Assembly: GCF_003315485.1 (NCBI RefSeq)
Contig: NZ_QNSE01000002.1
Location: 248,001-312,000, forward strand
From: Marinomonas rhizomae
GTDB taxonomy: Bacteria > Pseudomonadota > Gammaproteobacteria > Pseudomonadales > Marinomonadaceae
Reading direction: 5' to 3'
DNA: 64,000 nt
How positions within the stretch are numbered: position 1 is the stretch's first letter; the number at the start of each line of letters is the position of its first letter. Under the pieces are notes generated by a model. It saw nothing but the letters and a program-made list of their open reading frames with translations, searched no databases and was not told where the DNA came from. A program made the position numbers and the translations under genes. Below, one piece after another: positions 1-64,000 of the stretch.

Positions 1-2
1 AA

Positions 3-716
3 GAAAATCTTGCCGCGACCTTTAGTATTTTCGTTGTTCTTCCGGTTGGCATCCTATTGTTTGCTTATATTTGGTCTCGTTTGCCTCAGCAAATTCGTTG
101 GATGGTGCCTGAAGGTTGGCAGCCATTATTGCTGATTCCTGTCATCGTCTTCTTAGCTTGGCTCTGTTTGGCGATGAGCCCAATCATTGAGTTGAACTTC
201 TTTGATGGCAACATCCGTGGCTGGATTACTCATGATCTTGGTATTACTTTTGACCAACGTAACGCGCTAGTCGTTGGCTTTGCGATGGGCTTTGCGGTCA
301 TTCCGACTATCTTCTCTATTACCGAGGATGCCATCTTTAGTGTGCCAAAAGCGTTAACTCAAGGTTCATTAGCGTTGGGTGCGACGTATTGGCAAACTAT
401 GACTCGTGTTGTTCTACCAACAGCGAGCCCTGGTATCTTCTCGGCCATCATGATTGGTATGGGCCGTGCTGTCGGTGAAACCATGATTGTATTGATGGCA
501 ACGGGTAATACCCCAATTATGGATTTCAATATCTTCGAAGGCATGCGGACACTAGCGGCTAACTTAGCGGTGGAAGTTCCTGAATCTGAAGTGGGCAGCT
601 CTCACTATCGTATCTTGTTCTTAGCGGCGTTTGTGCTCTTTATCTTCACTTTCGTGGTGAACACAATCGCTGAAACCGTGCGTCAGCACCTACGCAAAAA
701 ATACGGGTCGCTATAA
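3..716 (+). CDS. pstC: Phosphate ABC transporter permease PstC, C-terminal part
   Basis: Inner-membrane permease of the high-affinity phosphate importer, which pairs with PstA and is powered by PstB. The frame is open through the left edge of the window, so this is only the C-terminal ~237 residues. Hydrophobic segments alternate with a cytoplasmic coupling (EAA-type) loop reading EGSLALGAT-like '[24 protein letters not shown]', the typical PstC/PstA signature contacting the ATPase. A TTG at 57 would give a shorter frame, but the upstream in-frame codons continue the membrane segment, so an internal start is unlikely. The stop overlaps the pstA start by one base (TAATG), indicating translational coupling. 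Confidence is high for the family; the true start lies outside the window. Confidence 0.93.
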   Translation, partial: ENLAATFSIFVVLPVGILLFAYIWSRLPQQIRWMVPEGWQPLLLIPVIVFLAWLCLAMSPIIELNFFDGNIRGWITHDLGITFDQRNALVVGFAMGFAVIPTIFSITEDAIFSVPKALTQGSLALGATYWQTMTRVVLPTASPGIFSAIMIGMGRAVGETMIVLMATGNTPIMDFNIFEGMRTLAANLAVEVPESEVGSSHYRILFLAAFVLFIFTFVVNTIAETVRQHLRKKYGSL

Positions 717-2428
717 TGAGTAATCAAATGAAAATGAAGAAAAAATCCGTATCCGAATGGGTCAAATCTGGTGATCCATGGGTGTGGCTAAATGCCGGAG
801 CTGTGGCGATTTCTGTCATCATGGTTGTCGGTTTGTTATTACTGATTGCGGTACGTGGTCTAGGGCATTTTTGGCCTGCTGATGTGGTTGAAACACATTA
901 TGCTTTACCTGGTGATTCTGCATATAACCTTGTTGCAGAACGGGTTGAAAGCGTGGAAGTACCGGCTGCTCAGTTGCGTGAAGCGGGTATTGATATTCCA
1001 GATCAACATCAGCTGATGCAACGTACTTTGATGAAAACCGGTAACCGGGATGTATACGGTTCGGATTTTCGTTGGGTTATCGATGAATATTTAACGGATA
1101 CTAAACGTCCTGAAATGCTATTTACGGCGGAACGTCGTGAATGGGGTAACTTATACGGTTATCTGAAGGCGGTGAAAGAAGATGGCAACATCATTTCTGA
1201 AACTACTGATCTGACGCCAACCGAGTCAGCATTAGCGACGTGGAATACGTTTGAGAAGAGTATTGAGCGTGCAGCGGTTATTTTCGATGAGATCCATGAG
1301 ATCGAGAAAAAAGACATTGGTAAGATCAACTACGCTCTTGAGCGTATTCGTCTTGAGCAACGTCGTTTAGAGCTAGAAGGTAAGTTAACGCCAGCTGCCT
1401 CCGCCGATCTTGCGACAGAGCGTGGTCAATACGACGAAGAGTACAAAGGGCTTCAGCAAAGCCTAATCGACCTTTATGCTCAGATCAATCGTGATACCTT
1501 CATTGTTCAAGTGATGGACGGAACAGAGCATGAAATGCCAGTGGCAAAAATTGTTCATGCCTTCCGCCCTAATTCGATGAACATAGCTCAGAAGATGAGC
1601 TTCTACTTCACTAAGTTGTGGGAGTTCTTATCAGATGAGCCTCGTGAAGCGAATACAGAAGGTGGTGTGTTCCCTGCTATTTTCGGTACCGTGATGATGG
1701 TGTTGCTGATGACAGTGATAGTGACGCCATTTGGTGTGATCGCTGCGGTTTATCTGCGTGAATATGCGTCCCAAGGCTGGGTTACTCGCATTATTCGTAT
1801 CGCCGTGAACAACTTAGCGGGCGTGCCTTCCATCGTTTACGGTGTGTTTGGTTTAGGCTTCTTTATTTACTTCCTAGGGTCAGGTATTGACCAAGCTTTC
1901 TTCCCAGAAGCTTTGCCATCACCGACCTTTGGTACCGGTGGTTTGATGTGGGCGTCTATAACGCTAGCGTTATTGACTGTGCCTGTGGTTATTGTGGCAA
2001 CGGAAGAAGGTTTGTCACGTATTCCTCGCAACGTGCGTGAAGGCAGCTTGGCATTGGGTGCAACGAAGTTTGAAACTTTATGGCGTGTTGTTCTGCCTAT
2101 GGCGAGTCCAGCGATTATGACTGGGGTTATTTTGGCGGTAGCGCGAGCGGCGGGTGAAGTAGCACCGTTGATGTTGGTGGGTGTGGTGAAATTAGCGCCA
2201 TCGTTGCCATTGGATGGTAATTATCCTTACATCCATTTGGATCAAAAATTCATGCACTTAGGTTTCCATATTTATGATGTGGGTTTCCAAAGTCCAAACG
2301 TGGAAGCGGCACGACCACTTGTGTACGCAACAGCTTTATTGCTGGTGATCGTTATTGCCCTGTTAAACTTGTCAGCAGTAACAATTCGAAATCATTTACG
2401 TGAAAAATACAAATCGCTGGAAATGTAA
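716..2428 (+). CDS. pstA: Phosphate ABC transporter permease PstA, long form
   Basis: Second membrane subunit of the phosphate importer. The 570 residues are about twice the length of E. coli PstA. One membrane segment (about 24-47) is followed by roughly 270 mainly hydrophilic residues, with a charged, helix-prone stretch around 195-250, and then a normal binding-protein-dependent permease domain from about 322. Its coupling loop (around residues 441-467) is '[19 protein letters not shown]', close to the one in PstC. The start overlaps the pstC stop. Long PstA/PstC forms are known in marine gammaproteobacteria, so the extension is probably real and periplasmic; its role is not evident from sequence. 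It is followed 20 bases later by pstB. Confidence 0.92.
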
Positions 2429-2448
2429 GCGGCGGAGAAGAGATTATT

Positions 2449-3279
2449 ATGAGCGACGTTAAAACACACTCAATTGATATTTCAGCAATGCAGCGTAGCC
2501 AACAGGCGTTGCGCATTGAAAATGAAACCGTTTGCCTATCTGTAAACGATTTGCACCTGTACTACGGTGAAAAAGAAGCGCTGAAAGGCGTGAACATGAT
2601 CATTCCAGAGAAAAAGGTTACCGCATTTATCGGGCCTTCTGGTTGTGGTAAATCAACGCTATTGCGTTGCTTTAACCGCATGAATGATTTAGTGGATGGT
2701 TGCCGTATTACGGGGGAAATCAACTTACGTGATGAAAATATCTACGCGAAAGGTACAGATGTTGCTGAGCTACGTCGTCGCGTTGGTATGGTATTTCAGA
2801 AGCCAAACCCGTTCCCAAAAAGCATTTATGAAAACGTGGCTTATGGCCTTCGTATTCAAGGGATTAATAAAAAGCGTTTGCTGGATGAAACCGTTGAGTG
2901 GGCATTGCGTTCTGCGGCGTTGTGGGACGAAGTAAAAGACCGTCTACACGAAAGTGCTTTGGGCATGTCGGGTGGTCAGCAACAACGTTTGGTTATTGCC
3001 CGTACTGTAGCGGTAAAACCAGAAGTGCTGTTGTTGGATGAGCCTGCGTCGGCGTTAGACCCTATTTCCACTTTGAAGATCGAAGAATTGATCCATGAGT
3101 TGAAAAATGAATTCACTATCGCGATTGTGACACACAACATGCAACAAGCGGCTCGTGTATCAGATTACACAGCGTTTATGTACATGGGCGATTTGATTGA
3201 GTTTGGTGACACAAATACCTTGTTCACCAACCCAAGCAAGCAGCAAACAGAAGACTACATCACGGGCCGCTACGGCTAG
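2449..3279 (+). CDS. pstB: Phosphate ABC transporter ATP-binding protein PstB
   Basis: Cytoplasmic ATPase that energises phosphate uptake through PstCA. It has all ABC motifs: Walker [10 protein letters not shown] near residue 62, the Q-loop in '[17 protein letters not shown]', signature MSGGQQQR, Walker [14 protein letters not shown] and the switch histidine in 'IVTHNMQQA'. The Q-loop sequence with KPNPFP is characteristic of PstB rather than other importers. Length (276 residues) fits the family, with about 35 extra N-terminal residues. A GGAGA-type ribosome site lies just before the ATG. It sits between pstA and phoU in one operon, as usual. Confidence 0.97.
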
Positions 3280-3293
3280 GCGGAGGACGCATT

Positions 3294-4007
3294 ATGAAAG
3301 AATTAACAACGGATCATATTTCTCAGCAGTTTAACAACGAGCTGGAATTGCTTCGCCAACACTTTTTGACCATGGGTGGTGTTGTTGAAAACCAAGTTCA
3401 AGACGCAGTACAAGCGTTACTAGATGCGAATGGCTCTTTGGCTGAAGACGTGAAAGATCAAGACGCAACGGTCAATCAGTTGGACGGTTTAATTGATGAA
3501 GAGTGTCGTCGTATCTTGGCGAAACGCCAACCTGCGGCGTCTGACTTACGCATGATTTTGTCGATCAGCAAAGCGGTCAGTGAGCTTGAGCGTATCGGTG
3601 ACGAAGCGAAGAAAATTGCCAACCTGACCTTGAATTTGATCAATGAAGGCGAGTCTCCTCGTGGTTATGTAGAGATCAACCGCATCGGTCAAATGGTGTC
3701 GCGTATGATTCATGACTCTTTAGACGCCTATGCTCGTTTAGATATTGATGCTGCCATTAAAGTCGCGAAACAAGATCGTGCGGTAGATCAAGAATACAAT
3801 ACAGCGATGCGTTCTTTGGTGACTTATATGATGGAAGATCCACGCAGTATTTCTCGTGTGATTAACGTTATTTGGGTATTACGTTCTTTAGAGCGTATTG
3901 GCGATCATGCTCGTCATACCTGCCAGCATTTGATCTTCATGGTAAAAGGCGTCGATGTTCGTCATATTAATGTGAATGATCTTTCTGTTGAAATGAATAA
4001 GAAATAA
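3294..4007 (+). CDS. phoU: Phosphate signalling protein PhoU
   Basis: Negative regulator linking the state of the Pst transporter to the PhoR kinase, so that the Pho regulon is off when phosphate is plentiful. The 237-residue all-helical protein carries the two PhoU repeats with the metal-binding type motifs 'ERIGDEAKKIANL' (about 98-110) and 'ERIGDHARHTCQH' (about 200-212). It is the last gene of the pst operon, 14 bases after pstB with a GGAGG ribosome site. The partner genes phoB and phoR are 12 kb away in the same window. A terminator-like hairpin follows. Confidence 0.96.
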   Translation: MKELTTDHISQQFNNELELLRQHFLTMGGVVENQVQDAVQALLDANGSLAEDVKDQDATVNQLDGLIDEECRRILAKRQPAASDLRMILSISKAVSELERIGDEAKKIANLTLNLINEGESPRGYVEINRIGQMVSRMIHDSLDAYARLDIDAAIKVAKQDRAVDQEYNTAMRSLVTYMMEDPRSISRVINVIWVLRSLERIGDHARHTCQHLIFMVKGVDVRHINVNDLSVEMNKK

Positions 4008-4017
4008 CTCTTGTTGC

Positions 4018-4052
4018 CGATCTCTTGGTTTGATTCGAAAGCCAAGAGATCG
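4018..4052 (+). terminator. Terminator-like hairpin after phoU
   Basis: An 11-bp perfect stem (CGATCTCTTGG / CCAAGAGATCG) with a 13-base loop begins 10 bases after the phoU stop and is followed by a pyrimidine-rich stretch rather than a pure T-run. It probably ends the pst operon transcript. Confidence 0.6.
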
Positions 4053-4174
4053 ATTCCTCTCCTTTTCTCTCCCTTATTTCTCCTCTGTAATCATTGTCTT
4101 TTTACTGTTTATGGGTGGGCTATTGGACTGACTTTGTTATCATCTATTTTTCGTTTTAACGGGTATGAAATACG

Positions 4175-4675
4175 ATGTTTACCATAGAAACCAATCCTAC
4201 CGCTTCTGTCGAAGAATCTTATCATGAGTTAAATGCTCAACTAGCTGCATTGCTAAGTGGAGAGCGCGACTTCATCTGTAATGCCGCTCAATTTTCCGCG
4301 TTTGTGATGCAAACGGTGGCGGATCTGAATTGGTCCGGTTTCTACTTTTCCCGTGGCGAGGAATTGGTGCTTGGGCCGTATGTCGGCAAAGTGGCGTGTA
4401 CTCGCATCCCATTTGGTCGTGGTGTGTGCGGTAAAGCTGCGACGTCCCTGCAAACCCAGCGTATTGAGGATGTGCATGCCTTTGAAGGTCATATTGCGTG
4501 TGATGCGGCTTCGGCCAGTGAAGTCGTTATCCCCATTGTCGTCGAAGGCAAACTGATTGCCGTGTTCGATATGGATAGCCCGAAGGTGGGCCGTTTTTCA
4601 GACCTAGATCAAGCTGGCTTGGAAACGTTAGTGGCAACCTTCATTGAAGCCACAGACTTTAGTTGGTCAATCTAA
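4175..4675 (+). CDS. msrC: Free methionine-(R)-sulfoxide reductase (GAF domain)
   Basis: Reduces free L-methionine-(R)-sulfoxide in the cytoplasm, part of oxidative-damage repair. The 166 residues form a single GAF domain. The three cysteines used by the fRMsr family are present at 75, 85 and 109 in the contexts GKVACTRIPFGRGVCGKA and 'GHIACDAASASEVVIP', which match E. coli YebR/MsrC closely. This distinguishes it from non-catalytic GAF proteins. It is monocistronic: it follows the phoU terminator and faces the minus-strand Hpt gene, whose stop lies 15 bases after its own. Confidence 0.93.
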   Translation: MFTIETNPTASVEESYHELNAQLAALLSGERDFICNAAQFSAFVMQTVADLNWSGFYFSRGEELVLGPYVGKVACTRIPFGRGVCGKAATSLQTQRIEDVHAFEGHIACDAASASEVVIPIVVEGKLIAVFDMDSPKVGRFSDLDQAGLETLVATFIEATDFSWSI

Positions 4676-4690
4676 TGGTATCGAGTTTAT

Positions 4691-5026
4691 TTAGCTGGAA
4701 AAGAAGGCCTCAAGCTCATTGAGTGAGGTTTGATGAATGGCGGGCAGGTCATCGATGATGGCCTGCATACCCAGTTCACTTTGTTGAGCGGATGCTTCTT
4801 CTATCAGCTGACATTGTTCGGCAAACACCTGCATTGCCATGTTTAAACTGGCGGATTTTAGTGAATGGCTAATTTGCCTTAATTCTTGATAATCTCTTAT
4901 ATTCCATGCTCGTATGAGCAGTGTCATTTTTTCATGGCTATCATCTACAAACTCTAGACGTATTTGATTAATCGTATCTTTTTCTAGTAACTGAATAAGA
5001 GAATCTAGCTGCGCGTAATTAATCAT
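4691..5026 (-). CDS. Histidine phosphotransfer (Hpt) domain protein
   Basis: Small cytoplasmic phosphorelay protein of 111 residues consisting of one Hpt domain. The phosphoacceptor motif is HSLKSASLNM with the histidine at 54, matching the HxLKGxS pattern of Hpt proteins. Its start overlaps the stop of the upstream kinase gene by four bases (ATGA), so the two are translationally coupled. The kinase itself lacks its own acceptor histidine and its receiver domain lacks the acceptor aspartate, which makes this protein the only intact phosphorylation site in the operon. Partner response regulator unknown. Confidence 0.85.
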   Translation of the reverse strand: MINYAQLDSLIQLLEKDTINQIRLEFVDDSHEKMTLLIRAWNIRDYQELRQISHSLKSASLNMAMQVFAEQCQLIEEASAQQSELGMQAIIDDLPAIHQTSLNELEAFFSS

Positions 5027-6843
5027 TTTTCTGAGCCTTTAGGTGTTTTGTGTGACAGAAATAGACCTGCAATAAGAGGCTCTAATTGTGTTTGTGTGAG
5101 TGGGAAAACTAATGGCGTGACTGGGTATTCTGGATGGTTAATCGCCTGAGGGTGATAACCAAAAACAGGACACGATTTTGTACGCCATTGCATAAGAGCA
5201 TCATTACCATCACGCTCGAAGCGTGGTGTATTGCCCAGAATAACAAGGTCATAGTCATTATGTTCTTGCAGACTACCATCTTTCGATATAATCGCACTGA
5301 TGTTAAATGCTGCCAGTTGCAAACTAATAATTTTAGCTAGGTGTATGTCTGTTTCAATAACCAATGCTTGTGTTTGGTATGGGCATTGAAAGCTTGTTGG
5401 CTTTGCTGCTGGGTAATTGTTTGGTACATAGAAGGGTATATCCACCCAAAATTCACAGCCTTTTTGTGGCGCACAAGAAAAATGCAGTTCACCTTGCATC
5501 AGATAAACCAGCTTGTGGCACAGTGCCAAACTCAAGCCGACTTTGCTAGGCAGCGGCCCTTCTTTTTGCATTGGTAGGGATGGGTTAAACCTTAAGTTTT
5601 GTTGTAATTCATTCGGCATACCTAGCCCTGTATCTCTAAGAGCAATTTGCAGCACTCTGATTTCTTTTGTGTCTTTAGCAAGTGGCATTTGAGGCGCGTT
5701 TAGTGCCGAAGGTCTAATTTGTAAACTGATGCTACCGGATGGTGTGTGTGTAATGGCATTTTGCAGTAGTGCAACGATAATTTCTTTGGTTCTGGCGAAA
5801 TCTAGGCTGATATATTTTGGTAAAAGAGGGTCAACATAAAGGATACTCTGCACGTTTTTGCGTGACATCTGGGGCTCAAAGATCGCGAAATACTCTTCGA
5901 TACTTTTTTGTAAATGCTCAATAGTTGGATTAAGTGTTAGTTTTTTTGCATTGATCAGTGATAAGTCGGAGAGCATTTCGATGGTTTGCAGTAATTGCAG
6001 GCCTGACTCTTCAATATGCTTTGAGAGTGCCTGCGTCTCGTTTCTCGATACTGGCCCATTTAGGGTCTTAGCCGTTCCTAGAATAGCATTAAGGGGGGAG
6101 CGTATTTCTTGATTCACGAAAGACAGTAAGTTGGCTTTGTCTTCGTTCACCGTTTGCATCCCTAATTGAAGGCTTTTGTTACGTCTAATAACGCTTTTAA
6201 GCTCAGTTAACCCTTTTACAGTAAAGAAGCATAAACACAATAGGCAGGCCAACAAGGTTATTGAGAGTAGTTGTATCTCATCTAAATTTTTCTGCAAGGT
6301 TTGATGCTGCTTGCTGATAAACTCATTACTGCCTTTATTTACTAGGGTGACAAATTCGTTTATTTGCTCTTCGATACGCCGAATGCGCTCAATTAAGTTG
6401 GGTAGGTAAGAGGCATCACCGCTTTCTATTTTAGATAAATTGAAACTGAGCAACTCCAATTCACCGTTAATGATATTCAGCAGTCTGGTGGTGCGACCAC
6501 TTTCAAAGGTACGAATGAGAGAGCCCACGTCACCCTGCCTAAGCAAGTCTACTCGACTCATTAATAGGTCATATTGAAAGAAAGCACTACCATTTAGAGG
6601 ATAGTCGTTATCGTCTAATTCTATTAAATAATTGAGAAAACGATATGACTGTATTTGTAATTGTAGGGTGTTCCATAAAGAGCTTTCAAATACACGCCGA
6701 CTATTATTTTTTGAGCTATCACTGGTGTAAGTAATAATGCCAAAGACAGCGATGGTGATGGCAATAATAAAAGCAACGCAAGCATAGAGTACCCAAAGCT
6801 TGAATTTGGACAGCCAAATCTTTTCCTTAAACAAACTTTCCAT
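5023..6843 (-). CDS. Membrane hybrid histidine kinase homologue lacking phosphoacceptor residues
   Basis: 606-residue sensor protein with membrane segments at about 16-38 and 192-209, a ~150-residue periplasmic region, a HisKA-like region, a HATPase domain and a C-terminal receiver-like domain. In the HisKA box, where the family has SHEIRTPLNAI, the sequence is NQEIRSPLNAI: the acceptor histidine is a glutamine (residue 245, codon CAA). The ATPase keeps the N-box asparagine (about 362) and the DTGLGMP G1 box. In the receiver, the usual 'DLVLMD' is DLVILG, with glycine (about 537) at the aspartate position. The start at 6843 is chosen because GGAG precedes it by 7 bases; the longer frame would overlap the upstream gene. 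It is followed by the Hpt gene (ATGA overlap). Probably a pseudokinase or regulator of the relay. Confidence 0.8.
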   Translation of the reverse strand: MESLFKEKIWLSKFKLWVLYACVAFIIAITIAVFGIITYTSDSSKNNSRRVFESSLWNTLQLQIQSYRFLNYLIELDDNDYPLNGSAFFQYDLLMSRVDLLRQGDVGSLIRTFESGRTTRLLNIINGELELLSFNLSKIESGDASYLPNLIERIRRIEEQINEFVTLVNKGSNEFISKQHQTLQKNLDEIQLLSITLLACLLCLCFFTVKGLTELKSVIRRNKSLQLGMQTVNEDKANLLSFVNQEIRSPLNAILGTAKTLNGPVSRNETQALSKHIEESGLQLLQTIEMLSDLSLINAKKLTLNPTIEHLQKSIEEYFAIFEPQMSRKNVQSILYVDPLLPKYISLDFARTKEIIVALLQNAITHTPSGSISLQIRPSALNAPQMPLAKDTKEIRVLQIALRDTGLGMPNELQQNLRFNPSLPMQKEGPLPSKVGLSLALCHKLVYLMQGELHFSCAPQKGCEFWVDIPFYVPNNYPAAKPTSFQCPYQTQALVIETDIHLAKIISLQLAAFNISAIISKDGSLQEHNDYDLVILGNTPRFERDGNDALMQWRTKSCPVFGYHPQAINHPEYPVTPLVFPLTQTQLEPLIAGLFLSHKTPKGSEK

Positions 6844-6853
6844 TTTTACTCCA

Positions 6854-7372
6854 TTAGGGTAACACTTTGATACGGTCAACTTGCCAAATAGAACGACCAT
6901 AAAACATTTCGGATTTAAGCTCTTTGCGCTCATCGAATGGATAGATCACCATAATAGGCCCGAGGTTTCTAACACTCATTGGCTTGCCATCAAGGTGAGT
7001 GGCAAAAATGGCCCCATTTTCAGTAAAGTCACTCAATGGAATCTCGGTCATGTACTCATTGAGCGCAGTGATCTGCAAAAGTGTGCCAGAGCTGCCCACT
7101 CGTTGTAATAGGTCGATGGCAGAAAAGCCTTGGTAAGTGTGGCGGCCTTTTGTCCAAGGATTATGAGTAATAACAGTATACTGCGGCAAGCGGTTTAGCA
7201 TGGTTAAATCAAACTTAGACTCCGGTATTGAACCTGTGGTATTGATTGCCCCTGAGACGCTTAATAAAACGTTTCCTTGTGCCGTTTCCGCAGCATAGGA
7301 AGAAATAGAAATAACGCCTAAAAACAGTACAACAAGAAGGTTTAGCTGGGGATGAGAAGAACATAAGCGCAT
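6854..7372 (-). CDS. Periplasmic molybdopterin-oxidoreductase-fold protein, probably non-catalytic
   Basis: 172-residue protein with a signal peptide (cleavage after about SSYAA, residue 28) and a fold resembling the sulfite-oxidase-type molybdopterin-binding domain, as judged from 'HTYQGFSAIDLLQRVG' and the C-terminal 'GPIMVIYPFDER...SIWQVDRIKV' pattern. Enzymes of that superfamily bind molybdenum through a cysteine; the only cysteine here is residue 4, inside the signal peptide, so catalysis is unlikely. It starts the operon with the degenerate kinase (10 bases apart) and the Hpt protein, which suggests a periplasmic input partner for the kinase. This role is inference. Confidence 0.65.
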   Translation of the reverse strand: MRLCSSHPQLNLLVVLFLGVISISSYAAETAQGNVLLSVSGAINTTGSIPESKFDLTMLNRLPQYTVITHNPWTKGRHTYQGFSAIDLLQRVGSSGTLLQITALNEYMTEIPLSDFTENGAIFATHLDGKPMSVRNLGPIMVIYPFDERKELKSEMFYGRSIWQVDRIKVLP

Positions 7373-7492
7373 AAATAAGAGCCTAACTTAGTTGCTTGAT
7401 GAATTTTTACACTATGATAGACAAAAATGACTGGTTTGTGTGACGAAAAATCGCTTTGAAATAAAAGAACTGAAGGTTGTACCAGTAAATAA

Positions 7493-7530
7493 GCTGTTTT
7501 GGGGGCTCAATAGAGTCTCCTCAAAACAGC
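7493..7530 (-). terminator. Hairpin downstream of oppF
   Basis: A 9-bp inverted repeat (GCTGTTTTG / CAAAACAGC) with a 20-base interior that itself can pair partly, between the end of oppF and the promoter side of the sensor operon. No strong T-run follows on the minus strand, so termination is plausible but not certain. Confidence 0.4.
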
Positions 7531-7556
7531 GTAGGGTAGGGCTTTATTTTAGTTAT

Positions 7557-8557
<1,001 letters not shown>

Positions 8558-8558
<1 letters not shown>

Positions 8559-9547
8559 TAGGCGACCCATCCATCAACGGATTTGTGACAAGCTCGTAGT
8601 TGATCCGGTGCATACTCTTCTAGCGGCGGTATGCTTTCTCCACAGCGTTCTCTGGCAAACTCACAACGCGCTTGGAATGGGCAGCCAGATGGCATTTGTA
8701 ACAAGTTGGGTGGATTGCCTGGAATAGTTGATAGTTGTTCGTCATCGGCATCTAGACGAGGAATCGCTTTTAGCAAACCTTGGGTATATGGATGCGTAGG
8801 ACGATAAAACACGTCTTCTGCTGTACCGTATTCCATGGTTTGTCCCGCGTACATAACTAACACCTTGTCACATAAACCGGCGACGACGCCCAAGTCATGC
8901 GTGATCATAATGATGGAGGTGTTGAAATCGTCTTTTAACTCATTCAGCAAGGTTAAGATCTGAGCCTGTACGGTGACGTCGAGTGCCGTGGTTGGTTCGT
9001 CGGCGATCAGAAGTTTAGGTTGGCACAACAAGGCCATAGCAATCATCACGCGCTGTCTCATGCCGCCAGAAAATTCGTGCGGGTACATGTTCATACGCTT
9101 GCGCGCTTCGGGCATTTTCACCGCATCGAGCATTTTTACCGATGCTTCAAACGCTTCAGCTTTGCTCATTCCTTTGTGTAATATCAAAACTTCCATCAGC
9201 TGCTTGCCGACTTTCATATAAGGATTCAATGAAGTCATTGGGTCTTGGAAAATCATCGCGATTTCCTTAGAGCGGATGCGATTCATGGCTTTTTCATTCA
9301 GGGTTAGGATGTTTTGCTCATTAAAGCGTGCTTCCCCTTCAATGACGCCATTACCTGCCAATAAGCCCATAAGGGCAAACGCGGTTTGGCTTTTACCAGA
9401 ACCAGATTCGCCTACGATGCCAAGGGTTTCGCCTTGTGCTAAGGTGAAATTTAAATCGTTAACAGCGGTAACAAAACCATCAGGCGTTCTAAAGTTCACG
9501 CGTAAACGGTTCACTTCTAACAATTTCTTTGTGTTTGATAAGTTCAT
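8558..9547 (-). CDS. oppD: Oligopeptide ABC transporter ATP-binding protein OppD
   Basis: The partner ATPase of OppF. 329 residues with Walker A GESGSGKSQ, Q-loop 'MIFQDPMTSLNPYMKVG', signature 'EFSGGMRQRVMIAMAL', Walker B 'LLIADEPTTALDVT' and the C-terminal peptide-transporter extension ending with the cysteine pattern 'GCPFQARCEFARERC'. The order D then F and the one-base overlap match other opp/dpp operons. Its start lies 10 bases after the oppC stop and is preceded by a GGAGG-type ribosome site. Confidence 0.94.
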
Positions 9548-9556
9548 AAGGCCTCC

Positions 9557-10483
9557 TTAGCGGTCTTTTGGATCAAGCGCATCGCGTAAGCCATCGCCGA
9601 GGAAGTTAAAACAAAACAGCGTCACGACTAAGAAGCCCAGCGGCCAAGCCAATTGCCAGATAGCGATTTCCATGTTCTGCGCACCTTCAGAAATCAATGC
9701 CCCCCAGCTGGTCATGGGCTCTTGAACGCCCAGCCCCAAGAAGCTGATAAAAGACTCAAGCAAGATCATATTTGGCACCAACAAGGTCGCATAAACGACC
9801 ACGATACCAAGTACGTTTGGCACAATATGACGCAAGATGATTTTCGGGGTTGAGACACCACAAGCATAAGCCGCTTCGATGTATTCTTTGTTTTTCAGGC
9901 TTAAGGTTTGACCACGCACTATCCTTGCCATGTCGAGCCAAGAGATCGCGCCAATGGCGACAAAGATCAAGAAAATATGGCGACCAAATAAAGTCATTAA
10001 AATGATCACAAAGAACATGAAAGGAAAAGAGTTAAGGATTTCCAAGAAGCGCATCATGACACTGTCAACGCGTCCGCCTATGTAGCCAGAGGTCGCGCCG
10101 TAAAGTGTTCCAATGATGATGGCAACCGCGCTGCCCATGATGCCAACCAACAAGGAAATTTGTCCGCCTTGCATGGTGCGAACAAAAATATCGCGACCCA
10201 AGGTGTCGGTACCAAAGTAGTGACCGTTCTCTATATTTGGACGGCCTAAGACAGAAATATCGGATAACGCTTCCCAGTCGATATCGTCGTAGTTCCATTG
10301 ACTAAAAAGCGGCCCTAGCAACGCAATAGCTGTGATAATGGCCAGAACAACCAGACTGGTAACGGCGGCATGGTTCGAAAAAAAGCGACGACGTGCGTCT
10401 TGCCATAAACTGCGACCTTCGACTTCCACCACTTTTTCGGCGAACTGTTCGACGGCCTGAATTTTGTCTTTTGTAGTAATCAT
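9557..10483 (-). CDS. oppC: Oligopeptide ABC transporter permease OppC
   Basis: Inner-membrane permease. 308 residues: a cytoplasmic N-terminus of about 40 residues, the OppC_N first membrane helix (about 42-62), then a five-helix permease domain with the EAA-type loop 'EAAYACGVSTPKIILRHIVPN'. The N-terminal 'GRSLWQDARRRFFSNHAAV' is typical of OppC/DppC. It lies between oppB and oppD in the usual order, 12 bases after oppB. Confidence 0.94.
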   Translation of the reverse strand: MITTKDKIQAVEQFAEKVVEVEGRSLWQDARRRFFSNHAAVTSLVVLAIITAIALLGPLFSQWNYDDIDWEALSDISVLGRPNIENGHYFGTDTLGRDIFVRTMQGGQISLLVGIMGSAVAIIIGTLYGATSGYIGGRVDSVMMRFLEILNSFPFMFFVIILMTLFGRHIFLIFVAIGAISWLDMARIVRGQTLSLKNKEYIEAAYACGVSTPKIILRHIVPNVLGIVVVYATLLVPNMILLESFISFLGLGVQEPMTSWGALISEGAQNMEIAIWQLAWPLGFLVVTLFCFNFLGDGLRDALDPKDR

Positions 10484-10495
10484 AATTGTACGGCC

Positions 10496-11416
10496 TTAGT
10501 AGCGAATTTTTGGATCAATAACAGCGTATAAAATATCGACAATGGCATTGAATAGAATCGTTAAGGTTCCGACCAAAATAGTCACGCCCATGACCATGGA
10601 GTAGTCACGATTCAATGCGCCATTAATAAAGTGCTGACCGATACCGCCAGTACCAAAATACACATCGACAATCACAGAACCTGTCACTATGCCGACGAAT
10701 GCTGGCCCAAGGTAGGAAATAACCGGCAGCATGGCTGGACGCAAAGCGTGTTGGAAAATAATGCGATACTTCGGCAAACCTTTGGCTCGTGCCGTACGAA
10801 TAAAATTGGAATGCATGGTCTCAATCATGCTGCCACGAGTAATACGTGCGATCTGTGCAATGTAGCTGGTGGACATAGCAATGACAGGCATGACTAAGTA
10901 AGGCCAAGCGCCGCCGTTCCAGCCACCAGGCGGCAGCCAATGGTTATAAATAGAGAAAAATAGGATACACAAAGGAGCTAAAACAAAATTTGGCAACACA
11001 ATCCCAAGGTTGGCAAAGCCCATGACGCTGTAGTCTAACCAAGAGTTCTGACGTAATGCGGCGACGACACCACAGCCGACACCAATAAGAAGGGCAACAA
11101 GAAACGACCAAATACCGATCTCAGCTGAGACTGGAAAACTCTGACCAATTAGCTCATTAATGGTGAAATCTTTATAGCGAAAAGAAGGCCCTAAGTCGCC
11201 TTGGAGCAGACCGCCAAGGTAATAAAAATATTGATTAATGACTGGCTCATCTAAATGGTATTTGGCATTAATGTTCGCCAATACTTCTGGCGGCAAAGAG
11301 CGCTCGCTGGAAAATGGACTACCGGGAGCAGAGTGCATTAAGAAAAAAGAAACCGTGATTAAAATCAACAAGGTTGGAATGGCTTCTAAAATGCGTTTTG
11401 AAATAAATGTCAGCAT
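10496..11416 (-). CDS. oppB: Oligopeptide ABC transporter permease OppB
   Basis: The second inner-membrane permease. 306 residues beginning with the conserved OppB N-terminus 'FISKRILEAIPTLLILI', a periplasmic loop with the 'YHLDEPVINQYFYYL' motif typical of peptide transporters, and a permease domain with the loop 'RTARAKGLPKYRIIFQHALR'. It is separated from oppA by 133 bases that hold a strong hairpin, so it is probably expressed at a lower level than the binding protein. Confidence 0.94.
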   Translation of the reverse strand: MLTFISKRILEAIPTLLILITVSFFLMHSAPGSPFSSERSLPPEVLANINAKYHLDEPVINQYFYYLGGLLQGDLGPSFRYKDFTINELIGQSFPVSAEIGIWSFLVALLIGVGCGVVAALRQNSWLDYSVMGFANLGIVLPNFVLAPLCILFFSIYNHWLPPGGWNGGAWPYLVMPVIAMSTSYIAQIARITRGSMIETMHSNFIRTARAKGLPKYRIIFQHALRPAMLPVISYLGPAFVGIVTGSVIVDVYFGTGGIGQHFINGALNRDYSMVMGVTILVGTLTILFNAIVDILYAVIDPKIRY

Positions 11417-11482
11417 AAAAATTACCGGATTAGGCGCTATAAAAGGGCGGCTAATGCTAGGAACCTATAGGGAGTTCAAGAG

Positions 11483-11508
11483 ATGCCCAGCGCAAAAGTG
11501 CTGGGCAT
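11483..11508 (-). other. Intercistronic hairpin between oppA and oppB
   Basis: A perfect 9-bp stem (ATGCCCAGC / GCTGGGCAT) with an 8-base loop and no T-run on the minus strand. Hairpins of this kind behind the binding-protein gene typically protect the 3' end of the upstream mRNA or partly stop transcription, giving an excess of binding protein over permease. Confidence 0.6.
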
Positions 11509-11549
11509 GGTGTTAACACAATGTACTATTTAATAGATAAAACAGTGAG

Positions 11550-13160
11550 TTAGTGCTTGATGATGTACATGTCACGCACGTAAACATTGTCTTCTGGGTT
11601 GGGCATGTAACCACCTAGGTAGCTTTTTACTAAGCGCTTCTCGGTATATTGATAAATAGGCGCAACGGCCATATCTTGCTCAATGGCGATTTCTTCTGCC
11701 TTGTTGTAGTTCGCCGCTGGGTGTTGCATGGTACGAGCATCGTGTAACAGCTTGTCATACTCCGTATTGCTGTATTTTCCATCGTTATTACCGTGAGTGG
11801 TGGTTAGAAGGTCTAGCATGGTAGAAGCTTCATTGTAGTCGCCAATCCAACCTGCACGTGCCACATCAAATTGCTGATGTTTTTTCGTTTCTAGGTAAGT
11901 TTTCCACTCTTGGTTTTCCAATGTGACGTTGACCCCCAAGGTTTTTTTCCACATAGACGCAATCGCAATGGCGATTTTCTTGTGGTTTTCGTTGGTGTTG
12001 TAAAGCAAGCTGAAAGACAGTGGGTTACTTTTGCTGTAGCCCGCGTCTTCTAATAATTCTACGGCTTTCTTGTTACGTTCTTTTTGTGTCCAGGTGGCGT
12101 ATGCAGGTGTTGCTGGCGAGAAATCATTTACGACTTCAGGCGTGAAAGAGTAGGCAGGTAGTTCACCTGTGCCTGTCACATATTTTGCAATCACGTTACG
12201 ATCGATGGCATAAGACAAGGCTTTACGAACGCGTACGTCGTTGTATGGCGCTTTAGTTGTGTTGAACTGATAGTAATAAGTCCCCAGCTTTGGTGTGACC
12301 ACAACTTGGTCTGGAATATCACGCATTAGCTGTTTGAAGTGATCATTTGGTATCTCGTAGCTAAGATCCATTTGACCCGCTTGGAAGCGTTTAAGCTCGG
12401 CGTTAGGGGATTCAATTGGCAAGTAAGTAACTTTATTAATGATGGTTTTTGCGTCGTTCCAGTAGTTTTTGTTACGAGTGAAGACCATTTTCTCGTTGAC
12501 GATCCATTCGTCCATTTTGTAGGCACCGTTAGATACCATGTGCTCTGGTTTGGTCCAATCGTCGCCCCATTTTTCAACCACCTTTTTAGGGACTGGAAAC
12601 ATATTCTGGTGAGAGGTCATTTTTACAAAGTAAGGTACAGGGCGCTCAAGTGTGACTTGGAATGTATAGTCATCTAGTGCTTTTACGCCAAGAGTGGAAG
12701 GGGCTGCTTCACCAGCAATGATTTTACTCGCATTCACAATAGATGGGATTTCCATGAACCAAGCGTAGGGTGATGCGGTGGCTGGGTCAACGGAACGGGT
12801 AAAGGCAAAAACAAAGTCTTCGGCTGTTACAGGATCACCGTTAGACCATTTGGCGTCTTTACGAAGGTGAAAGGTATATTGTGTATTGTCATCGCTCACA
12901 TCATAGCTAGTGGCTACACCTGGGACTTGGTTACCATCACCGTCTTGATTATATAAACCTTCGAAAAGATCTTTTGAACGAATAGAACCTGGCGTGCCTT
13001 CCATTTTCTGTGGGTCAAGAGTGGCGGGTTCTGCTCCACCACCACGAACAAGCTCTTGTTTAGCGGCTAGCTCGACTCCAGCTGGTACCTCTGCTGCTTG
13101 TGCTTGTAGAGCGAAAAGAGAAGTGGCCATGATAGCACTGGCGAGTAATGTCTTTTTCAT
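11550..13160 (-). CDS. oppA: Periplasmic oligopeptide-binding protein OppA
   Basis: Captures peptides in the periplasm and delivers them to OppBC. 536 residues with a clear signal peptide (MKKTLLASAIMATSLFALQ, cleavage after AQA) and the SBP family 5 signature 'LVRGGGAEPATLDPQ' at the mature N-terminus, then 'WSNGDPVTAEDFVFAFTRSVDP' and 'VRKALSYAIDRNVIA'. Length and motifs match OppA/MppA of enterobacteria (~540). First gene of the operon; an AAGGGA ribosome site precedes the ATG. Exact substrate preference (oligopeptides against murein peptides) cannot be read from the sequence. Confidence 0.93.
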   Translation of the reverse strand: MKKTLLASAIMATSLFALQAQAAEVPAGVELAAKQELVRGGGAEPATLDPQKMEGTPGSIRSKDLFEGLYNQDGDGNQVPGVATSYDVSDDNTQYTFHLRKDAKWSNGDPVTAEDFVFAFTRSVDPATASPYAWFMEIPSIVNASKIIAGEAAPSTLGVKALDDYTFQVTLERPVPYFVKMTSHQNMFPVPKKVVEKWGDDWTKPEHMVSNGAYKMDEWIVNEKMVFTRNKNYWNDAKTIINKVTYLPIESPNAELKRFQAGQMDLSYEIPNDHFKQLMRDIPDQVVVTPKLGTYYYQFNTTKAPYNDVRVRKALSYAIDRNVIAKYVTGTGELPAYSFTPEVVNDFSPATPAYATWTQKERNKKAVELLEDAGYSKSNPLSFSLLYNTNENHKKIAIAIASMWKKTLGVNVTLENQEWKTYLETKKHQQFDVARAGWIGDYNEASTMLDLLTTTHGNNDGKYSNTEYDKLLHDARTMQHPAANYNKAEEIAIEQDMAVAPIYQYTEKRLVKSYLGGYMPNPEDNVYVRDMYIIKH

Positions 13161-13503
13161 GTCGATTATGTCCCTTGTTAGTTAGCTTTATAAGTGCGTT
13201 TTTTTTATATATAGACGCTATACCTGCACTGGTTCGTATTCGTCTTACGCTTTCATAGTTCACCAATTTACAAAAGGTCACAATCGAAATTGCGTATCAA
13301 GTCATGCGTCTAATAAATGTAAGCTTTATAAAAGCGTGGCGGAAATAGCTCGCATTGTGGCTACAAAGCTTGAAGCCATTGCCCGCTTAATTTATGGCAC
13401 CTCTATTTGAAAGGCGTTGTGGAGCCGCGAAAGTCGTCATGATATTCTGTGGGGATTAGATAAATTTGATCGACAGGTCTAACTTTAGGAGTGATTTGGC
13501 ATC
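13161..13503. other. Intergenic region between divergent oppA and cysZ
   Basis: 343 bases without a credible gene. It must hold the oppA promoter (minus) and the cysZ promoter (plus). An AT-rich stretch with a long A/T run lies near 13200-13215, immediately upstream of oppA. No clear operator repeat, RNA gene or terminator was seen. Confidence 0.5.
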
Positions 13504-14283
13504 GTGATTACACACCCATTTAAAGCCGCTGGGGCTTTTTTGAAAGCGTTTCCTTTGGTGTTTTCGAAAGACCTAAGGCTATTTATATTGGCACCTTTAT
13601 TGGCAAATTTTGTTTTGGTGGGTTTGTTATATATGGTCGCCTTTAGTTATTTTCAGGCCTTAATGGATTCTGCTATGGGCTATTTGCCAGAGTGGGTTTC
13701 TTTTCTGAATTGGCTATTTTATTTGATCTTTGCGGCCATTATTAGCGTGCTTCTGTTCTATAGTTTTTCGGTTGGTGTAAATATTTTGGCAGCACCTTTT
13801 ATGGCATTTCTAGCTGAAAAAGTAGAGGAGAAAGAGACGGGTAAAGTCTTTGACGAAGTGTTAACTGCAGGCGTTATTATGGCCATTATCGGTCGTAGCT
13901 TACAGCGTGAATTGCAAAAGATATGGTACTTTTTGCCACGTTTTGTTTTGCTGTTGTTATTGTCTTTTGTTCCTTTGGTTAATGTTATCGCGCCAGTCTT
14001 GTTACTATTATTTTCAGCTTGGATGTTATCTCTTCAATATATGGATTATGCTTTTGATAATAATAAGGTGAAATTCCATGATATGAGAATGGCATTACGC
14101 TCCAAACCTTTGTTATGTTGGACATTTGGCGGGATAGTAATGGTCGGTTTGACGATTCCTTTCTTTAATTTATTCGTTATGCCGATTGCTGTTGTTGCAG
14201 CCACTTTATTGTGGATTTCGGTTTTTAGGTCGCAGCATGGGGATTTTTCTGCCTTGTTAGATCGCACTAATGGAACTCTTTGA
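13504..14283 (+). CDS. cysZ: CysZ-type membrane protein (EI24 family)
   Basis: Predicted inner-membrane protein; CysZ mediates sulfate uptake for cysteine synthesis in enterobacteria. 259 residues with four to five hydrophobic segments and the family signatures 'LLFSAWMLSLQYMDYAFDNN' preceded by the 'ILAAPFMAFLAEKVE' region. The GTG start at 13504 is preceded by AGGAGTG about 12 bases upstream. The stop overlaps the following regulator gene by one base (TGATG), so the pair is co-translated although no functional link is known. Sulfate transport itself is inferred from family. Confidence 0.85.
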   Translation: MITHPFKAAGAFLKAFPLVFSKDLRLFILAPLLANFVLVGLLYMVAFSYFQALMDSAMGYLPEWVSFLNWLFYLIFAAIISVLLFYSFSVGVNILAAPFMAFLAEKVEEKETGKVFDEVLTAGVIMAIIGRSLQRELQKIWYFLPRFVLLLLLSFVPLVNVIAPVLLLLFSAWMLSLQYMDYAFDNNKVKFHDMRMALRSKPLLCWTFGGIVMVGLTIPFFNLFVMPIAVVAATLLWISVFRSQHGDFSALLDRTNGTL

Positions 14284-15125
14284 TGCCGTTAAAAATATTA
14301 GTAGTAGACGATGCCTCTTTTACACGTGATTTGATTCGCCGAACATTGCGTAAGCAGTTTCCGGCGGTTGAAATTGAAGAAGCGGTAAATGGCCGTAAAG
14401 CACAGCAAATGCTGACAAAATCTCAGTTTGATATGGTGCTGTGCGATTGGGAAATGCCAGAAATGACAGGTGTTGAGCTGCTTAAGTGGTGTCGAGAACA
14501 GCCTAAATATAAAAAAGAAGACGTGCCATTTGTGATGATCACCAGTCGTGGCGATAAAAGCCACGTGGTGGAAGCGGTTCAATCCGGTGTGACGGATTAT
14601 CTAGGTAAGCCGTTTTCTAGCGAGCAGTTAGCCAATAAAGTCATATCTGCTGCGAAAAAGCACGGTCTTGATAAGGCGCTGACGTCACAGAAACCTCGTG
14701 AGTCAGTTTCTCCCGGTGGTGTCAGCTCGGCGTCGCTAGATGTATTAATGGGAGCTGGTAAAGCCGCACCGGTAAAAGCCACCAAGTTCACTAATCCTGA
14801 CGCGCCTGCTGTGTCAGTGAAAGATGTAAAAATCCCGACTATGGTGCGCTTCGAAAACAAACAGTTTCGCTGCATGATAGTTCAGTTTAGTAAAACTGAA
14901 GCGACTATGCTGATAAAGAGTGATGATGTTGTTCCACAAGTATTGGGACAGGCGGTATTGGATCTAGAACATAAGGGAGTGATGAACCGTTTGAACTATT
15001 ATGTTCAATCCGTTGCTACCACAGAGAAGAAACATGATTCGACCTTTTTGACTGTTATTTTGAATTTGATCGATCAGGACAGCGAGAAAGAGGCTTTTAT
15101 TAGCCAGTTGTTTGATAGTTTATAA
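14283..15125 (+). CDS. Response regulator with C-terminal PilZ-like domain
   Basis: 280 residues. The N-terminal receiver (about 3-125) has the acidic pair D9-D10, phosphoacceptor D55 in 'MVLCDWEMPEMTG', T/S at 'MITSRG' and K at 'YLGKPF'. A flexible linker (about 130-180) follows, then a C-terminal region (about 185-280) reading 'TMVRFENKQFRCMIVQFSKTEA', which resembles PilZ-like domains but without a clear RxxxR c-di-GMP motif. It has no DNA-binding domain, so output is likely through protein contacts. The ATG at 14283 overlaps the cysZ stop (TGATG) and is preferred to a TTG one codon earlier. No cognate kinase is adjacent in the same orientation. Confidence 0.75.
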   Translation: MPLKILVVDDASFTRDLIRRTLRKQFPAVEIEEAVNGRKAQQMLTKSQFDMVLCDWEMPEMTGVELLKWCREQPKYKKEDVPFVMITSRGDKSHVVEAVQSGVTDYLGKPFSSEQLANKVISAAKKHGLDKALTSQKPRESVSPGGVSSASLDVLMGAGKAAPVKATKFTNPDAPAVSVKDVKIPTMVRFENKQFRCMIVQFSKTEATMLIKSDDVVPQVLGQAVLDLEHKGVMNRLNYYVQSVATTEKKHDSTFLTVILNLIDQDSEKEAFISQLFDSL

Positions 15126-15258
15126 CGACCTATTAGACCAACCTCACCTTAACCCTATTCTTGAAGATAAGAAGAGGGAAGAGATCTTAATCTGCTACTT
15201 TCTCTTAATAAAGTTAGAGAATCGATCTAGCTCTTCTCCCTTCCTTGCAAAGGCATCT

Positions 15259-16608
15259 TTAATGGCTTGGCAAATCTTGGTTATTATTGTCAGTAGGAAT
15301 AGACAGAGCTGGAATCGCATCGTTTCTGGTTCGATTCGCAGGGAAATGGCAAGAGAATGTACTACCAAAGCCAGGTTGGCTGCGAATTTGTAGCTTGGCA
15401 TCATGATGTAATAACACATGTTTCACTATCGCTAAGCCAAGCCCTGTTCCACCAGTTTTTGACCCTCTTCCTTTGTCGACTCGGAAAAAGCGTTCTGTAA
15501 GTCGAGGAATATATCTCGGCTCTATGCCTAGCCCTGAGTCTTTCACTGAAAAAACACCATTGAACTCACTAGACTCCCATCTAATCTCTATCTCACCGCC
15601 ATCTGGTGAATACTTTATAGCGTTAAAAATCAGATTAGAAAAGGCGCTGTAGAGCTCTTTATAGGAACCGTACAAACGAGCTTCTTCAGGGATATCTAGG
15701 GTAATGGTATGTTTTTCTGTCAACACGGGCGTTGTCGCATTGGTAATAGTGTGGACTATGTCTGATACCTTATACCATTGGTTTTCTTCACGTTTGTCAT
15801 TGCTTTCTAAGCGAGATAGCAATAAGAGATCTTCTATGAGTTGCTCCATTCGCTCCGATTGCTCTGCCATATTCACAATGCCTTTTTGCATACTTTTTGG
15901 CAGGCTGTCTTTAAACATATCTAGGGTTTCTAGATAGCCTTTAATAACCGTCAGAGGGGTTTTTAGTTCATGAGAAGCATTCGCTACAAAATCTTTGCGC
16001 ATTTGTTCTAGCAAGTGTAAGCGAGTGACATCACGGACAAAAATCAAATGGTCATTTTTATCGTATAACGTGGTCTGAATCTCTAAATATACGCCGTCTT
16101 TGGCTGGAGACTTGATGACCAAGGGTTCACCAAAGCGTTTTTGGCTGAAGTAACGGAAGAATTCGGGACTACGGACAATATTGGTAATGATTTGGCCACG
16201 ATCGACAGGACGCATTAGCCCAAAAAAATGGGCGGCTGAGTTGTTCCACCATTCCAAGTTACCTTGGTTGTCAGCCATGATAACGCCCTCTTTTAAAGCG
16301 GTGGTGGAGCTTTCAATTCTGGTAAGAGCTTGGCGCATGCGGCGCTTGGATTTACGCTGTTTCTTGTGCAGTCGATAAACCGCATCGAATACTTCGCCCC
16401 ATATACCACTAGCTTCCGGTGGAGCCGCACGACCTGAATGGCGTAGCCAATTATGAAATTGGTAGAGCTGATAAAGCTGCCAGTACAAAGATCCCAAGAC
16501 GTACAGCAACAAAACACCTAATAACTGACCTATGATTAGGCCTATTACAATGCAGGCCGCAAATCCTGCGAGCCAAGTAATAATAGCGTTTCGCCAAACT
16601 GTTTTCAT
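15259..16608 (-). CDS. phoR: Phosphate regulon sensor histidine kinase PhoR
   Basis: Inner-membrane kinase that phosphorylates PhoB under phosphate limitation. 449 residues: two close N-terminal membrane segments (about 9-45) with no large periplasmic domain, as in known PhoR, a PAS domain (about 95-195), HisKA with SHELKTPLTVIKG (H213), and HATPase with 'NLIFNAIKYSPDGG', 'DSGLGIEPRYI' and 'GTGLGLAIVKH'. The start overlaps the phoB stop by four bases (ATGA). The gene family and the pairing with phoB make the assignment firm. Confidence 0.95.
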   Translation of the reverse strand: MKTVWRNAIITWLAGFAACIVIGLIIGQLLGVLLLYVLGSLYWQLYQLYQFHNWLRHSGRAAPPEASGIWGEVFDAVYRLHKKQRKSKRRMRQALTRIESSTTALKEGVIMADNQGNLEWWNNSAAHFFGLMRPVDRGQIITNIVRSPEFFRYFSQKRFGEPLVIKSPAKDGVYLEIQTTLYDKNDHLIFVRDVTRLHLLEQMRKDFVANASHELKTPLTVIKGYLETLDMFKDSLPKSMQKGIVNMAEQSERMEQLIEDLLLLSRLESNDKREENQWYKVSDIVHTITNATTPVLTEKHTITLDIPEEARLYGSYKELYSAFSNLIFNAIKYSPDGGEIEIRWESSEFNGVFSVKDSGLGIEPRYIPRLTERFFRVDKGRGSKTGGTGLGLAIVKHVLLHHDAKLQIRSQPGFGSTFSCHFPANRTRNDAIPALSIPTDNNNQDLPSH

Positions 16609-17315
16609 ACGGACCTTTTTGCTGAGAAGCGGTAGCCTGTTCCTCGAACTGTTTGTATCAAGAAATCATGAGTACTACCAATGGCTTTGCGTAAACGACG
16701 TATGTGGACATCAACGGTACGTTCTTCAACGTAAACATTCCCGCCCCATACTTGATCCAACAATTGTGCTCTTGAGTAGGCGCGTTCTTGATGGGTCATT
16801 AGAAATTTTAATAGACGGTATTCTGTCGGTCCCATGTCTAAAGGACGACTGCCTATGGTAACGCGTTGGCTAATCGGGTCAAGGGTTAGGCCTTCGATCT
16901 CAATTGGCTCATCAACTCCTTGAGGTGTTGCACGGCGCAATACCGCTTTGAGTCGAGCTACGAGCTCGCGTGGCGAGAAGGGTTTGGTGATGTAATCGTC
17001 AGCGCCCACTTCTAAACCTTGGATTTTATTGTCTTCTTCGCTTTTCGCGGTCAGCATGATGACCGGAATTTCAGCTGTGGTAGTGTCTTTTTTCAGTCTA
17101 CGAGTCAGCTCTACGCCGCTACCACCAGGCATCATCCAATCGACAAGAATCAGATCTGGACGATGATCCACGATGATTTCATGGGCTTGCTGAATGTTCT
17201 CGGCTTCCAAATACTCGTAGCCAGCCATTTCAAGTGCGATGGCGATCATCTCGCGTATGGAAGATTCGTCGTCAATAATTAATACTTTTTTACCGGTCAC
17301 AGGATTTATCCTCAT
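16605..17315 (-). CDS. phoB: Phosphate regulon response regulator PhoB
   Basis: DNA-binding activator of the Pho regulon. 236 residues: receiver domain with D59 in 'LILVDWMMPGGSGVELTRRLK', K at 'YITKPFSPRELVARL', and an OmpR-type winged helix with 'GPTEYRLLKFLMTHQERAYSRAQLLD' (given here as position only, about 150-175) and 'RTVDVHIRRLRKAI'. These are close to E. coli PhoB. It is coupled to phoR by overlap. An inverted repeat with Pho-box-like spacing lies 31-56 bases before the start codon, compatible with autoregulation. Confidence 0.96.
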   Translation of the reverse strand: MRINPVTGKKVLIIDDESSIREMIAIALEMAGYEYLEAENIQQAHEIIVDHRPDLILVDWMMPGGSGVELTRRLKKDTTTAEIPVIMLTAKSEEDNKIQGLEVGADDYITKPFSPRELVARLKAVLRRATPQGVDEPIEIEGLTLDPISQRVTIGSRPLDMGPTEYRLLKFLMTHQERAYSRAQLLDQVWGGNVYVEERTVDVHIRRLRKAIGSTHDFLIQTVRGTGYRFSAKRSV

Positions 17316-17345
17316 CTCAGGAACGGTTTCATTAAAGCGGTATAA

Positions 17346-17371
17346 TGTGACAATTCAGTTACATTGTCACA
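17346..17371 (-). promoter_or_regulatory. Inverted repeat upstream of phoB, possible Pho box
   Basis: A perfect 9-bp inverted repeat (TGTGACAAT / ATTGTCACA) with an 8-base spacer lies between the ubiA stop and phoB. Read on the minus strand, TGTAAC and TGTCAC also stand 11 bases apart, the period of Pho-box half-repeats (consensus CTGTCAT at 11-base period). The match to consensus is imperfect. It could instead be a hairpin ending the ubiA transcript, but no T-run follows. Confidence 0.4.
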
Positions 17372-17384
17372 ACTTTGCCACATA

Positions 17385-18239
17385 TTACATAAAATAGCTT
17401 GCAGCCAGACCGATGAAGACACAATAACCAACACGGTTATTATCTAAAAATGAGCGAAAGCAGGCTTGTCGATCACGCTCTTTAGCTTGCTTGAATTGCT
17501 GATAAAAAAGCCCAACACAAACGACTAGTGATGCAAAATATAACCAATGTAAACCGGCGAGTAGGCCAATCCACGTTAATAAAGATAAGGTTAGACCTTG
17601 TAGACAAACAATGACAAATAAATCGTATCGGCCAAATAAGATCGCAGTAGATTTGATGCCTATTTTGAGGTCGTCTGGACGGTCTGTCATGGCGTAATAG
17701 GTATCATAAGCAATCGTCCAAAAGCAATTTGCGACAAACAACATCCATAATTCTGGGTCAGCTAAATCTCCCCCTTGTGCGCTGTAGGCCATAGGAATGG
17801 CCCAAGAAAAAGCCAACCCCAAGAAAAGCTGAGGCAGATGAGTGTAGCGTTTCATAAATGGGTACAACGCAGCCAAGCCTAAGCCTGCGAATGACAATAG
17901 AATAGTTTGCAGGTCGGTAAACAATACCAAGATAAAGCTTAAAACTGACAACGCACAAAACAGTGCTAGCGCTTCTTTTTCTGATACACGGCCAGAAGGC
18001 AAAGGGCGTTTTTTGGTACGGTCAACAAAGCCATCGACTTTTCTATCTGCGTAGTCGTTAATGACACAGCCCGCAGAGCGCATGCTGAAAACACCTAAGA
18101 TAAAGATAATCACCAAATGCCATTGAGGCATTCCGTCGGCCGCCAGCCATAGCGCCCATAATGTTGGCCACATTAGCAAAAATGAGCCGATAGGGCGGTT
18201 AAACCGAGTTAATTCTGCGTAGTCTTTAAGTTTATTCAT
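17385..18239 (-). CDS. ubiA: 4-hydroxybenzoate octaprenyltransferase UbiA
   Basis: Membrane prenyltransferase that attaches the polyprenyl tail to 4-hydroxybenzoate in ubiquinone synthesis. 284 residues, about eight hydrophobic segments, with both Mg-diphosphate motifs: 'NDYADRKVDGFVDRTKKRPL' (about 61-80) and 'YDTYYAMTDRPDD' (about 176-188). 'RFNRPIGSFLLMWPTLWALW' at the N-terminus is diagnostic of UbiA. It is overlapped by four bases with ubiC, which makes the substrate. Confidence 0.97.
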   Translation of the reverse strand: MNKLKDYAELTRFNRPIGSFLLMWPTLWALWLAADGMPQWHLVIIFILGVFSMRSAGCVINDYADRKVDGFVDRTKKRPLPSGRVSEKEALALFCALSVLSFILVLFTDLQTILLSFAGLGLAALYPFMKRYTHLPQLFLGLAFSWAIPMAYSAQGGDLADPELWMLFVANCFWTIAYDTYYAMTDRPDDLKIGIKSTAILFGRYDLFVIVCLQGLTLSLLTWIGLLAGLHWLYFASLVVCVGLFYQQFKQAKERDRQACFRSFLDNNRVGYCVFIGLAASYFM

Positions 18240-18796
18240 AACAATCCGAACGGCGGTTTTAGTTGGTTAATTTCTTCAAAGAAAGCTTCATTGACTAATA
18301 TTCCTGGACCAAACTGCTGGAAGATAGAGCGTCTCGCCCATAAGGCATTAGGTTGATTTGGAAACATGCGCCTTGGTAGCTGAGTGATCTCAATGCCACT
18401 TCGAGAAAGACCTTTATGTTGAAAAAGGTAGCCTCCCAGCGGTTTATCTTTTAAATGTTTTACTTGGCGCCAATGACCTTTTAAAGACCTAGCTGGAATA
18501 ATTGAGCGAGCATAAATAACAGCTTCACCATCAACTTTGAGCAAGACAGTACGAATACGAGCCGCTTCTCTTGGTCGTAATGTTAAGCGCCTTCGCTCTC
18601 TTGCTGTTGGGGTTCCCCAAGAATCCTCAAGCACCTCAACAGTCAGTGTCCCCAAACTTTTAAGCTTTGCCGTCAACGAGTCTTGAGTGACAAGCCAGGG
18701 CCATAAATTCTTTGGTACTTTTACCTTACTGATCTGATTTATGGGCGACCATCTGTAGTCAAATTGTTGTGCGGCAGACGAGTTCATTAACGTCAT
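18236..18796 (-). CDS. ubiC: Chorismate pyruvate-lyase UbiC
   Basis: Converts chorismate to 4-hydroxybenzoate and pyruvate, the first committed step of ubiquinone synthesis. 186 residues, close to family length (165-190). Conserved 'ERRRLTLRPREAARIRTVLL' and 'YARSIIPARSLKGHW' blocks of UbiC are visible, and 'GDxL..' type C-terminal region is replaced by 'PLGGYLFQHKGLSRSGIEI', as in gammaproteobacterial homologues. It is co-translated with ubiA (ATGA overlap) and starts just before the stop of the HDOD gene upstream (6 bases). Confidence 0.92.
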   Translation of the reverse strand: MTLMNSSAAQQFDYRWSPINQISKVKVPKNLWPWLVTQDSLTAKLKSLGTLTVEVLEDSWGTPTARERRRLTLRPREAARIRTVLLKVDGEAVIYARSIIPARSLKGHWRQVKHLKDKPLGGYLFQHKGLSRSGIEITQLPRRMFPNQPNALWARRSIFQQFGPGILVNEAFFEEINQLKPPFGLL

Positions 18797-18802
18797 AATT
18801 AA

Positions 18803-20071
18803 TTAGGCATTCATTTTATTAATTAAGGCGACAATTTTATGTAGCTCGGTAGATTTTTGAAAAACCGCCTCTCTGCAGGCTTCAGCTTCTTCTAAGGTTA
18901 ACCCGACCTCTAAAAGCACGGATGGCTCAATGGCTTCGTTATGATGCAGCTGATACGAGACATACAGCAGTTTTGCTAAAATAGTGTGCTCGCCATAATA
19001 GTGAGGCCTTTTGCTATAGCGAATGGCTGTCCAAATATTGTCTGGTAGACTCCAGTAACGTAGTAACCAAGAGCCTAGTTGCTCCTTAGTAAAGTGCAAG
19101 GTTTGCATTTCGATTAATTCAGATGACAAGTGTGCGTTGGCTTCTTGATAGCGCGACAAAATCGAAAAATGTGGCGGTAGAATAGTACTAATTGCCAGAT
19201 AACCAAAGTTATGTAACAAGCCAGCAAGGTAGGCATGGCCTAATTTTGGACGATTTTGTATTGGCATGGCTTTGACTAAAGATTCCATCAATACAGCGTT
19301 AGATACGGAATCGAGCCAAAAATCTTCATAGTGACGAGGTCCGTCTTCTGGAGCTTGAAAGGCGTTACCCATTGATAAGCCAAGTGCTAAATTCATCACC
19401 ATATCAAAGCCTAAAACTCGGATAATCGCATCTTCTACTGATTCTATAGAGCCTGGTGCGCCATAGTAAGGTGATGAGGCCCAGCTGATGACTTGAGCGG
19501 CTAAGCTAGGGTCTAGTGCGATCACGTCACATAGTTCATCGGTTCCGGCTGTCTTATCGGCTGAGAGGCGGATTATGCGATGTGAAGACGCTGGCAAAGG
19601 GGGAATTTCTAATGTTTCTTCTATGCGCTGCTTAAGACGAATTGATTGGAATCGACCAAGGGCTTTGAGAATATGCTCTTCATCGTTTTCGTGATTATCA
19701 ACTGGGCGCTTTATAAGCTGTGCATTGATGGAAATATTCTCGAATCGGTTTAATGGGCCAGAAAACATGTCAGCTAATTCTGCCGGTGTCACGTTATGAT
19801 ACTGCCCATTTACTTTGGTTCGAATCGAAAATGCCGACCCTTTTAGCATGCTAGCTTCTAGTATAGTGGTTACGCTGCTGGGCTTGATAAGCGGATCGCC
19901 TGAGCTTTGAAAGTTGCTGACGGGCTCAAAACGACGCTTAGTAATACGAGATACGGCTGAAATATCAAGCATATTGCATTCAGGAAAAATAACCTGCAAA
20001 CGGCCTGTGTGGTCTGCTAAATGTACCACGCGCAATCTTTGGCTGGGCTGTAGGCTTACGGAAGGTTCCAT
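18803..20071 (-). CDS. HDOD domain protein with N-terminal YbaK-like region
   Basis: 422-residue signalling protein. Residues about 1-125 resemble the YbaK/aminoacyl-tRNA-deacylase-like domain seen at the N-terminus of some pseudomonad HDOD proteins ('CNMLDISAVSRITKRRFEPV'). Residues about 160-365 form an HDOD domain ('IPPLPASSHRIIRLSADKTA', 'AYLAGLLHNFGYLAI'), a non-catalytic HD relative. The longest frame starts at 20098, but that ATG lies in the T-tail of the aapP terminator without a ribosome site; the ATG at 20071 has AGGA six bases upstream and is chosen. Function unknown; HDOD proteins commonly act in motility, chemotaxis or c-di-GMP control. Confidence 0.75.
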   Translation of the reverse strand: MEPSVSLQPSQRLRVVHLADHTGRLQVIFPECNMLDISAVSRITKRRFEPVSNFQSSGDPLIKPSSVTTILEASMLKGSAFSIRTKVNGQYHNVTPAELADMFSGPLNRFENISINAQLIKRPVDNHENDEEHILKALGRFQSIRLKQRIEETLEIPPLPASSHRIIRLSADKTAGTDELCDVIALDPSLAAQVISWASSPYYGAPGSIESVEDAIIRVLGFDMVMNLALGLSMGNAFQAPEDGPRHYEDFWLDSVSNAVLMESLVKAMPIQNRPKLGHAYLAGLLHNFGYLAISTILPPHFSILSRYQEANAHLSSELIEMQTLHFTKEQLGSWLLRYWSLPDNIWTAIRYSKRPHYYGEHTILAKLLYVSYQLHHNEAIEPSVLLEVGLTLEEAEACREAVFQKSTELHKIVALINKMNA

Positions 20072-20098
20072 ACGTTTTCCTGTTAAAAAGACTGACAT

Positions 20099-20122
20099 AA
20101 AAAAGCCCCAATACGGGGCTTT
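20099..20122 (-). terminator. Rho-independent terminator of the aap operon
   Basis: On the minus strand an 8-bp stem (AAAGCCCC / GGGGCTTT) with a 5-base loop is followed by six T. It lies 45 bases beyond the aapP stop and overlaps the start of the longest HDOD reading frame, which argues for the internal HDOD start. Confidence 0.85.
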
Positions 20123-20166
20123 GTCAATATAACAGATTTTAAGTCTTAGTTCTGAATAGTAAATTA

Positions 20167-20946
20167 TTAGTGATTCAAAATTTGACTGAGGAACATTTGG
20201 GTACGGTCGTGTTGAGGATTGTCGAAAAATTCGTGAGGCTCATTAGCTTCAACAATTTCACCAGCATCCATAAAGACAACACGGTCAGCAACGGTTTTAG
20301 CAAAGCCCATTTCGTGCGTTACACACACCATGGTCATGCCTTCTTCTGCTAACTGAACCATTACGTCCAGTACCTCTTTGATCATTTCAGGATCAAGCGC
20401 GGATGTTGGCTCATCAAAAAGCATAATGCGGGGCTGCATACACAAACCACGAGCAATCGCTACGCGCTGTTGCTGACCACCAGATAGCTGGCCTGGATAT
20501 TTCAGCGCTTGGTTCGCGATTTTTACGCGTTCCAAATAGTGCATCGCCATTTCTTCGGCTTCTTTTTTAGGTGTTTTTCGCACCCAAATTGGAGCCAAGG
20601 TTAAGTTTTCTAAAATGGTTAAGTGCGGAAACAAATTAAAATGTTGAAATACCATGCCCACGTCTTTACGGATCGCTTCGATGTTTTTCAAATTGTTGTT
20701 CATTTCGACACCATCAACCAGGATCGTCCCTTTTTGGTGTTCTTCTAGACGGTTGATACAACGTGTCATCGTCGATTTACCGGAGCCAGAAGGGCCACAC
20801 ACAACGATGCGCTCGCCTTTCTTAATACTGAAATTGATGTTTTTTAGTACGTGAAAATCACCGTACCATTTGTTTACATCGTTAAATTCGATGATTGCTT
20901 CTTCGCCCTGCGCAAGTTGGGCACGAGCCATATTTGTATCTGTCAT
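20167..20946 (-). CDS. aapP: General L-amino-acid ABC transporter ATP-binding protein AapP
   Basis: Cytoplasmic ATPase of a polar-amino-acid importer. 259 residues with Walker [11 protein letters not shown]-loop '[17 protein letters not shown]', signature [15 protein letters not shown], Walker B '[15 protein letters not shown]' and '[20 protein letters not shown]', all typical of GlnQ/AapP. The ATG at 20946 has GAGGT eight bases upstream. It is last in aapJQMP and ends in a strong terminator. Assignment to Aap rather than Gln/His importers rests on the large two-permease arrangement upstream. Confidence 0.93.
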
Positions 20947-20968
20947 GATAAAGACCTCAAATTCCTAA

Positions 20969-22069
20969 CTAATTTCGCTTGTGCCCAGTTTCTAACTTAC
21001 GCTCTAGTGACATACTGTAACGTGACATACCAAAGCAGATAATCCAATAGATCAAAGCTGCGAAGGCATAACCTTCAACGGTAGTACCTAACCAATTTGA
21101 GTCATGGTTAGCGGCTTGAATTCGACCTAAGAAGTCAAACATGCCAACGATATACACCAAGGTTGTGTCTTTAAACAGTGCAATAAAAGAGTTTACTATA
21201 CCTGGAATAACCAGCTTTAGTGCCTGTGGCAAAATAACCAGAATCATTGATTGCCAGTAAGTTAGCCCCATTGCATCAGCGGCTTCATACTGGCCTTTAG
21301 GAATCGCCTGTAGGCCACCACGAACCACTTCAGCCATATAGGCAGCAGAGAATAAAGTAATACCAATCAGGACACGTAATAATTTGTTGAAATTCAAACC
21401 TTCAGGTAAGAATAACGGAATCATTACTGATGCCATAAACAAGATAGTGATTAATGGCACCGCACGAATGGTTTCGATAAATACCACACAAACTGACTTC
21501 GCAATTGGCATTTCTGAACGTCGACCGAGTGCCAATACAATCCCTAATGGGAAAGACGCTACAATACCTATAACACCCAGTAGTACAGTAAGGAAAAGGC
21601 CACCCCATAAGGAAGTTTCTACTTCTTCTAGGCCAAATACACCACCAGCAAACAAGAAGTAAGCCACAATGGGATAAACGACTATAATAGCGATAGAAAG
21701 ATAGAGCTTGTTAATCGTCTTAATGGCAAAAGCACCTACCATAACCACTAGTAGAATCACGGCCAAATTAATACGCCAAGTTTCTGCTTCTGGATAAAGA
21801 CCGTACATGAACTGGTCAAAGTACACACCAATAAAGGCCCAACAAGCGCCACCAGCCGTACAAGCTGCTTTAGATGAACCTTCCCAAGTGGCATCGATTA
21901 AAGCCCACTCGATAACGGGTGGAAGCAGTAGATACACTATGTAAAGGCTAAAAAAGGTTAGAAAAATATTCAGTGGGGACGAAAATAAATTCTGACGTAC
22001 CCACGCCACGGCACCGACCGATGTTGATGGTGGTGGGAGGCTTGGTGATGGTTTAAAGATAATAGCCAT
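20969..22069 (-). CDS. aapM: Amino-acid ABC transporter permease AapM
   Basis: Inner-membrane permease of 366 residues, longer than GlnP-type permeases. An N-terminal hydrophobic region precedes the HisM-type domain, which has 'ADAMGLTYWQSMILVILPQALKLVIPGIVNSFIALFKDTTLV' (positions about 285-325) as its coupling loop. A periplasmic segment with two cysteines ('KAACTAGGACWAF') follows the first helix, a feature of AapM. It lies 10 bases after aapQ. Confidence 0.92.
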   Translation of the reverse strand: MAIIFKPSPSLPPPSTSVGAVAWVRQNLFSSPLNIFLTFFSLYIVYLLLPPVIEWALIDATWEGSSKAACTAGGACWAFIGVYFDQFMYGLYPEAETWRINLAVILLVVMVGAFAIKTINKLYLSIAIIVVYPIVAYFLFAGGVFGLEEVETSLWGGLFLTVLLGVIGIVASFPLGIVLALGRRSEMPIAKSVCVVFIETIRAVPLITILFMASVMIPLFLPEGLNFNKLLRVLIGITLFSAAYMAEVVRGGLQAIPKGQYEAADAMGLTYWQSMILVILPQALKLVIPGIVNSFIALFKDTTLVYIVGMFDFLGRIQAANHDSNWLGTTVEGYAFAALIYWIICFGMSRYSMSLERKLETGHKRN

Positions 22070-22078
22070 GTTTGCCTC

Positions 22079-23254
22079 CTAGCGTTCAATTAATGACATT
22101 TTGTTGTTGTACCAGTTCATGAATACCGAAATCGATAGACTCAATGAACCGTAAACCAACATACAAAGACCAATGGTTTCAATCGCCTGACCTGTTTGGT
22201 TAAGCGTCGTCCCCATTACCACTGCAACCAACTCAGGGTAAGCAATAGCTGCACCTAATGAAGAGTTTTTCGCCAAATTCAGGTATTGGCTAGTAAGTGG
22301 CGGAATGATCACGCGTAATGCTTGAGGCAAGACAATAAGGCGTTGCGTAAGGTTGTCACGTAAGCCTAAAGAACGGGCCGCTTCGGTTTGTCCCCAGTTT
22401 ACAGACAAAATACCAGCCCGCACGATCTCTGCGATAAAGGCACCGGTATAAGTAGATAGCGCTACTAATACTGCAACAAACTCTGGCGGTAATACCATAC
22501 CACCGGTTACGTTAAAGCGACTTTTTTGCGGTAAATCAAACTCTATTGGAAACCCAGCAATGGCAAGGAAAATAAAGGTAATACCAACAATAACACCTAA
22601 TGATGACCAGTAAGCAGGAAACCATAATCCGGTTCTTGTTTGGCGTTTTTTAGCCCATATGATGAGACCAATGGAGGCGACAAGCGACAGAATGAAGCCG
22701 AAGATTACTAATCCAAAGCCATCTTGGGATATTGGGTTTGGAGAATAAATGCCACGTTTGTTAAGTAAGAAGTCGGCAAATTCATAACTATTACGTGGCG
22801 CTGGTAACGCAGCAAGAACCGCAAAATACCAAAAGAACATTTGTAACAATAATGGAATATTACGCAATGTCTCAATATAGACCGTTGCTAAACGTGCTAC
22901 TAACCAGTTTTTTGACAAACGGGCTAGGCCCATTATTACACCAATAATCGTGGCTAATATTATCCCTAACAGAGAGATGACGAAGGTGTTGATCAAGGCA
23001 ACAACAAACGCTCGTCCGTATGTATTGGCCTCAGTGTATTCAATAAGGTGAATAAGAATTGGAAAGCCAGCAGGCTCATTAAAAAATGAGAAACCAGTGG
23101 AAATTCCTCGGTTGTCGAGGTTGGCTTGAAGATTACTGAATAAGTAATAACCCGCAAAGACCACCATCGCTAGCAGCAAAATTTGAAATATAAGCGCGCG
23201 ATTACCCGCGTCGTTCAAAAAGCTGTTATTACTCGGAGTTGTTTTATCGCTCAT
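22079..23254 (-). CDS. aapQ: Amino-acid ABC transporter permease AapQ
   Basis: Inner-membrane permease of 391 residues that pairs with AapM. An N-terminal membrane segment (about 22-45) is followed by the first half of the permease domain, a long insertion (about 160-255) with extra helices, and the C-terminal half containing 'EAARSLGLRDNLTQRLIVLPQALRVIIPPLTSQYLNLAKNSSL' (about 310-352) as the ATPase-coupling loop. The split permease domain with an insertion is typical of AapQ/BztB. Preceded by a 111-base gap with a hairpin after aapJ. Confidence 0.92.
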   Translation of the reverse strand: MSDKTTPSNNSFLNDAGNRALIFQILLLAMVVFAGYYLFSNLQANLDNRGISTGFSFFNEPAGFPILIHLIEYTEANTYGRAFVVALINTFVISLLGIILATIIGVIMGLARLSKNWLVARLATVYIETLRNIPLLLQMFFWYFAVLAALPAPRNSYEFADFLLNKRGIYSPNPISQDGFGLVIFGFILSLVASIGLIIWAKKRQTRTGLWFPAYWSSLGVIVGITFIFLAIAGFPIEFDLPQKSRFNVTGGMVLPPEFVAVLVALSTYTGAFIAEIVRAGILSVNWGQTEAARSLGLRDNLTQRLIVLPQALRVIIPPLTSQYLNLAKNSSLGAAIAYPELVAVVMGTTLNQTGQAIETIGLCMLVYGSLSLSISVFMNWYNNKMSLIER

Positions 23255-23306
23255 CTTGGTTCAGGCAATGAAATGCTCGTCAGATGTGTAAGAAAGGGGG
23301 AAGAAA

Positions 23307-23330
23307 CCCAGCGACATTCTAGTCGCTGGG
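23307..23330 (-). other. Intercistronic hairpin between aapJ and aapQ
   Basis: Perfect 9-bp stem (CCCAGCGAC / GTCGCTGGG) with a 6-base loop, followed on the minus strand by a moderately T-rich stretch (TTTCTT). It probably stabilises the aapJ mRNA or causes partial termination, as for the similar hairpin after oppA. Confidence 0.6.
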
Positions 23331-23365
23331 TAAATACCCAAGCAGAGAATAGTTTGCTTTAGGTA

Positions 23366-24391
23366 TTAACGAACTGGTGGCGCATACATGATGCCGCCAG
23401 CTTCAGTCCAAAGTGCGTTAAGACCACGTGGTAGATCAACAGGAGTAGATGGACCAACGTTGCGCTCAAACACTTCACCGTAGTTACCTACTTTTGCGAT
23501 AACGTTGTAAGCCCAATCCGCAGGAAGCTCAAGTTGAGCGCCCATATCACCTTCAACACCTAGTAAACGCTTGATGCCTGGATCATTTGTTTCTTTTTTG
23601 ATCTTAGCAACGTTTTTAGATGAAATACCCATTTCTTCTGCGTTGACTTGAACGAACATAGACCAAGTGACGATATCTTTCCATTGGTTGTCGCCATGGC
23701 GAACAACAGGACCTAGTGGTTCTTTAGAAATTGTTTCAGGAAGAATAACGTGAGCAGATGGATCCGCTAGTTTAGTACGGTGAGCCGCTAGGCCTGATTT
23801 ATCTGTCGTGTATACGTCACAACGACCTGAGTCATAAGCAGCAAGTGCTTCATCTGCTTTTTGTACCACAACAGGAACGTAAGATAGTTTGTTTTTACGG
23901 AAGAAATCCGCCATGTTTAATTCTGTTGTTGTACCTTGCTCAGTACAAACCGTTGCGCCATCAAGATCCATAGCAGATTCTACGCCTAGGTCTTTACGTA
24001 CCATGAAACCTTGACCGTCATAAAAGTTAACCGCGGTGAAGTCTAAGCCCAAAGAGGCGTCACGGGTATAAGTCCAAGTCGTGTTACGAGCAAGAATATC
24101 GATTTCACCTGACTGTAGAGCAGTGAAACGTTCTTTAGCAGAAAGTGGAGTGAATTTAACTTTTTGAGGATCACCAAAAATAGCAGAAGAAACGGCGCGA
24201 CAAGCATCAACATCTATACCAGACCAGTTGCCTTTATCATCGGCATTAGAGAACCCTGGAACACCTGTACTGACACCACATTGAACGAAGCCTTTTGCTT
24301 TAACATCTTCAAGTGTTGACGCAGCAGCACCAGCGCTGATAGTCGCAGCGATTGCAGCGGTCGAAAGTAATTTACCAACATTCGATTTCAT
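23366..24391 (-). CDS. aapJ: Periplasmic general L-amino-acid-binding protein AapJ
   Basis: Binds L-amino acids in the periplasm for AapQMP. 341 residues with a signal peptide (MKSNVGKLLSTAAIAAT..., cleavage near AAA at about 24) and the SBP family 3 pattern 'GFVQCGVSTGVPGFSNADDKG', 'GIDVDACRAVSSAIFGD' and 'FTALQSGEIDILARNTTWT', which are distinctive for AapJ/BztA and longer than the GlnH type. First gene of the operon; the Lrp-family gene is divergent, 542 bases away, and may regulate it. Confidence 0.93.
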   Translation of the reverse strand: MKSNVGKLLSTAAIAATISAGAAASTLEDVKAKGFVQCGVSTGVPGFSNADDKGNWSGIDVDACRAVSSAIFGDPQKVKFTPLSAKERFTALQSGEIDILARNTTWTYTRDASLGLDFTAVNFYDGQGFMVRKDLGVESAMDLDGATVCTEQGTTTELNMADFFRKNKLSYVPVVVQKADEALAAYDSGRCDVYTTDKSGLAAHRTKLADPSAHVILPETISKEPLGPVVRHGDNQWKDIVTWSMFVQVNAEEMGISSKNVAKIKKETNDPGIKRLLGVEGDMGAQLELPADWAYNVIAKVGNYGEVFERNVGPSTPVDLPRGLNALWTEAGGIMYAPPVR

Positions 24392-24933
24392 TATATTGAG
24401 CCTCCCAGGCGTTTTTATGTATGTTGTAACTTGCTTGATTTTATATTGCAGACTTTACAATCTGTGTCTTAAAAACTAGCAAGGTTAGTGCCAACATTTA
24501 ATTATTCTTGTTGTAAGATATATGTAGACGATTCCTCTAAAAGATCATCACATACCCCTATAGAATTACTCTTTTGAAGTGTAGTCAAGGATAAAATGTC
24601 AGGAAAGGTGTGTGATATGCTTAGTTTTTACACTTTTTGAGCATATAAAGATTAGTGTGCTATTCAGCTTAGCTGAATATATCTTTTTATTAAAGCTAGA
24701 GAAAACAAGGCTCTTCAGCGAAGAGCATTTGTTTTTATGCACAACAATGGGGCAAAAATAAGAAGGAAAGGCGCTATTTTGTGGCGAATGTTTTTTTTGC
24801 AACATTTTGGTGCTTTTTTGTAACTGTTGTAAATAACCATATAAAAGATATTGAATAAAGCGCTTTCCATAATTTGCAATCTGCATGGTAGACTTACGCA
24901 TCAATTGAAGTCATGTAAGGAGATCCATAGCAA
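24392..24933. other. Long AT-rich intergenic region between aapJ and the Lrp-type gene
   Basis: 542 bases with no convincing gene; a 101-codon minus-strand frame here has no ribosome site or recognisable content and is rejected. The region holds the divergent promoters, a short inverted repeat at 24661-24679 (TATTCAGC / GCTGAATA), and an isolated terminator-like hairpin at 24702-24736. Several poly-A/T runs (near 24790-24825) suit bending and binding by an Lrp-type regulator. Confidence 0.5.
24702..24736. terminator. Orphan bidirectional terminator-like hairpin
   Basis: GCTCTTC / GAAGAGC stem with a three-base loop, extended by A-rich and T-rich flanks (AAAACAA / TTGTTTT) so that a T-run follows on either strand. 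Neither neighbouring gene ends here, since aapJ and the Lrp gene diverge. It suggests an unannotated short transcript in this gap. Confidence 0.5.
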
Positions 24934-25410
24934 ATGGATAACTCAGCAAAACCGCTTGATCGCTTGGATAAAAAAATTCTTCGTGAACTGCAGATTAACG
25001 GCCGTTTGTCGAATGTAGAGCTGGCTAGTCGTGTAGGGCTAAGTGCAACTCCTTGCTTGGAGCGAGTTCGCCGGTTAGAACGTAATGGTTACATTACGGG
25101 TTATTGTGCTCTGGTTAACCCTAAAAAAGTGGATGCTGGATTGCTTGTTTTTGTCGAGATTCGTCTTAAGACGACGTCTCCAGAAGGCTTTAATGAATTC
25201 AAAACCGCTGTTACAGAAATCCCTGAAATATTGGAATGTCATTTGATTGCTGGTGACTTTGAATATCTCCTAAAAGCACGTGTATCCAATATGGACTCTT
25301 ATCGCCTTTTGCTTGGTGAGACCTTACTGACACTGCCGCATGTTCGAGAATCTCGTACTTACGTGGCTATGGAAGAAGTGAAGAATACGACTGTGGTTAA
25401 CATCCCTTAA
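24934..25410 (+). CDS. lrp: Lrp/AsnC-family transcriptional regulator
   Basis: Amino-acid-responsive DNA-binding regulator. 158 residues: an N-terminal winged helix-turn-helix ('LDRLDKKILRELQINGRLSN' at about 8-27 and 'VGLSATPCLERVRRLERNGY') and a C-terminal RAM/AsnC effector domain ('EILECHLIAGDFEYLLKARV', 'LLLGETLLTLPHVRESRTYV'). These are very close to E. coli Lrp. A strong ribosome site (AAGGAG) lies about 11 bases before the ATG. Its position divergent to an amino-acid importer suggests that it controls aapJQMP. It might be global Lrp or a local paralogue; the sequence alone does not decide. Confidence 0.9.
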   Translation: MDNSAKPLDRLDKKILRELQINGRLSNVELASRVGLSATPCLERVRRLERNGYITGYCALVNPKKVDAGLLVFVEIRLKTTSPEGFNEFKTAVTEIPEILECHLIAGDFEYLLKARVSNMDSYRLLLGETLLTLPHVRESRTYVAMEEVKNTTVVNIP

Positions 25411-25429
25411 AAATAATCAGCGCTAAATG

Positions 25430-25445
25430 GCCTGCTTTCGCAGGC
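25430..25445. terminator. Hairpin between convergent lrp and HhH genes
   Basis: GCCTGC-TTTC-GCAGGC stem-loop with a tetraloop located between the two convergent stops. The following sequence is T-rich but lacks a perfect T-run, so it is a modest terminator. Confidence 0.5.
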
Positions 25446-25455
25446 TTAATACTTG

Positions 25456-26136
25456 TCACTTTGATAATTCAGCGACTATTTTACCTAGCATTACTGGCCC
25501 CACTCCTTTTACGTTGAGCACGGCTTTTTCTGAGTGAAAAGGACGTTCTGCTACGAGCCTTTCGAGAATTTTTTTTGGCACGCCTTTCGCCTTTAGAAGC
25601 TTATCCACTTTTGATTTATTAATGGCGAGATAGCCATCGGCGTAACCATTGGTGTTTTTTTTTACTTCTTTTACGATAGGTTTCACTACGGTTGTTTTCG
25701 GCGTAGATGCTGCTTTTTCGTTCCCTAGTTTATCCACTTGCATTACTGAAGTGGAAGCGTCGGAAGGCGCCTCAATCTGATAGAATGCGTCGAAATAGGC
25801 GGAGTCACACAAGGTGTAGTCCACTCCGTTCCATTCATTAAGCTGTAATGATAATTGCCAAGTGCCACTGGGCGGTTGTCGGAAAAGTAGATCGTAGTAG
25901 CAATCGGAAAGAAAGTGCTGCCCTTTTATTTCACCAATTATGGTTGAAGCGAGCACGACTGCTTCTGAGCTTCCTACACCGTGTTGAAATGCACATAACT
26001 GTAGTTGCAGTGTGCCACTGAGATTACCTTCGACTCTATCATTAGCGATGCGCTGAATGGAAATGATGACCCTGTCATTTTCGATCCGGTAGCCACCGCC
26101 TTGTATTGTTAGATGTGCTTGATTGGAAGCATTCAT
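25456..26136 (-). CDS. Hypothetical protein with C-terminal helix-hairpin-helix
   Basis: 226 residues of unknown function. The first ~130 residues look like a beta-rich domain ('IENDRVIISIQRIANDRVEGN', 'GTWQLSLQLNEWNGVDYTLC'). A low-complexity linker follows (about 135-165, rich in K, V, T). The last ~55 residues resemble a ComEA-type helix-hairpin-helix ('ILERLVAERPFHSEKAVLNV' then 'KGVGPVMLGKIVAEL'), a non-specific DNA-binding motif. Its gene is minus strand between lrp and recG and has its own start. A nucleic-acid role is inference from the HhH motif. Confidence 0.6.
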   Translation of the reverse strand: MNASNQAHLTIQGGGYRIENDRVIISIQRIANDRVEGNLSGTLQLQLCAFQHGVGSSEAVVLASTIIGEIKGQHFLSDCYYDLLFRQPPSGTWQLSLQLNEWNGVDYTLCDSAYFDAFYQIEAPSDASTSVMQVDKLGNEKAASTPKTTVVKPIVKEVKKNTNGYADGYLAINKSKVDKLLKAKGVPKKILERLVAERPFHSEKAVLNVKGVGPVMLGKIVAELSK

Positions 26137-26240
26137 GCCTTTTCCTTTTTGCGAATCGCTGAGGTGAAATCATTAAGGGATTTTTGATCAAATTTCACAC
26201 AGGTGCAAGCAAATACCCTTTATTTAGACGATAAAAAGAG

Positions 26241-28322
26241 TTAGACGTTTAAATATTGATCGTGGTTCGGTAACCATCGAGATAACAGTGGTGAAATACG
26301 ATCAGGATAACGGCTGTATAAGAGTGTGGCGGCTTTTTGTACATCATCAAGCAAGCTTTTATCACGCTGTAAATCCGCGACTTTGAACTCCCAAAGGCCT
26401 GTTTGTCTGGTGCCAAGCAGTTCACCTGGACCACGTAGTTCAAGGTCTTTCTCTGCGATTTTAAACCCATCACTGGTTTCTCGCATGGTGGAAAGTCGCT
26501 CTTTGCCTTGTTGTCCCAATGGGGCTTTATAAAGCAGCACACAATGGCTGGCAGTTTGTCCTCGACCAACACGACCACGTAACTGGTGAAGTTGTGCAAG
26601 CCCAAGCCTTTCCGGGTTTTCTATTACCATTAAACTGGAGTTTGGTACATCGACACCGACTTCGATGACGGTTGTGGCGACCAAGAGCTGAATCTCACCG
26701 GCTTTAAATTTGGCCATAATGTCGGCTTTTTCTTGCGCTTTGAGTCGACCATGCACCAAGCCGATGGATAACTCCCCAAGCTGCTCTTGCAGCAAAATCG
26801 CGGTGTCTTCTGCGGCTTGGCATTGCAGGGCTTCTGATTCTTCAATCAGGGTACAAACCCAGTAAGCTTGTTTGCCTTCTTCACAGGCGCTTTTTACTCG
26901 GTCAATGACTTCTTGTCGGCGCTGATCCGACACCACAATGGTGTTTACTGGCGTTCTACCTGGTGGCAGTTCATCAATAATGGAACAATCCAAATCAGCA
27001 TAGGCAGACATTGCTAAGGTTCGAGGAATGGGGGTCGCGGTCATGATTAACTGATGGGGCTGGAAACCGAGCTTCATGCCTTTTGCGCGCAATGCCATAC
27101 GCTGATGTACGCCGAAGCGATGTTGTTCGTCAATAATAGCAAGCGCTAAGCGATCAAACTCAACAGTGTCCTGAAATAAGGCATGAGTACCGACGACAAT
27201 TTGAGCGGCACCTGATGCAATATTAGCGAGTTCTTTCTCGCGAGTTTTGCCTTTAAGTTTGCCGATCATCCATGCGACTTTTAAACCTAAAGGCTCGAAC
27301 CATTGGGTGAAATTAATATAGTGTTGCTCGGCGAGGATTTCAGTTGGCGCCATGATGGCGACTTGGTAGCCCGCTTGTACGACAGATGCCGCCGCCAATG
27401 CCGCAACTAAGGTTTTCCCTGACCCTACGTCACCTTGCACCAAGCGAAGCATAGGGTGGCCTGTGCCAAGGTCGTTAAGGATTTCCTGAAATACTCGACT
27501 TTGTGCATTGGTTGGCGAAAACGGTAATTGTTGCAAGAGTCGCTGGCTTAATTCGCCAGCTGCTTGAACCTTGATTGCAGCATCCTGTTTGGCTTTCATA
27601 CGTTTACCGATTAGAGAAAGCTGATGGGCCATAAGTTCTTCAAAAGATAAGCGATATTGTGCGGGATGACTTCCCGATCGGAGTAGTTCTAGGTTGGCTT
27701 CTCTTGATGGGTGATGTAGAAAATGAATGGCATCGCTCAGCGGTGGCAAACTGAACTGAGTACGAATTTCGTCTGGCAGCCATTCTTGTAGATTGTATGG
27801 CGTTAAACGCTCTAAGGCTTGTTCGCACAGTTGGCGAATTTTGGTTTGCGTTAAACCATCTGTCAGCGGGTAAATCGGCGTAAGCTGTGCTGTTTCTTCT
27901 TGTGTTTCATCTTCCCCAATGATTTTGTATTCAGGGTGATAAATTTCAAACCCAGTACTGCCGCGACGGATTTCGCCAAAACAACGAACGCGCTTGCCGG
28001 ATTCTAATTGCTTTTTTTGCGCAGCGGAAAAATGAAAGAAGCGCAAACACAAGGTGCCAGTGTGATCTTTGATACGGCACAGCAAACTACGGCGTTTACC
28101 CATTTTGATTTCAGCACCAGTGACTTGGCCTTCAATAACGGCTTCGTCACCAAAGCGTAGCATTCCGATTGGAATAACACGGGTTCTGTCTTGATAGCGA
28201 ATCGGCAAATGGAACAGTAAGTCTTGTACCGTATTCAAATGAAGCTTGGCCAGTTTTTCAGCCATAGCATCACCAATGCCTTTTAGTTCACGAACATTCT
28301 GAGTGTCTAATCCGTCGATCAT
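26241..28322 (-). CDS. recG: ATP-dependent DNA helicase RecG
   Basis: Branch-migrating helicase acting at stalled forks and Holliday junctions. An N-terminal wedge/OB domain (about 50-150) is followed by two helicase domains with Walker A 'GDVGSGKTLVA', DEQH-type Walker B 'LAIIDEQHRFGVHQR', 'TATPIPRTLAMSAYAD' and motif VI 'QLRGRVGRG'. Full length about 693 residues. The start at 28322 (MIDGLDTQ) has GAGAG just upstream; the longer frame at 28352 would overlap oxyR by 22 bases. Starts 8 bases after the oxyR stop, so the two genes may be co-transcribed. Confidence 0.96.
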   Translation of the reverse strand: MIDGLDTQNVRELKGIGDAMAEKLAKLHLNTVQDLLFHLPIRYQDRTRVIPIGMLRFGDEAVIEGQVTGAEIKMGKRRSLLCRIKDHTGTLCLRFFHFSAAQKKQLESGKRVRCFGEIRRGSTGFEIYHPEYKIIGEDETQEETAQLTPIYPLTDGLTQTKIRQLCEQALERLTPYNLQEWLPDEIRTQFSLPPLSDAIHFLHHPSREANLELLRSGSHPAQYRLSFEELMAHQLSLIGKRMKAKQDAAIKVQAAGELSQRLLQQLPFSPTNAQSRVFQEILNDLGTGHPMLRLVQGDVGSGKTLVAALAAASVVQAGYQVAIMAPTEILAEQHYINFTQWFEPLGLKVAWMIGKLKGKTREKELANIASGAAQIVVGTHALFQDTVEFDRLALAIIDEQHRFGVHQRMALRAKGMKLGFQPHQLIMTATPIPRTLAMSAYADLDCSIIDELPPGRTPVNTIVVSDQRRQEVIDRVKSACEEGKQAYWVCTLIEESEALQCQAAEDTAILLQEQLGELSIGLVHGRLKAQEKADIMAKFKAGEIQLLVATTVIEVGVDVPNSSLMVIENPERLGLAQLHQLRGRVGRGQTASHCVLLYKAPLGQQGKERLSTMRETSDGFKIAEKDLELRGPGELLGTRQTGLWEFKVADLQRDKSLLDDVQKAATLLYSRYPDRISPLLSRWLPNHDQYLNV

Positions 28323-28330
28323 GCTGCTCT

Positions 28331-29236
28331 CTATAAATTCAGATGTTTGCAAGCATCGCGGATAGACTGGCTCACAGCTTCAATGGCTTTTGGACGTGGG
28401 AAGCTTGCTCGCCACGCTAGGGCAACAGTTCGTTTAGGTGCGGGCTCTGCAAAAGGGCGTACTTCTAACATATCGTGATTAATATTAGTGACGGCGGATT
28501 TTGGTAATACCGTTACCCCTAAACCAGACGCGACCATGTAACGAATGGTTTCTAATGAACTGCCGTTGACGACAGTTCGTCCATCACCGTACTCGCCTTC
28601 TGTTACCAGAGGGCAGGCTTCTAAAACTTGCTCACTAAAGCAATGCCCTTTGCCAAGCAATAATAAATTGTCGCTAGAAAGTTGATCGGTTTCTATGTGT
28701 GTTAACTTAGTCCATGAATGATTCTTGGGCATCAGCACGACAAATTCTTCTTCGTAAATCGGCTGAGTCACCACATCTGGCTCACGGAACGGAAGTGCCA
28801 CTATGATGGCGTCTAATTCGCCATTACGCAGTTTAGGGCGTAAGTTTTCAGTGAGGTCTTCTTCAATGATTAATGGCATGCCTGATGTAGCGCTATGTAA
28901 AGCTGGAATCATAAAAGGGAACAAATATGGGGCGATGGTGTAGATAGCACCGACCTTGAGAGGACCTTTTAATTGGTTTTTCCCAGACGTTGCCAGCTCT
29001 TTTATCATGTTGGCTTGATCCAGTACTCGCTTGGCCTGAGTGATGATTTGCTCGCCTAGCGGAGTAATATAAACGGAGCTTTTGCTGCGTTCAAAAATAG
29101 CGGTACCAAGTTCTTCTTCCAGCTTCTTCACCGCGACGCTGAGAGTTGGTTGTGATACATAGCAGCGATCTGCTGCTCGCCCAAAATGTTTCTCTTCGGC
29201 TAGCATTACAATGTATTTCAATTCCGTTAATGTCAT
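28331..29236 (-). CDS. oxyR: Hydrogen-peroxide sensing regulator OxyR
   Basis: LysR-family activator of peroxide-defence genes. 301 residues: N-terminal HTH (about 1-60) with 'FGRAADRCYVSQPTLSVAVK', and an effector domain in which the two redox cysteines stand at 199 and 208 in 'GKGHCFSEQVLEACP', at the same numbering as E. coli OxyR. This is strong evidence against a generic LysR. A near-consensus OxyR half-site lies about 27-41 bases upstream of its start, suggesting autoregulation. recG follows closely. Confidence 0.95.
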   Translation of the reverse strand: MTLTELKYIVMLAEEKHFGRAADRCYVSQPTLSVAVKKLEEELGTAIFERSKSSVYITPLGEQIITQAKRVLDQANMIKELATSGKNQLKGPLKVGAIYTIAPYLFPFMIPALHSATSGMPLIIEEDLTENLRPKLRNGELDAIIVALPFREPDVVTQPIYEEEFVVLMPKNHSWTKLTHIETDQLSSDNLLLLGKGHCFSEQVLEACPLVTEGEYGDGRTVVNGSSLETIRYMVASGLGVTVLPKSAVTNINHDMLEVRPFAEPAPKRTVALAWRASFPRPKAIEAVSQSIRDACKHLNL

Positions 29237-29262
29237 AGGACACCTTTTGCTTAGGCTGATTC

Positions 29263-29277
29263 ATTGTTAATAACTAT
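29263..29277 (-). promoter_or_regulatory. Candidate OxyR half-site upstream of oxyR
   Basis: ATTGTTAATAACTAT matches nine of the ten fixed positions of the OxyR half-site consensus ATAG-N-T-N3-A-N-CTAT. The second half-site at the expected 22-base spacing is weak. It sits in the divergent oxyR/epimerase promoter region. Confidence 0.4.
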
Positions 29278-29398
29278 GATAATACATAATTTGATAAAGT
29301 ATACTGGTTCCTTTTTATTACTGAGTATTTCTTTCTTAGACGATCCTATCAAAGTTTTCAGCATAACATGTGCTTTTAACACATTTTGGAGAAGATAA

Positions 29399-30241
29399 AT
29401 GGCAAAGGTTTTAATCGCTGGCTGCGGTGATTTAGGCGCTGGCTTGGCTATCGAGTTGCTTGCTCAAGGCCATAGTGTTACGGGTATTCGCCGGACAAAA
29501 AAACATTTCCCTGATGGTGTCATTGGCATAACGGACGATCTGGTTGGAATGAATGACGATGCCTTGCCTGAAGCCGATATCGTCTTTTTAATTATGACGC
29601 CTAATGGTCGCAATGAAGAAGCATATCGGGCCGCGTATTTTGATACAGCGCAGGTGCTGATTCGTCGATACAACAACAGGGCGAAGCAGCCCAAGGTATT
29701 TTTTGTATCAAGTACCAGTGTCTATGGTCAAAGCCAAGGTGAATGGATTGATGAAACGACGTCAGCACAACCAACCTCAGCCACCGCTAAAGTTCTAGTC
29801 GAAACAGAGCAATCACTCGCTGCTGCCTTCTCTAGTGTGGCGATACGTTGTTCTGGCATTTATGGCCCAGGACGCTTTAGATTATTAGAGACCGTATTAA
29901 GTGAAAAAGAGTGGGGAGCGAATAGCTGGACGAATCGAATTCATCGAGATGATGTAGTGTCGGCTTTGGTGTTATTGGCAAACAGCGCATTGAGAGAAGA
30001 AACAATGCCTGAGCACGTAATCGTGACGGATCAAACGCCTGTATCTATGTGGGAAGTTAAGTTGTGGCTGGCAACTTGTCTTGGTGCTAAGGTTGCCGTG
30101 AGCAGCGGTGAAGGCTTTGCACCAGCTTCTGGGAAACGTATCCAAGGCCAGTATCTTTTGTCACAAGGTTGGCGTTTGCAATATCCGAGTTATGTCGCTG
30201 GCTATCATGAGTTGTTACGCGAGTTTAATGCTTTGCGATAA
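29399..30241 (+). CDS. NAD-dependent epimerase/dehydratase family protein (YeeZ-like)
   Basis: 280-residue short-chain dehydrogenase fold. The nucleotide-binding motif is at the very N-terminus ('VLIAGCGDLGAGLAIELLAQ', a GxGxxG pattern). The characteristic YeeZ-type 'SSTSVYGQSQGEWIDE' and 'IRCSGIYGPGRFRLLETV' follow; the latter has the Y-x-P-G element of extended SDRs, but the classical YxxxK is not clear. The start is preceded by GGAGA. The physiological substrate is unknown. It is divergent from oxyR and ends at a strong terminator. Confidence 0.8.
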   Translation: MAKVLIAGCGDLGAGLAIELLAQGHSVTGIRRTKKHFPDGVIGITDDLVGMNDDALPEADIVFLIMTPNGRNEEAYRAAYFDTAQVLIRRYNNRAKQPKVFFVSSTSVYGQSQGEWIDETTSAQPTSATAKVLVETEQSLAAAFSSVAIRCSGIYGPGRFRLLETVLSEKEWGANSWTNRIHRDDVVSALVLLANSALREETMPEHVIVTDQTPVSMWEVKLWLATCLGAKVAVSSGEGFAPASGKRIQGQYLLSQGWRLQYPSYVAGYHELLREFNALR

Positions 30242-30283
30242 ATCAGCAGAGCAATAGATAAATGCTAGATAAAAAAAAGACAT

Positions 30284-30315
30284 AAAAAAAGAGGCTGCAG
30301 CACAGCCTCTTTTTT
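30284..30315. terminator. Bidirectional terminator between epimerase gene and ridA
   Basis: GAGGCTG / CAGCCTC stem flanked by seven A on the left and six T on the right, so it works as a terminator on both strands for the two convergent genes. Confidence 0.88.
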
Positions 30316-30342
30316 ATGAGATAAACACTCGTTTATCTCATA
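30315..30342 (-). other. Second hairpin immediately before ridA terminator
   Basis: A perfect 12-bp stem (TATGAGATAAAC / GTTTATCTCATA) with a tetraloop, adjoining the GC-rich terminator. On the minus strand it is met first after the ridA stop. Its job is unclear; it may stabilise the ridA mRNA end. Confidence 0.5.
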
Positions 30343-30358
30343 AGCACCAGTGAAGAGG

Positions 30359-30745
30359 TTAGTCTTCTAGCACCATAATTCCTTCGATTTCTACTTGAAC
30401 GCCTTTCGGTAACGCGCGAACGCCCATAGCGGCGCGAGCTGGGTAAGGCTGTTTCACGAATTGCGTCATTACTTCGTTGACTGTGGCAAAGTTGCCTAAG
30501 TCAGTCATGAAGATATTGAATTTCACGACGTTCTCTAGAGAACCGCCAGCGGCTTCACAAACCGCTTGTAGGTTTTTGAATACTTGAGTGGTCTGCTCGA
30601 CAATGTCTTCGCTGATTACTTCCATTGTTTCTGGTACCAAAGGAATTTGACCGGACAAATACACCGTGTTGCCAGCGCGAACAGCTTGTGAATATGGACC
30701 AATAGCGGCTGGTGCGTTTTCAGTGTGAATCACTTGCTTTGACAT
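30359..30745 (-). CDS. ridA: RidA family enamine/imine deaminase
   Basis: Hydrolyses reactive 2-aminoacrylate and related enamines released by pyridoxal-phosphate enzymes. 128 residues, full length. '[23 protein letters not shown]' type N-terminal block (about 16-38) and the C-terminal '[20 protein letters not shown]', with the arginine that binds the carboxylate (about 107), are both present. Follows spoT on the same strand, as is common in gammaproteobacteria (gmk-rpoZ-spoT-ridA). Confidence 0.95.
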
Positions 30746-30804
30746 AATAGGTATCCTTTATCTTGGATTGGAAAGTCTAAGTTAAATAGGTAAGTGGACA
30801 TGAA

Positions 30805-32922
30805 TTAGCGCCCAACGATGGTCTCGCGCGAGACTTTTTCGACGCATCGAACCGCTTTTATTCGGCGCATTACATCGGCTAAGCCTACACGGCTGGATAT
30901 AGTAATGCTTAACCGTAAACGACTGACCCGGCCACGTTCGATAATATCGAGGTTTGATACTTGGAAATCGGTATCACTGATCGAACTGGCTATTTTTGCT
31001 ACAGCGCCACGTTCGTTAATGTAGGTGACGATAAGACTAATGTGTAGCTCTTCTTCTATCTCTTTACCCCATGCCATATGAATAAAACGTTCAGGGTTAG
31101 ATAAGTGATCCTGAACGTTAGGGCAGTTAAGATGATGAATAATAATGCCTTTATCAACTTGAACATAACCAACAATCGGATCACCAGGAATCGGTGCGCA
31201 ACATTTGGCATAGGAAATAAGCATGCCTTCTGAGCCGTTTACTTTAAACGATTTTGGTGTAACCAGAGACTCTTCATCAATATTTGGGAAGAGCTCACGA
31301 GCCACTAAGTAACCAACATGACGGCCTTTACCTATGGATTCTAATAAATCATCCATAGACTCTAGCTGGTGGTTTGCTAAGACTTGAGCAATTTGCTCTG
31401 CCGTTAGCTCTTCAACGTTGGTTTTAAATGCATTTAAGGAACGAGTTAGCAGACGATGACCGATAGATATCGCATTTTCGCGTTGTTTGTCTTTTAAATA
31501 ATGGCGAATATTGGTGCGGGCTTTGCCGGTAATCGCAAAACTTAACCAAGCCACATTCGGTTGTGCATTCTTTGCGGTAATGATTTCGACGGTTTGTCCG
31601 CTTTCTAATTGTGTACTCAGCGGCGCAAGGCGGCGGTTAATTCGGCAAGAGATACAAGTGTTGCCGATTTCAGTGTGAACACCATAAGCAAAATCGACAG
31701 GTGTTGCGCCGGAAGGTAATTCAATAATTTGGCCATTTGGTGTAAAGACATACACTTCATCCGGGAACAAATCATTTTTCACGTTATCAACAAATTCGAC
31801 GGGATTTCGTGCTTTTTGCTGAATTTCTAATAAGCTTTTTACCCACTTCGTCGCACGATCGTGGTTGCTTGGCATACTAGACGTACCGCTGACTTTGTAA
31901 GCCCAATGAGCTGCAATGCCATTATTGGCAACCAAGTCCATTTCTTCCGTACGTATTTGGACTTCCATCGGAATACCATTGGTACCTAATACGGTCGTGT
32001 GAAGAGATTGATAGCCATTCGATTTTGGAACCGCGATGTAATCTTTAAAACGTCCTTCGATAGGTTTGAACAGAGCATGAATAACCCCGAGGATGCGATA
32101 ACAGCTGTCATGTCGATCGGTAACAATGCGTACGCCCATGACATCCATGATTTCATCTAAAGAACGGCGCTTTTTGTCCATCTTCTGATAAATGCTATAG
32201 ATGTGTTTTTCTCGAACGCTGATGCTGGCTTCAATATAGTCGGCAGCCAGTTCTGAGCGGATCGTATCTTCAAGCTTTTGAGTATCTTTAATACGCTGTT
32301 GACCATACTTCTTGTGAATGGCTTTTTGCAACATGCGTGCGCGCATGGGGTAATAGGCTTGAAAAGCGAGGGACTCTAGGTCAACCCGAACCTTGTACAT
32401 GCCCAGGCGGTTTGCGATAGGCGCATAAATGTCTAGCGTCTCGCGGGCAATACGGCGTTTTTTGTGGGCAGGCATGGCATCTAATGTGCGCATGTTGTGC
32501 AGCCTGTCCGCTAACTTAACCAAAATGACTCGAATATCATCAGCCATGGCCATGGCCATTTTTTGGAAGTTATGGGCTTGTTTTTCTATTTGGTTATTGA
32601 ATTCAAGGTGGGTTAACTTACTCACGCCATCCACCAGTCCCGCAACACCTTCACCGAATTGTTCGGTAAGCGCTTCACGGCTGATGCCTGTGTCTTCAAT
32701 AACGTCGTGCAAAAGTGCCGCTGTCAATCCATCACAATCCATTCGAAGTTCCGACAGAATTTCGGCGACAGCGAGAGGATGGGTGACGTAGGGCTCGCCA
32801 CTTTTACGTCGCTGCCCATCATGGGCTTGCTCGGCGTAATAATAGGCGCGTTTTACCTTAGCGATTTGTTCGTAAGGTAAGTACTGACTCAAGGCCAGGG
32901 CTAAATCTTCAACGGTATACAT
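30805..32922 (-). CDS. spoT: Bifunctional (p)ppGpp synthetase/hydrolase SpoT
   Basis: Makes and degrades the stringent-response alarmone. 705 residues. The N-terminal HD hydrolase domain has the metal-binding 'LTAALLHDVIEDTGIS' and 'VKLADRLHNMRTLDAM' (positions about 65-150), so hydrolase activity should be intact. The synthetase domain has 'RFKDYIAVPKSNGYQSLHTT' (about 290-310). TGS ('VYVFTPNGQIIELPSG') and ACT domains follow. Order of neighbours (rpoZ upstream, ridA downstream) matches SpoT rather than RelA. Confidence 0.96.
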   Translation of the reverse strand: MYTVEDLALALSQYLPYEQIAKVKRAYYYAEQAHDGQRRKSGEPYVTHPLAVAEILSELRMDCDGLTAALLHDVIEDTGISREALTEQFGEGVAGLVDGVSKLTHLEFNNQIEKQAHNFQKMAMAMADDIRVILVKLADRLHNMRTLDAMPAHKKRRIARETLDIYAPIANRLGMYKVRVDLESLAFQAYYPMRARMLQKAIHKKYGQQRIKDTQKLEDTIRSELAADYIEASISVREKHIYSIYQKMDKKRRSLDEIMDVMGVRIVTDRHDSCYRILGVIHALFKPIEGRFKDYIAVPKSNGYQSLHTTVLGTNGIPMEVQIRTEEMDLVANNGIAAHWAYKVSGTSSMPSNHDRATKWVKSLLEIQQKARNPVEFVDNVKNDLFPDEVYVFTPNGQIIELPSGATPVDFAYGVHTEIGNTCISCRINRRLAPLSTQLESGQTVEIITAKNAQPNVAWLSFAITGKARTNIRHYLKDKQRENAISIGHRLLTRSLNAFKTNVEELTAEQIAQVLANHQLESMDDLLESIGKGRHVGYLVARELFPNIDEESLVTPKSFKVNGSEGMLISYAKCCAPIPGDPIVGYVQVDKGIIIHHLNCPNVQDHLSNPERFIHMAWGKEIEEELHISLIVTYINERGAVAKIASSISDTDFQVSNLDIIERGRVSRLRLSITISSRVGLADVMRRIKAVRCVEKVSRETIVGR

Positions 32923-32984
32923 CGCTCACCTCACTAAGGCAAAAAGGAAGCGCGACAACTGTGCTATGAGCGACACCATAAAGA

Positions 32985-33209
32985 TTAAAACTCGTGCAAT
33001 GGGCGTTTTTGCTGATCAACATTGTGCGCGTTGATCAAGTCTTCCGCGATTTCACGTAGTGCAACTACAGTTACTTTGTCGCCTTCTAAAGGTACTTTTG
33101 CGTCTTCACCACCAGTTGCAAGTTGACGGGCGCGTTTTGAAGCGACCATCACTAATTCAAAGCGGTTATCAACGTTTTCTAAACAATCTTCTACGGTAAC
33201 TCGAGCCAT
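32985..33209 (-). CDS. rpoZ: RNA polymerase omega subunit
   Basis: 74-residue omega subunit, which helps assemble RNA polymerase and contributes to a ppGpp-binding site. The N-terminus '[20 protein letters not shown]' and '[12 protein letters not shown]' are diagnostic. It lies between gmk and spoT in the same orientation. Confidence 0.96.
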
Positions 33210-33266
33210 TTTGACCTCTGTGTTCGGTTATCTACTTTTCCAAGGGTAATTCTACTTAACGGGTTC

Positions 33267-33890
33267 TTACAATGACAAGAGATCATTTATAAGATTGCCA
33301 TTTTTTTCCTGCATAACGGTTGTTTTCGAGCGCATTGCTTGAAAAACAGCTGACATTTGTGAAAGCGCGGCATCAAAATCGTCATTGACGATGACAAAAT
33401 CGTATTCGTGGTAATGGGACATTTCGTTAACGGCCTTTGCCATACGACGATGAATGACCTCATCTGAGTCTGTTGCGCGCTTTCTTAAGCGTTCTTCTAG
33501 CGCTTGTAATGAAGGCGGCAAAATGAATATTCCGATGGCTTCAGGATAGAATTGGCGAATCTGGCGAGCGCCTTGCCAATCTATTTCTAAAATCACGTCT
33601 AAGCCTTGCTCTAGCATGCCGAAAATAGACTCTTTCGACGTGCCGTAGTAATTATCAAAAACTTGAGCGTGTTCAAAGAAAGCATCTTCGGCAATCATGT
33701 CCAAGAAGGATTCATCATCGATAAAGTAATATTCACGGCCATGCTCTTCTCCGGTGCGTGGGGCACGTGTGGTATGAGAAATGGAAATCCGTACTTGTGA
33801 ATCTTGGCTAAGAAGTGCCTTGTATAAAGTCGATTTACCCGCCCCAGAAGGAGCCGATAAGATGAATAAATTGCCTTTATGTTTGTCCAT
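33267..33890 (-). CDS. gmk: Guanylate kinase
   Basis: Phosphorylates GMP to GDP in the cytoplasm. 207 residues with P-loop SAPSGAGKSTL (about 12-22), GMP-binding 'SHTTRAPRTGEEHGREYYF' and the lid 'LRKRATDSDEVIHRRM'. First gene of the gmk-rpoZ-spoT-ridA group. The upstream gap to the REC-EAL gene (293 bases) contains no other gene. Confidence 0.97.
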   Translation of the reverse strand: MDKHKGNLFILSAPSGAGKSTLYKALLSQDSQVRISISHTTRAPRTGEEHGREYYFIDDESFLDMIAEDAFFEHAQVFDNYYGTSKESIFGMLEQGLDVILEIDWQGARQIRQFYPEAIGIFILPPSLQALEERLRKRATDSDEVIHRRMAKAVNEMSHYHEYDFVIVNDDFDAALSQMSAVFQAMRSKTTVMQEKNGNLINDLLSL

Positions 33891-34183
33891 GGGTTGTTTG
33901 GTCCGCCAATCTTTGTCTTTTTAGCATCTTACTATATCACAAACAAAAAGCCCGTTTTTAGTAGGAAATTATGGCCGGAATGATCGTTTTCTGACCGAAA
34001 CTCTAGCCCATGCTGTTAGCTAGCTTTATAAGGCTCATTGCGTGTATGTTATTGGTTTAGTGATGAGTAATAATTCTTTACAAATTTGTTGATTGTTCTA
34101 AATGCTTTTTTTGTAAATGAGTCTAAGCTTCAAAAGATAAGTTTGTAGCTGATACATGATGAAAAACAAGGAAGGGAAATACA

Positions 34184-36385
34184 ATGGATTTACCCTACGA
34201 AAAGAAATCGCTGAAAGCAATCTCCACACAAAGAAACTACTGCAAAGTCCTATCCGTTGAAGATGATCTTGATTACCAAGAAGCGCTAATGAACGGCCTT
34301 AGTGCGCTTAATTATGATAGTAAAAAGGTAGAGCTCCTGACCGCATCATCCGCTAGTGAAGCGGCCACGGTGATTGCTGCTAACCCTGACATTTCGGTTA
34401 TTTTTATTGATGTTGTGATGGAAACAGACGTAGCTGGGCTACGTTTAATTCGTACCATCCGCGACGTCATTGGCAATGATTTAGTGCGTATTGTGTTATT
34501 AACCGGCCAACCCGGTATGGCCCCGGTGGATGATTTAATCAGTCAATATGATATTGACGATTATTGGTGTAAATCTGACCTCACACAAGCACACTTACAA
34601 ACGATAGTGCTCAGTAATTTGCGGACGTGGGAGCATCTTTTGGATATGAAAGAAGCCCGTCATGGTATGCAATTGTTACTGGCCTCCAGTCAGAGAATCG
34701 CATCAAAAAGCGACATTACTGATTATACGCATTCTATTTTGCAAGAAATTGGCTCGCTACTAAAAATGAACAGCGGCGGTATTGTGTGTTTTTTTCATCC
34801 GGAAGAAGAACATCTAGAAAAAGCGTTAATTGTGGCAGCGTGCGGAGAGTTTTCGTCTCATATCCATCAATATTTTTTATCAGCTGTCCAAGAAAGCTTT
34901 TTAAAAGACGCCGTAACATTAGCCAATACACAGAAAAGTCATGTATTTCAAGATGGCTTTTCTGTGCTCTATTTTTCGAATAAAGAGTTAGAAGATCGAG
35001 AATACATGGTGGTGGTAAAACTTGATCGGAATCTTGCTACCAATGAAATTAATTTACTGCAGGTATTTTGCGAAAACATTAGTGCTGGTTTTCGTAACGT
35101 CGCTTTGCATAATAAGTTAACCGAACTGGCTTATATTGAGCCTATATTAGGGATTCATAATAAAAACTGGCTGGTTCGAGAAATACGTAATATGTTTTCT
35201 TGGGAGCGTGAAAAAGCCACGTTATTGATGCTTTATGTAGAGGATCTGGCTTATACCGAGTCGGTATTAGGTTCTAAATATTGCGATCAACTCACCCTTT
35301 CTTTGTACGATTATCTCAATCACTTTTTTGATAAAGCGGTTGATATCGCCTTACTTGAACGAGATACATTAGTGTTAGTTGTGTATGACGATCGGGATTA
35401 CAACGAAGCGTCACTCGAAAGCATTATTCATACCAGCATTGAAGTGGAAAAATCTCTACATTCTCTTGATTTAACTGTCAGCTTGGTGAAATTTTCCGAC
35501 TTTCCTGATTATGAGCCCGAGCAATTAGTGAGTGTTGGGAAGAGCACGCTAGAAAGAGCCAAATATGAAGGCGTTTCGTATTTGGCTTTTTCTGAAACGC
35601 TGGCCTCGGATATGTTTGGGCGTTATGAATTGTTAAAAGATTTACGAGAAGCGATTGCTGATAATCAGATTCGCGCGTATTTCCAGCCTAAATTTAACTT
35701 AAAAGACAACTCATTAATTGGATTTGAAGCCTTGGCTCGCTGGACCCATAAAAATGGCCAATGTATTCCACCTGATCAATTTATTGCTTTAGCAGAAAGC
35801 AGTGGTTTGATTGATAAACTGGACCAGCAGATGTTGCGTCAGTCTTGTGAAGCAATTAACACACTTAAAAGCGTCGGTATAAATGTGCCTATTTCTGTGA
35901 ATGTAGCTGGCAATGAAATCGTTCGTCCAAATTACTTCGAGAATTTTAAAAAAATGCTCGAAGAAGAAGGTGTTTCGAATGAGATGGTTGAGCTAGAAAT
36001 TACAGAGTCTCAAATCATTGAAGAGAAAAGTACCATAAACAAGCATTTATCAACGCTTAAACAGTTAGGTATACGTGTCAATATTGATGACTTTGGGACG
36101 GGGTATTCTTCTTTAGCTTATTTATCTACATTATCGGTTTCAATTATTAAAATTGATCACAGCTTTGTGTGGCGAATGGATGAGTCCGAAAAAGATTGGG
36201 AAATACTGAAGATGATCATTGAGCTAGGAAACTTCTTGGGGTTAAGTGTAATCGCTGAAGGTATTGAGACGGAGCAACAAAAAGCCAATTTATTGGCTCT
36301 GGGCTGTAAGGATGGCCAAGGTTACTTATTTGCTAGACCTATGTCTTTAGACGATACCGTTAGTTGGGTTCAATCAGGACTATAG
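34184..36385 (+). CDS. Receiver-DUF3369-degenerate GGDEF-EAL c-di-GMP phosphodiesterase
   Basis: 733-residue cytoplasmic response regulator. The receiver (about 20-150) has phosphoacceptor D76 ('VIFIDVVME') and T/K partners. A GAF-like DUF3369 segment follows (about 155-310). The GGDEF region (about 315-475) is degenerate, with no GG[DE]EF. The EAL domain (about 485-730) looks active: EALARW (515-520), N573/'NVAGNE', 'ELEITES', DDFGTG (635-640), 'IIKID' and 'IAEGIE' are all present. It probably lowers c-di-GMP when phosphorylated. The next gene, 3 bases later, is a membrane histidine kinase, the probable cognate sensor. Confidence 0.88.
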   Translation: MDLPYEKKSLKAISTQRNYCKVLSVEDDLDYQEALMNGLSALNYDSKKVELLTASSASEAATVIAANPDISVIFIDVVMETDVAGLRLIRTIRDVIGNDLVRIVLLTGQPGMAPVDDLISQYDIDDYWCKSDLTQAHLQTIVLSNLRTWEHLLDMKEARHGMQLLLASSQRIASKSDITDYTHSILQEIGSLLKMNSGGIVCFFHPEEEHLEKALIVAACGEFSSHIHQYFLSAVQESFLKDAVTLANTQKSHVFQDGFSVLYFSNKELEDREYMVVVKLDRNLATNEINLLQVFCENISAGFRNVALHNKLTELAYIEPILGIHNKNWLVREIRNMFSWEREKATLLMLYVEDLAYTESVLGSKYCDQLTLSLYDYLNHFFDKAVDIALLERDTLVLVVYDDRDYNEASLESIIHTSIEVEKSLHSLDLTVSLVKFSDFPDYEPEQLVSVGKSTLERAKYEGVSYLAFSETLASDMFGRYELLKDLREAIADNQIRAYFQPKFNLKDNSLIGFEALARWTHKNGQCIPPDQFIALAESSGLIDKLDQQMLRQSCEAINTLKSVGINVPISVNVAGNEIVRPNYFENFKKMLEEEGVSNEMVELEITESQIIEEKSTINKHLSTLKQLGIRVNIDDFGTGYSSLAYLSTLSVSIIKIDHSFVWRMDESEKDWEILKMIIELGNFLGLSVIAEGIETEQQKANLLALGCKDGQGYLFARPMSLDDTVSWVQSGL

Positions 36386-36388
36386 CAT

Positions 36389-38332
36389 ATGATTTTTGGC
36401 AAACGGACGTCACAAAAATCGCTACTCGTTATTTATTTATCAGGTGTTTTGATCGTCATTATTTTGCTTGGCGTAGGCAGCTATCGATTTTTTTTAGATA
36501 ATAAAATCAGCCAATTAGCATGGAGTGAGTCAGAAATTTTGTCTCGTAGCAGCAGTCTTTTTAGTCGTGAAATGGGGCATATCAAACGCGTTACCTTGCT
36601 GCTACGCAATAGTATTAACGCGCGCTTATCTACTCAGAATATAGGGTTACAAAACTCAGAGGGACAGAATTCAACAGCGGCTTCGTCACAGAATAAAACA
36701 AGATTTCCGGCAAACTGGGAGGCTCAGGTAGTGGATGAGTTTAATCAATTTGCTCGAACCTCTAGCCTAATTTCTCAAGTGCGTTGGATTACGCCGACAG
36801 GTCAAGAGTATATTCGAATCAATTCTCAAGCTGGTGTCATTACTCGAGTACCAGAGAATTTGCTACAGAATAAATCGGATCGACATTACATTAGAAATGT
36901 ACCAGCCAGTCGCAATGACGTGTTTATTTCCTCTTTGGATTTGAACATAGAGAATAAAGAAATAGTTCGACCTTTTCAGCCAACGGTTCGAGGTGTTGTC
37001 AGAGTTGGTGGTGGTTTCCCTGGCATTTTGGTGGTGAATTATGATTTGACCAAACTTTTCGAGCTTGTGCGTACCTTTAGCTCAGAAGGCATATATTTAG
37101 AGATATTAGACAGCCATGGAAATTGGTTGTTGGCAGCGGATAGAAGCCTCGAGTGGGCAGGTATTTTGCAGCCGGATGACTCAAACCTGAATATTAGAGC
37201 TCGTTTTCCCACTATTTGGCAGGAAATGGATTCGGCAGATGGGTTAGAGCGAGTCTTTGATAATGGCCACTTATGGAGCCTTTTAAAGCTGTATATAGAC
37301 GAAGAAGGTCTCAATGTTCAAAGCCCAAAAACACCTTCTTTATACTTTGTTGCGCGTTCAAACTCTGATGCTTTTGTGTCATGGCGGAGCAAGCTGATTC
37401 TTTCCATTGTAGGTCTTGCTGCGGTTAGTTTCTCTATGATCGCATGGCTGGTTTGGCGCCAAGTTACCGCTCAATTTGAGACCTATCGATTGCTTAAACT
37501 GGTTCAGCAGGAAAAAGCGCAAGCTGAGCAGGTTAACCGAAAATTGAATTTAACGAACAAGCGCTTGGTGGATATGCAGGATGAGTTAGTGGAGACCAGC
37601 AAATTATCTTCGTTAGGTTTGATGGTGGCAGGTTTAGCCCATGAAATGCACACACCACTTGGTGGCGTCAGAATGGCTTTGTCTTCTTGTAAAGCCTGGT
37701 TGGATAAAGAGGTCCAGCAACACCCTTCGGAAGAGCTTGAGAAAATAAATAGTTCATTACTTATCGCTGAAAAGAACTTGGTACGAGCGCTAGATGTCGT
37801 TGCCAGCTTTAAACGCATTGTATCGGATAGAACCGCTCAGGACATGCAGTCCTTTTTCTTTCATAATGTCGTCAATGACATATTGTTTACTTATAAACCT
37901 ATTTTAAAAAAACGCTTTCAGATCCGAATCAATGTTGATTGTCCGCAAGACATTGATATGCGAGGGTACCCTGGAGCTATGTCCCAGATCATTCAAAACC
38001 TTATTGATAATGCATTAGATCACGCCTTTCAACGACAGGATCACGGTGTGATTACTATCATCGCGAAAAAGGAGCAAGATAATCTCGTTCTCGTGATCAA
38101 TGATAATGGTAGAGGTATCTCTCCAGAAATAAGAGCGCATATTTTTGAACCTTTTGCGACCACAGGCCGCACAAATAACCATACCGGCTTAGGGCTGCAT
38201 CTAGTTAACCAATGGATTAATAAACTGATGAAAGGGAGAATAGACACTGTTTCAGAGATAGGTGTCGGGACAACATTTACTCTGACCATCCCATTAACAC
38301 AGCAAGAAGACGAGAAATCGGCGAGCAGCTGA
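36389..38332 (+). CDS. Membrane sensor histidine kinase, probable partner of the EAL regulator
   Basis: 647 residues: membrane segments at about 12-34 and 335-358 flank a ~300-residue periplasmic sensor region, probably of the Cache type ('IRWITPTGQEYIRINSQAG'-like block at about 132-150). A coiled coil (about 365-405) leads to HisKA with H418 in 'LAHEMHTPLGGVRMAL' and a HATPase domain with 'IQNLIDNALDHAF', 'NDNGRGISPEIRAHIF' and 'GLGLHLVNQWIN'. It is translated from an ATG 4 bases after the stop of the REC-EAL gene, implying one operon and a cognate pair. Signal unknown. Confidence 0.87.
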   Translation: MIFGKRTSQKSLLVIYLSGVLIVIILLGVGSYRFFLDNKISQLAWSESEILSRSSSLFSREMGHIKRVTLLLRNSINARLSTQNIGLQNSEGQNSTAASSQNKTRFPANWEAQVVDEFNQFARTSSLISQVRWITPTGQEYIRINSQAGVITRVPENLLQNKSDRHYIRNVPASRNDVFISSLDLNIENKEIVRPFQPTVRGVVRVGGGFPGILVVNYDLTKLFELVRTFSSEGIYLEILDSHGNWLLAADRSLEWAGILQPDDSNLNIRARFPTIWQEMDSADGLERVFDNGHLWSLLKLYIDEEGLNVQSPKTPSLYFVARSNSDAFVSWRSKLILSIVGLAAVSFSMIAWLVWRQVTAQFETYRLLKLVQQEKAQAEQVNRKLNLTNKRLVDMQDELVETSKLSSLGLMVAGLAHEMHTPLGGVRMALSSCKAWLDKEVQQHPSEELEKINSSLLIAEKNLVRALDVVASFKRIVSDRTAQDMQSFFFHNVVNDILFTYKPILKKRFQIRINVDCPQDIDMRGYPGAMSQIIQNLIDNALDHAFQRQDHGVITIIAKKEQDNLVLVINDNGRGISPEIRAHIFEPFATTGRTNNHTGLGLHLVNQWINKLMKGRIDTVSEIGVGTTFTLTIPLTQQEDEKSASS

Positions 38333-38344
38333 CTTTAGCAACTT

Positions 38345-38384
38345 CTGTCAGGCATTCCCTGTCATAAACAGGTTATTCTGTCAT
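38345..38384 (+). repeat. Three CTGTCA repeats upstream of an AraC-type gene
   Basis: CTGTCA begins at 38345, 38359 and 38378 in the same orientation; the middle copy is also part of a CCTGT-N5-ACAGG palindrome. They lie just before the AraC/GyrI-like gene and may be its binding sites. The spacings (14 and 19 bases) do not fit a Pho box. Confidence 0.35.
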
Positions 38385-38395
38385 CACTCAGTGAA

Positions 38396-39277
38396 TTGAC
38401 GGAACGAGCAAAGAGCGTGGCATCAATAAAGCATTACGAAAAACGCATGTTGGCGGTATGTGATTACATATATAAGCATTTGGATGAAGACCTAACGGTT
38501 GAAGCCTTATGCGATGTCGCTTGTTTTTCTAAATATCATTTCCACCGGCAGTTTACGCATTTTATGGGCGTTGGCGTTTTTAAGTTTGTTCAGCAATTGC
38601 GCTTAAAAAGAGCCTCGTATGAATTGGTGTTCACGACAGAGAAACGCATTATTGATATTGCTATGAGTGCAAAATTCGATCATCCAGAATCTTTTTCCAG
38701 AGCCTTCAAGAAAGCCTACTCACAATCGCCAAGTGACTTTCGTCGTAATCCTGATTTACAGAAATTAGGTTTGCATTTTCATAAGCTAGAAAAACAGCTG
38801 GAACCTAAAATGACGGCAAATATTGTCGATTTTGATACCACCAAAATAGCCTTGCTAAAGCATAGAGGGGCGCCGAGTCGAATTATGGAATCGGTTGCTG
38901 TCTTTAGAGAATGGCGCAAAGCATCAGGCTTATTACCGATATCGAAAAGTCGCACATTTAATATCGTTTACGAAGACCCCGCCGTGGTCGCCCCAGAAGA
39001 TTTTCGTTGTGATATTGCGGCAGAAGTAATGAACGAAGTAGATGATAATGATTACGGTGTGATCAATAGCACCCTAGAAGGCGGTCGCTATGCTGTTGTG
39101 CGCCATTTAGGCCCTTATGACAGTATTAGCCGCTGTTTGTACTTTCTCTATGGGGAGTGGTTGCCAGAGAGCGAGGAAGAGCCGAGAGATGCGCCCTGTT
39201 TTTTTCAATATCAAAACCATTTTCCAGAAGTGGCTGAACATGAACTAATTACTGATGTGTACTTACCTCTAAAATAA
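38396..39277 (+). CDS. AraC-family regulator with GyrI-like effector domain
   Basis: 293 residues. Two helix-turn-helix motifs of the AraC type occupy about 20-115 ('LTVEALCDVACFSKYHFHRQF', 'IIDIAMSAKFDHPESFSRAF'). The C-terminal ~155 residues are GyrI-like, a small-molecule-binding fold ('YAVVRHLGPYDSISRCLYFL' near 240-260). The fusion is common in regulators of multidrug or stress response (Rob/SoxS-like). A TTG at 38396 opens the frame; a GTG seven codons later is an alternative, and no strong ribosome site decides. Followed by a small membrane protein gene 20 bases later. Confidence 0.82.
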   Translation: MTERAKSVASIKHYEKRMLAVCDYIYKHLDEDLTVEALCDVACFSKYHFHRQFTHFMGVGVFKFVQQLRLKRASYELVFTTEKRIIDIAMSAKFDHPESFSRAFKKAYSQSPSDFRRNPDLQKLGLHFHKLEKQLEPKMTANIVDFDTTKIALLKHRGAPSRIMESVAVFREWRKASGLLPISKSRTFNIVYEDPAVVAPEDFRCDIAAEVMNEVDDNDYGVINSTLEGGRYAVVRHLGPYDSISRCLYFLYGEWLPESEEEPRDAPCFFQYQNHFPEVAEHELITDVYLPLK

Positions 39278-39297
39278 AGTTCCCATAGGAGTCAAAA

Positions 39298-39804
39298 ATG
39301 TTAGCTATTTTTACACATACCCCAATGTGGGTTTGGTTGTTGTTGATTTTGCTTATTTACTTGGGTGCAAAGCAAAGCCGAGACCGTCACGTGTCAAAAA
39401 ACAAAGCCTTCATTCTGCCTATTGTGATGATTGTGTTTTCACTGCACGGCGTAATGTCGAATTTTGGTGGCAGCTTTGATTCGCTACTGTTTTGGAGTGT
39501 CAGTTTTATTGCGACGCTATTGATTGGCGTATTGATTTTTCCATCTCAACAGGCGCGGTTTGATGAGTCGACACAATGCTATTTTATAAAAGGTAGTTGG
39601 CGACCACTGTTTCTTATTTTGGGAATTTTTACCATTAAATACACGGTCGGCGTGATGGAAAGCATGCAAAGTGATTTGCTTAGTCTGTCATTTTTTGTTG
39701 ATGGGTTGTCGTTGCTTTATGGCTTCTTCAGCGGCGTGTTTGCCGCGCGTAGTGTGAGCCTATGGCGCTTGAGCCATCAGACTCAAGCTTATCCTTCGCC
39801 TTGA
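39298..39804 (+). CDS. Small multi-pass membrane protein of unknown function
   Basis: 168 residues with about five hydrophobic segments (about 12-22, 38-52, 62-82, 98-115, 128-150). I associate it with the DUF6622-like group because of 'TPMWVWLLLILLIYLGAKQSR', but this is not certain. An AGGAG ribosome site precedes the ATG. It follows the AraC/GyrI-like gene on the same strand and is probably in the same transcript, so it could be its target. It ends only 4 bases before the convergent MFS gene. Confidence 0.6.
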   Translation: MLAIFTHTPMWVWLLLILLIYLGAKQSRDRHVSKNKAFILPIVMIVFSLHGVMSNFGGSFDSLLFWSVSFIATLLIGVLIFPSQQARFDESTQCYFIKGSWRPLFLILGIFTIKYTVGVMESMQSDLLSLSFFVDGLSLLYGFFSGVFAARSVSLWRLSHQTQAYPSP

Positions 39805-39808
39805 GCAG

Positions 39809-41020
39809 TTAACGGTCTGGTTTTGGGCTCGCCATCCAGCCCAATCCCATCCAGATGATGCCAATGCTTAACATGACATAGAGCGATGCCGTCCATGACT
39901 GCTGCCAGTCGTAGAGTGCGCCAATTAACACAGGGCCAATAGCTGCGAGCGTGTAACCGATTAGCTGTGCCATACCAGACAGCGCGGCTGCTTGTTTTGG
40001 GCTATTGGTTCGTAAGCTGACAAAAGACAAGCCCAAAATAAAGCCCATACTGACGCCAAAGCCAAAAGACACCGACCAGACACCAGACCAACTTGGAATG
40101 AACAAAAAGCCAGCCAAGCTCAATGTCGTCAGCCCAGTGGCAAACAAGCAGAGTCGTCTATGACTGCCTAAGCGATTGATAAAGGGCGCTAAAATCAACG
40201 AAGGAATAGCGCCCGCTAGTTGCAAGTAACCTTGATAAAGCCCAGCTGTCGAATCGGTATAACCATTATTCATTAAAATCGCCGGGACCCACGCGACCAC
40301 CACGTAATTCACCAGCGAGTTGACGGCTAAAAAACCAGCCACTTGCCAAGCGGTAATGGATCGCCAAACCGAGGTTGATATTTCCACATTGTTAGTCTGA
40401 GGAGGCTGATGTTGGGTTATTTTACAACTGAACCAAACCACCAAAGGTAACAGAATCAACACACTTTGACAGGCCAGAGCAAATGACCAACCGCTCATAG
40501 GCAAGTGAAAAGAGGGCTGCTCTGCATACAAACTTAACGGCACCGCAAGGCTCGACATCAGAAAGCCGCCGATGCTCATCATCAGCACATAAATCGCCGT
40601 GAGCTGGACCACGTAATTCGGAAATTCGCGTTTTAGCAAACTCGGCAACAAGACATTACCGATGGCAATACCAGCACCAATAAAAATAGCGCCAATATAC
40701 AAGGTGCTGATCGAACCAAAAGTACGGATTATCATACCAATGGCAATTAAGCCTACACCTGAAGCCAAAATCCGCTCAATGCGAAAATGACGCGTCAGCC
40801 AAGACGCCACAGGCGCAAAAAAACCAAACACCAACAAGGGCAAACTAGTAAGCAAACCAGATTGCGAGCTGCTTAAATTCAGATCGGCACTGATGCGATC
40901 TAGTAAGGGCGGCAAGCCTGTTACTGGGCCACGTAAACTCAGTGCCACCAGAAAAATAAACAGAAGTAAAAATGCCGCGTCGTGTTGCGCTAATTTATGT
41001 AATCGTTTCATGATGTCCAT
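39809..41020 (-). CDS. MFS transporter, CynX/NimT family
   Basis: 403 residues, 12 hydrophobic segments. The first helix 'FLVALSLRGPVTGLPPLLDRI' and loop 'LASGVGLIAIGMIIRTFGS' are typical of the CynX/NimT family (cyanate, nitroimidazole and related small molecules). The family is only a guide; substrate is unknown. It is divergent from an AraC-type regulator with a cupin domain (separated by about 100 bases), the usual arrangement for a regulator controlling an efflux gene. Confidence 0.85.
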   Translation of the reverse strand: MDIMKRLHKLAQHDAAFLLLFIFLVALSLRGPVTGLPPLLDRISADLNLSSSQSGLLTSLPLLVFGFFAPVASWLTRHFRIERILASGVGLIAIGMIIRTFGSISTLYIGAIFIGAGIAIGNVLLPSLLKREFPNYVVQLTAIYVLMMSIGGFLMSSLAVPLSLYAEQPSFHLPMSGWSFALACQSVLILLPLVVWFSCKITQHQPPQTNNVEISTSVWRSITAWQVAGFLAVNSLVNYVVVAWVPAILMNNGYTDSTAGLYQGYLQLAGAIPSLILAPFINRLGSHRRLCLFATGLTTLSLAGFLFIPSWSGVWSVSFGFGVSMGFILGLSFVSLRTNSPKQAAALSGMAQLIGYTLAAIGPVLIGALYDWQQSWTASLYVMLSIGIIWMGLGWMASPKPDR

Positions 41021-41127
41021 TTCGAAAAAGTGATGCTGGGAGAGATTGTCGAGTCGCTATTATATGAGTTACTCTGCTTGCTGAATTGAGAGATTTGGAC
41101 AATAAATTGCGAAATACAGACAGAACT

Positions 41128-41913
41128 ATGCTTCAGACATTGACCGACCTTTGCTTTGCAGACCACTACCCACATCGCATCTTGGTATTGCGCTCACAAT
41201 CCGTGCCCCATCTTGAGGAAACCCCATGGCATCATCATAAGAAAGCACAGCTTGTGTTGCCATTAACTGGCGTTGTGACCAGCTTTATTGATGACAAAAT
41301 GTGGCTTGTGCCACCGCGCTGCGCGGTTTGGATTCCCAGTAATCTCATGCATCGTAACCAGATATCGCCTAATGCTGACGTGTGCATGTTATTTGTCGAC
41401 AGCACTGATTTAGCGTTGCCGGAAGTTGCTTGCACCCTGACGATCACGCCTTTTGTACGGGAATTGATATTGCATCTGCATACGCAACAAGATTACGAAA
41501 AAACCGATCCGGCAACGGACCGACTAGTCGATGTTTTGCTCGATCAACTCATTCAACTAGAGCGAGAAGAGTTTGATTTTCCTATTCCTGATGAACCAAC
41601 ACTTAACCGCCTTGCCCTCGAACTCATTGCCAGACCCAACGAAAAGCGTACCCTAGGCGAATGGGCCAGTGACTTTGCCATGAGCGAACGCACCTTAGCG
41701 CGCCTGATAAAACGCCATATACAACTCACCTTCGGTCAATGGCGTCGCCAACTTCACATCGTTCTCGCTCTGCAAAAACTCGCCATCAACATGCCAATTC
41801 AAACCATCTCCGAAGAACTCGGCTACGACTCCGTCAGCGCTTTTATCACCTTTTTTAAAAAAGCACTGGGAAAATCACCAAGACAATATCGGATCGAGCG
41901 CTGGGGGAAGTAA
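41128..41913 (+). CDS. AraC-family regulator with N-terminal cupin domain
   Basis: 261 residues. The N-terminal cupin-type sensor (about 25-110) has 'HHHKKAQLVLPLTGVV' and 'WIPSNLMHRNQIS'; the C-terminal AraC HTH pair (about 170-260) reads 'LGEWASDFAMSERTLARLIKR' and 'PIQTISEELGYDSVSAFITFF'. The longest frame opens at a TTG at 41086, but the ATG at 41128 (MLQTLTDLC) gives the normal N-terminus of the family and is preferred without strong ribosome-site support. It probably controls the divergent MFS gene. Confidence 0.85.
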   Translation: MLQTLTDLCFADHYPHRILVLRSQSVPHLEETPWHHHKKAQLVLPLTGVVTSFIDDKMWLVPPRCAVWIPSNLMHRNQISPNADVCMLFVDSTDLALPEVACTLTITPFVRELILHLHTQQDYEKTDPATDRLVDVLLDQLIQLEREEFDFPIPDEPTLNRLALELIARPNEKRTLGEWASDFAMSERTLARLIKRHIQLTFGQWRRQLHIVLALQKLAINMPIQTISEELGYDSVSAFITFFKKALGKSPRQYRIERWGK

Positions 41914-41939
41914 GGGTATCTATCGTGCAAGTGTTTGTT

Positions 41940-42266
41940 TTAGTGGGCGAACTTCAACACTACTACACCAAGGATGATCAGCAACACGCCCATGTAGCGA
42001 AGCAAGGAAGTGGGATCGCCATAAAACCAAATACCCAATAAAAACGTGCCAGATGCACCTATTCCCGTCCAAACCGCATAAGCGGTTCCCATCGGAATTT
42101 CTTTTTGTGCCAACCACAGTAAAGCACCACTTACCGTCATAAAAAAAATCGCAATGGCAATCCCTAACATTTTTGACCCGCCAGATTGCGCCATTTTTAA
42201 GCCGACGGGCCAGCCTATTTCGGTAAGCCCTGCTAATAGTAAATAGACCCAGCTCATGTTCATCAC
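41940..42266 (-). CDS. sugE: Small multidrug resistance protein, SugE/Gdx type
   Basis: Four-helix membrane protein of 108 residues; SugE/Gdx members export guanidinium and quaternary ammonium ions. The conserved glutamate lies in helix 1 (about 16, 'AGLTEIGWPVGLKMAQ'), with 'IPMGTAYAVWTGIGASGTFLLG' (about 57-78) typical of the SugE rather than the EmrE branch. No guanidine riboswitch was seen upstream. It is divergent from a LysR-type gene. Confidence 0.85.
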   Translation of the reverse strand: MMNMSWVYLLLAGLTEIGWPVGLKMAQSGGSKMLGIAIAIFFMTVSGALLWLAQKEIPMGTAYAVWTGIGASGTFLLGIWFYGDPTSLLRYMGVLLIILGVVVLKFAH

Positions 42267-42315
42267 TCCATACTAGAAATATTCGCACTTAAGTGGGCGA
42301 AGTTGCTTTTTATAG

Positions 42316-42359
42316 TATCGATATTTATGATGATATAAAGTTATTAACTATCGATATTT
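42316..42359 (+). promoter_or_regulatory. Paired TATCGATATTT direct repeats before the LysR-type gene
   Basis: Two identical 11-base copies of TATCGATATTT begin at 42316 and 42349, 33 bases apart (about three helical turns), and contain the palindromic core ATCGAT. They end 5 bases before the chosen start codon of the LysR gene. They fit a binding site for the LysR protein that controls itself and possibly sugE. Confidence 0.5.
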
Positions 42360-42364
42360 TTCAT

Positions 42365-43252
42365 ATGTTGAGTTTAGAGCAAATCAATATGCTGGTGTTA
42401 TCCGCTGAATTAGGGTCTTTTTCAGCGTGTGCGAGAAGACTGGGTAAAGTACAGTCAGCCGTGAGCCACGGTATCAGCAGCTTAGAAATAGACTTAGGAG
42501 TTGAACTGTTTGATCGCTCCTCACGTAGCCCAAAACTGACGCTGGAAGGGGAACGTTTAATCCGCAGCGCAAAAGCGCTTTTAGCCCAATCCCATGAGTT
42601 TGAAAAAATTGCCGAATCCATTACGCGTCGTGAAGAGGGTGCATTAACGATTGCCGTTGACGATGCCTTATTGACGCCTTATTTGAGCTCTATCTTGGCT
42701 GTATTTTCTCAAGCTTTTCCCCATGTCGAAATTGACCTGATTTCTTTGGCGTCGCCTGACATTATTACCAGGGTGGCCGATGGCAATGTTGACATCGGCA
42801 TGATGTTTTCAGAAGTAGAAGTGAATAAGCAAGTGGACTTTTGTTACGTAGGCAGCGTGGACTTTGTCGCGGTGTGCCATGCTAATTTCCCCTTAGCGGC
42901 TTTGCGTCGGCTCTCCGAATCGGATTTGATACCCTATCGCCAAATTGCAGTGAGAGGCCAGCAAAAGCGAGAGTCACAAGCACTCATCAGCATGACGCCA
43001 AATGCATGGTGGTGCTCAAGTAACTACAGTGTATTGGAGTTGGTGAAACAACAAATAGGCTGGGCTTACCTTCCTTTAACCTTGGTCCAGCCCTTCATTC
43101 AAACAGGCTTACTGCAAAAAATAGACGTCACCTTTGACCACAAACCCTGGTCTGTCCCCGTTGACCTAGTCTGTAAAAAAGGCGCCTTACGTGGCCCAGC
43201 TCATCAGTGGCTCTTTGATGCCTTTAAAAATGCATTTCCTGCTGAGCGTTAG
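42365..43252 (+). CDS. LysR-family transcriptional regulator
   Basis: 295 residues with an N-terminal HTH ('FSACARRLGKVQSAVSHGIS' at about 19-38) and a substrate-binding effector domain. The longest frame begins at 42293, but the extra N-terminal part has no family similarity and would cover the operator repeats; the ATG at 42365 (MLSLEQINMLV) is the standard LysR start. Divergent to sugE. Target genes and ligand cannot be read from sequence. Confidence 0.85.
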   Translation: MLSLEQINMLVLSAELGSFSACARRLGKVQSAVSHGISSLEIDLGVELFDRSSRSPKLTLEGERLIRSAKALLAQSHEFEKIAESITRREEGALTIAVDDALLTPYLSSILAVFSQAFPHVEIDLISLASPDIITRVADGNVDIGMMFSEVEVNKQVDFCYVGSVDFVAVCHANFPLAALRRLSESDLIPYRQIAVRGQQKRESQALISMTPNAWWCSSNYSVLELVKQQIGWAYLPLTLVQPFIQTGLLQKIDVTFDHKPWSVPVDLVCKKGALRGPAHQWLFDAFKNAFPAER

Positions 43253-43323
43253 GTAAGGTAAAAAGATAAGAAATTATAAAATGGACATAATAATATCCAA
43301 AAAATCTAAAATTAGACTAAAAT

Positions 43324-43339
43324 AGATACTATTGTATCT
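43324..43339 (+). promoter_or_regulatory. Operator-like inverted repeat before the XRE gene
   Basis: AGATAC-TATT-GTATCT, a perfect 6-bp inverted repeat with a 4-base spacer, 21 bases upstream of the XRE start codon. Position and form fit the autoregulatory operator of a HipB-type antitoxin. Confidence 0.5.
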
Positions 43340-43360
43340 TTTTTATGGGTGGTTGTTTCT

Positions 43361-43657
43361 ATGAGTCATTTCCTATTGCTGGACGACAGCGACGTACAGC
43401 ACGCTTTTGCGGCGCATCTTCGTAAGCTGCGAGAGCAAGAAAAACTGTCTCGCGATGCATTGGCCACTCGCAGTGGCGTGCCCGCGCCTACTATTAAAAA
43501 GTTCGAACTGACAGGGCAGATTTCCTTTCGTCAGCTACTGTTACTCTGGCAAAGTCTCGATGATCTATCGCGGCTCTTTGCGTTGACTCAAAATACAGAA
43601 AATAATCAATCTAGTATGCCAACGTCCATTGAAGAGGTGTTGAAAGATGGCTTTTAA
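43361..43657 (+). CDS. HipB-like XRE-family antitoxin
   Basis: 98-residue DNA-binding protein with an XRE helix-turn-helix ('LRKLREQEKLSRDALATRSGVPAPTIKKFE' at about 20-50; HTH core). The C-terminal 'PTSIEEVLKDGF' tail is common in HipB-type antitoxins. The start at 43361 is used: the GTG four codons earlier has no ribosome site. The following small gene overlaps by 11 bases, as a hipA gene would. The antitoxin looks intact while its partner does not (see the next entry). Confidence 0.75.
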   Translation: MSHFLLLDDSDVQHAFAAHLRKLREQEKLSRDALATRSGVPAPTIKKFELTGQISFRQLLLLWQSLDDLSRLFALTQNTENNQSSMPTSIEEVLKDGF

Positions 43658-43856
43658 ACCCATTCAAAAACTCGCCACGACCGCCAGCTTTGCAAGCTGG
43701 GAACAAGCCCAACAAGCGATAGAAGAAATTGTAGAGTCTCTCTCAGGGTTTCATGACGCCGCTTTATCACTCGGCGTGAAACCCGATACCGTGCGTCTGA
43801 TAGAAAAACAACTGGATGCTTGTTGGCAAGATAACAAAGGTTTGTTGGGGGAATGA
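43647..43856 (+). pseudogene. Probable deletion remnant of a HipA-type toxin gene
   Basis: 69-codon open frame overlapping the antitoxin. Its first nine residues (MAFKPIQKL) look like the N-terminus of a HipA-like toxin. The rest ('AIEEIVESLSGFHDAALSLG', 'DTVRLIEKQLDACWQDNKGLL') look like the family C-terminus. A HipA is about 420 residues, so roughly 350 residues of the kinase core would be missing, with the frame restored at the junction. This is inference from pattern, not from alignment; a genuine small protein is the alternative. Confidence 0.5.
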
Positions 43857-43896
43857 ACCGATACGAAATCTTGGCTGTACAGGAAGGCTTATCAAG

Positions 43897-43945
43897 ATAG
43901 GACTGTATTCCTATAATAGTTAAAAATATAGGAACACAATCCTAT
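43897..43945 (+). promoter_or_regulatory. Double ATAGGA-N6-TCCTAT operator
   Basis: Two palindromes ATAGGA-N6-TCCTAT at 43897-43914 and 43928-43945, 31 bases apart (three helical turns); together they also form a 19-bp nearly perfect inverted repeat (17 of 19 matching). They stand 22 bases before the start of the second antitoxin gene. The form resembles HipB operators (TATCC-N8-GGATA), here with a shorter spacer. Confidence 0.6.
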
Positions 43946-43966
43946 TTTTGAATAGGGATAAATGAA

Positions 43967-44271
43967 ATGCCTAAGAGAGACATGCACCGAGTGTTATTTC
44001 CCAAACAACTCAAGGTTTGCGTGTGTTCGGTGAAGATTTGTTGTTGGCAGCTAAACGGCGAGGCTTTACCAAGCAATTGATTTGTGACCGTACCGGGTTT
44101 GATAACAAAACAGTGAACAAAGTCTTTGCGGGCGATCCGGGTGTGGCGATTGGCACTTATATTAAAGTCATGGCTGTGCTTGGTATGGAGGGCAATTTCT
44201 CGACATTGGCTGCCCATGACGAAGTAGGCGTTAAGCTGCAAAACATTAAGCTACTGGAGGGCAGGAAATGA
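43967..44271 (+). pseudogene. Frameshifted HipB-like antitoxin gene
   Basis: A second XRE-type antitoxin gene. The ATG at 43967, with an AGGGA ribosome site, starts a frame (MPKRDMHRVLFPKQLK) that runs into a different frame after codon 16. From about 44014 the -1 frame continues with the HTH protein 'GLRVFGEDLLLAAKRRGFTK' and 'LICDRTGFDNKTVNKVFAGD'. One base is missing relative to an intact gene (LFPKQLK-GLRVFGED). No classical slippery heptamer is seen, so a mutation is more likely than programmed shifting. The stop overlaps the next gene (ATGA). Confidence 0.65.
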
Positions 44272-45205
44272 GCCGTCGAGTGGTGGAGGTTTATGCCCAT
44301 TGGATGCCTATCGACCCGCCTTTGTTAGTGGGACAGCTGACGTTCGCAGAAAGCAGCCGAGGTGGTGTGTTTAGCTTTGCTTACGATCAAGCCTTTCTAG
44401 CATCAGATTACCGCTTACAGATAGATCCACTGCTAACGCTTCATGATGGCGAACTGTATAACGATTCACTCGATAAAAACTTCCGTGCCTTTTTGGATTC
44501 ATCACCGGATCTTTGGGGTCGAATTCTCATGAAGCGACGAGCCGCCATTGAATTTAACAAAGGCTTAAGGACAACAAGTCGACTCACTGAATTAGACTAT
44601 TTATTAGGTGTACATGACTCTTATCGAATGGGCGGAATTCGCTTTAAACTCGCTGGTTCGACAGACTTTTTAGATGACAACTTAGATAACTACAGCGAGT
44701 TTGCTGCACCGCCTATGGCCTCTCTACGAGAGTTGGAATATGCCGCTCTCCAAATAGAAAAAGACGACAATATTGAGAGCGATGAATATTATCGCTGGCT
44801 AAAAATGTTGATTTCTCCCGGCTCATCGTTAGGTGGTGCTCGGCCAAAAGCGTGTGTAACAGACGAGAAGGATCACCTTTGGATTGCCAAATTTCCCAAT
44901 CAAAGTGATGTTTTTGATGTGGGGGCTTGGGAAATGGTCTGCTACGAACTGGCTCAAGCCGCTGGCGTAGAGATGTATCCCAGTGAAATCCGTCGATACT
45001 CCTCTGAACATCATACTTTTATCACCAAACGGTTTGACCGAATCGGCACGCAGAGAGTGCATTTTTCCTCCGCCATGACCGCAACGAAGCGACCCGCATC
45101 TATGATCAAGTGCTCGGTGCCGTGAAACACTGGCAAAGCATCGCCAACCAGCTCGGCATCCGCCGCAGCGAACAACTAGCCAAACAAGAAGCGTTTAATG
45201 TTTGA
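44268..45205 (+). pseudogene. HipA-like serine kinase toxin with internal deletion and frameshift
   Basis: HipA-family toxins are Ser/Thr kinases of about 420-440 residues. Here the N-terminal part (to about residue 271, 'HTFITKRFDRIGTQRVHFSS') is intact, including the ATP-binding region. The frame then changes at about 45080 and stops at 45125. The family C-terminus continues in another frame from 45080 to 45205 ('ATRIYDQVLGAVKHWQSIAN', then LGIRRSEQ). The intervening 110-130 residues, which hold the catalytic aspartate (SNTDDHLRNHGF-type motif), are gone. The product should be inactive as a kinase. Frameshifted antitoxin upstream. Confidence 0.75.
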
Positions 45206-45299
45206 ACGCGGCTTAGAAAGAGACATAGGCAAGCAGATGTCTTTTGGGTTATGTATAAAAAACACGAAAAAATAGACATGTCATAAGGATTTGGTCTTT

Positions 45300-45332
45300 T
45301 CATGTCGAAAAAGTGGGAAAATTTCGACATGA
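45300..45332. repeat. Inverted repeat between hip remnant and SOS-boxed gene
   Basis: TCATGTCGAAA / TTTCGACATGA, a perfect 11-bp inverted repeat with an 11-base loop and no T-run on either side. It may be an end signal for the hip transcript or a protein-binding site. Confidence 0.4.
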
Positions 45333-45432
45333 CTACCTCTCGATGGTGACGCTCTGCTAAGCGATAGACAGAATAGATCATATACGCGTTGCGAGAGTTA
45401 CAAAAAGTTAGCAAAAGCACTCAAAACATTTA

Positions 45433-45452
45433 TACTGTTTTTATATACAGTA
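45433..45452 (+). promoter_or_regulatory. LexA (SOS) box
   Basis: TACTGT-N8-ACAGTA, with an AT-rich interior, matches the gammaproteobacterial LexA consensus (TACTGTATATATATACAGTA) at 17 or more of 20 positions, including the invariant CTGT/ACAG. It lies 22 bases before the start codon of a 99-residue gene that heads the methyltransferase/ATPase-nuclease group. Confidence 0.8.
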
Positions 45453-45474
45453 TATTGGTGTTTAAGGAGAGACA

Positions 45475-45774
45475 ATGAGCCGATTTGAACTGGGTTTTAA
45501 GTCAAGCGAACTACCCGTTACGTTAAAAGATTGTAGCTATGAGAATGATACTTGTCCCTCGTTCTATTTTCGAGTGAAGGATCAATACTACAAACTGTGG
45601 GTAGAATACAAAGACAAAGCCCAACGAGAAGACCCTGATAGCCCTCGTTACACGGTGTGTAAAGCTATCAATGAAGGGGATGATGAATCGCCAGAGATTT
45701 ACAGCGACTCATCAAAAGAAGATCTTTTTCGTTCCGAGTATGTGAGTGAACTGATTGGATTTCTTTCTTCCTAA
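45475..45774 (+). CDS. Small SOS-controlled protein of unknown function
   Basis: 99 residues, acidic toward the C-terminus ('NEGDDESPEIYSDSSKEDLF'), no membrane segment and no motif I recognise. The N-terminal part is beta-like ('FYFRVKDQYYKLWVEYKDKA'). A strong ribosome site (AAGGAG) stands before the ATG, and a LexA box lies just upstream, so it should be induced by DNA damage. It precedes a 5-methylcytosine methyltransferase by 158 bases. A role as a control, inhibitor or effector protein of the system is only inference. Confidence 0.7.
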   Translation: MSRFELGFKSSELPVTLKDCSYENDTCPSFYFRVKDQYYKLWVEYKDKAQREDPDSPRYTVCKAINEGDDESPEIYSDSSKEDLFRSEYVSELIGFLSS

Positions 45775-45932
45775 TTTACTTTTGACGTGGTGGTTTTTAG
45801 AGGCTTTTGCTTTAAGTAAAGCGGATACGTATACGAAGAAACTATCTATATGAAGTCACGTTAGTATGGAATCTTGCCTCGTTTATTTTTGCGAGTATGA
45901 TTGGGCGATTTTAAGTTTAAGCTGTTGGGCGA

Positions 45933-47462
45933 ATGAAGAATAAAGAAGTACTAGTAATTGACCTATTTGCTGGGCCTGGTGGGCTGGGAGAAGGCTTCTC
46001 GTCAGTGAAAGATGAAACAGGTAATGCTGTCTTTAAGATAGGTATTTCCGTTGAGAAAGAAGCGTCAGCCCATAAAACGCTTACAACACGTGCTTTTTAT
46101 CGAAAAATTAAAGATGTTGAAGGTGGCTTAGAGAGCTACAACGCATACTTGGCTGGAAGTATTACACGTCAGCAACTTTTCGATTTATTTCCTGAGCAAA
46201 CTGAAGAGGCAGAAACCGAGACCCTTTATGGCCCTAAAGCGCTAGGTGATGATAATGAAATCATCCATGAACGAATTACCGAACTCGTAAAGCTACATAG
46301 TGATTGTCCAAAAGTCGTTATAGGTGGGCCGCCATGTCAAGCTTATTCACTGGCTGGTCGTTCTCGTAATGCAGGAATTAAAGACTATAAAGCAGAAGAC
46401 GACCATCGCAATTTTTTATATAGAGAATATTTGAAAGTACTTTCTATCGCTCAGCCTGATGCATTTGTGATGGAAAACGTTAGAGGCATACTTTCGGCCA
46501 AAATTGCCGAAAAAATCATGTTTCCAAGCATCCTAAATGATCTACGTAATCCAGAGCAAGCGACAGGTATAGCGAGTCCTAGGTACAAAATTTACTCCTT
46601 AGTTGTTGAAGCCTCAGATAAAGATAATCCAGTTTATAACGATTCAAGTGATTACCTTATAAGGGCTGAAAACTATGGAATTCCCCAAGCGCGTCACCGA
46701 GTCATTTTATTGGGTGTACGTAGCGATATAGAAAAAGCCCCCAAAACGTTGACTCGTTCTGACGAACAAGTGTCTGTTAAACAGGCGATTGATGATTTGC
46801 CTAAACTTCGAAGTGGATTCTCCAAACGTAAAGATGAACCGCAAGCATGGGAGAAGGCTGTCTCGCAAAACTCAGCACGCATAAAAACCTTATTAAAAAA
46901 GCAATTCGATGGAGTAGAAAGCCTAGACTTGCAACCATTCAATAACTTGTCTCGTTCTGCCACACAGCCTATTACTCCACTCAATTTAGTACCAAAGAGT
47001 CTTGCTGATTGGTACCGTAAAAATGAACCTTGCCAAGTGCTTAACCATGAAACACGTGGTCATATGGAAAGTGATTTACTCCGGTATGCTTACAGTGCCG
47101 CCTATACAGATATTAGAGGTGATATCTCACCTAAATCTCGAGATTTCCCAGACGAGTTAGCACCAAAACACGAAAACTGGAAGTCAGGTGCCCATGCTGA
47201 TCGCTTTAGAACGCAAGCAGCCAATAGATATGCTACAACGGTCACAAGCCACATTTCCAAAGACGGGCATTATTTTATTCATTACGATCCAAAACAATGT
47301 CGTAGCTTAACGGTACGAGAAGCGGCACGTTTGCAGACATTCCCAGATAACTACTTGTTTGAAGGCAATCGAACACAGCAGTACGTGCAGGTTGGAAATG
47401 CTGTGCCACCATACTTGGCACAGCAGATAGGGTGGGTTGTAATGAGGCTGCTTGAAGTTTAA
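45933..47462 (+). CDS. DNA (cytosine-5-)methyltransferase
   Basis: 509 residues with all the signature motifs of C5 methyltransferases: motif I 'IDLFAGPGGLGEG' (9-21), catalytic motif IV 'GGPPCQAYS' with Cys135, motif VI 'MENVRG' (180-185), motif VIII 'QARHRVILLG', and motif IX/X 'VGNAVPPYLAQQIG' near the C-terminus. A long variable region holds target recognition; the recognition sequence cannot be predicted. The ATG at 45933 is the first after an in-frame stop five codons upstream. It is followed 38 bases later by a GHKL ATPase-nuclease, suggesting a restriction-modification type system. Confidence 0.95.
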   Translation: MKNKEVLVIDLFAGPGGLGEGFSSVKDETGNAVFKIGISVEKEASAHKTLTTRAFYRKIKDVEGGLESYNAYLAGSITRQQLFDLFPEQTEEAETETLYGPKALGDDNEIIHERITELVKLHSDCPKVVIGGPPCQAYSLAGRSRNAGIKDYKAEDDHRNFLYREYLKVLSIAQPDAFVMENVRGILSAKIAEKIMFPSILNDLRNPEQATGIASPRYKIYSLVVEASDKDNPVYNDSSDYLIRAENYGIPQARHRVILLGVRSDIEKAPKTLTRSDEQVSVKQAIDDLPKLRSGFSKRKDEPQAWEKAVSQNSARIKTLLKKQFDGVESLDLQPFNNLSRSATQPITPLNLVPKSLADWYRKNEPCQVLNHETRGHMESDLLRYAYSAAYTDIRGDISPKSRDFPDELAPKHENWKSGAHADRFRTQAANRYATTVTSHISKDGHYFIHYDPKQCRSLTVREAARLQTFPDNYLFEGNRTQQYVQVGNAVPPYLAQQIGWVVMRLLEV

Positions 47463-47500
47463 TCTTTCGCATTAATAGACTGCAGTCGCAGTTAAAATAT

Positions 47501-49372
47501 ATGGATGTAAATATGCCTGATTCACTTATTCTAAAATTTGACCCAAATACAATTGAGCATCTAGGTGTTTCGCTTTATTCAAAACTCCCTAGCGTGCTTT
47601 CTGAGTTACTCAGCAATTCATGGGATGCGGATGCAAAGGTTGTAACTATCGATTTTTCTGAGCAGGAAAATGCAAAGGAGATCATCTACGAAGACGATGG
47701 CGAGGGTATGACTTTTGAAGAGCTTAATAATAAATACCTAGTCATAGGTCGTAATCGTCGTCGTGACACTCAACGACAATATAGTACTCTTGGTCGCCCC
47801 GTTATTGGAAAAAAAGGCCTTGGAAAACTGTCTGTTTTTGGTATCTGTGATGAGATCGAAGTAATTTCTATCAAAGAGGGGAAAAGAAATCATTTCACTA
47901 TGAACCTTCAAGAAATTAAGGGAAGCCGTGGAAATGAATACTCTCCAGAATTGCTTGCTTTTGATGAGCGAACCTCTGCCAAATCAGGAACTAGGATCAT
48001 TTTAAAAAAGATTCGCCGTAAAAGTGGTTTTAATTTAGATGATATTGCTCTTAGTCTTTCTAAAAAATTTATTATATTTAGTGAAATGGATACAAGAATT
48101 ACTAGAAATGGGGAGAGTGAGTCAGAAATTCATATAACCAATGATCTAAAATACCAAACTTTAAATACAGAGTTTACTTGGGAGTTTCCTGATGAAAAGT
48201 TTGACTCAGAATATTCTTACTGGGGTCAAATGAAAGGTTCTGTGATTACTTTGAAAACTCCAGTTAGAGACACAGAAATGAGGGGGATATACCTCACATC
48301 TAGGGGTAAAATTGTCAACGTTGCAAGCTTTTATGGTGCGCGTGATAATGATCAATTCCACAACTATGTTACAGGTTACTTAGAAGTCGATTTTATTGAT
48401 GATTTTGAAGATGACGTAATTTCTACTGATCGACACTCCTTAAACTGGGAGCATGAAGAAACGCGTTCTCTACAAAGCTACCTACAGACAGTTATTAAAG
48501 TCATTGGCAAAGAGTGGAGAGAACGCCGAGCCCAAGTGAAGCTAGAAGCTGTAGAAAAAGAACATAAAGTTGGGCTTGAAAAATGGAAGGCGAAGCTGCC
48601 ATCTTTTGAAAGAGATTTGGGCGAAAAGATAATTAATCCTATTTTAGAAAACTCAAACATTGATGTGGGTGAATCAGCAGAGTTAATTGGAAGCGTGATG
48701 GATAAGTTTGATAACCAAGCTTATAAAGAGTATGCGTCTTCTATAGCTGATTTATCTGAATCAGCGGAGGATATTCCTAAGTTGCTACGCTTAATGGATG
48801 AATGGAAATCTATAGAATCCAAGCAGTATCGTGATTTGGCTATTTCACGTGTCGAAGTAATAAAACAATTCGAGAACTATGTAAACACAAATACAAGAGA
48901 AGTCCCCACTCTGCATAATTTTTTGAAGAAGTTTTCATGGCTTTTAGATCCTCGGATCTTAGAGTTCCGTGATGAAGTCACGTACTCAAAGCTTCTTGAA
49001 GAAACTTATCCTGAAGAAGAGTTAGGGGAACAAGAGCGCCGTATTGATTTCTTATGTAGTAATGCTTTAGGGGAAATTCTTTATGTAATCGAAATTAAGC
49101 GTAGTAGCTATAAAGTCGATGTAAAAGCCATAGAGCAAGCTTATGAGTATGTATCCTATTTAGAAGAAAGGTATGCTTCTCAGACAGGGTTCTCGCGAGT
49201 TGTTTGTTATGTAGTTGGCGGTAGTAAATCAGAAGATAGGAAATTTAGATCGAAAGAGAAAACATATGCCGAAACTGGAGAGGTTTTTGTTAAGACATAC
49301 CGTGAACTTCTTGAGCAATCAAAAGAGTACCATAAGGAATTTATAGAAGCTTATGATCAGCATAATAGCTGA
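47501..49372 (+). CDS. GHKL (MORC/MutL-like) ATPase with C-terminal PD-(D/E)XK-type nuclease motif
   Basis: 623 residues. The N-terminal ATPase has the GHKL boxes: E35/N39 in 'LSELLSNSWDADA', 'DDGEGM' (65-70) and the lid 'GKKGLGKL' (103-110). A central charged region, probably coiled coil (about 340-450), follows. The C-terminal part has D516-X14-E531-X-K533 ('RIDFLC...VIEIKR'), a PD-(D/E)XK nuclease pattern. It follows a cytosine methyltransferase, so it is a candidate restriction factor; prokaryotic MORC-like ATPases in restriction-modification operons are known. The gene is AT-rich with frequent AGA arginine codons, unlike its neighbours. An ATG at 47513 with GGATG upstream is an alternative start. 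Confidence 0.8.
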   Translation: MDVNMPDSLILKFDPNTIEHLGVSLYSKLPSVLSELLSNSWDADAKVVTIDFSEQENAKEIIYEDDGEGMTFEELNNKYLVIGRNRRRDTQRQYSTLGRPVIGKKGLGKLSVFGICDEIEVISIKEGKRNHFTMNLQEIKGSRGNEYSPELLAFDERTSAKSGTRIILKKIRRKSGFNLDDIALSLSKKFIIFSEMDTRITRNGESESEIHITNDLKYQTLNTEFTWEFPDEKFDSEYSYWGQMKGSVITLKTPVRDTEMRGIYLTSRGKIVNVASFYGARDNDQFHNYVTGYLEVDFIDDFEDDVISTDRHSLNWEHEETRSLQSYLQTVIKVIGKEWRERRAQVKLEAVEKEHKVGLEKWKAKLPSFERDLGEKIINPILENSNIDVGESAELIGSVMDKFDNQAYKEYASSIADLSESAEDIPKLLRLMDEWKSIESKQYRDLAISRVEVIKQFENYVNTNTREVPTLHNFLKKFSWLLDPRILEFRDEVTYSKLLEETYPEEELGEQERRIDFLCSNALGEILYVIEIKRSSYKVDVKAIEQAYEYVSYLEERYASQTGFSRVVCYVVGGSKSEDRKFRSKEKTYAETGEVFVKTYRELLEQSKEYHKEFIEAYDQHNS

Positions 49373-49743
49373 CTTTAAATATTAAAGCCTATTGGCTCTT
49401 CACATATAGGTTGGTATAGGCTTATTGCCTTTAATGTCTTCAAAGCCTTCTAAGGGATGTTCAGCCAATACCTAAGTTAAGCGCTTGGTAATTATTGCTG
49501 AGGTAGATTTCTTTTATTGCAGGTTTAATGCTAGTGGAGTGGAGATTAGATCTGCTTTTTTGAACCCCTCAGAGCTATCATTGCGGCTTTGAAGAATACC
49601 TGTAGAATATTAGCGGCATCAGCTTGATTAGCAGGCGCGTTGCAAATTGAATACGATAGATCGTTGTATATTGAAAATCACACGGCCATTCATAAGTTCT
49701 CTATCTGTTTTTGTAGGGAATTAAAGAATCGCACTAGATTTGG
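49373..49743. other. Gene-free stretch behind the ATPase-nuclease gene
   Basis: 371 bases between two convergent genes. There are only short imperfect repeats (AGCC-TATT-GGCT type near 49390-49440) and no coding frame of note. It may contain decayed sequence. Confidence 0.4.
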
Positions 49744-50433
49744 CTACCAATAATCAGGTTTAAATATTGGTTTCTTCTTGGTCGGTACTTTATCAGGTAG
49801 CTGATTTGCAGCGAGTTCTTCATTCCTAACAATTGTCCGCATCCAATCTGCTTGGTTGCGAAGTGTGCCTGGTGCGCCACGTTTAATACCTTCTCTGTGT
49901 GGAAGAATGACACCAATTGTTATATGAGGAAAGTCTTCTTTGATTGCTTGAAGAGCAGGGCCGATATCAGTATCTGCAGAAACCAGCACAATTTGTTGAA
50001 TTTGATCTTCCGTGTGTAAAGCTTGTTGCTTAGACAAGAGGCGATACAGGCTAACCGCTAAATTAACATCTGTTTCCTTTTCTTCTAATTTCCAGATATC
50101 AACCTTATCTTGCCGGGACGGTCGAGTCGATTTGTTAACAAACCTTGGGGCTTGTGCTGGCTCGAGAGTATGCCTTCCCATTGTTACAGAAACACCACAA
50201 GCTTTTAGCGCTCGGATATAAGAATCCTGCGCTTCTTTTGATTGAGTTCCCCGACTCGCTAATTCTGGCTTTACTGGTGAACTAAAGTAGTAAATTGCTG
50301 CGGTTTTTGATTTAGGGTTTTCGATTGCTGTGATGTGAGTTAGTAGGGCGGGTAGGTCGAGCCACTTGTAGGAAGTATTGGCAAGTAAGCCGTAAAATAG
50401 ATTATATCCATCAATAAAAAAAGTTGTTCTCAT
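49744..50433 (-). CDS. NYN-domain (PIN-like) ribonuclease family protein
   Basis: 229 residues. The NYN/LabA-like fold is seen in 'MRTTFFIDGYNLFYG' (D8, N11), 'EKETDVNLAVSLYRLL' (about 120-135) and 'VLVSADTDIGPALQAIKEDF' (about 150-170), giving the conserved acidic residues of a PIN-type RNase site. The start at 50433 has AAGGA 8 bases upstream, just after a bidirectional terminator; the longer frame (50517) crosses that terminator and is rejected. It adjoins defence-type genes, so a role in RNA degradation during stress or defence is plausible but unproven. Confidence 0.8.
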   Translation of the reverse strand: MRTTFFIDGYNLFYGLLANTSYKWLDLPALLTHITAIENPKSKTAAIYYFSSPVKPELASRGTQSKEAQDSYIRALKACGVSVTMGRHTLEPAQAPRFVNKSTRPSRQDKVDIWKLEEKETDVNLAVSLYRLLSKQQALHTEDQIQQIVLVSADTDIGPALQAIKEDFPHITIGVILPHREGIKRGAPGTLRNQADWMRTIVRNEELAANQLPDKVPTKKKPIFKPDYW

Positions 50434-50453
50434 TTTATCTATCCTTAGATGTG

Positions 50454-50479
50454 AAAAAACCGGCCAAAGCCGGTTTTTT
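50454..50479. terminator. Bidirectional terminator upstream of the NYN gene
   Basis: AAAAAACCGGC / GCCGGTTTTTT with a 4-base loop, a perfect 11-bp stem with A and T runs on both sides. It separates the NYN gene from any transcription coming from the right and lies only 20 bases before its start codon. Whatever it terminates on the minus strand is not obvious. Confidence 0.85.
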
Positions 50480-50675
50480 CGCCTTAACAGCCAGCGTAAC
50501 TTAATCGCTGCGTACAAGGCTGAGTTGTAATACTTATGGTAGTGATCATTTTGATAACTTTGAATTTCATATAAGCTATCAATTATATAAACCTTATAAT
50601 TTCAGGCTATATCAAGGCGAATTAATCTATTTTTGTCAGAGTGCTAGAGAAAACGTGAGGTAGGCTAAAGCAAGT

Positions 50676-50710
50676 TATCAGTCTATAATTAGTCCATATT
50701 TAGACTGATA
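50676..50710 (+). promoter_or_regulatory. Operator-like inverted repeat before the Phd-type antitoxin
   Basis: TATCAGTCTA / TAGACTGATA, a perfect 10-bp inverted repeat with a 15-base spacer, ending 8 bases before the antitoxin start codon. It fits autoregulation by a Phd/YefM-type antitoxin. Confidence 0.6.
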
Positions 50711-50718
50711 GGCTTTTT

Positions 50719-50943
50719 ATGAATATTCAAACCGTGTCCTACCTGAAAGCAAATGCCAATAACCTCTCGTTAGATAATCCTTTGCACGTCACTCAGAACG
50801 GAAAAGAAGTGTATGTTGTACAAGACTCGCGGGCTTACTATGAGCAGCAAGAAACCATTGCTTTGCTTAAGCTGATCAACCTTTCTGAGCGTAGTTTGAA
50901 TCAAAAGGGTGAGCTGTCTTTGGATGAGGCATTTGATGTCTGA
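50719..50943 (+). CDS. Phd/YefM-family antitoxin
   Basis: 74 residues. 'MNIQTVSYLKANANNLSLD' and 'PLHVTQNGKEVYVVQDSRAY' are typical of Phd-type DNA-binding antitoxins with a C-terminal toxin-wrapping tail. It overlaps the toxin gene by 8 bases and has a symmetric operator just upstream. Confidence 0.85.
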   Translation: MNIQTVSYLKANANNLSLDNPLHVTQNGKEVYVVQDSRAYYEQQETIALLKLINLSERSLNQKGELSLDEAFDV

Positions 50944-51277
50944 GTCTTTTCAAGTTGTCGCTACGCCAGTATTTAAAGAGACACTTAAAAAGCTATCTGC
51001 ATTCCTAACTCGCAAACATGGGGCTGCCGTGGCCGATGACGCTCGGAGCCTAATGAAACAACAAGTTCAGGAACTGAGTCTTCATCCTTTTTCCTCCCCG
51101 ATCAGTGAGCGTTTATCCGCTTTGGGTTTTATGGACTATCGCCAAATGCTGGTAGACCAGCACAGCTTAGTTTTCTATCGAGTCGATGAAGAGGCGAACA
51201 AGGTTGTACTGATTGCTGTGATGGACAGTCGACAACGCATCGAGCAGCTGCTTTATGAAACCATGCTGGTGCTGTAG
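50936..51277 (+). CDS. RelE/ParE-family toxin
   Basis: 113 residues; toxins of this family cleave mRNA on the ribosome or inhibit gyrase. 'TPVFKETLKKLSAFLTRKHG' at the N-terminus and 'LSALGFMDYRQMLVDQHSLVFYRVD' (about 60-84), 'VVLIAVMDSRQRIEQLL' at the C-terminus show the RelE/ParE fold. The start at 50936 overlaps the antitoxin end; the longer frame from 50909 has no support. Intact as far as can be seen, unlike the hip modules nearby. Confidence 0.85.
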   Translation: MSESFQVVATPVFKETLKKLSAFLTRKHGAAVADDARSLMKQQVQELSLHPFSSPISERLSALGFMDYRQMLVDQHSLVFYRVDEEANKVVLIAVMDSRQRIEQLLYETMLVL

Positions 51278-51283
51278 ATGATG

Positions 51284-51321
51284 AAAAAGCCCGCTTCTAC
51301 ATAATGTAAAAGCGGGTTTTT
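51284..51321. terminator. Bidirectional terminator after the RelE-type toxin
   Basis: Stem CCCGCTT / AAGCGGG extended by A and T runs (AAAAA / TTTTT), with one bulged G. It serves the toxin gene on the plus strand and the small lipoprotein gene on the minus strand. Confidence 0.75.
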
Positions 51322-51351
51322 GAAATACTGTTATGACTTACAAAAAACGAC

Positions 51352-51486
51352 TTATTCGGTTGCTTCATGGATCGTTTCTTTTGTGCTGTTGTAAGCTTTT
51401 GAAGAGTCTTCTTTCACGCCTTCCCAAGTATTTGCGCAGCCAGCTAGTGCAAGTGTTACTGCAATTACTAATAATGGAAACTTCAT
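51352..51486 (-). CDS. Small entericidin-like lipoprotein
   Basis: 44-residue protein below the usual size limit of gene finders. It begins MKFPLLVIAVTLALAGC, a lipoprotein signal peptide with lipobox LAGC (Cys17), and continues 'ANTWEGVKEDSSKAYNSTKE', similar in form to entericidin-type lipoproteins. An AGAGG ribosome site lies about 7 bases before the ATG. It should be anchored in the outer or inner membrane. Function is unknown; entericidins are antidote/toxin-like lipoproteins induced in stationary phase. Confidence 0.7.
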   Translation of the reverse strand: MKFPLLVIAVTLALAGCANTWEGVKEDSSKAYNSTKETIHEATE

Positions 51487-51836
51487 GTTTAAACCTCTTT
51501 ATTGTTAGGGGTCTTTTCAGGTTAACAAAAAGTTTTGTAAAGGGTAATCCACTATTTTGATTTAACTTAGGATAAAGCATTCGATTTTTAAGCCGAACAT
51601 TGAGCTATTCTGGCGAAGGTGCTTTTAACCTAGTAAAAGTCATGACTTATTAGCCAAAAGTCTACTCGTCTATATTTCAGCGCCTTTCTTACTAAAAGCC
51701 CTAGGGAGGAGCGCTTTTTTACGATTCTCTAATCGGTCAATTTGTTTACATCAAAAGAGATTGACCTTCTTCGGCTCTGACATAGAATAGCGTCAATTTA
51801 TCCCCAGCTTGGGGTTGCTTAGAATTGAGGTGATAG
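51487..51836. other. Intergenic region between lipoprotein and sodium channel genes
   Basis: 350 bases without a coding frame of note. It holds the divergent promoters and an orphan terminator-like hairpin at 51679-51720 with six T following on the plus strand, which hints at a short plus-strand RNA in front of the channel gene. Confidence 0.45.
51679..51720 (+). terminator. Orphan terminator-like structure upstream of the channel gene
   Basis: AGCGC / GCGCT stem extended by imperfect pairs and an inner CCCTAGGG palindrome, followed by TTTTTT. No annotated plus-strand gene ends just before it. Confidence 0.45.
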
Positions 51837-52688
51837 ATGTCCAGTACATCGGTGGTTCCAACAGGTTCGATTCGTCAGAGCCTTAAAACGGTTATTGAAA
51901 ATTCGACGATACAGCGTGTTTTATTGGCATTGATTTTAATCAACGCCGTTATTCTTGGGTTGGAAACCTCGCCAGAGGTGATGACTATCGCGGGCTCATT
52001 CTTAATAGCCTTAGACAAGGCTATATTGGCGGTATTTGTTGTTGAGTTGAGTATTCGTTTGTTTGTACACCGTTTTGCGTTTTTCAAAGACGGCTGGAAT
52101 GTCTTTGACTTTATCGTTGTGGGGGTCGCCTTAGTCCCTGCCAGTGGGCCTTTTGCGGTATTACGCGCGCTGAGAGTCTTGCGGGTGCTGCGCGTACTGA
52201 CTTTTGTTCCATCGATGAAAAAAATTGTCGGGGCGTTAATCAAGTCTCTAAATGGCATGTTGTCCATTGCCATGGTGTTGGGTCTATTGTATTACGTGGC
52301 CGCGGTTATGGTGACCAAGCTGTTTGGTGAGGCGTTTCCTGAGTGGTTTGGTAGCTTAGGTGCTTCCCTATATACGCTGTTCCAGGTGATGACGCTAGAA
52401 AGTTGGTCAATGGGCATCGCGCGTCCTGTAATGGAAGCCTTCCCTTATGCTTGGGCGTTTTTTATTCCATTTATTCTGATTGCTACTTTCACTATGCTGA
52501 ATCTCTTTATTGCCGTCATCGTCAACGCAGTGCAGACCATGCATGACGATGATAACAAAGATGAGCTAGACGCTGAGAAAGTGACACAGCAACAGTTATT
52601 GGAGAAAATGCAACAACTTCAATCTGAGCTACAAGCATTGCGTCGCGACATTAATAAGCCGCAGGAAGAGGAAAGCGAGTCGCGTTAA
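51837..52688 (+). CDS. Bacterial voltage-gated sodium channel (NaChBac family)
   Basis: Forms a homotetrameric Na+ channel in the inner membrane. 283 residues with six helices: S1 about 26-42, S2-S3 about 58-100, S4 (about 107-122) with arginines at 110, 113, 116 and 119 every third residue, S5 about 140-160 and S6 about 204-232. The selectivity filter TLESWSM (186-192) is the one found in NavAb. A C-terminal coiled coil (about 246-272) fits the tetramerisation tail. Known roles are in motility and pH/Na+ homeostasis in marine bacteria. It ends 4 bases before the convergent diguanylate cyclase gene. Confidence 0.95.
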   Translation: MSSTSVVPTGSIRQSLKTVIENSTIQRVLLALILINAVILGLETSPEVMTIAGSFLIALDKAILAVFVVELSIRLFVHRFAFFKDGWNVFDFIVVGVALVPASGPFAVLRALRVLRVLRVLTFVPSMKKIVGALIKSLNGMLSIAMVLGLLYYVAAVMVTKLFGEAFPEWFGSLGASLYTLFQVMTLESWSMGIARPVMEAFPYAWAFFIPFILIATFTMLNLFIAVIVNAVQTMHDDDNKDELDAEKVTQQQLLEKMQQLQSELQALRRDINKPQEEESESR

Positions 52689-52692
52689 TCCT

Positions 52693-54402
52693 CTAAGCTT
52701 CATATACTTGAGACTGATTCCGGCCGTTTTCTTTAGCTAGGTAAAGGGCTTTATCGGCTTGGTTTATGCTGTTCTTTAAGTCGGGATTTTCTATGTCTAC
52801 AGCGGCAATACCCACGCTAACGGTAAAGTGTACGGTGTGAAGGTTGTTCACTTCTATCGCTTTCTTTTCTAGCGTTTGCCGCACCCATTCAACTAAGTTA
52901 AGCGCTTCATTAGTCGATGTATTGGTCATCAAGATAATAAATTCTTCGCCGCCATAACGAGCTAAAATGTCTTGTTCACGGCACTCCTCCATTAAGGTAT
53001 TCGCTACTTGTACGATGACTTTATCGCCAAAACCGTGACCATAGGTGTCGTTAATTTGTTTAAAATGATCAATATCAAACATGGCGATGGCTGCAGGTTG
53101 TTGAAGCTGTTTGGCCTGTTGCAGTAAATATTCCGCTTCAGTATTAAAATGACGTCGGTTGAAGAGCTGCGTTAGTGAGTCTGTTGAAGCGAGTAGTTTA
53201 AGCTCGTCTTGCGATGCTTTTATTGCTTCTAGTTTACGAATCCGATAGGCGATGATAAGTGATAAAACGAGCGCTTCGAGCATGATGCCAATGCCAACAC
53301 CGTGGCTATTCACGTAAGTAAATTCTGCTTTGCCTTTATAAAATAAGACCGCTATGGTGCTAAACACTACAAACAATCCGTGACCGAGTAAAAAGAAGGG
53401 GGCGATTGGGTGTTTACGAATGAGCATCGAGATGGTGACGGAAATACTAATGACCATCATGATAGCGGCCAGCGTACTAGAATAGTTCAGAGCCGTTATC
53501 ATATCGAACAGACCATAGACAAAGTCGCAAATCAGTAAGGTAAGAATTGATAGCAGTGCCCAATGCTCTATGGGATATTTTTTCTTGGTTTCAAAAATAT
53601 TGATCATGAAAAGCAGCAAAAATATCGGCATAGCAACTAACGACAAATGCCATTTTAGCGTGATGGAGCCAAATACATTGAAAAGATCAGCGAGTAACCC
53701 GTAAGAGAGCGCAATCCAAAATCCGCCAGCAACTAAATAACAGGCGTAAAAGAAATGCTCTCTTAATCGTGACGAGAAGAAGAGTAAGAAGTTATAGATC
53801 ATCAGCGCCAACAGCATACCTGTTAGTAAGGCGATGTCTGTGTATAACCCCAATAAGGCTCTTTTAGATTGGTCTTCATCGTATAGGTTAAGAGTAAACC
53901 ACTGGTGCGAAAACGACTGACTTTTGACCAGGAGCGTTTTGTGTTGGTGAGGCGCTAATGTGATATCAAACACCGCGCTGCCTCGATACATCCATTGTTG
54001 AGTTTCTTTTCTATCCATGTCGAGTATGCGTTCGCGAGTTAGTTCACCATTCATGATCTCATACAGTTCCACCTTATGATTGTGGTATGCATAAGGATGG
54101 TGAAGATAAATTTTGACCGGGGTTGTATTCGCATTTTCGATTTCAATTTTCGCCCATGTCATTTTTGAGGTTGTACCCAATGAGACGCCGTTTGGAGATA
54201 ACTGAAACTCTTGTTTTTGGACTTCAGAGACGGGCATTGTTTCTGTTTTATCAACAAAGTATCCCATTTGGAACTGTTCTAGCTTTATGGAAGAACCTTG
54301 AATCACTTGAGTGGGAATAGTGGCATTCGCCACACTAGAAAATCCCCATGTTACAAAAAGCAGGCATATGCGAATAAAAAGTTGAGAGTAAGAATTGATC
54401 AT
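52693..54402 (-). CDS. Diguanylate cyclase with 7TMR-DISM sensor
   Basis: 569 residues: signal peptide (about 1-27), a periplasmic 7TMR-DISM extracellular domain (about 30-175), a seven-helix 7TMR-DISM membrane domain (about 185-385), a short coiled coil and a GGDEF domain. The active-site motif is GGEEF (484-488), and a product-inhibition site R-E-Q-D lies five residues before it, so the cyclase should be active and feedback regulated. It senses an unknown periplasmic ligand and raises c-di-GMP. Confidence 0.92.
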   Translation of the reverse strand: MINSYSQLFIRICLLFVTWGFSSVANATIPTQVIQGSSIKLEQFQMGYFVDKTETMPVSEVQKQEFQLSPNGVSLGTTSKMTWAKIEIENANTTPVKIYLHHPYAYHNHKVELYEIMNGELTRERILDMDRKETQQWMYRGSAVFDITLAPHQHKTLLVKSQSFSHQWFTLNLYDEDQSKRALLGLYTDIALLTGMLLALMIYNFLLFFSSRLREHFFYACYLVAGGFWIALSYGLLADLFNVFGSITLKWHLSLVAMPIFLLLFMINIFETKKKYPIEHWALLSILTLLICDFVYGLFDMITALNYSSTLAAIMMVISISVTISMLIRKHPIAPFFLLGHGLFVVFSTIAVLFYKGKAEFTYVNSHGVGIGIMLEALVLSLIIAYRIRKLEAIKASQDELKLLASTDSLTQLFNRRHFNTEAEYLLQQAKQLQQPAAIAMFDIDHFKQINDTYGHGFGDKVIVQVANTLMEECREQDILARYGGEEFIILMTNTSTNEALNLVEWVRQTLEKKAIEVNNLHTVHFTVSVGIAAVDIENPDLKNSINQADKALYLAKENGRNQSQVYEA

Positions 54403-54532
54403 GAATCATCTTCCGTAACGAGAGCTGTATTTTTCGTTTAATAATGCATTCTAGCCGATTGATCAGAAAAAAGATCGTGTCTGAATTGTTTGGGGTTGGA
54501 GCGCTTCGATTAAGACGATAATAAGAAGAATG

Positions 54533-54566
54533 TAGGGAATATCTGCATTTCAGCTGATATTCCCTA
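54533..54566 (-). terminator. Hairpin after yicC
   Basis: TAGGGAATATC / GATATTCCCTA, an 11-bp perfect stem with a 12-base loop, just after the yicC stop on the minus strand. The following bases are T-rich but not a pure T-run, so it is a moderate terminator. Confidence 0.55.
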
Positions 54567-54573
54567 GGCATAA

Positions 54574-55440
54574 TTACTCGATGTTCTGTATCTGTTCTCT
54601 CATCTGTTCAATTAGAACTTTCAGTTCCACGGCGCTTTGGGTGGTTTCTACGACGATGGATTTCGATGAAAGGGTGTTGGCTTCGCGGTTAAGTTCTTGC
54701 ATTAGGAAGTCGAGTCGGCGGCCGATTGGGCCTTTTTGTTGTAGCTGGCGACGCACTTCTTTGGTGTGTGTAGCTAGGCGGTCTAGTTCTTCAGCCACGT
54801 CGGCTTTTTGTGCCAGTAGAACGATTTCAGCTTCGACTCGCATTGGGTCGAGATCGACTTTGGCTGCGTCGAGTTTGTCGAGTAGGTTTTGTTTTTGTGC
54901 CGCGATAATTTCTGGCAATTTGGCTTGTACTTCTACGACGATGGTATCGATGGCGTCTAGGCGTTGTTCGATGATGTCTTTTAGCTGTGCTCCTTCTCGT
55001 AGGCGTACTTGAATGAGCTCGTCGACCGATTGATTAAAGAGTTCGACGACGGCTTTTTTCATTACTTCGAAATCGCTGCCTTCCTCGCTGAGAATGCCTG
55101 GCCATTTTAGGATATCGAGTGGGTTGGCAGGATCCAGATCTTTAAACCAAGTGCCTAGTGTATTGATGGCGTTTGCCAAGGCTTGGGCGTTGTTTGGATT
55201 AATGGTTAAATTGGTGGCCGCTTTGTCTACGCCTTGGAAACGCAGTTGGCATTCTAGTTTGCCACGGTTTATTTTTTTGCGCAGCACGTCACGGAAAGCA
55301 AACTCAAGCTCGCGGAAGTTTTCTGGTAGACGAAAGTTAGGTTCTAGATAGCGCTGATTCACTGAGCGAACTTCCCAGCTAATTGTGCCCCAATCGAATA
55401 CGGCTTCTTGGCGCGAGAAGGCGGTCATGCTTGCTGTCAT
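54574..55440 (-). CDS. yicC: YicC family endoribonuclease
   Basis: Stress-related endoribonuclease family that acts on RNA in the cytoplasm. 288 residues with the conserved N-terminus 'SMTAFSRQEAVFDWGTISWE' and 'LEPNFRLPENFRELEFAFRD', and the C-terminal 'GRRLDFLMQELNREANTLSSK' (about 240-260). Divergent from rph, an arrangement frequent in proteobacteria (yicC next to rph or gmk). Confidence 0.92.
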   Translation of the reverse strand: MTASMTAFSRQEAVFDWGTISWEVRSVNQRYLEPNFRLPENFRELEFAFRDVLRKKINRGKLECQLRFQGVDKAATNLTINPNNAQALANAINTLGTWFKDLDPANPLDILKWPGILSEEGSDFEVMKKAVVELFNQSVDELIQVRLREGAQLKDIIEQRLDAIDTIVVEVQAKLPEIIAAQKQNLLDKLDAAKVDLDPMRVEAEIVLLAQKADVAEELDRLATHTKEVRRQLQQKGPIGRRLDFLMQELNREANTLSSKSIVVETTQSAVELKVLIEQMREQIQNIE

Positions 55441-55609
55441 CTTGAGTTCCTACGTAAAAAATCAAAAAATAAAGTCGACATTGTAGCCTAACGAGACGGG
55501 GTTCGACAGGTTTGCTAAATGTCATGTTTTCCGGCTGCTGGGGGCGCAATTTTATCTAAGATCATTATAATTATGCCTTTATCATGGTTAATAAACAGAG
55601 AGAGCAAGT

Positions 55610-56332
55610 ATGCGTCCAAGCGGAAGAGAAGCAGATCAATTACGTCCCCTGAAAATCACACGTAATTTTACTAAGCATGCAGAAGGCTCAGTGCTGATCG
55701 AATGTGGCGACACGAAAGTTATTTGTACTGCCACTGTGGTTCATGGCGTGCCGCGTTTTTTGAAAGGCAAGGGCCAGGGTTGGATTACAGCAGAATACGG
55801 TATGTTACCTCGCTCTACCCACAGCCGAGTGGATCGAGAAGCCGCACGCGGTAAGCAAACTGGTCGTACGGTTGAAATTCAGCGTTTAATTGGTCGCTCT
55901 TTGCGGGCGGCGGTGAATCTTAAAAAATTGGGTGAGAACACCATCACGATTGACTGTGACGTGATCCAAGCGGATGGCGGTACGCGTACCGCTTCTATTA
56001 CGGGTGGCTTTGTTGCGTTGGCGGATGCCATGCGTGTTTTAGTTGAGAACAAAAAGATCAAAGAAAATCCAATTACCTCGCAAATCGCAGCCATTTCTGT
56101 GGGCGTTTATAAAGGCGTGCCTGTGTTGGATTTGGATTACCCTGAAGACTCTAACGCCGAAACAGATATGAACGTTATTATGAACGATAAAGGCGGTTTC
56201 ATCGAAATTCAAGGTACTGCCGAAGGCGAAGCGTTCAGCGACGAACACATGATGGGCATGTTGGCTGTGGCTCGTAAAGGCATTGCTGAAATTATAGAAG
56301 CGCAGCGCGCGGCTCTGTTCGATAAAGAGTAG
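55610..56332 (+). CDS. rph: Ribonuclease PH
   Basis: Phosphate-dependent 3'-exoribonuclease that trims tRNA 3' ends. 240 residues, full length. '[20 protein letters not shown]' at the N-terminus, '[20 protein letters not shown]' (about 65-85), '[20 protein letters not shown]' (about 118-137) and '[20 protein letters not shown]' are all present. Complete and not truncated as in E. coli K-12. Followed by a UUCG terminator. Confidence 0.96.
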
Positions 56333-56371
56333 TCGACCAATAAAAGCCGAGGCTCTTGATGCCAATTTTCT

Positions 56372-56399
56372 AAAATCTAGCTTCGGCTAGATTTTTTTT
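56372..56399 (+). terminator. Rho-independent terminator of rph
   Basis: AAAATCTAGC / GCTAGATTTT stem with a TTCG tetraloop and eight T. Very strong. Confidence 0.9.
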
Positions 56400-56559
56400 G
56401 CCTGTTGTATGGATTGTAGTCAGTTTTTTGCAATGTAACGATTTGCAAAAATGCAACCTGGGTAATGTATAAAGCTTGAGTCACGTTGGTTTCTGCTTCA
56501 TATTTGGACAAGGATGGAATATCTAATCTTCTTTAGAATAGAGAGGAAAGTAGAGTGTC

Positions 56560-57354
56560 ATGAAAAGAGCCTGTCAGTTTTTAGTTGCTTGTATTTTGGG
56601 CTGTTTGTTAATGCCTGCTAGATCTCTTTTCGCAGAAGAAATTGTTTTACATACTGTGCATGTACCGCCTCACGTTATTGATGCTGCGTTACTTCCACCG
56701 CCCTCTGATTTTGCTAAAACGGAATCGGTTTATGGTTTTGATGTTGACATTCTAAGGGCCGCGTACGCGACGCAAGGCGTTTCTGTACGTATTGTTCTCA
56801 GTCCTTGGAAGCGGATTATGAGAGACGTCAAAGCAGGTTTGATCTTAGGGGCAGTGTCTTGTCGACGAATTCCTGTTCGAGAAGAGTTTGCTATATTTTC
56901 TGATCACCTTAGTGATTCTGTTAATGCTCTTGTTACTCGAAAATCCTTTCTTGAGAATGAGGTGACGACACTCGATACGCTTAAAAATTACAATGTGGCG
57001 GTTGTGAATGGTTGGTCTCAGGTTGGTATTCTAGAAAGCATTGGTCAGCCATATACTTCTGTATCTGGTTTGGATCAAGGAATTAACGTGGTGCTGCATC
57101 GTAATCAAGATGTTTTTATGACGGAACGAGACAGTGCTATTTTTGCCGCAAAGCGCATGCAGATTATTGATCAATTGAGCTTCTATGATGTGACCGAATT
57201 GGATCTAGATCATTATTCGGTTTGTTTTAGTAAGCGATACCCCGACGCTGAAAAATGGCGTGACGTATTAAATAAAGGATTAGAAGAATTGAATACGAAT
57301 GGCCAAAGAAAGGCATTACTCAAGAAGTACGATATCTCTTTTGTAATTCAGTAG
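56560..57354 (+). CDS. Periplasmic solute-binding protein, family 3, paired with c-di-GMP enzyme
   Basis: 264 residues with a signal peptide (about 1-25, cleavage near LFA) and the SBP family 3 fold ('YGFDVDILRAAYATQGVSVR', 'YNVAVVNGWSQVGILESIGQ', 'GQRKALLKKYDISFVI'). There is no adjacent ABC permease or ATPase. The next gene, 20 bases later, is a membrane PAS-GGDEF-EAL protein, so the binding protein probably presents a ligand to that receptor, as NspS does for MbaA in Vibrio. Ligand unknown. Confidence 0.8.
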   Translation: MKRACQFLVACILGCLLMPARSLFAEEIVLHTVHVPPHVIDAALLPPPSDFAKTESVYGFDVDILRAAYATQGVSVRIVLSPWKRIMRDVKAGLILGAVSCRRIPVREEFAIFSDHLSDSVNALVTRKSFLENEVTTLDTLKNYNVAVVNGWSQVGILESIGQPYTSVSGLDQGINVVLHRNQDVFMTERDSAIFAAKRMQIIDQLSFYDVTELDLDHYSVCFSKRYPDAEKWRDVLNKGLEELNTNGQRKALLKKYDISFVIQ

Positions 57355-57373
57355 CCAGATATAGCGAGGGATT

Positions 57374-59788
57374 ATGTTAGCTCTACGTAAGCGGCTGTCT
57401 TATACGCAAGCCAAATGGGCATTGGTGATTTTGTTAGTGCTGAGTTTGGCTATGAGTGCTTTTCAAATTTTTTTAGATTGGAAAGAAGAGCAAATAACTA
57501 TTCATAATCAGGTTATGTCGACGCTGTATATTGTGGAAAGCTCAGCAGTAGAAGCGGCTTATTATCTTGATGAAGAGTTAGCAAAAACGGTATTGACTGG
57601 GTTAATGCGCTCGACAAATTTTCATAAGACTAGGTTAGAAGATGATTTAGGGTACGAACTTGCCAGTATGTACCGTTCTTTGGCTTCTTTCCCGCTACGT
57701 TGGTTATCTGAAAACATTTTTAGAGGCTTGCCACCACAGTTCAAGTTAGTACTCAAACGTGATAACCAATTGGTTGTTGGTACGCTGATTGTGTCCATTG
57801 ATAATGCCGCGGTAACAAATGCCTTTGTTCATCGCAATATTCGTTTAATTGCTACTTCATTCATATCTGCATCCTTGCTTGGTATTGCAATGTTCATGTT
57901 GTTTTATTTCCAAGTGTCGCGACCCTTATCTCATGTTATTGCGCAATTAAATGTGCTTGAAAATGAAAGGGATGAGCCGACTCAACTAAAATTCAAGCAG
58001 TCATCACGAGAAGATGAGCTGGGCATCTTGTCTCGCACTATTACAGCGCTTTGGCATAAACGTAAAAAAGTAGAAAGCGAATTAGCAAAGAGTGAAGCCT
58101 ATTTTAAAGCGGTATTGCATCAGTCTAGCGAATGCATGTTACTGACGAACTTAAAAGGTCAAATAGTAGACTGTAATGGGCAGACTTGCCGTTTATTAGA
58201 GTACGATACACCCACATTATTAACGCTAACTATTCAAGATATAGATCCCGGGCAGGACCCGAGTTTGTTGAAGGGTTGGAGCAATTACTCCCAAGACGCC
58301 CCTAAAATATATGAGGCAAGTTACCATAAGAGCAACGGTGAGAGCTTTCCTGTGGAAGTATGTGGAAACATTATTACGTTAGATAATGAAACATATTTCC
58401 TCGCGTCTTTTCGAGATATTACACGACGTAAAAAAGACCAAGAGCAAGTGAGGTTTCTTGCCTACTATGATGCGTTAACAAACCTCCCCAATCGGCGTTT
58501 TTTAAATCAAAACCTGCAACAAGTGATCGCGAGCACGCGTGATAATGGTCAAATAGGGGGCTTGTTGTTTATTGATCTTGACCGGTTTAAAAATATTAAT
58601 GATTCGATGGGCCATCATATAGGTGATGCGCTTTTGGTGGAGGCTGCGAAGCGTATTGTTTCCTGTTTATCTGAATCGGATACGGCGGTAAGGATTGGTG
58701 GTGATGAGTTTGTCTTGCTGATTCCGTTATTAGGGAGCAACTTAGATGAAGCTCAAAATAAAGCCAGTTTTATCGCCGAGAGCTTGCTTTCTCAATTATC
58801 CCACGTGTTTCGATTAGAGCAAGCCGACCTTTTTATCTCGGCAAGTATAGGGGTGAGCTTGTTCCCTTTAGGTGATGCGGATGACGTGCAGATTATGCGT
58901 CAAGCTGATGCGGCCATGTATGAAGCTAAAGAAAGTGGCCGCAATGCATATCGTTTTTATCGACAGGAGATGCAGCAGCAAATTACCGAGCGGGCCTTGT
59001 TAGAAAAAGCGCTACACAGCGCGATTAGTAAGGATGAATTTTATTTAGTTTATCAGCCTCAAGTAAGTGAATATGGACAATTGATCGGTTTTGAAGCACT
59101 AATACGTTGGTTTAATGAAGAGCTTGGCTTGGTACCACCAAATCGTTTTATTCCGGTTGCTGAAGAAGTCGGTTTAATTGATGAGATCGGGAATTGGGTT
59201 TTAGAGAGTGTTTGCCATCAATTAAAAGAATGGCAAGACTTGGGCTTACCGCCGACATTTAAAGGCGTAGGGATAAACATCAGTCCGTATCAGTTTGCCA
59301 AGGAGTGCTTTGTTGAAACCGTTTACGGCGTGATAGAACGGACTCAAGTGGACCCAAGCCTACTTGATCTAGAAATTACCGAAGGCATGTTGGTAGAGAA
59401 TATCACCTCAGTTGCAGAGAAAATGTGGCGACTCAAAGAGCATAACATACGCTTTTCGATTGATGACTTCGGGACTGGATATTCTTCGTTGCGTTATTTA
59501 CAGCATTTTCCTATTACACAATTAAAGATTGACCAATCCTTTGTTCGAGATCTGACTAGCGATCCACAGAGTCATGTCATTATTAATACAATAGTGTCTA
59601 TGGCGGCGCACATGAAGCTGTCTGTGCTGGCTGAAGGTGTAGAGCATCAGGAAGAAAAAGAGATTCTAAACAACATAGGTTGTTTGAAATACCAAGGTTA
59701 TTACTTCGCTAAACCGGTCAACGTGGGTATGGCAACTCATTACCTTTCTAGTGCTATCACTTTTCCATTGCAGCCCCAAAAAGCTTAA
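57374..59788 (+). CDS. Membrane HAMP-PAS-GGDEF-EAL protein
   Basis: 804 residues. Membrane helices at about 17-35 and 158-180 bound a ~120-residue periplasmic region. HAMP (about 180-232), PAS (about 240-355), GGDEF (about 358-525; motif GGDEF 442-446, no R-x-x-D inhibition site before it) and EAL (about 540-790; EALIRW 574-579, 'LEITEGM', 'DDFGTGYSSL', 'LAEGVEH') follow. Both enzymatic motifs look intact, so it can make or break c-di-GMP, perhaps according to the ligand state of the upstream binding protein. Both genes are probably one operon. Confidence 0.9.
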   Translation: MLALRKRLSYTQAKWALVILLVLSLAMSAFQIFLDWKEEQITIHNQVMSTLYIVESSAVEAAYYLDEELAKTVLTGLMRSTNFHKTRLEDDLGYELASMYRSLASFPLRWLSENIFRGLPPQFKLVLKRDNQLVVGTLIVSIDNAAVTNAFVHRNIRLIATSFISASLLGIAMFMLFYFQVSRPLSHVIAQLNVLENERDEPTQLKFKQSSREDELGILSRTITALWHKRKKVESELAKSEAYFKAVLHQSSECMLLTNLKGQIVDCNGQTCRLLEYDTPTLLTLTIQDIDPGQDPSLLKGWSNYSQDAPKIYEASYHKSNGESFPVEVCGNIITLDNETYFLASFRDITRRKKDQEQVRFLAYYDALTNLPNRRFLNQNLQQVIASTRDNGQIGGLLFIDLDRFKNINDSMGHHIGDALLVEAAKRIVSCLSESDTAVRIGGDEFVLLIPLLGSNLDEAQNKASFIAESLLSQLSHVFRLEQADLFISASIGVSLFPLGDADDVQIMRQADAAMYEAKESGRNAYRFYRQEMQQQITERALLEKALHSAISKDEFYLVYQPQVSEYGQLIGFEALIRWFNEELGLVPPNRFIPVAEEVGLIDEIGNWVLESVCHQLKEWQDLGLPPTFKGVGINISPYQFAKECFVETVYGVIERTQVDPSLLDLEITEGMLVENITSVAEKMWRLKEHNIRFSIDDFGTGYSSLRYLQHFPITQLKIDQSFVRDLTSDPQSHVIINTIVSMAAHMKLSVLAEGVEHQEEKEILNNIGCLKYQGYYFAKPVNVGMATHYLSSAITFPLQPQKA

Positions 59789-59893
59789 TCGCAGCAATGG
59801 CGTTAAATGTTAGTCATTGTGCGCGTTTTTGCGCCTTACAAGTTTCCTTGACTCTGCGATTATTTATTCACAATAAAAATAAGGAGAAGCAAG

Positions 59894-60412
59894 GTGAAGA
59901 AACTGATTGGTGTTGGAGTTGTGGCTGCCATTGCGTTTAGTACTAGTGCGTATGCATCGAATGATGTTTTGGCTGGGAAGTGGGTTTTACAGGACGCAGG
60001 TAGCACTCAGGCAACGTTGGACGAAGCGGTTGAAAACGTGGCACAAGAGATGAACTTTTTTATTCGGGCTTTGGCACGCCCTGTGTTGAAAAAGCAAACA
60101 CAGATCTGCCAGCAATGGTCATTGGGTTGGCAAACGTCGCAGTTTCAGTTCCAGTGTGACGAGGCTGAAGCCGATACCATACCGCTTACAGCTAATGGTG
60201 AAGTGATCAAGAAAGACGAAGAAGGCATCGAAATCTCTGGCACCTATCAGCAAACGAATGATGCTGTGGTTGTTGTGCTTGAATCGGAGCGAGGAAAACG
60301 CACCAACACTTGGAAGCAAGTTGGGGAGAATGAGTTACTCTTCACCGTTAAGTTAGAATCTGAAAAACTACCGACACCTTTAACTTGGTCGTTAAACTAT
60401 AAAAAGCAGTAA
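59894..60412 (+). CDS. Exported hypothetical protein
   Basis: 172 residues with a typical signal peptide (MKKLIGVGVVAAIAFSTSAYA, cleavage after about 21). The mature part contains beta-rich segments ('NDVLAGKWVLQDAG', 'GIEISGTYQQTNDAVVVVLE') and two cysteines at about 72 and 87. No family recognised. An AAGGAG ribosome site precedes the GTG/ATG start. It probably resides in the periplasm and ends at a strong terminator. Confidence 0.65.
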   Translation: MKKLIGVGVVAAIAFSTSAYASNDVLAGKWVLQDAGSTQATLDEAVENVAQEMNFFIRALARPVLKKQTQICQQWSLGWQTSQFQFQCDEAEADTIPLTANGEVIKKDEEGIEISGTYQQTNDAVVVVLESERGKRTNTWKQVGENELLFTVKLESEKLPTPLTWSLNYKKQ

Positions 60413-60444
60413 TACTTCTCGCTGTTTTATATCAGCTATCAAAC

Positions 60445-60481
60445 AAAAAAGCGCCAGCAGCATGTCTACTGGCGCTTTTTT
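60445..60481. terminator. Bidirectional terminator between the exported protein and 5'-nucleotidase genes
   Basis: GCGCCAG / CTGGCGC stem with an 11-base loop, preceded by six A and followed by six T, so it acts on both strands for the convergent genes. Confidence 0.88.
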
Positions 60482-60512
60482 ATTCGTTATCTTATCTCAT
60501 AGATGGTGTGAT

Positions 60513-62120
60513 TTAACGCTTAACCGCACCTGTTGGAGCGAACCTTGCGCCATCAAGTGGTGAATTCATTTGAATATATTCCACTAGAACATCAGCATCT
60601 ACATAACCAGAGTTAACGTAGTTTGGATGATCAACGATTTTAGGGTAACCATCACCGCCTGAAGCAGAGTAGTTGTTCATCGCAATGCGGTAAGTTTTTC
60701 CAGCGTCTAAGGCGTTACCGTTCACCATGATGTCAGTCGCTTGGCCATCTTTTAGTGTTAAAGACACGCCACTGAATTGAGCAAATGCTCCAGTACCAGC
60801 TTGTTTCGCTGCGGCTGTAGAAAGGTAATCCGTTAGCTCATCGGCCGTGAAGTCAACATAAGACACCATGTTGCCAAAAGGCTGAACTTTCAACACGCTT
60901 TTATAGGTTACAACGCCTTTTTCTAAGTTGTCACGGATACCACCGGAGTTCATGACACCAATATCCGCATTAACTTTTTGTTTCATTGCGAGAGCAATCA
61001 AGTTGCCTAAGTTGGTTTCTTGGTTACGCACAACACTACGATCGCCAATGAAGTCTGCTTCTGAGAAACCAATTTCAATATTAAGCTCTTTCTGACCTTT
61101 TTCTTGGAATGGCGTTAGCATTTCAAGCATGGTTGGATCTTGTGCGATTTCTTCTTCAATGAAAACACGCTCAGATTTGCCATCGGCTGTTTTGATCTTT
61201 TTCTTTAAGTTAACGGGAATCAGTTTGTATTCAGACCAAACGATCGCGCCATTTTTGTAGACAAAATCAAGACGTCCAACGTATTTACCCCACTCATGTG
61301 CCTGTAGGATCAGCGTGCCGTTTTGCTCGTCAGGTTGGAAAAGAGGGTTCTGTGAGTGGCCACCAACAATAACGTCGATACCGGGAACCGTGCGGGCTAG
61401 TGTTACATCGCCAGGAGCATTGCCACCGTAGTTACCATCTTGGTAGTGCCCCATGTGAGTAACGGCAACGACTAAGTCGGCTTTTTTACGCAGCTCAGGA
61501 ATCAGTTTTTTAGCGACAGTAATAGGTGACTCGATCTTGATGCCATCTAGAAACTCGGGATTTCCTAGTTTGGCTGTATCATCAGTAGTGAAACCCACAA
61601 CCGCAATTTTCAGATCATCTACTTGGAAGATTTTGTAAGCATCAAACAAGGGTTTACCCGTTTTTGCATCTAAAATGTTCGCAGAAAGGAAAGGAAAGCC
61701 AGCCCATTCTTGTTGTTTCTTCAGGACAGAAAGAGGGTTGTCGAATTCATGATTACCCAACGCCATGGCATCGTACTTGAGCATTTTCATGCCACGGAAG
61801 TCTGGTTCGGCATCTTGCAAGTCAGATTCTGGTACGCCCGTATTGATATCACCACCGGACAGTAATAGGGAATTACCATCGTCTAGTGCGACTTCTTCTC
61901 GAATGTTGTCGATTAGAGTCTTACGAGCGGCCATGCCATATTCGCCTTTACTGTTTTGCCAGAAGCGACCGTGGTGGTCATTAGTGTGCAAAATAGTGAC
62001 GCGATATTCTTTGTCTTCTTGCCAATCTGGTTTTTGCGGCCCCATCATAGAACACGCTGTCACAGATAACGCGACACCAGTAATGGCCAGTTGCGTGATA
62101 AAACGCTTGGTAAACTTCAT
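60513..62120 (-). CDS. 5'-nucleotidase/UshA-type metallophosphoesterase lipoprotein
   Basis: 535 residues. Lipoprotein signal peptide with lipobox around VTAC (Cys23). The catalytic domain has the two-metal motifs 'ILHTNDHHGRF' (about 44-54), 'GGDINTG' (about 89-95), 'GNHEFDN' (about 121-127), 'VTHMGHYQDG' and 'GGHSQNPLF' (about 255-263); a 5_nucleotid_C domain follows, with 'NSGGIRDNLEKG' and 'GDGYPKI'. It should hydrolyse extracellular nucleotides and release phosphate for uptake by the Pst system in this window. Substrate (AMP, UDP-sugars) cannot be fixed from sequence. Confidence 0.9.
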   Translation of the reverse strand: MKFTKRFITQLAITGVALSVTACSMMGPQKPDWQEDKEYRVTILHTNDHHGRFWQNSKGEYGMAARKTLIDNIREEVALDDGNSLLLSGGDINTGVPESDLQDAEPDFRGMKMLKYDAMALGNHEFDNPLSVLKKQQEWAGFPFLSANILDAKTGKPLFDAYKIFQVDDLKIAVVGFTTDDTAKLGNPEFLDGIKIESPITVAKKLIPELRKKADLVVAVTHMGHYQDGNYGGNAPGDVTLARTVPGIDVIVGGHSQNPLFQPDEQNGTLILQAHEWGKYVGRLDFVYKNGAIVWSEYKLIPVNLKKKIKTADGKSERVFIEEEIAQDPTMLEMLTPFQEKGQKELNIEIGFSEADFIGDRSVVRNQETNLGNLIALAMKQKVNADIGVMNSGGIRDNLEKGVVTYKSVLKVQPFGNMVSYVDFTADELTDYLSTAAAKQAGTGAFAQFSGVSLTLKDGQATDIMVNGNALDAGKTYRIAMNNYSASGGDGYPKIVDHPNYVNSGYVDADVLVEYIQMNSPLDGARFAPTGAVKR

Positions 62121-62293
62121 GGTTTGATTCCTTTACATGATATTAGTCGGCAGTTCTTCGATTCGAGATAATCAAATACCACTATGGAGTTGCTTTTTTG
62201 ATTACGGTTCTCAAAATGTATCTCATATTTGTGACAAGTTCGAGAGACTGTGCAGTAATTTTGACCATTTGTGCAAAAACCTGACGTTTTTCA

Positions 62294-62337
62294 CAAAAAA
62301 AAGCCTGCCACAGAGATGTGCGCTCTGTGACAGGCTT
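62294..62337 (-). terminator. Terminator of the sugar ABC operon
   Basis: 15-bp stem (AAGCCTGCCACAGAG / CTCTGTGACAGGCTT) with one mismatch and a 7-base loop, followed on the minus strand by a run of eight T. It lies 36 bases beyond the stop of the ABC ATPase gene. Confidence 0.88.
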
Positions 62338-62372
62338 GCTTAATGGTGTTTAACCCATGGCGGAGTGAGCGA

Positions 62373-63482
62373 TTAAATATCGATACGTTCACCTGATTCA
62401 TTATCAAACGCGACCGCTTTGGACGTATCAAACATCATCTTGATGATGGATCCTGCTTCAGCTGGGTACATTGGATTAGAGCGACAGTTGATTTCTGCAT
62501 CGTTAACACGAGTCAGAATCATGGTGTCGGCACCCATTGGCTCAGTTACTTCGACTTCGATATCTGTCGTTGTCACAAAAGGCTGACCTTCTTTATGCGG
62601 CTGTGGTTCTGTGATCATTTCAGGGCGCAAGCCAAGTAGAATGGTTTTACCTATGTAGTCTTTTAGTGTTTCTGATTTCGGGAATGGCAAAGCAACGGTG
62701 CTGCTGGTGGCCAGTTCCAACATTGGTGTGCCTTCTTTTTCGATCACGTTTGCAGGAATAAAGTTCATCGCAGGTGAACCCATGAAGCCCGCGACGAATA
62801 GGTTCGCTGGGTTATCGTAAATTTCTTGTGGTGTACCAAGTTGTTGTACTTCGCCATCTTTCATCACAGCGATACGATCCGCTAGCGTCATGGCTTCGAT
62901 TTGATCGTGTGTTACATAAACAATGGTTGTGCCCAGTTTTTTATGCAGCTTCTTGATCTCTGTACGCATCTCTACGCGCAACTTAGCGTCTAGGTTAGAC
63001 AGTGGTTCATCAAACAAGTAAAGCTGAGGACGACGAGCTAAGGCGCGCCCCATGGCAACACGTTGACGCTGACCACCAGACAATTGCGCGGGTTTACGGT
63101 CCAGTAAATGACTTATTTGCAATAGCTCAGCGACACGCTGAACTTCCACGTCACGCTCTGTTTTGGGTACTTTGCGCATTTCCAAGCCGAAAGAGATGTT
63201 TTGTTCTACGGTCATGTTTGGATACAGGGCGTAAGACTGGAACACCATTGCGATATCACGATCTTTTGGGCTAGTGTAAGTCACATCTTTGTCAGCGATG
63301 AGAATGCGACCTTCCGATACATCCTCAAGTCCAGCAATCGAGTTCATTAGAGTGGATTTACCACAGCCAGATGGGCCAACTAAAATCAGAAACTCACCCG
63401 CTTTGATGGAAATGTTGATGCCTTTTAAAATCTCAGTCTCGCCGTAGCGTTTTTTCACATTATCAATGACTAGGTTTGCCAT
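62373..63482 (-). CDS. Sugar ABC transporter ATP-binding protein (MalK/UgpC type)
   Basis: Cytoplasmic ATPase of a CUT1-type carbohydrate importer. 369 residues: Walker [10 protein letters not shown] (about 37-45), Q-loop 'MVFQSYALYPNMTVEQNISFG', signature LSGGQRQRVAMGRAL, Walker B 'LYLFDEPLSNLDAKLRVEMR', and a C-terminal MOBP-like regulatory domain ('LGLRPEMITEPQ', about 285-296). The partial permease downstream on the window side (63583-63999) belongs to the same operon; the order permease then ATPase is usual. Substrate (maltose, glucose, glycerol-3-phosphate) cannot be told. Confidence 0.93.
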   Translation of the reverse strand: MANLVIDNVKKRYGETEILKGINISIKAGEFLILVGPSGCGKSTLMNSIAGLEDVSEGRILIADKDVTYTSPKDRDIAMVFQSYALYPNMTVEQNISFGLEMRKVPKTERDVEVQRVAELLQISHLLDRKPAQLSGGQRQRVAMGRALARRPQLYLFDEPLSNLDAKLRVEMRTEIKKLHKKLGTTIVYVTHDQIEAMTLADRIAVMKDGEVQQLGTPQEIYDNPANLFVAGFMGSPAMNFIPANVIEKEGTPMLELATSSTVALPFPKSETLKDYIGKTILLGLRPEMITEPQPHKEGQPFVTTTDIEVEVTEPMGADTMILTRVNDAEINCRSNPMYPAEAGSIIKMMFDTSKAVAFDNESGERIDI

Positions 63483-63582
63483 GTTATTACTCCGAATTTT
63501 TCAGATCACTCGTGCTGTGTTAGTTAGAAAGGCACGAGTGCATTTTGTCTTTATTGTTCGCTAGTTTGCTTAGCGGCGTTAA

Positions 63583-63999
63583 TTAGCCTTTTACTGCGCC
63601 AGCCGTTAAGCCACGAACGAAGTATTTTCCTGCAAACACGTAAACGGCCAGTGTTGGTAAGGCTGCGATAATGGCGGCGGCCATATCGACGTTGTATTCT
63701 TTACCGCCAAAGCTGGTGTTGACCAAGTTGTTTAAGGCAACCGTGACTGGCTGAGTATCAAAACCAGAGAAAGCCACACCAAATAAGAAGTCGTTCCAAA
63801 TCTGTGTAAACTGCCAAATGACGGTTACCACTATGATGGGGGTAGAAACTGGCAAAATGATGCGGTAGAAAATAGTAAAGAAGCCTGCACCATCTAGGCG
63901 AGCCGCTTTGACCAATTCACTAGGAATAGACTGATAAAAGTTACGGAAGAACAAGGTTGTAAAAGCCACGCCGTAAACCACATGAACGAAGACTAACCC
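63583..63999 (-). CDS. Sugar ABC transporter permease (MalG type), C-terminal part
   Basis: The frame runs off the right edge; only the last ~139 residues are present. The coupling loop 'ELVKAARLDGAGFFTIFYRI' and 'ILPVSTPIIVVTVIWQFTQI' is typical of CUT1 inner-membrane permeases, close to GtsC/MalG. A GTG at 63981 opens a shorter frame but the preceding codons continue the membrane segment (GLVFVHVV), so the real start is outside. It is followed by the ATPase gene after a 100-base gap. Confidence 0.9.
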   Translation of the reverse strand, partial: GLVFVHVVYGVAFTTLFFRNFYQSIPSELVKAARLDGAGFFTIFYRIILPVSTPIIVVTVIWQFTQIWNDFLFGVAFSGFDTQPVTVALNNLVNTSFGGKEYNVDMAAAIIAALPTLAVYVFAGKYFVRGLTAGAVKG

Positions 64000-64000
64000 A

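Follow-up and report, generated by a model that had tools for sequence, protein, structure and literature searches.

Organization of the operon

A three-gene operon lies on the reverse strand of the window, that is, the whole 64,000-nucleotide stretch of Marinomonas rhizomae DNA that was analyzed (Table 1). The sequence-only reading had described the kinase and the Hpt protein with correct letters and coordinates, but it overlooked the PruR-type gene upstream of them. The kinase stop codon and the Hpt start codon overlap by 4 nt (ATGA, 5026-5023). A convergent GAF gene neighbours the operon, and neither hsbR (receiver-SpoIIE) nor hsbA was present beside it. Shuffled sequence gave promoter- and terminator-like sites in numbers similar to those around the operon.

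Orthologues were surveyed in 48 genomes, all from Marinomonas and including the source genome. As observed, the kinase was present at the syntenic locus in all 48, pruR in 45 and the Hpt gene in 38. OppF or CysZ on one side and PhoU on the other, with or without the GAF gene, flanked the locus in 47 genomes; for the remaining one (G016), the fetched stretch covers the CysZ side only.

Table 1. Features of the operon, with positions counted from the first letter of the window
Feature	Positions	Strand	Remarks
Gene 1, PruR-type gene	6854-7372	-	172 aa; 10 nt upstream of the kinase
Gene 2, DTB-type pseudo-histidine kinase	5023-6843	-	606 aa; periplasmic domain, DHp, CA, pseudo-receiver
WX7Q motif (W57...Q65), counterpart of WX7E	6649-6675	-	W57 and Q65 invariant in 48/48
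Gln245 codon, phosphoacceptor position	6109-6111	-	
CA (HATPase_c), residues 301-475	5419-5943	-	N362 and D404 kept, G2 box eroded
Pseudo-receiver, residues 488-600	5044-5382	-	No Asp at 537, no Lys at 580
Gene 3, free-standing Hpt protein	4691-5026	-	111 aa

Gene 1 encodes a PruR-type protein

A phmmer search of the PDB with the 172-aa protein, which is SUOX-like in sequence, retrieved entries deposited as 'Pterin Binding Protein', namely 7kos (1.4e-30), 7rkb (5e-28) and 7kp2 (2.1e-23), and the protein also matched Pfam Oxidored_molyb (4.4e-6). Its N-terminus is hydrophobic. None of the 45 PruR orthologues contains a Cys past the first 35 aligned residues. Like PruR, the protein has no cysteine able to hold molybdenum. 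It is of the PruR type and is predicted to bind pterin in the periplasm.

According to the available text of a 2026 review (PMC13259868), PruR binds tetrahydropterin in the periplasm and acts on the periplasmic domain of a regulator. Regulators of two kinds are described, the cyclase/phosphodiesterase DcpA and sensor kinases (DTB, from DcpA-TorS-BaeS). The vast majority of PruR-linked regulators, although not all, carry a periplasmic WX7E motif, and the sensor kinase given there as a worked example possesses the catalytic His. The presence of the pruR gene thus points to both the likely input (pterin) and the likely ancestry (PruR-DTB) of the kinase described here.

The kinase core lacks its phosphoacceptor His

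The kinase matched Pfam HisKA (9.3e-10) and HATPase_c (1.3e-11), and its core found TorS as the best NCBIfam match (8.4e-33), far below that model's cut-off. Its AlphaFold model had a pLDDT of 82.6 and a pTM of 0.58. The H-box segment reads FVNQEIRSPLNAI and carries Q245, so the replacement of the HisKA His by Gln, already pointed out by the sequence-only reading, is correct in letters and coordinates. Across the 48 orthologues, position 245 is occupied by Gln in 34, His in five, Asn in four, Ala in two, Ser in two and Lys in one. The Gln codon is CAA in 30 genomes and CAG in four, indicating that the residue has outlived silent changes. With a HisKA/HATPase architecture that lacks the phosphorylated His, the protein is a pseudo-histidine kinase, a term used for an RcsD domain in the available text of PMC3762810.

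The earlier reading had called for an orthologue alignment, in which intact orthologues would have left this copy as a lone mutant. Instead, the His was absent from 43 of the 48 orthologues and the Asp from the receiver column of all of them, which rules out a private mutation or a sequencing error. This pattern across the orthologues is more than chance. For comparison, the available text of PMC12632262 gives rates of 0.9% for HisKA domains missing the His and 2.0% for receiver domains missing the Asp.

The ATP-binding boxes were claimed to be kept. This held for N362 and for the G1 box (D404-x-G406-x-G408) and failed for the G2 box, which is canonically GxGLGL and is eroded here to KVGLSL; its first Gly is absent in 48/48. 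N362 is kept in 41 of the 48 orthologues and 36 of the 43 His-less rows, and D404 in 44 and 42 of them, respectively. All seven of the 48 genomes without the N-box Asn keep the Hpt gene, including six of the eight members of the G024 group. Retention of the Hpt beside the most degenerate kinases fits a reading in which the output in those genomes is the Hpt rather than the ATPase.

The 43 His-less rows retain the Glu beside the missing His in 37 cases. At the Thr position of the HExxT motif of transmitter phosphatase (as given in the available text of PMC5992135), which is residue 249 here, the same rows carry Pro (18), Ser (16), Ala (4), Phe (3), Arg (1) or Tyr (1) and never Thr, making a transmitter phosphatase unlikely. 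The most degenerate orthologue found was that of G016 (L066 4270-6039), in which Lys stands for His and the G1 box is gone while the Hpt is intact.

The C-terminal domain is a pseudo-receiver

The second substitution noted earlier, Gly537 for the receiver Asp (YDLVILGNT), is also correct in its letters. Since Pfam Response_reg gave no match in the kinase at E ≤ 1, the assignment of this domain to the receivers rests on structure models. The domain modelled alone reached a pLDDT of 90.1, and receivers or response regulators made up 49 of the 50 Foldseek matches listed, the best at 3.3e-6; its predicted fold is thus that of a receiver. The active site contains no Asp at 537, no Asp at 498 and no Lys at 580 in any of the 48 orthologues, and the domain is a pseudo-receiver (PsR), defined by the lack of one or more of five active-site residues. 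An Asp stands one column past position 537 in ten of the 48 (L049, L054-L058, L061, L062, L065, L156), where the active-site Lys is missing; this shifted Asp may serve as a phosphosite in those ten.

The periplasmic domain relates the kinase to PruR-linked sensor kinases

The source genome encodes a His-intact paralogue, P0004 (798 aa, contig C11), which forms a PruR-kinase pair and carries WX7E. The DcpA-type periplasmic domain was scored via this PruR-linked paralogue and not via DcpA itself. In hhalign (10 + 14 rows), the two periplasmic regions aligned at 95.7% (E 9.3e-9, 190 columns), with Trp on Trp and Q65 opposite the Glu of WX7E. On the basis of this homology to a His-intact, PruR-linked kinase, the kinase is a pseudokinase variant of PruR-DTB. 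It resembles PruR-DTB, as described in the available text of PMC13259868, in the pruR-type gene directly upstream, the homologous periplasmic domain and the TorS-like core. It differs in that the phosphoacceptor His and the receiver Asp are gone, the motif is WX7Q and not WX7E, and the third gene encodes a separate Hpt. The WX7Q motif was kept even in the three genomes without a pruR gene at the locus.

PruR-linked kinases from outside Marinomonas had an H-box in 7/7 cases read by eye (L131, L132, L135, L139, L170, L171, L172), and four of these (L131, L132, L135, L139) carry WX7D. An order-wide search of 293 genomes with the kinase profile (E ≤ 1e-55) found matches in 13 Marinomonas and nine other genomes. 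Eight of the nine non-Marinomonas loci were read, all with an H-box, and the matches spanning the periplasmic part (G256, G118, G197, G313) adjoin a PruR-type gene by eye. When the class was searched with the PruR profile (E ≤ 1e-20), three of 273 other genomes were matched, and the kinases there, read by eye, all have an H-box. In the genomes sampled here, the pseudokinase-Hpt pair turned up in Marinomonas alone. In a search of the open-access literature, neither a PruR-linked kinase without its His nor the Marinomonas locus came up as the subject of a paper.

The Hpt protein retains its phosphorylation motif

The product of gene 3 matched Pfam Hpt (7.9e-9), and its H54 is intact (ISHSLKSAS), as had been read from the letters. 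An H-x-x-K-S motif, in the form of HSLKS, HALKS or HSIKS, is present in 38/38 Hpt rows, and H54, K57, S58 and N62 are invariant in the 22 aligned rows of the 38. The best PDB match was 7c1i, deposited as 'Histidine kinase' (8e-6). The source genome gave nine Pfam Hpt matches, and that of the operon is the only short frame (115 aa) and the only free-standing one; another lies in a 370-aa frame on contig C4 that ends in an HD-type domain by eye.

A search for the Hpt family at E ≤ 1e-12 found no match in G012, G017, G026 and G030 (G046 was outside the sample), and the single match in G007 lies inside a 1474-aa frame. Outside Marinomonas, free-standing Hpt loci were drawn from matches in many genomes of other genera in the order, and 12/12 fetched loci adjoin a receiver-SpoIIE frame by eye, the arrangement of HptB operons. 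The presence of the Hpt switches at least five times on the species tree and six times on the kinase tree.

Trait combinations, history and selection

Combining the two traits, 37 of the 48 genomes are His-less with an Hpt, six are His-less without one (G007, G012, G017, G026, G030, G046), one has both His and Hpt (G035), and four have His without Hpt. The picture of a relay shell with a single acceptor site thus holds for 37 of the 48; it does not hold for the six without His and Hpt or for the five that retain His. Those six nevertheless keep PruR and the pseudokinase, indicating that a role independent of the Hpt exists.

For the kinase tree, the H-box columns were excluded and four outgroup rows that carry the His served as root. 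G035 and G003/G023/G042 were basal, one branch (support 98) led to the other 44, and the His of G033 was nested within the Gln group. Read from this tree, the simplest history would be a single early loss of the His followed by its regain in G033 only; the long branches G033+G041 and G035+outgroup are flagged as possibly false groupings. A species tree built by a quick method from PhoU, PstB, PstA and GAF (47 genomes) placed G042 beside G033 instead, and transfer or rate effects may therefore have shaped the position of these rows. The His/no-His trait changes twice on either tree, and the order of the losses is tentative. The absence of the Hpt was associated with the presence of His by Fisher's test (p 0.005) and was non-significant in independent pairs on the tree. 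At the loci themselves, G003 (L064), G023 (L065) and G042 (L063) keep His, have Ala at D404 and lack both PruR and Hpt, and G033 (L166/L035) has His (CAT) within the Gln clade, no Hpt gene and a long branch.

Selection was estimated by pairwise NG86 dN/dS in three clades plus eight pairs, several of the pairs being synonymously saturated and giving no ratio. All measurable domains of the kinase, Hpt and PruR gave values of 0.01-0.23, showing that every domain with a measurable ratio is under purifying selection; a pseudogene is ruled out by the same values. The pseudo-receiver was the loosest kinase domain in six of eight comparable sets, and the periplasmic and CA parts were tighter than the Hpt in 7/7 sets with all three measurable. 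A mirror-tree analysis between domains (37 genomes) gave partial correlations of 0.06-0.75 with no interpretable pattern; the strongest partner of the Hpt was the periplasmic part (0.68), and the kinase core was not singled out.

Candidate phosphate donors in the source genome

Ten other kinases of the source genome were matched by this kinase, and all have a receiver match; as the list holds matches to one query, further kinases are possible. An Hpt match shares the frame with six of the ten; the other four, with frames of 1094 aa (contig C10), 605 and 910 aa (both C8) and 798 aa (C11), have none. P0004 is among these four Hpt-less hybrid kinases, and downstream of it lies a receiver protein ending in an HD-GYP domain by eye. 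The relatives of P0004 at 30 loci (L068-L097; C-termini by eye) comprised nine long forms (909-934 aa) with their own intact Hpt and 21 short forms without one, several of the short loci having in-frame stops within the match. A free Hpt was present in 21/21 short-form genomes. G017 has one further P0004-like match (its C-terminus outside those read) and no free Hpt, and six genomes have a free Hpt without a P0004-type match. The presence of the Hpt was associated with that of P0004 by Fisher's test (p 0.010; 47 genomes, phylogeny ignored). In independent tree pairs the median p was 1, with too few pairs to reach 0.05; being non-significant on the tree, the association is a lead and not a result. 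The P0004-type genes of G013 and G027 (L087, L081) have in-frame stops and partial query coverage and may be broken.

Comparison with known systems

Four further kinds of system were compared with the operon, each as described in the text available of the papers cited. In RcsD, the Hpt relays phosphate from RcsC to RcsB, and the other domains receive the signal (PMC7418988). Like RcsD (PMC7418988, PMC3762810), the operon encodes a membrane pseudo-histidine kinase and an Hpt, which in RcsD carries phosphate fed by another hybrid kinase. Unlike in RcsD, the Hpt is a separate chain and the input would be PruR, not IgaA; the counterparts of RcsC and RcsB are postulated. The RcsD model NF007907 matched residues 233-539 (4.8e-17), below its cut-off and more weakly than the models of several ordinary hybrid kinases did. 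DivL (PMC4211667) and RetS (PMC5992135) likewise retain a kinase core that has lost autophosphorylation, and each controls another kinase; RetS differs in retaining the H-box with a degenerate ATPase, and both differ from the operon, in which an Hpt is co-encoded. In the VIA-align list for the DHp/CA model, RetS scored Z 20.2 and DivL Z 18.1; since ordinary kinases fill that list, these rows are no proof of membership.

The best structural match of the model was ShkA, over a predicted DHp-CA-pseudo-receiver arrangement at residues 247-597 (Z 22.2, rmsd 5.1, 313 aligned). ShkA is a hybrid kinase whose pseudo-receiver binds c-di-GMP, and it differs in autophosphorylating its HisKA domain and in having a second, true receiver (PMC12632262). 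HptB of Pseudomonas is, like gene 3, a free-standing single-domain Hpt and is served by unlinked hybrid kinases; its neighbours are hsbR/hsbA, unlike the pruR and pseudokinase found here (PMC5085249).

Proposed mechanism and alternatives

We tentatively favor, by analogy, a mechanism in which a pterin-linked receptor pseudokinase gates a dedicated Hpt fed by an unlinked hybrid kinase, an RcsD-like arrangement in two chains that may operate here, although our confidence falls short of even. RcsD was chosen as the model because its Hpt relays from RcsC to RcsB while its other domains sense. Pterin-loaded PruR would contact the periplasmic domain of the kinase. Transmitted across the dimer, the change would reach the pseudokinase core, and this core would bind and gate the Hpt. 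An unlinked hybrid kinase without its own Hpt would supply phosphate from its receiver to this Hpt, which would hand it to, or drain it from, a response regulator. This proposal is favored by the absence of His in 43/48 and of the receiver Asp in 48/48 together with an intact Hpt motif in 38/38, and by the purifying dN/dS, the 4-nt overlap, the sole free-standing Hpt and the four Hpt-less hybrid kinases. The identity of PruR, the periplasmic homology to a His-intact paralogue and the H-box in 7/7 kinases outside the genus also point to it. Against it stand the six genomes without His and Hpt, in which the pseudokinase would have to rely on contact with another kinase alone, the shifted Asp in 10/48, and the P0004 link and mirror-tree results, which lend no support.

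Owing to these six genomes without any phosphosite in the operon, the strongest alternative is that the pseudokinase controls another kinase directly: an allosteric pseudokinase would bind another sensor kinase by mixed dimer formation or inhibition, like RetS-GacS and DivL-CckA, with the Hpt as an accessory or a separate hub. All six retain PruR and the pseudokinase, and in G007/G026, the only such pair tested, the two measurable domains gave dN/dS of 0.07 and 0.05; the structural alignments with RetS and DivL and the kept Glu are also consistent with this explanation. However, His-intact kinases score about equally in the fold comparison, the gene overlap and the presence of the Hpt in 37 of the 43 His-less genomes are left unexplained, and a RetS-type phosphatase version is unlikely because the HExxT Thr is absent in 43/43. 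We consider such allosteric control a possibility on the unlikely side. Direct phosphorylation of the Hpt from ATP, CheA-like and in trans, by the CA domain on its His-less dimer domain would agree with the slow evolution of that domain and with N362 and D404 kept in 36 and 42 of the 43 His-less rows. Still, the N-box Asn is lost in seven of 48 genomes that all have the Hpt, the first Gly of the G2 box is lost throughout, and G007, G012 and G026, which lack the Hpt, have ATP boxes of the same quality. No HisKA-type CA domain is known to phosphorylate an Hpt directly. We regard this route as very unlikely.

The Hpt might also be a general hub for several Hpt-less hybrid kinases, as HptB is in Pseudomonas, with its co-expression with the pseudokinase being incidental. 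Such a hub would fit the match to 7c1i, the four hybrid kinases without an Hpt and the lack of any other free-standing Hpt among the matches in this genome, whereas the 12/12 free-standing loci of other genera adjoin a receiver-SpoIIE frame, unlike the Marinomonas operon, and the repeated switching of Hpt presence on both trees (at least five and six times) is odd for a hub; we judge it improbable. That the operon is a functionless, decaying relic of a former phosphorelay, as the absence of His, Asp, Hpt and PruR in differing lineages might suggest, is scarcely credible and already largely refuted, given the low dN/dS in all measurable domains and the syntenic presence in 48/48.

Selection on a genus-wide receptor that has lost both phosphosites, next to an Hpt, hints at a pseudokinase as a further route for pterin signalling. 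Moreover, one genus here offers a natural series (genomes with and without His, with an apparently regained His, without Hpt or without PruR) in which the role of a pseudo-histidine kinase is testable by strain comparison.

A more specific arrangement, which we think unlikely, would cross-wire two pterin receptors: P0004, encoded elsewhere in the genome, with His and in this lineage without its own Hpt, would combine with the pseudokinase and its free Hpt into a single full relay whose end point is the receiver-HD-GYP protein beside P0004. If so, phosphate would pass only with a signal at both PruR-linked receptors. In G003 (L067 1630-5615), an insertion sequence, presumably of the IS30 type, seems to have split a second PruR-linked hybrid kinase: transposase-like frames separate its kinase part from its receiver part.
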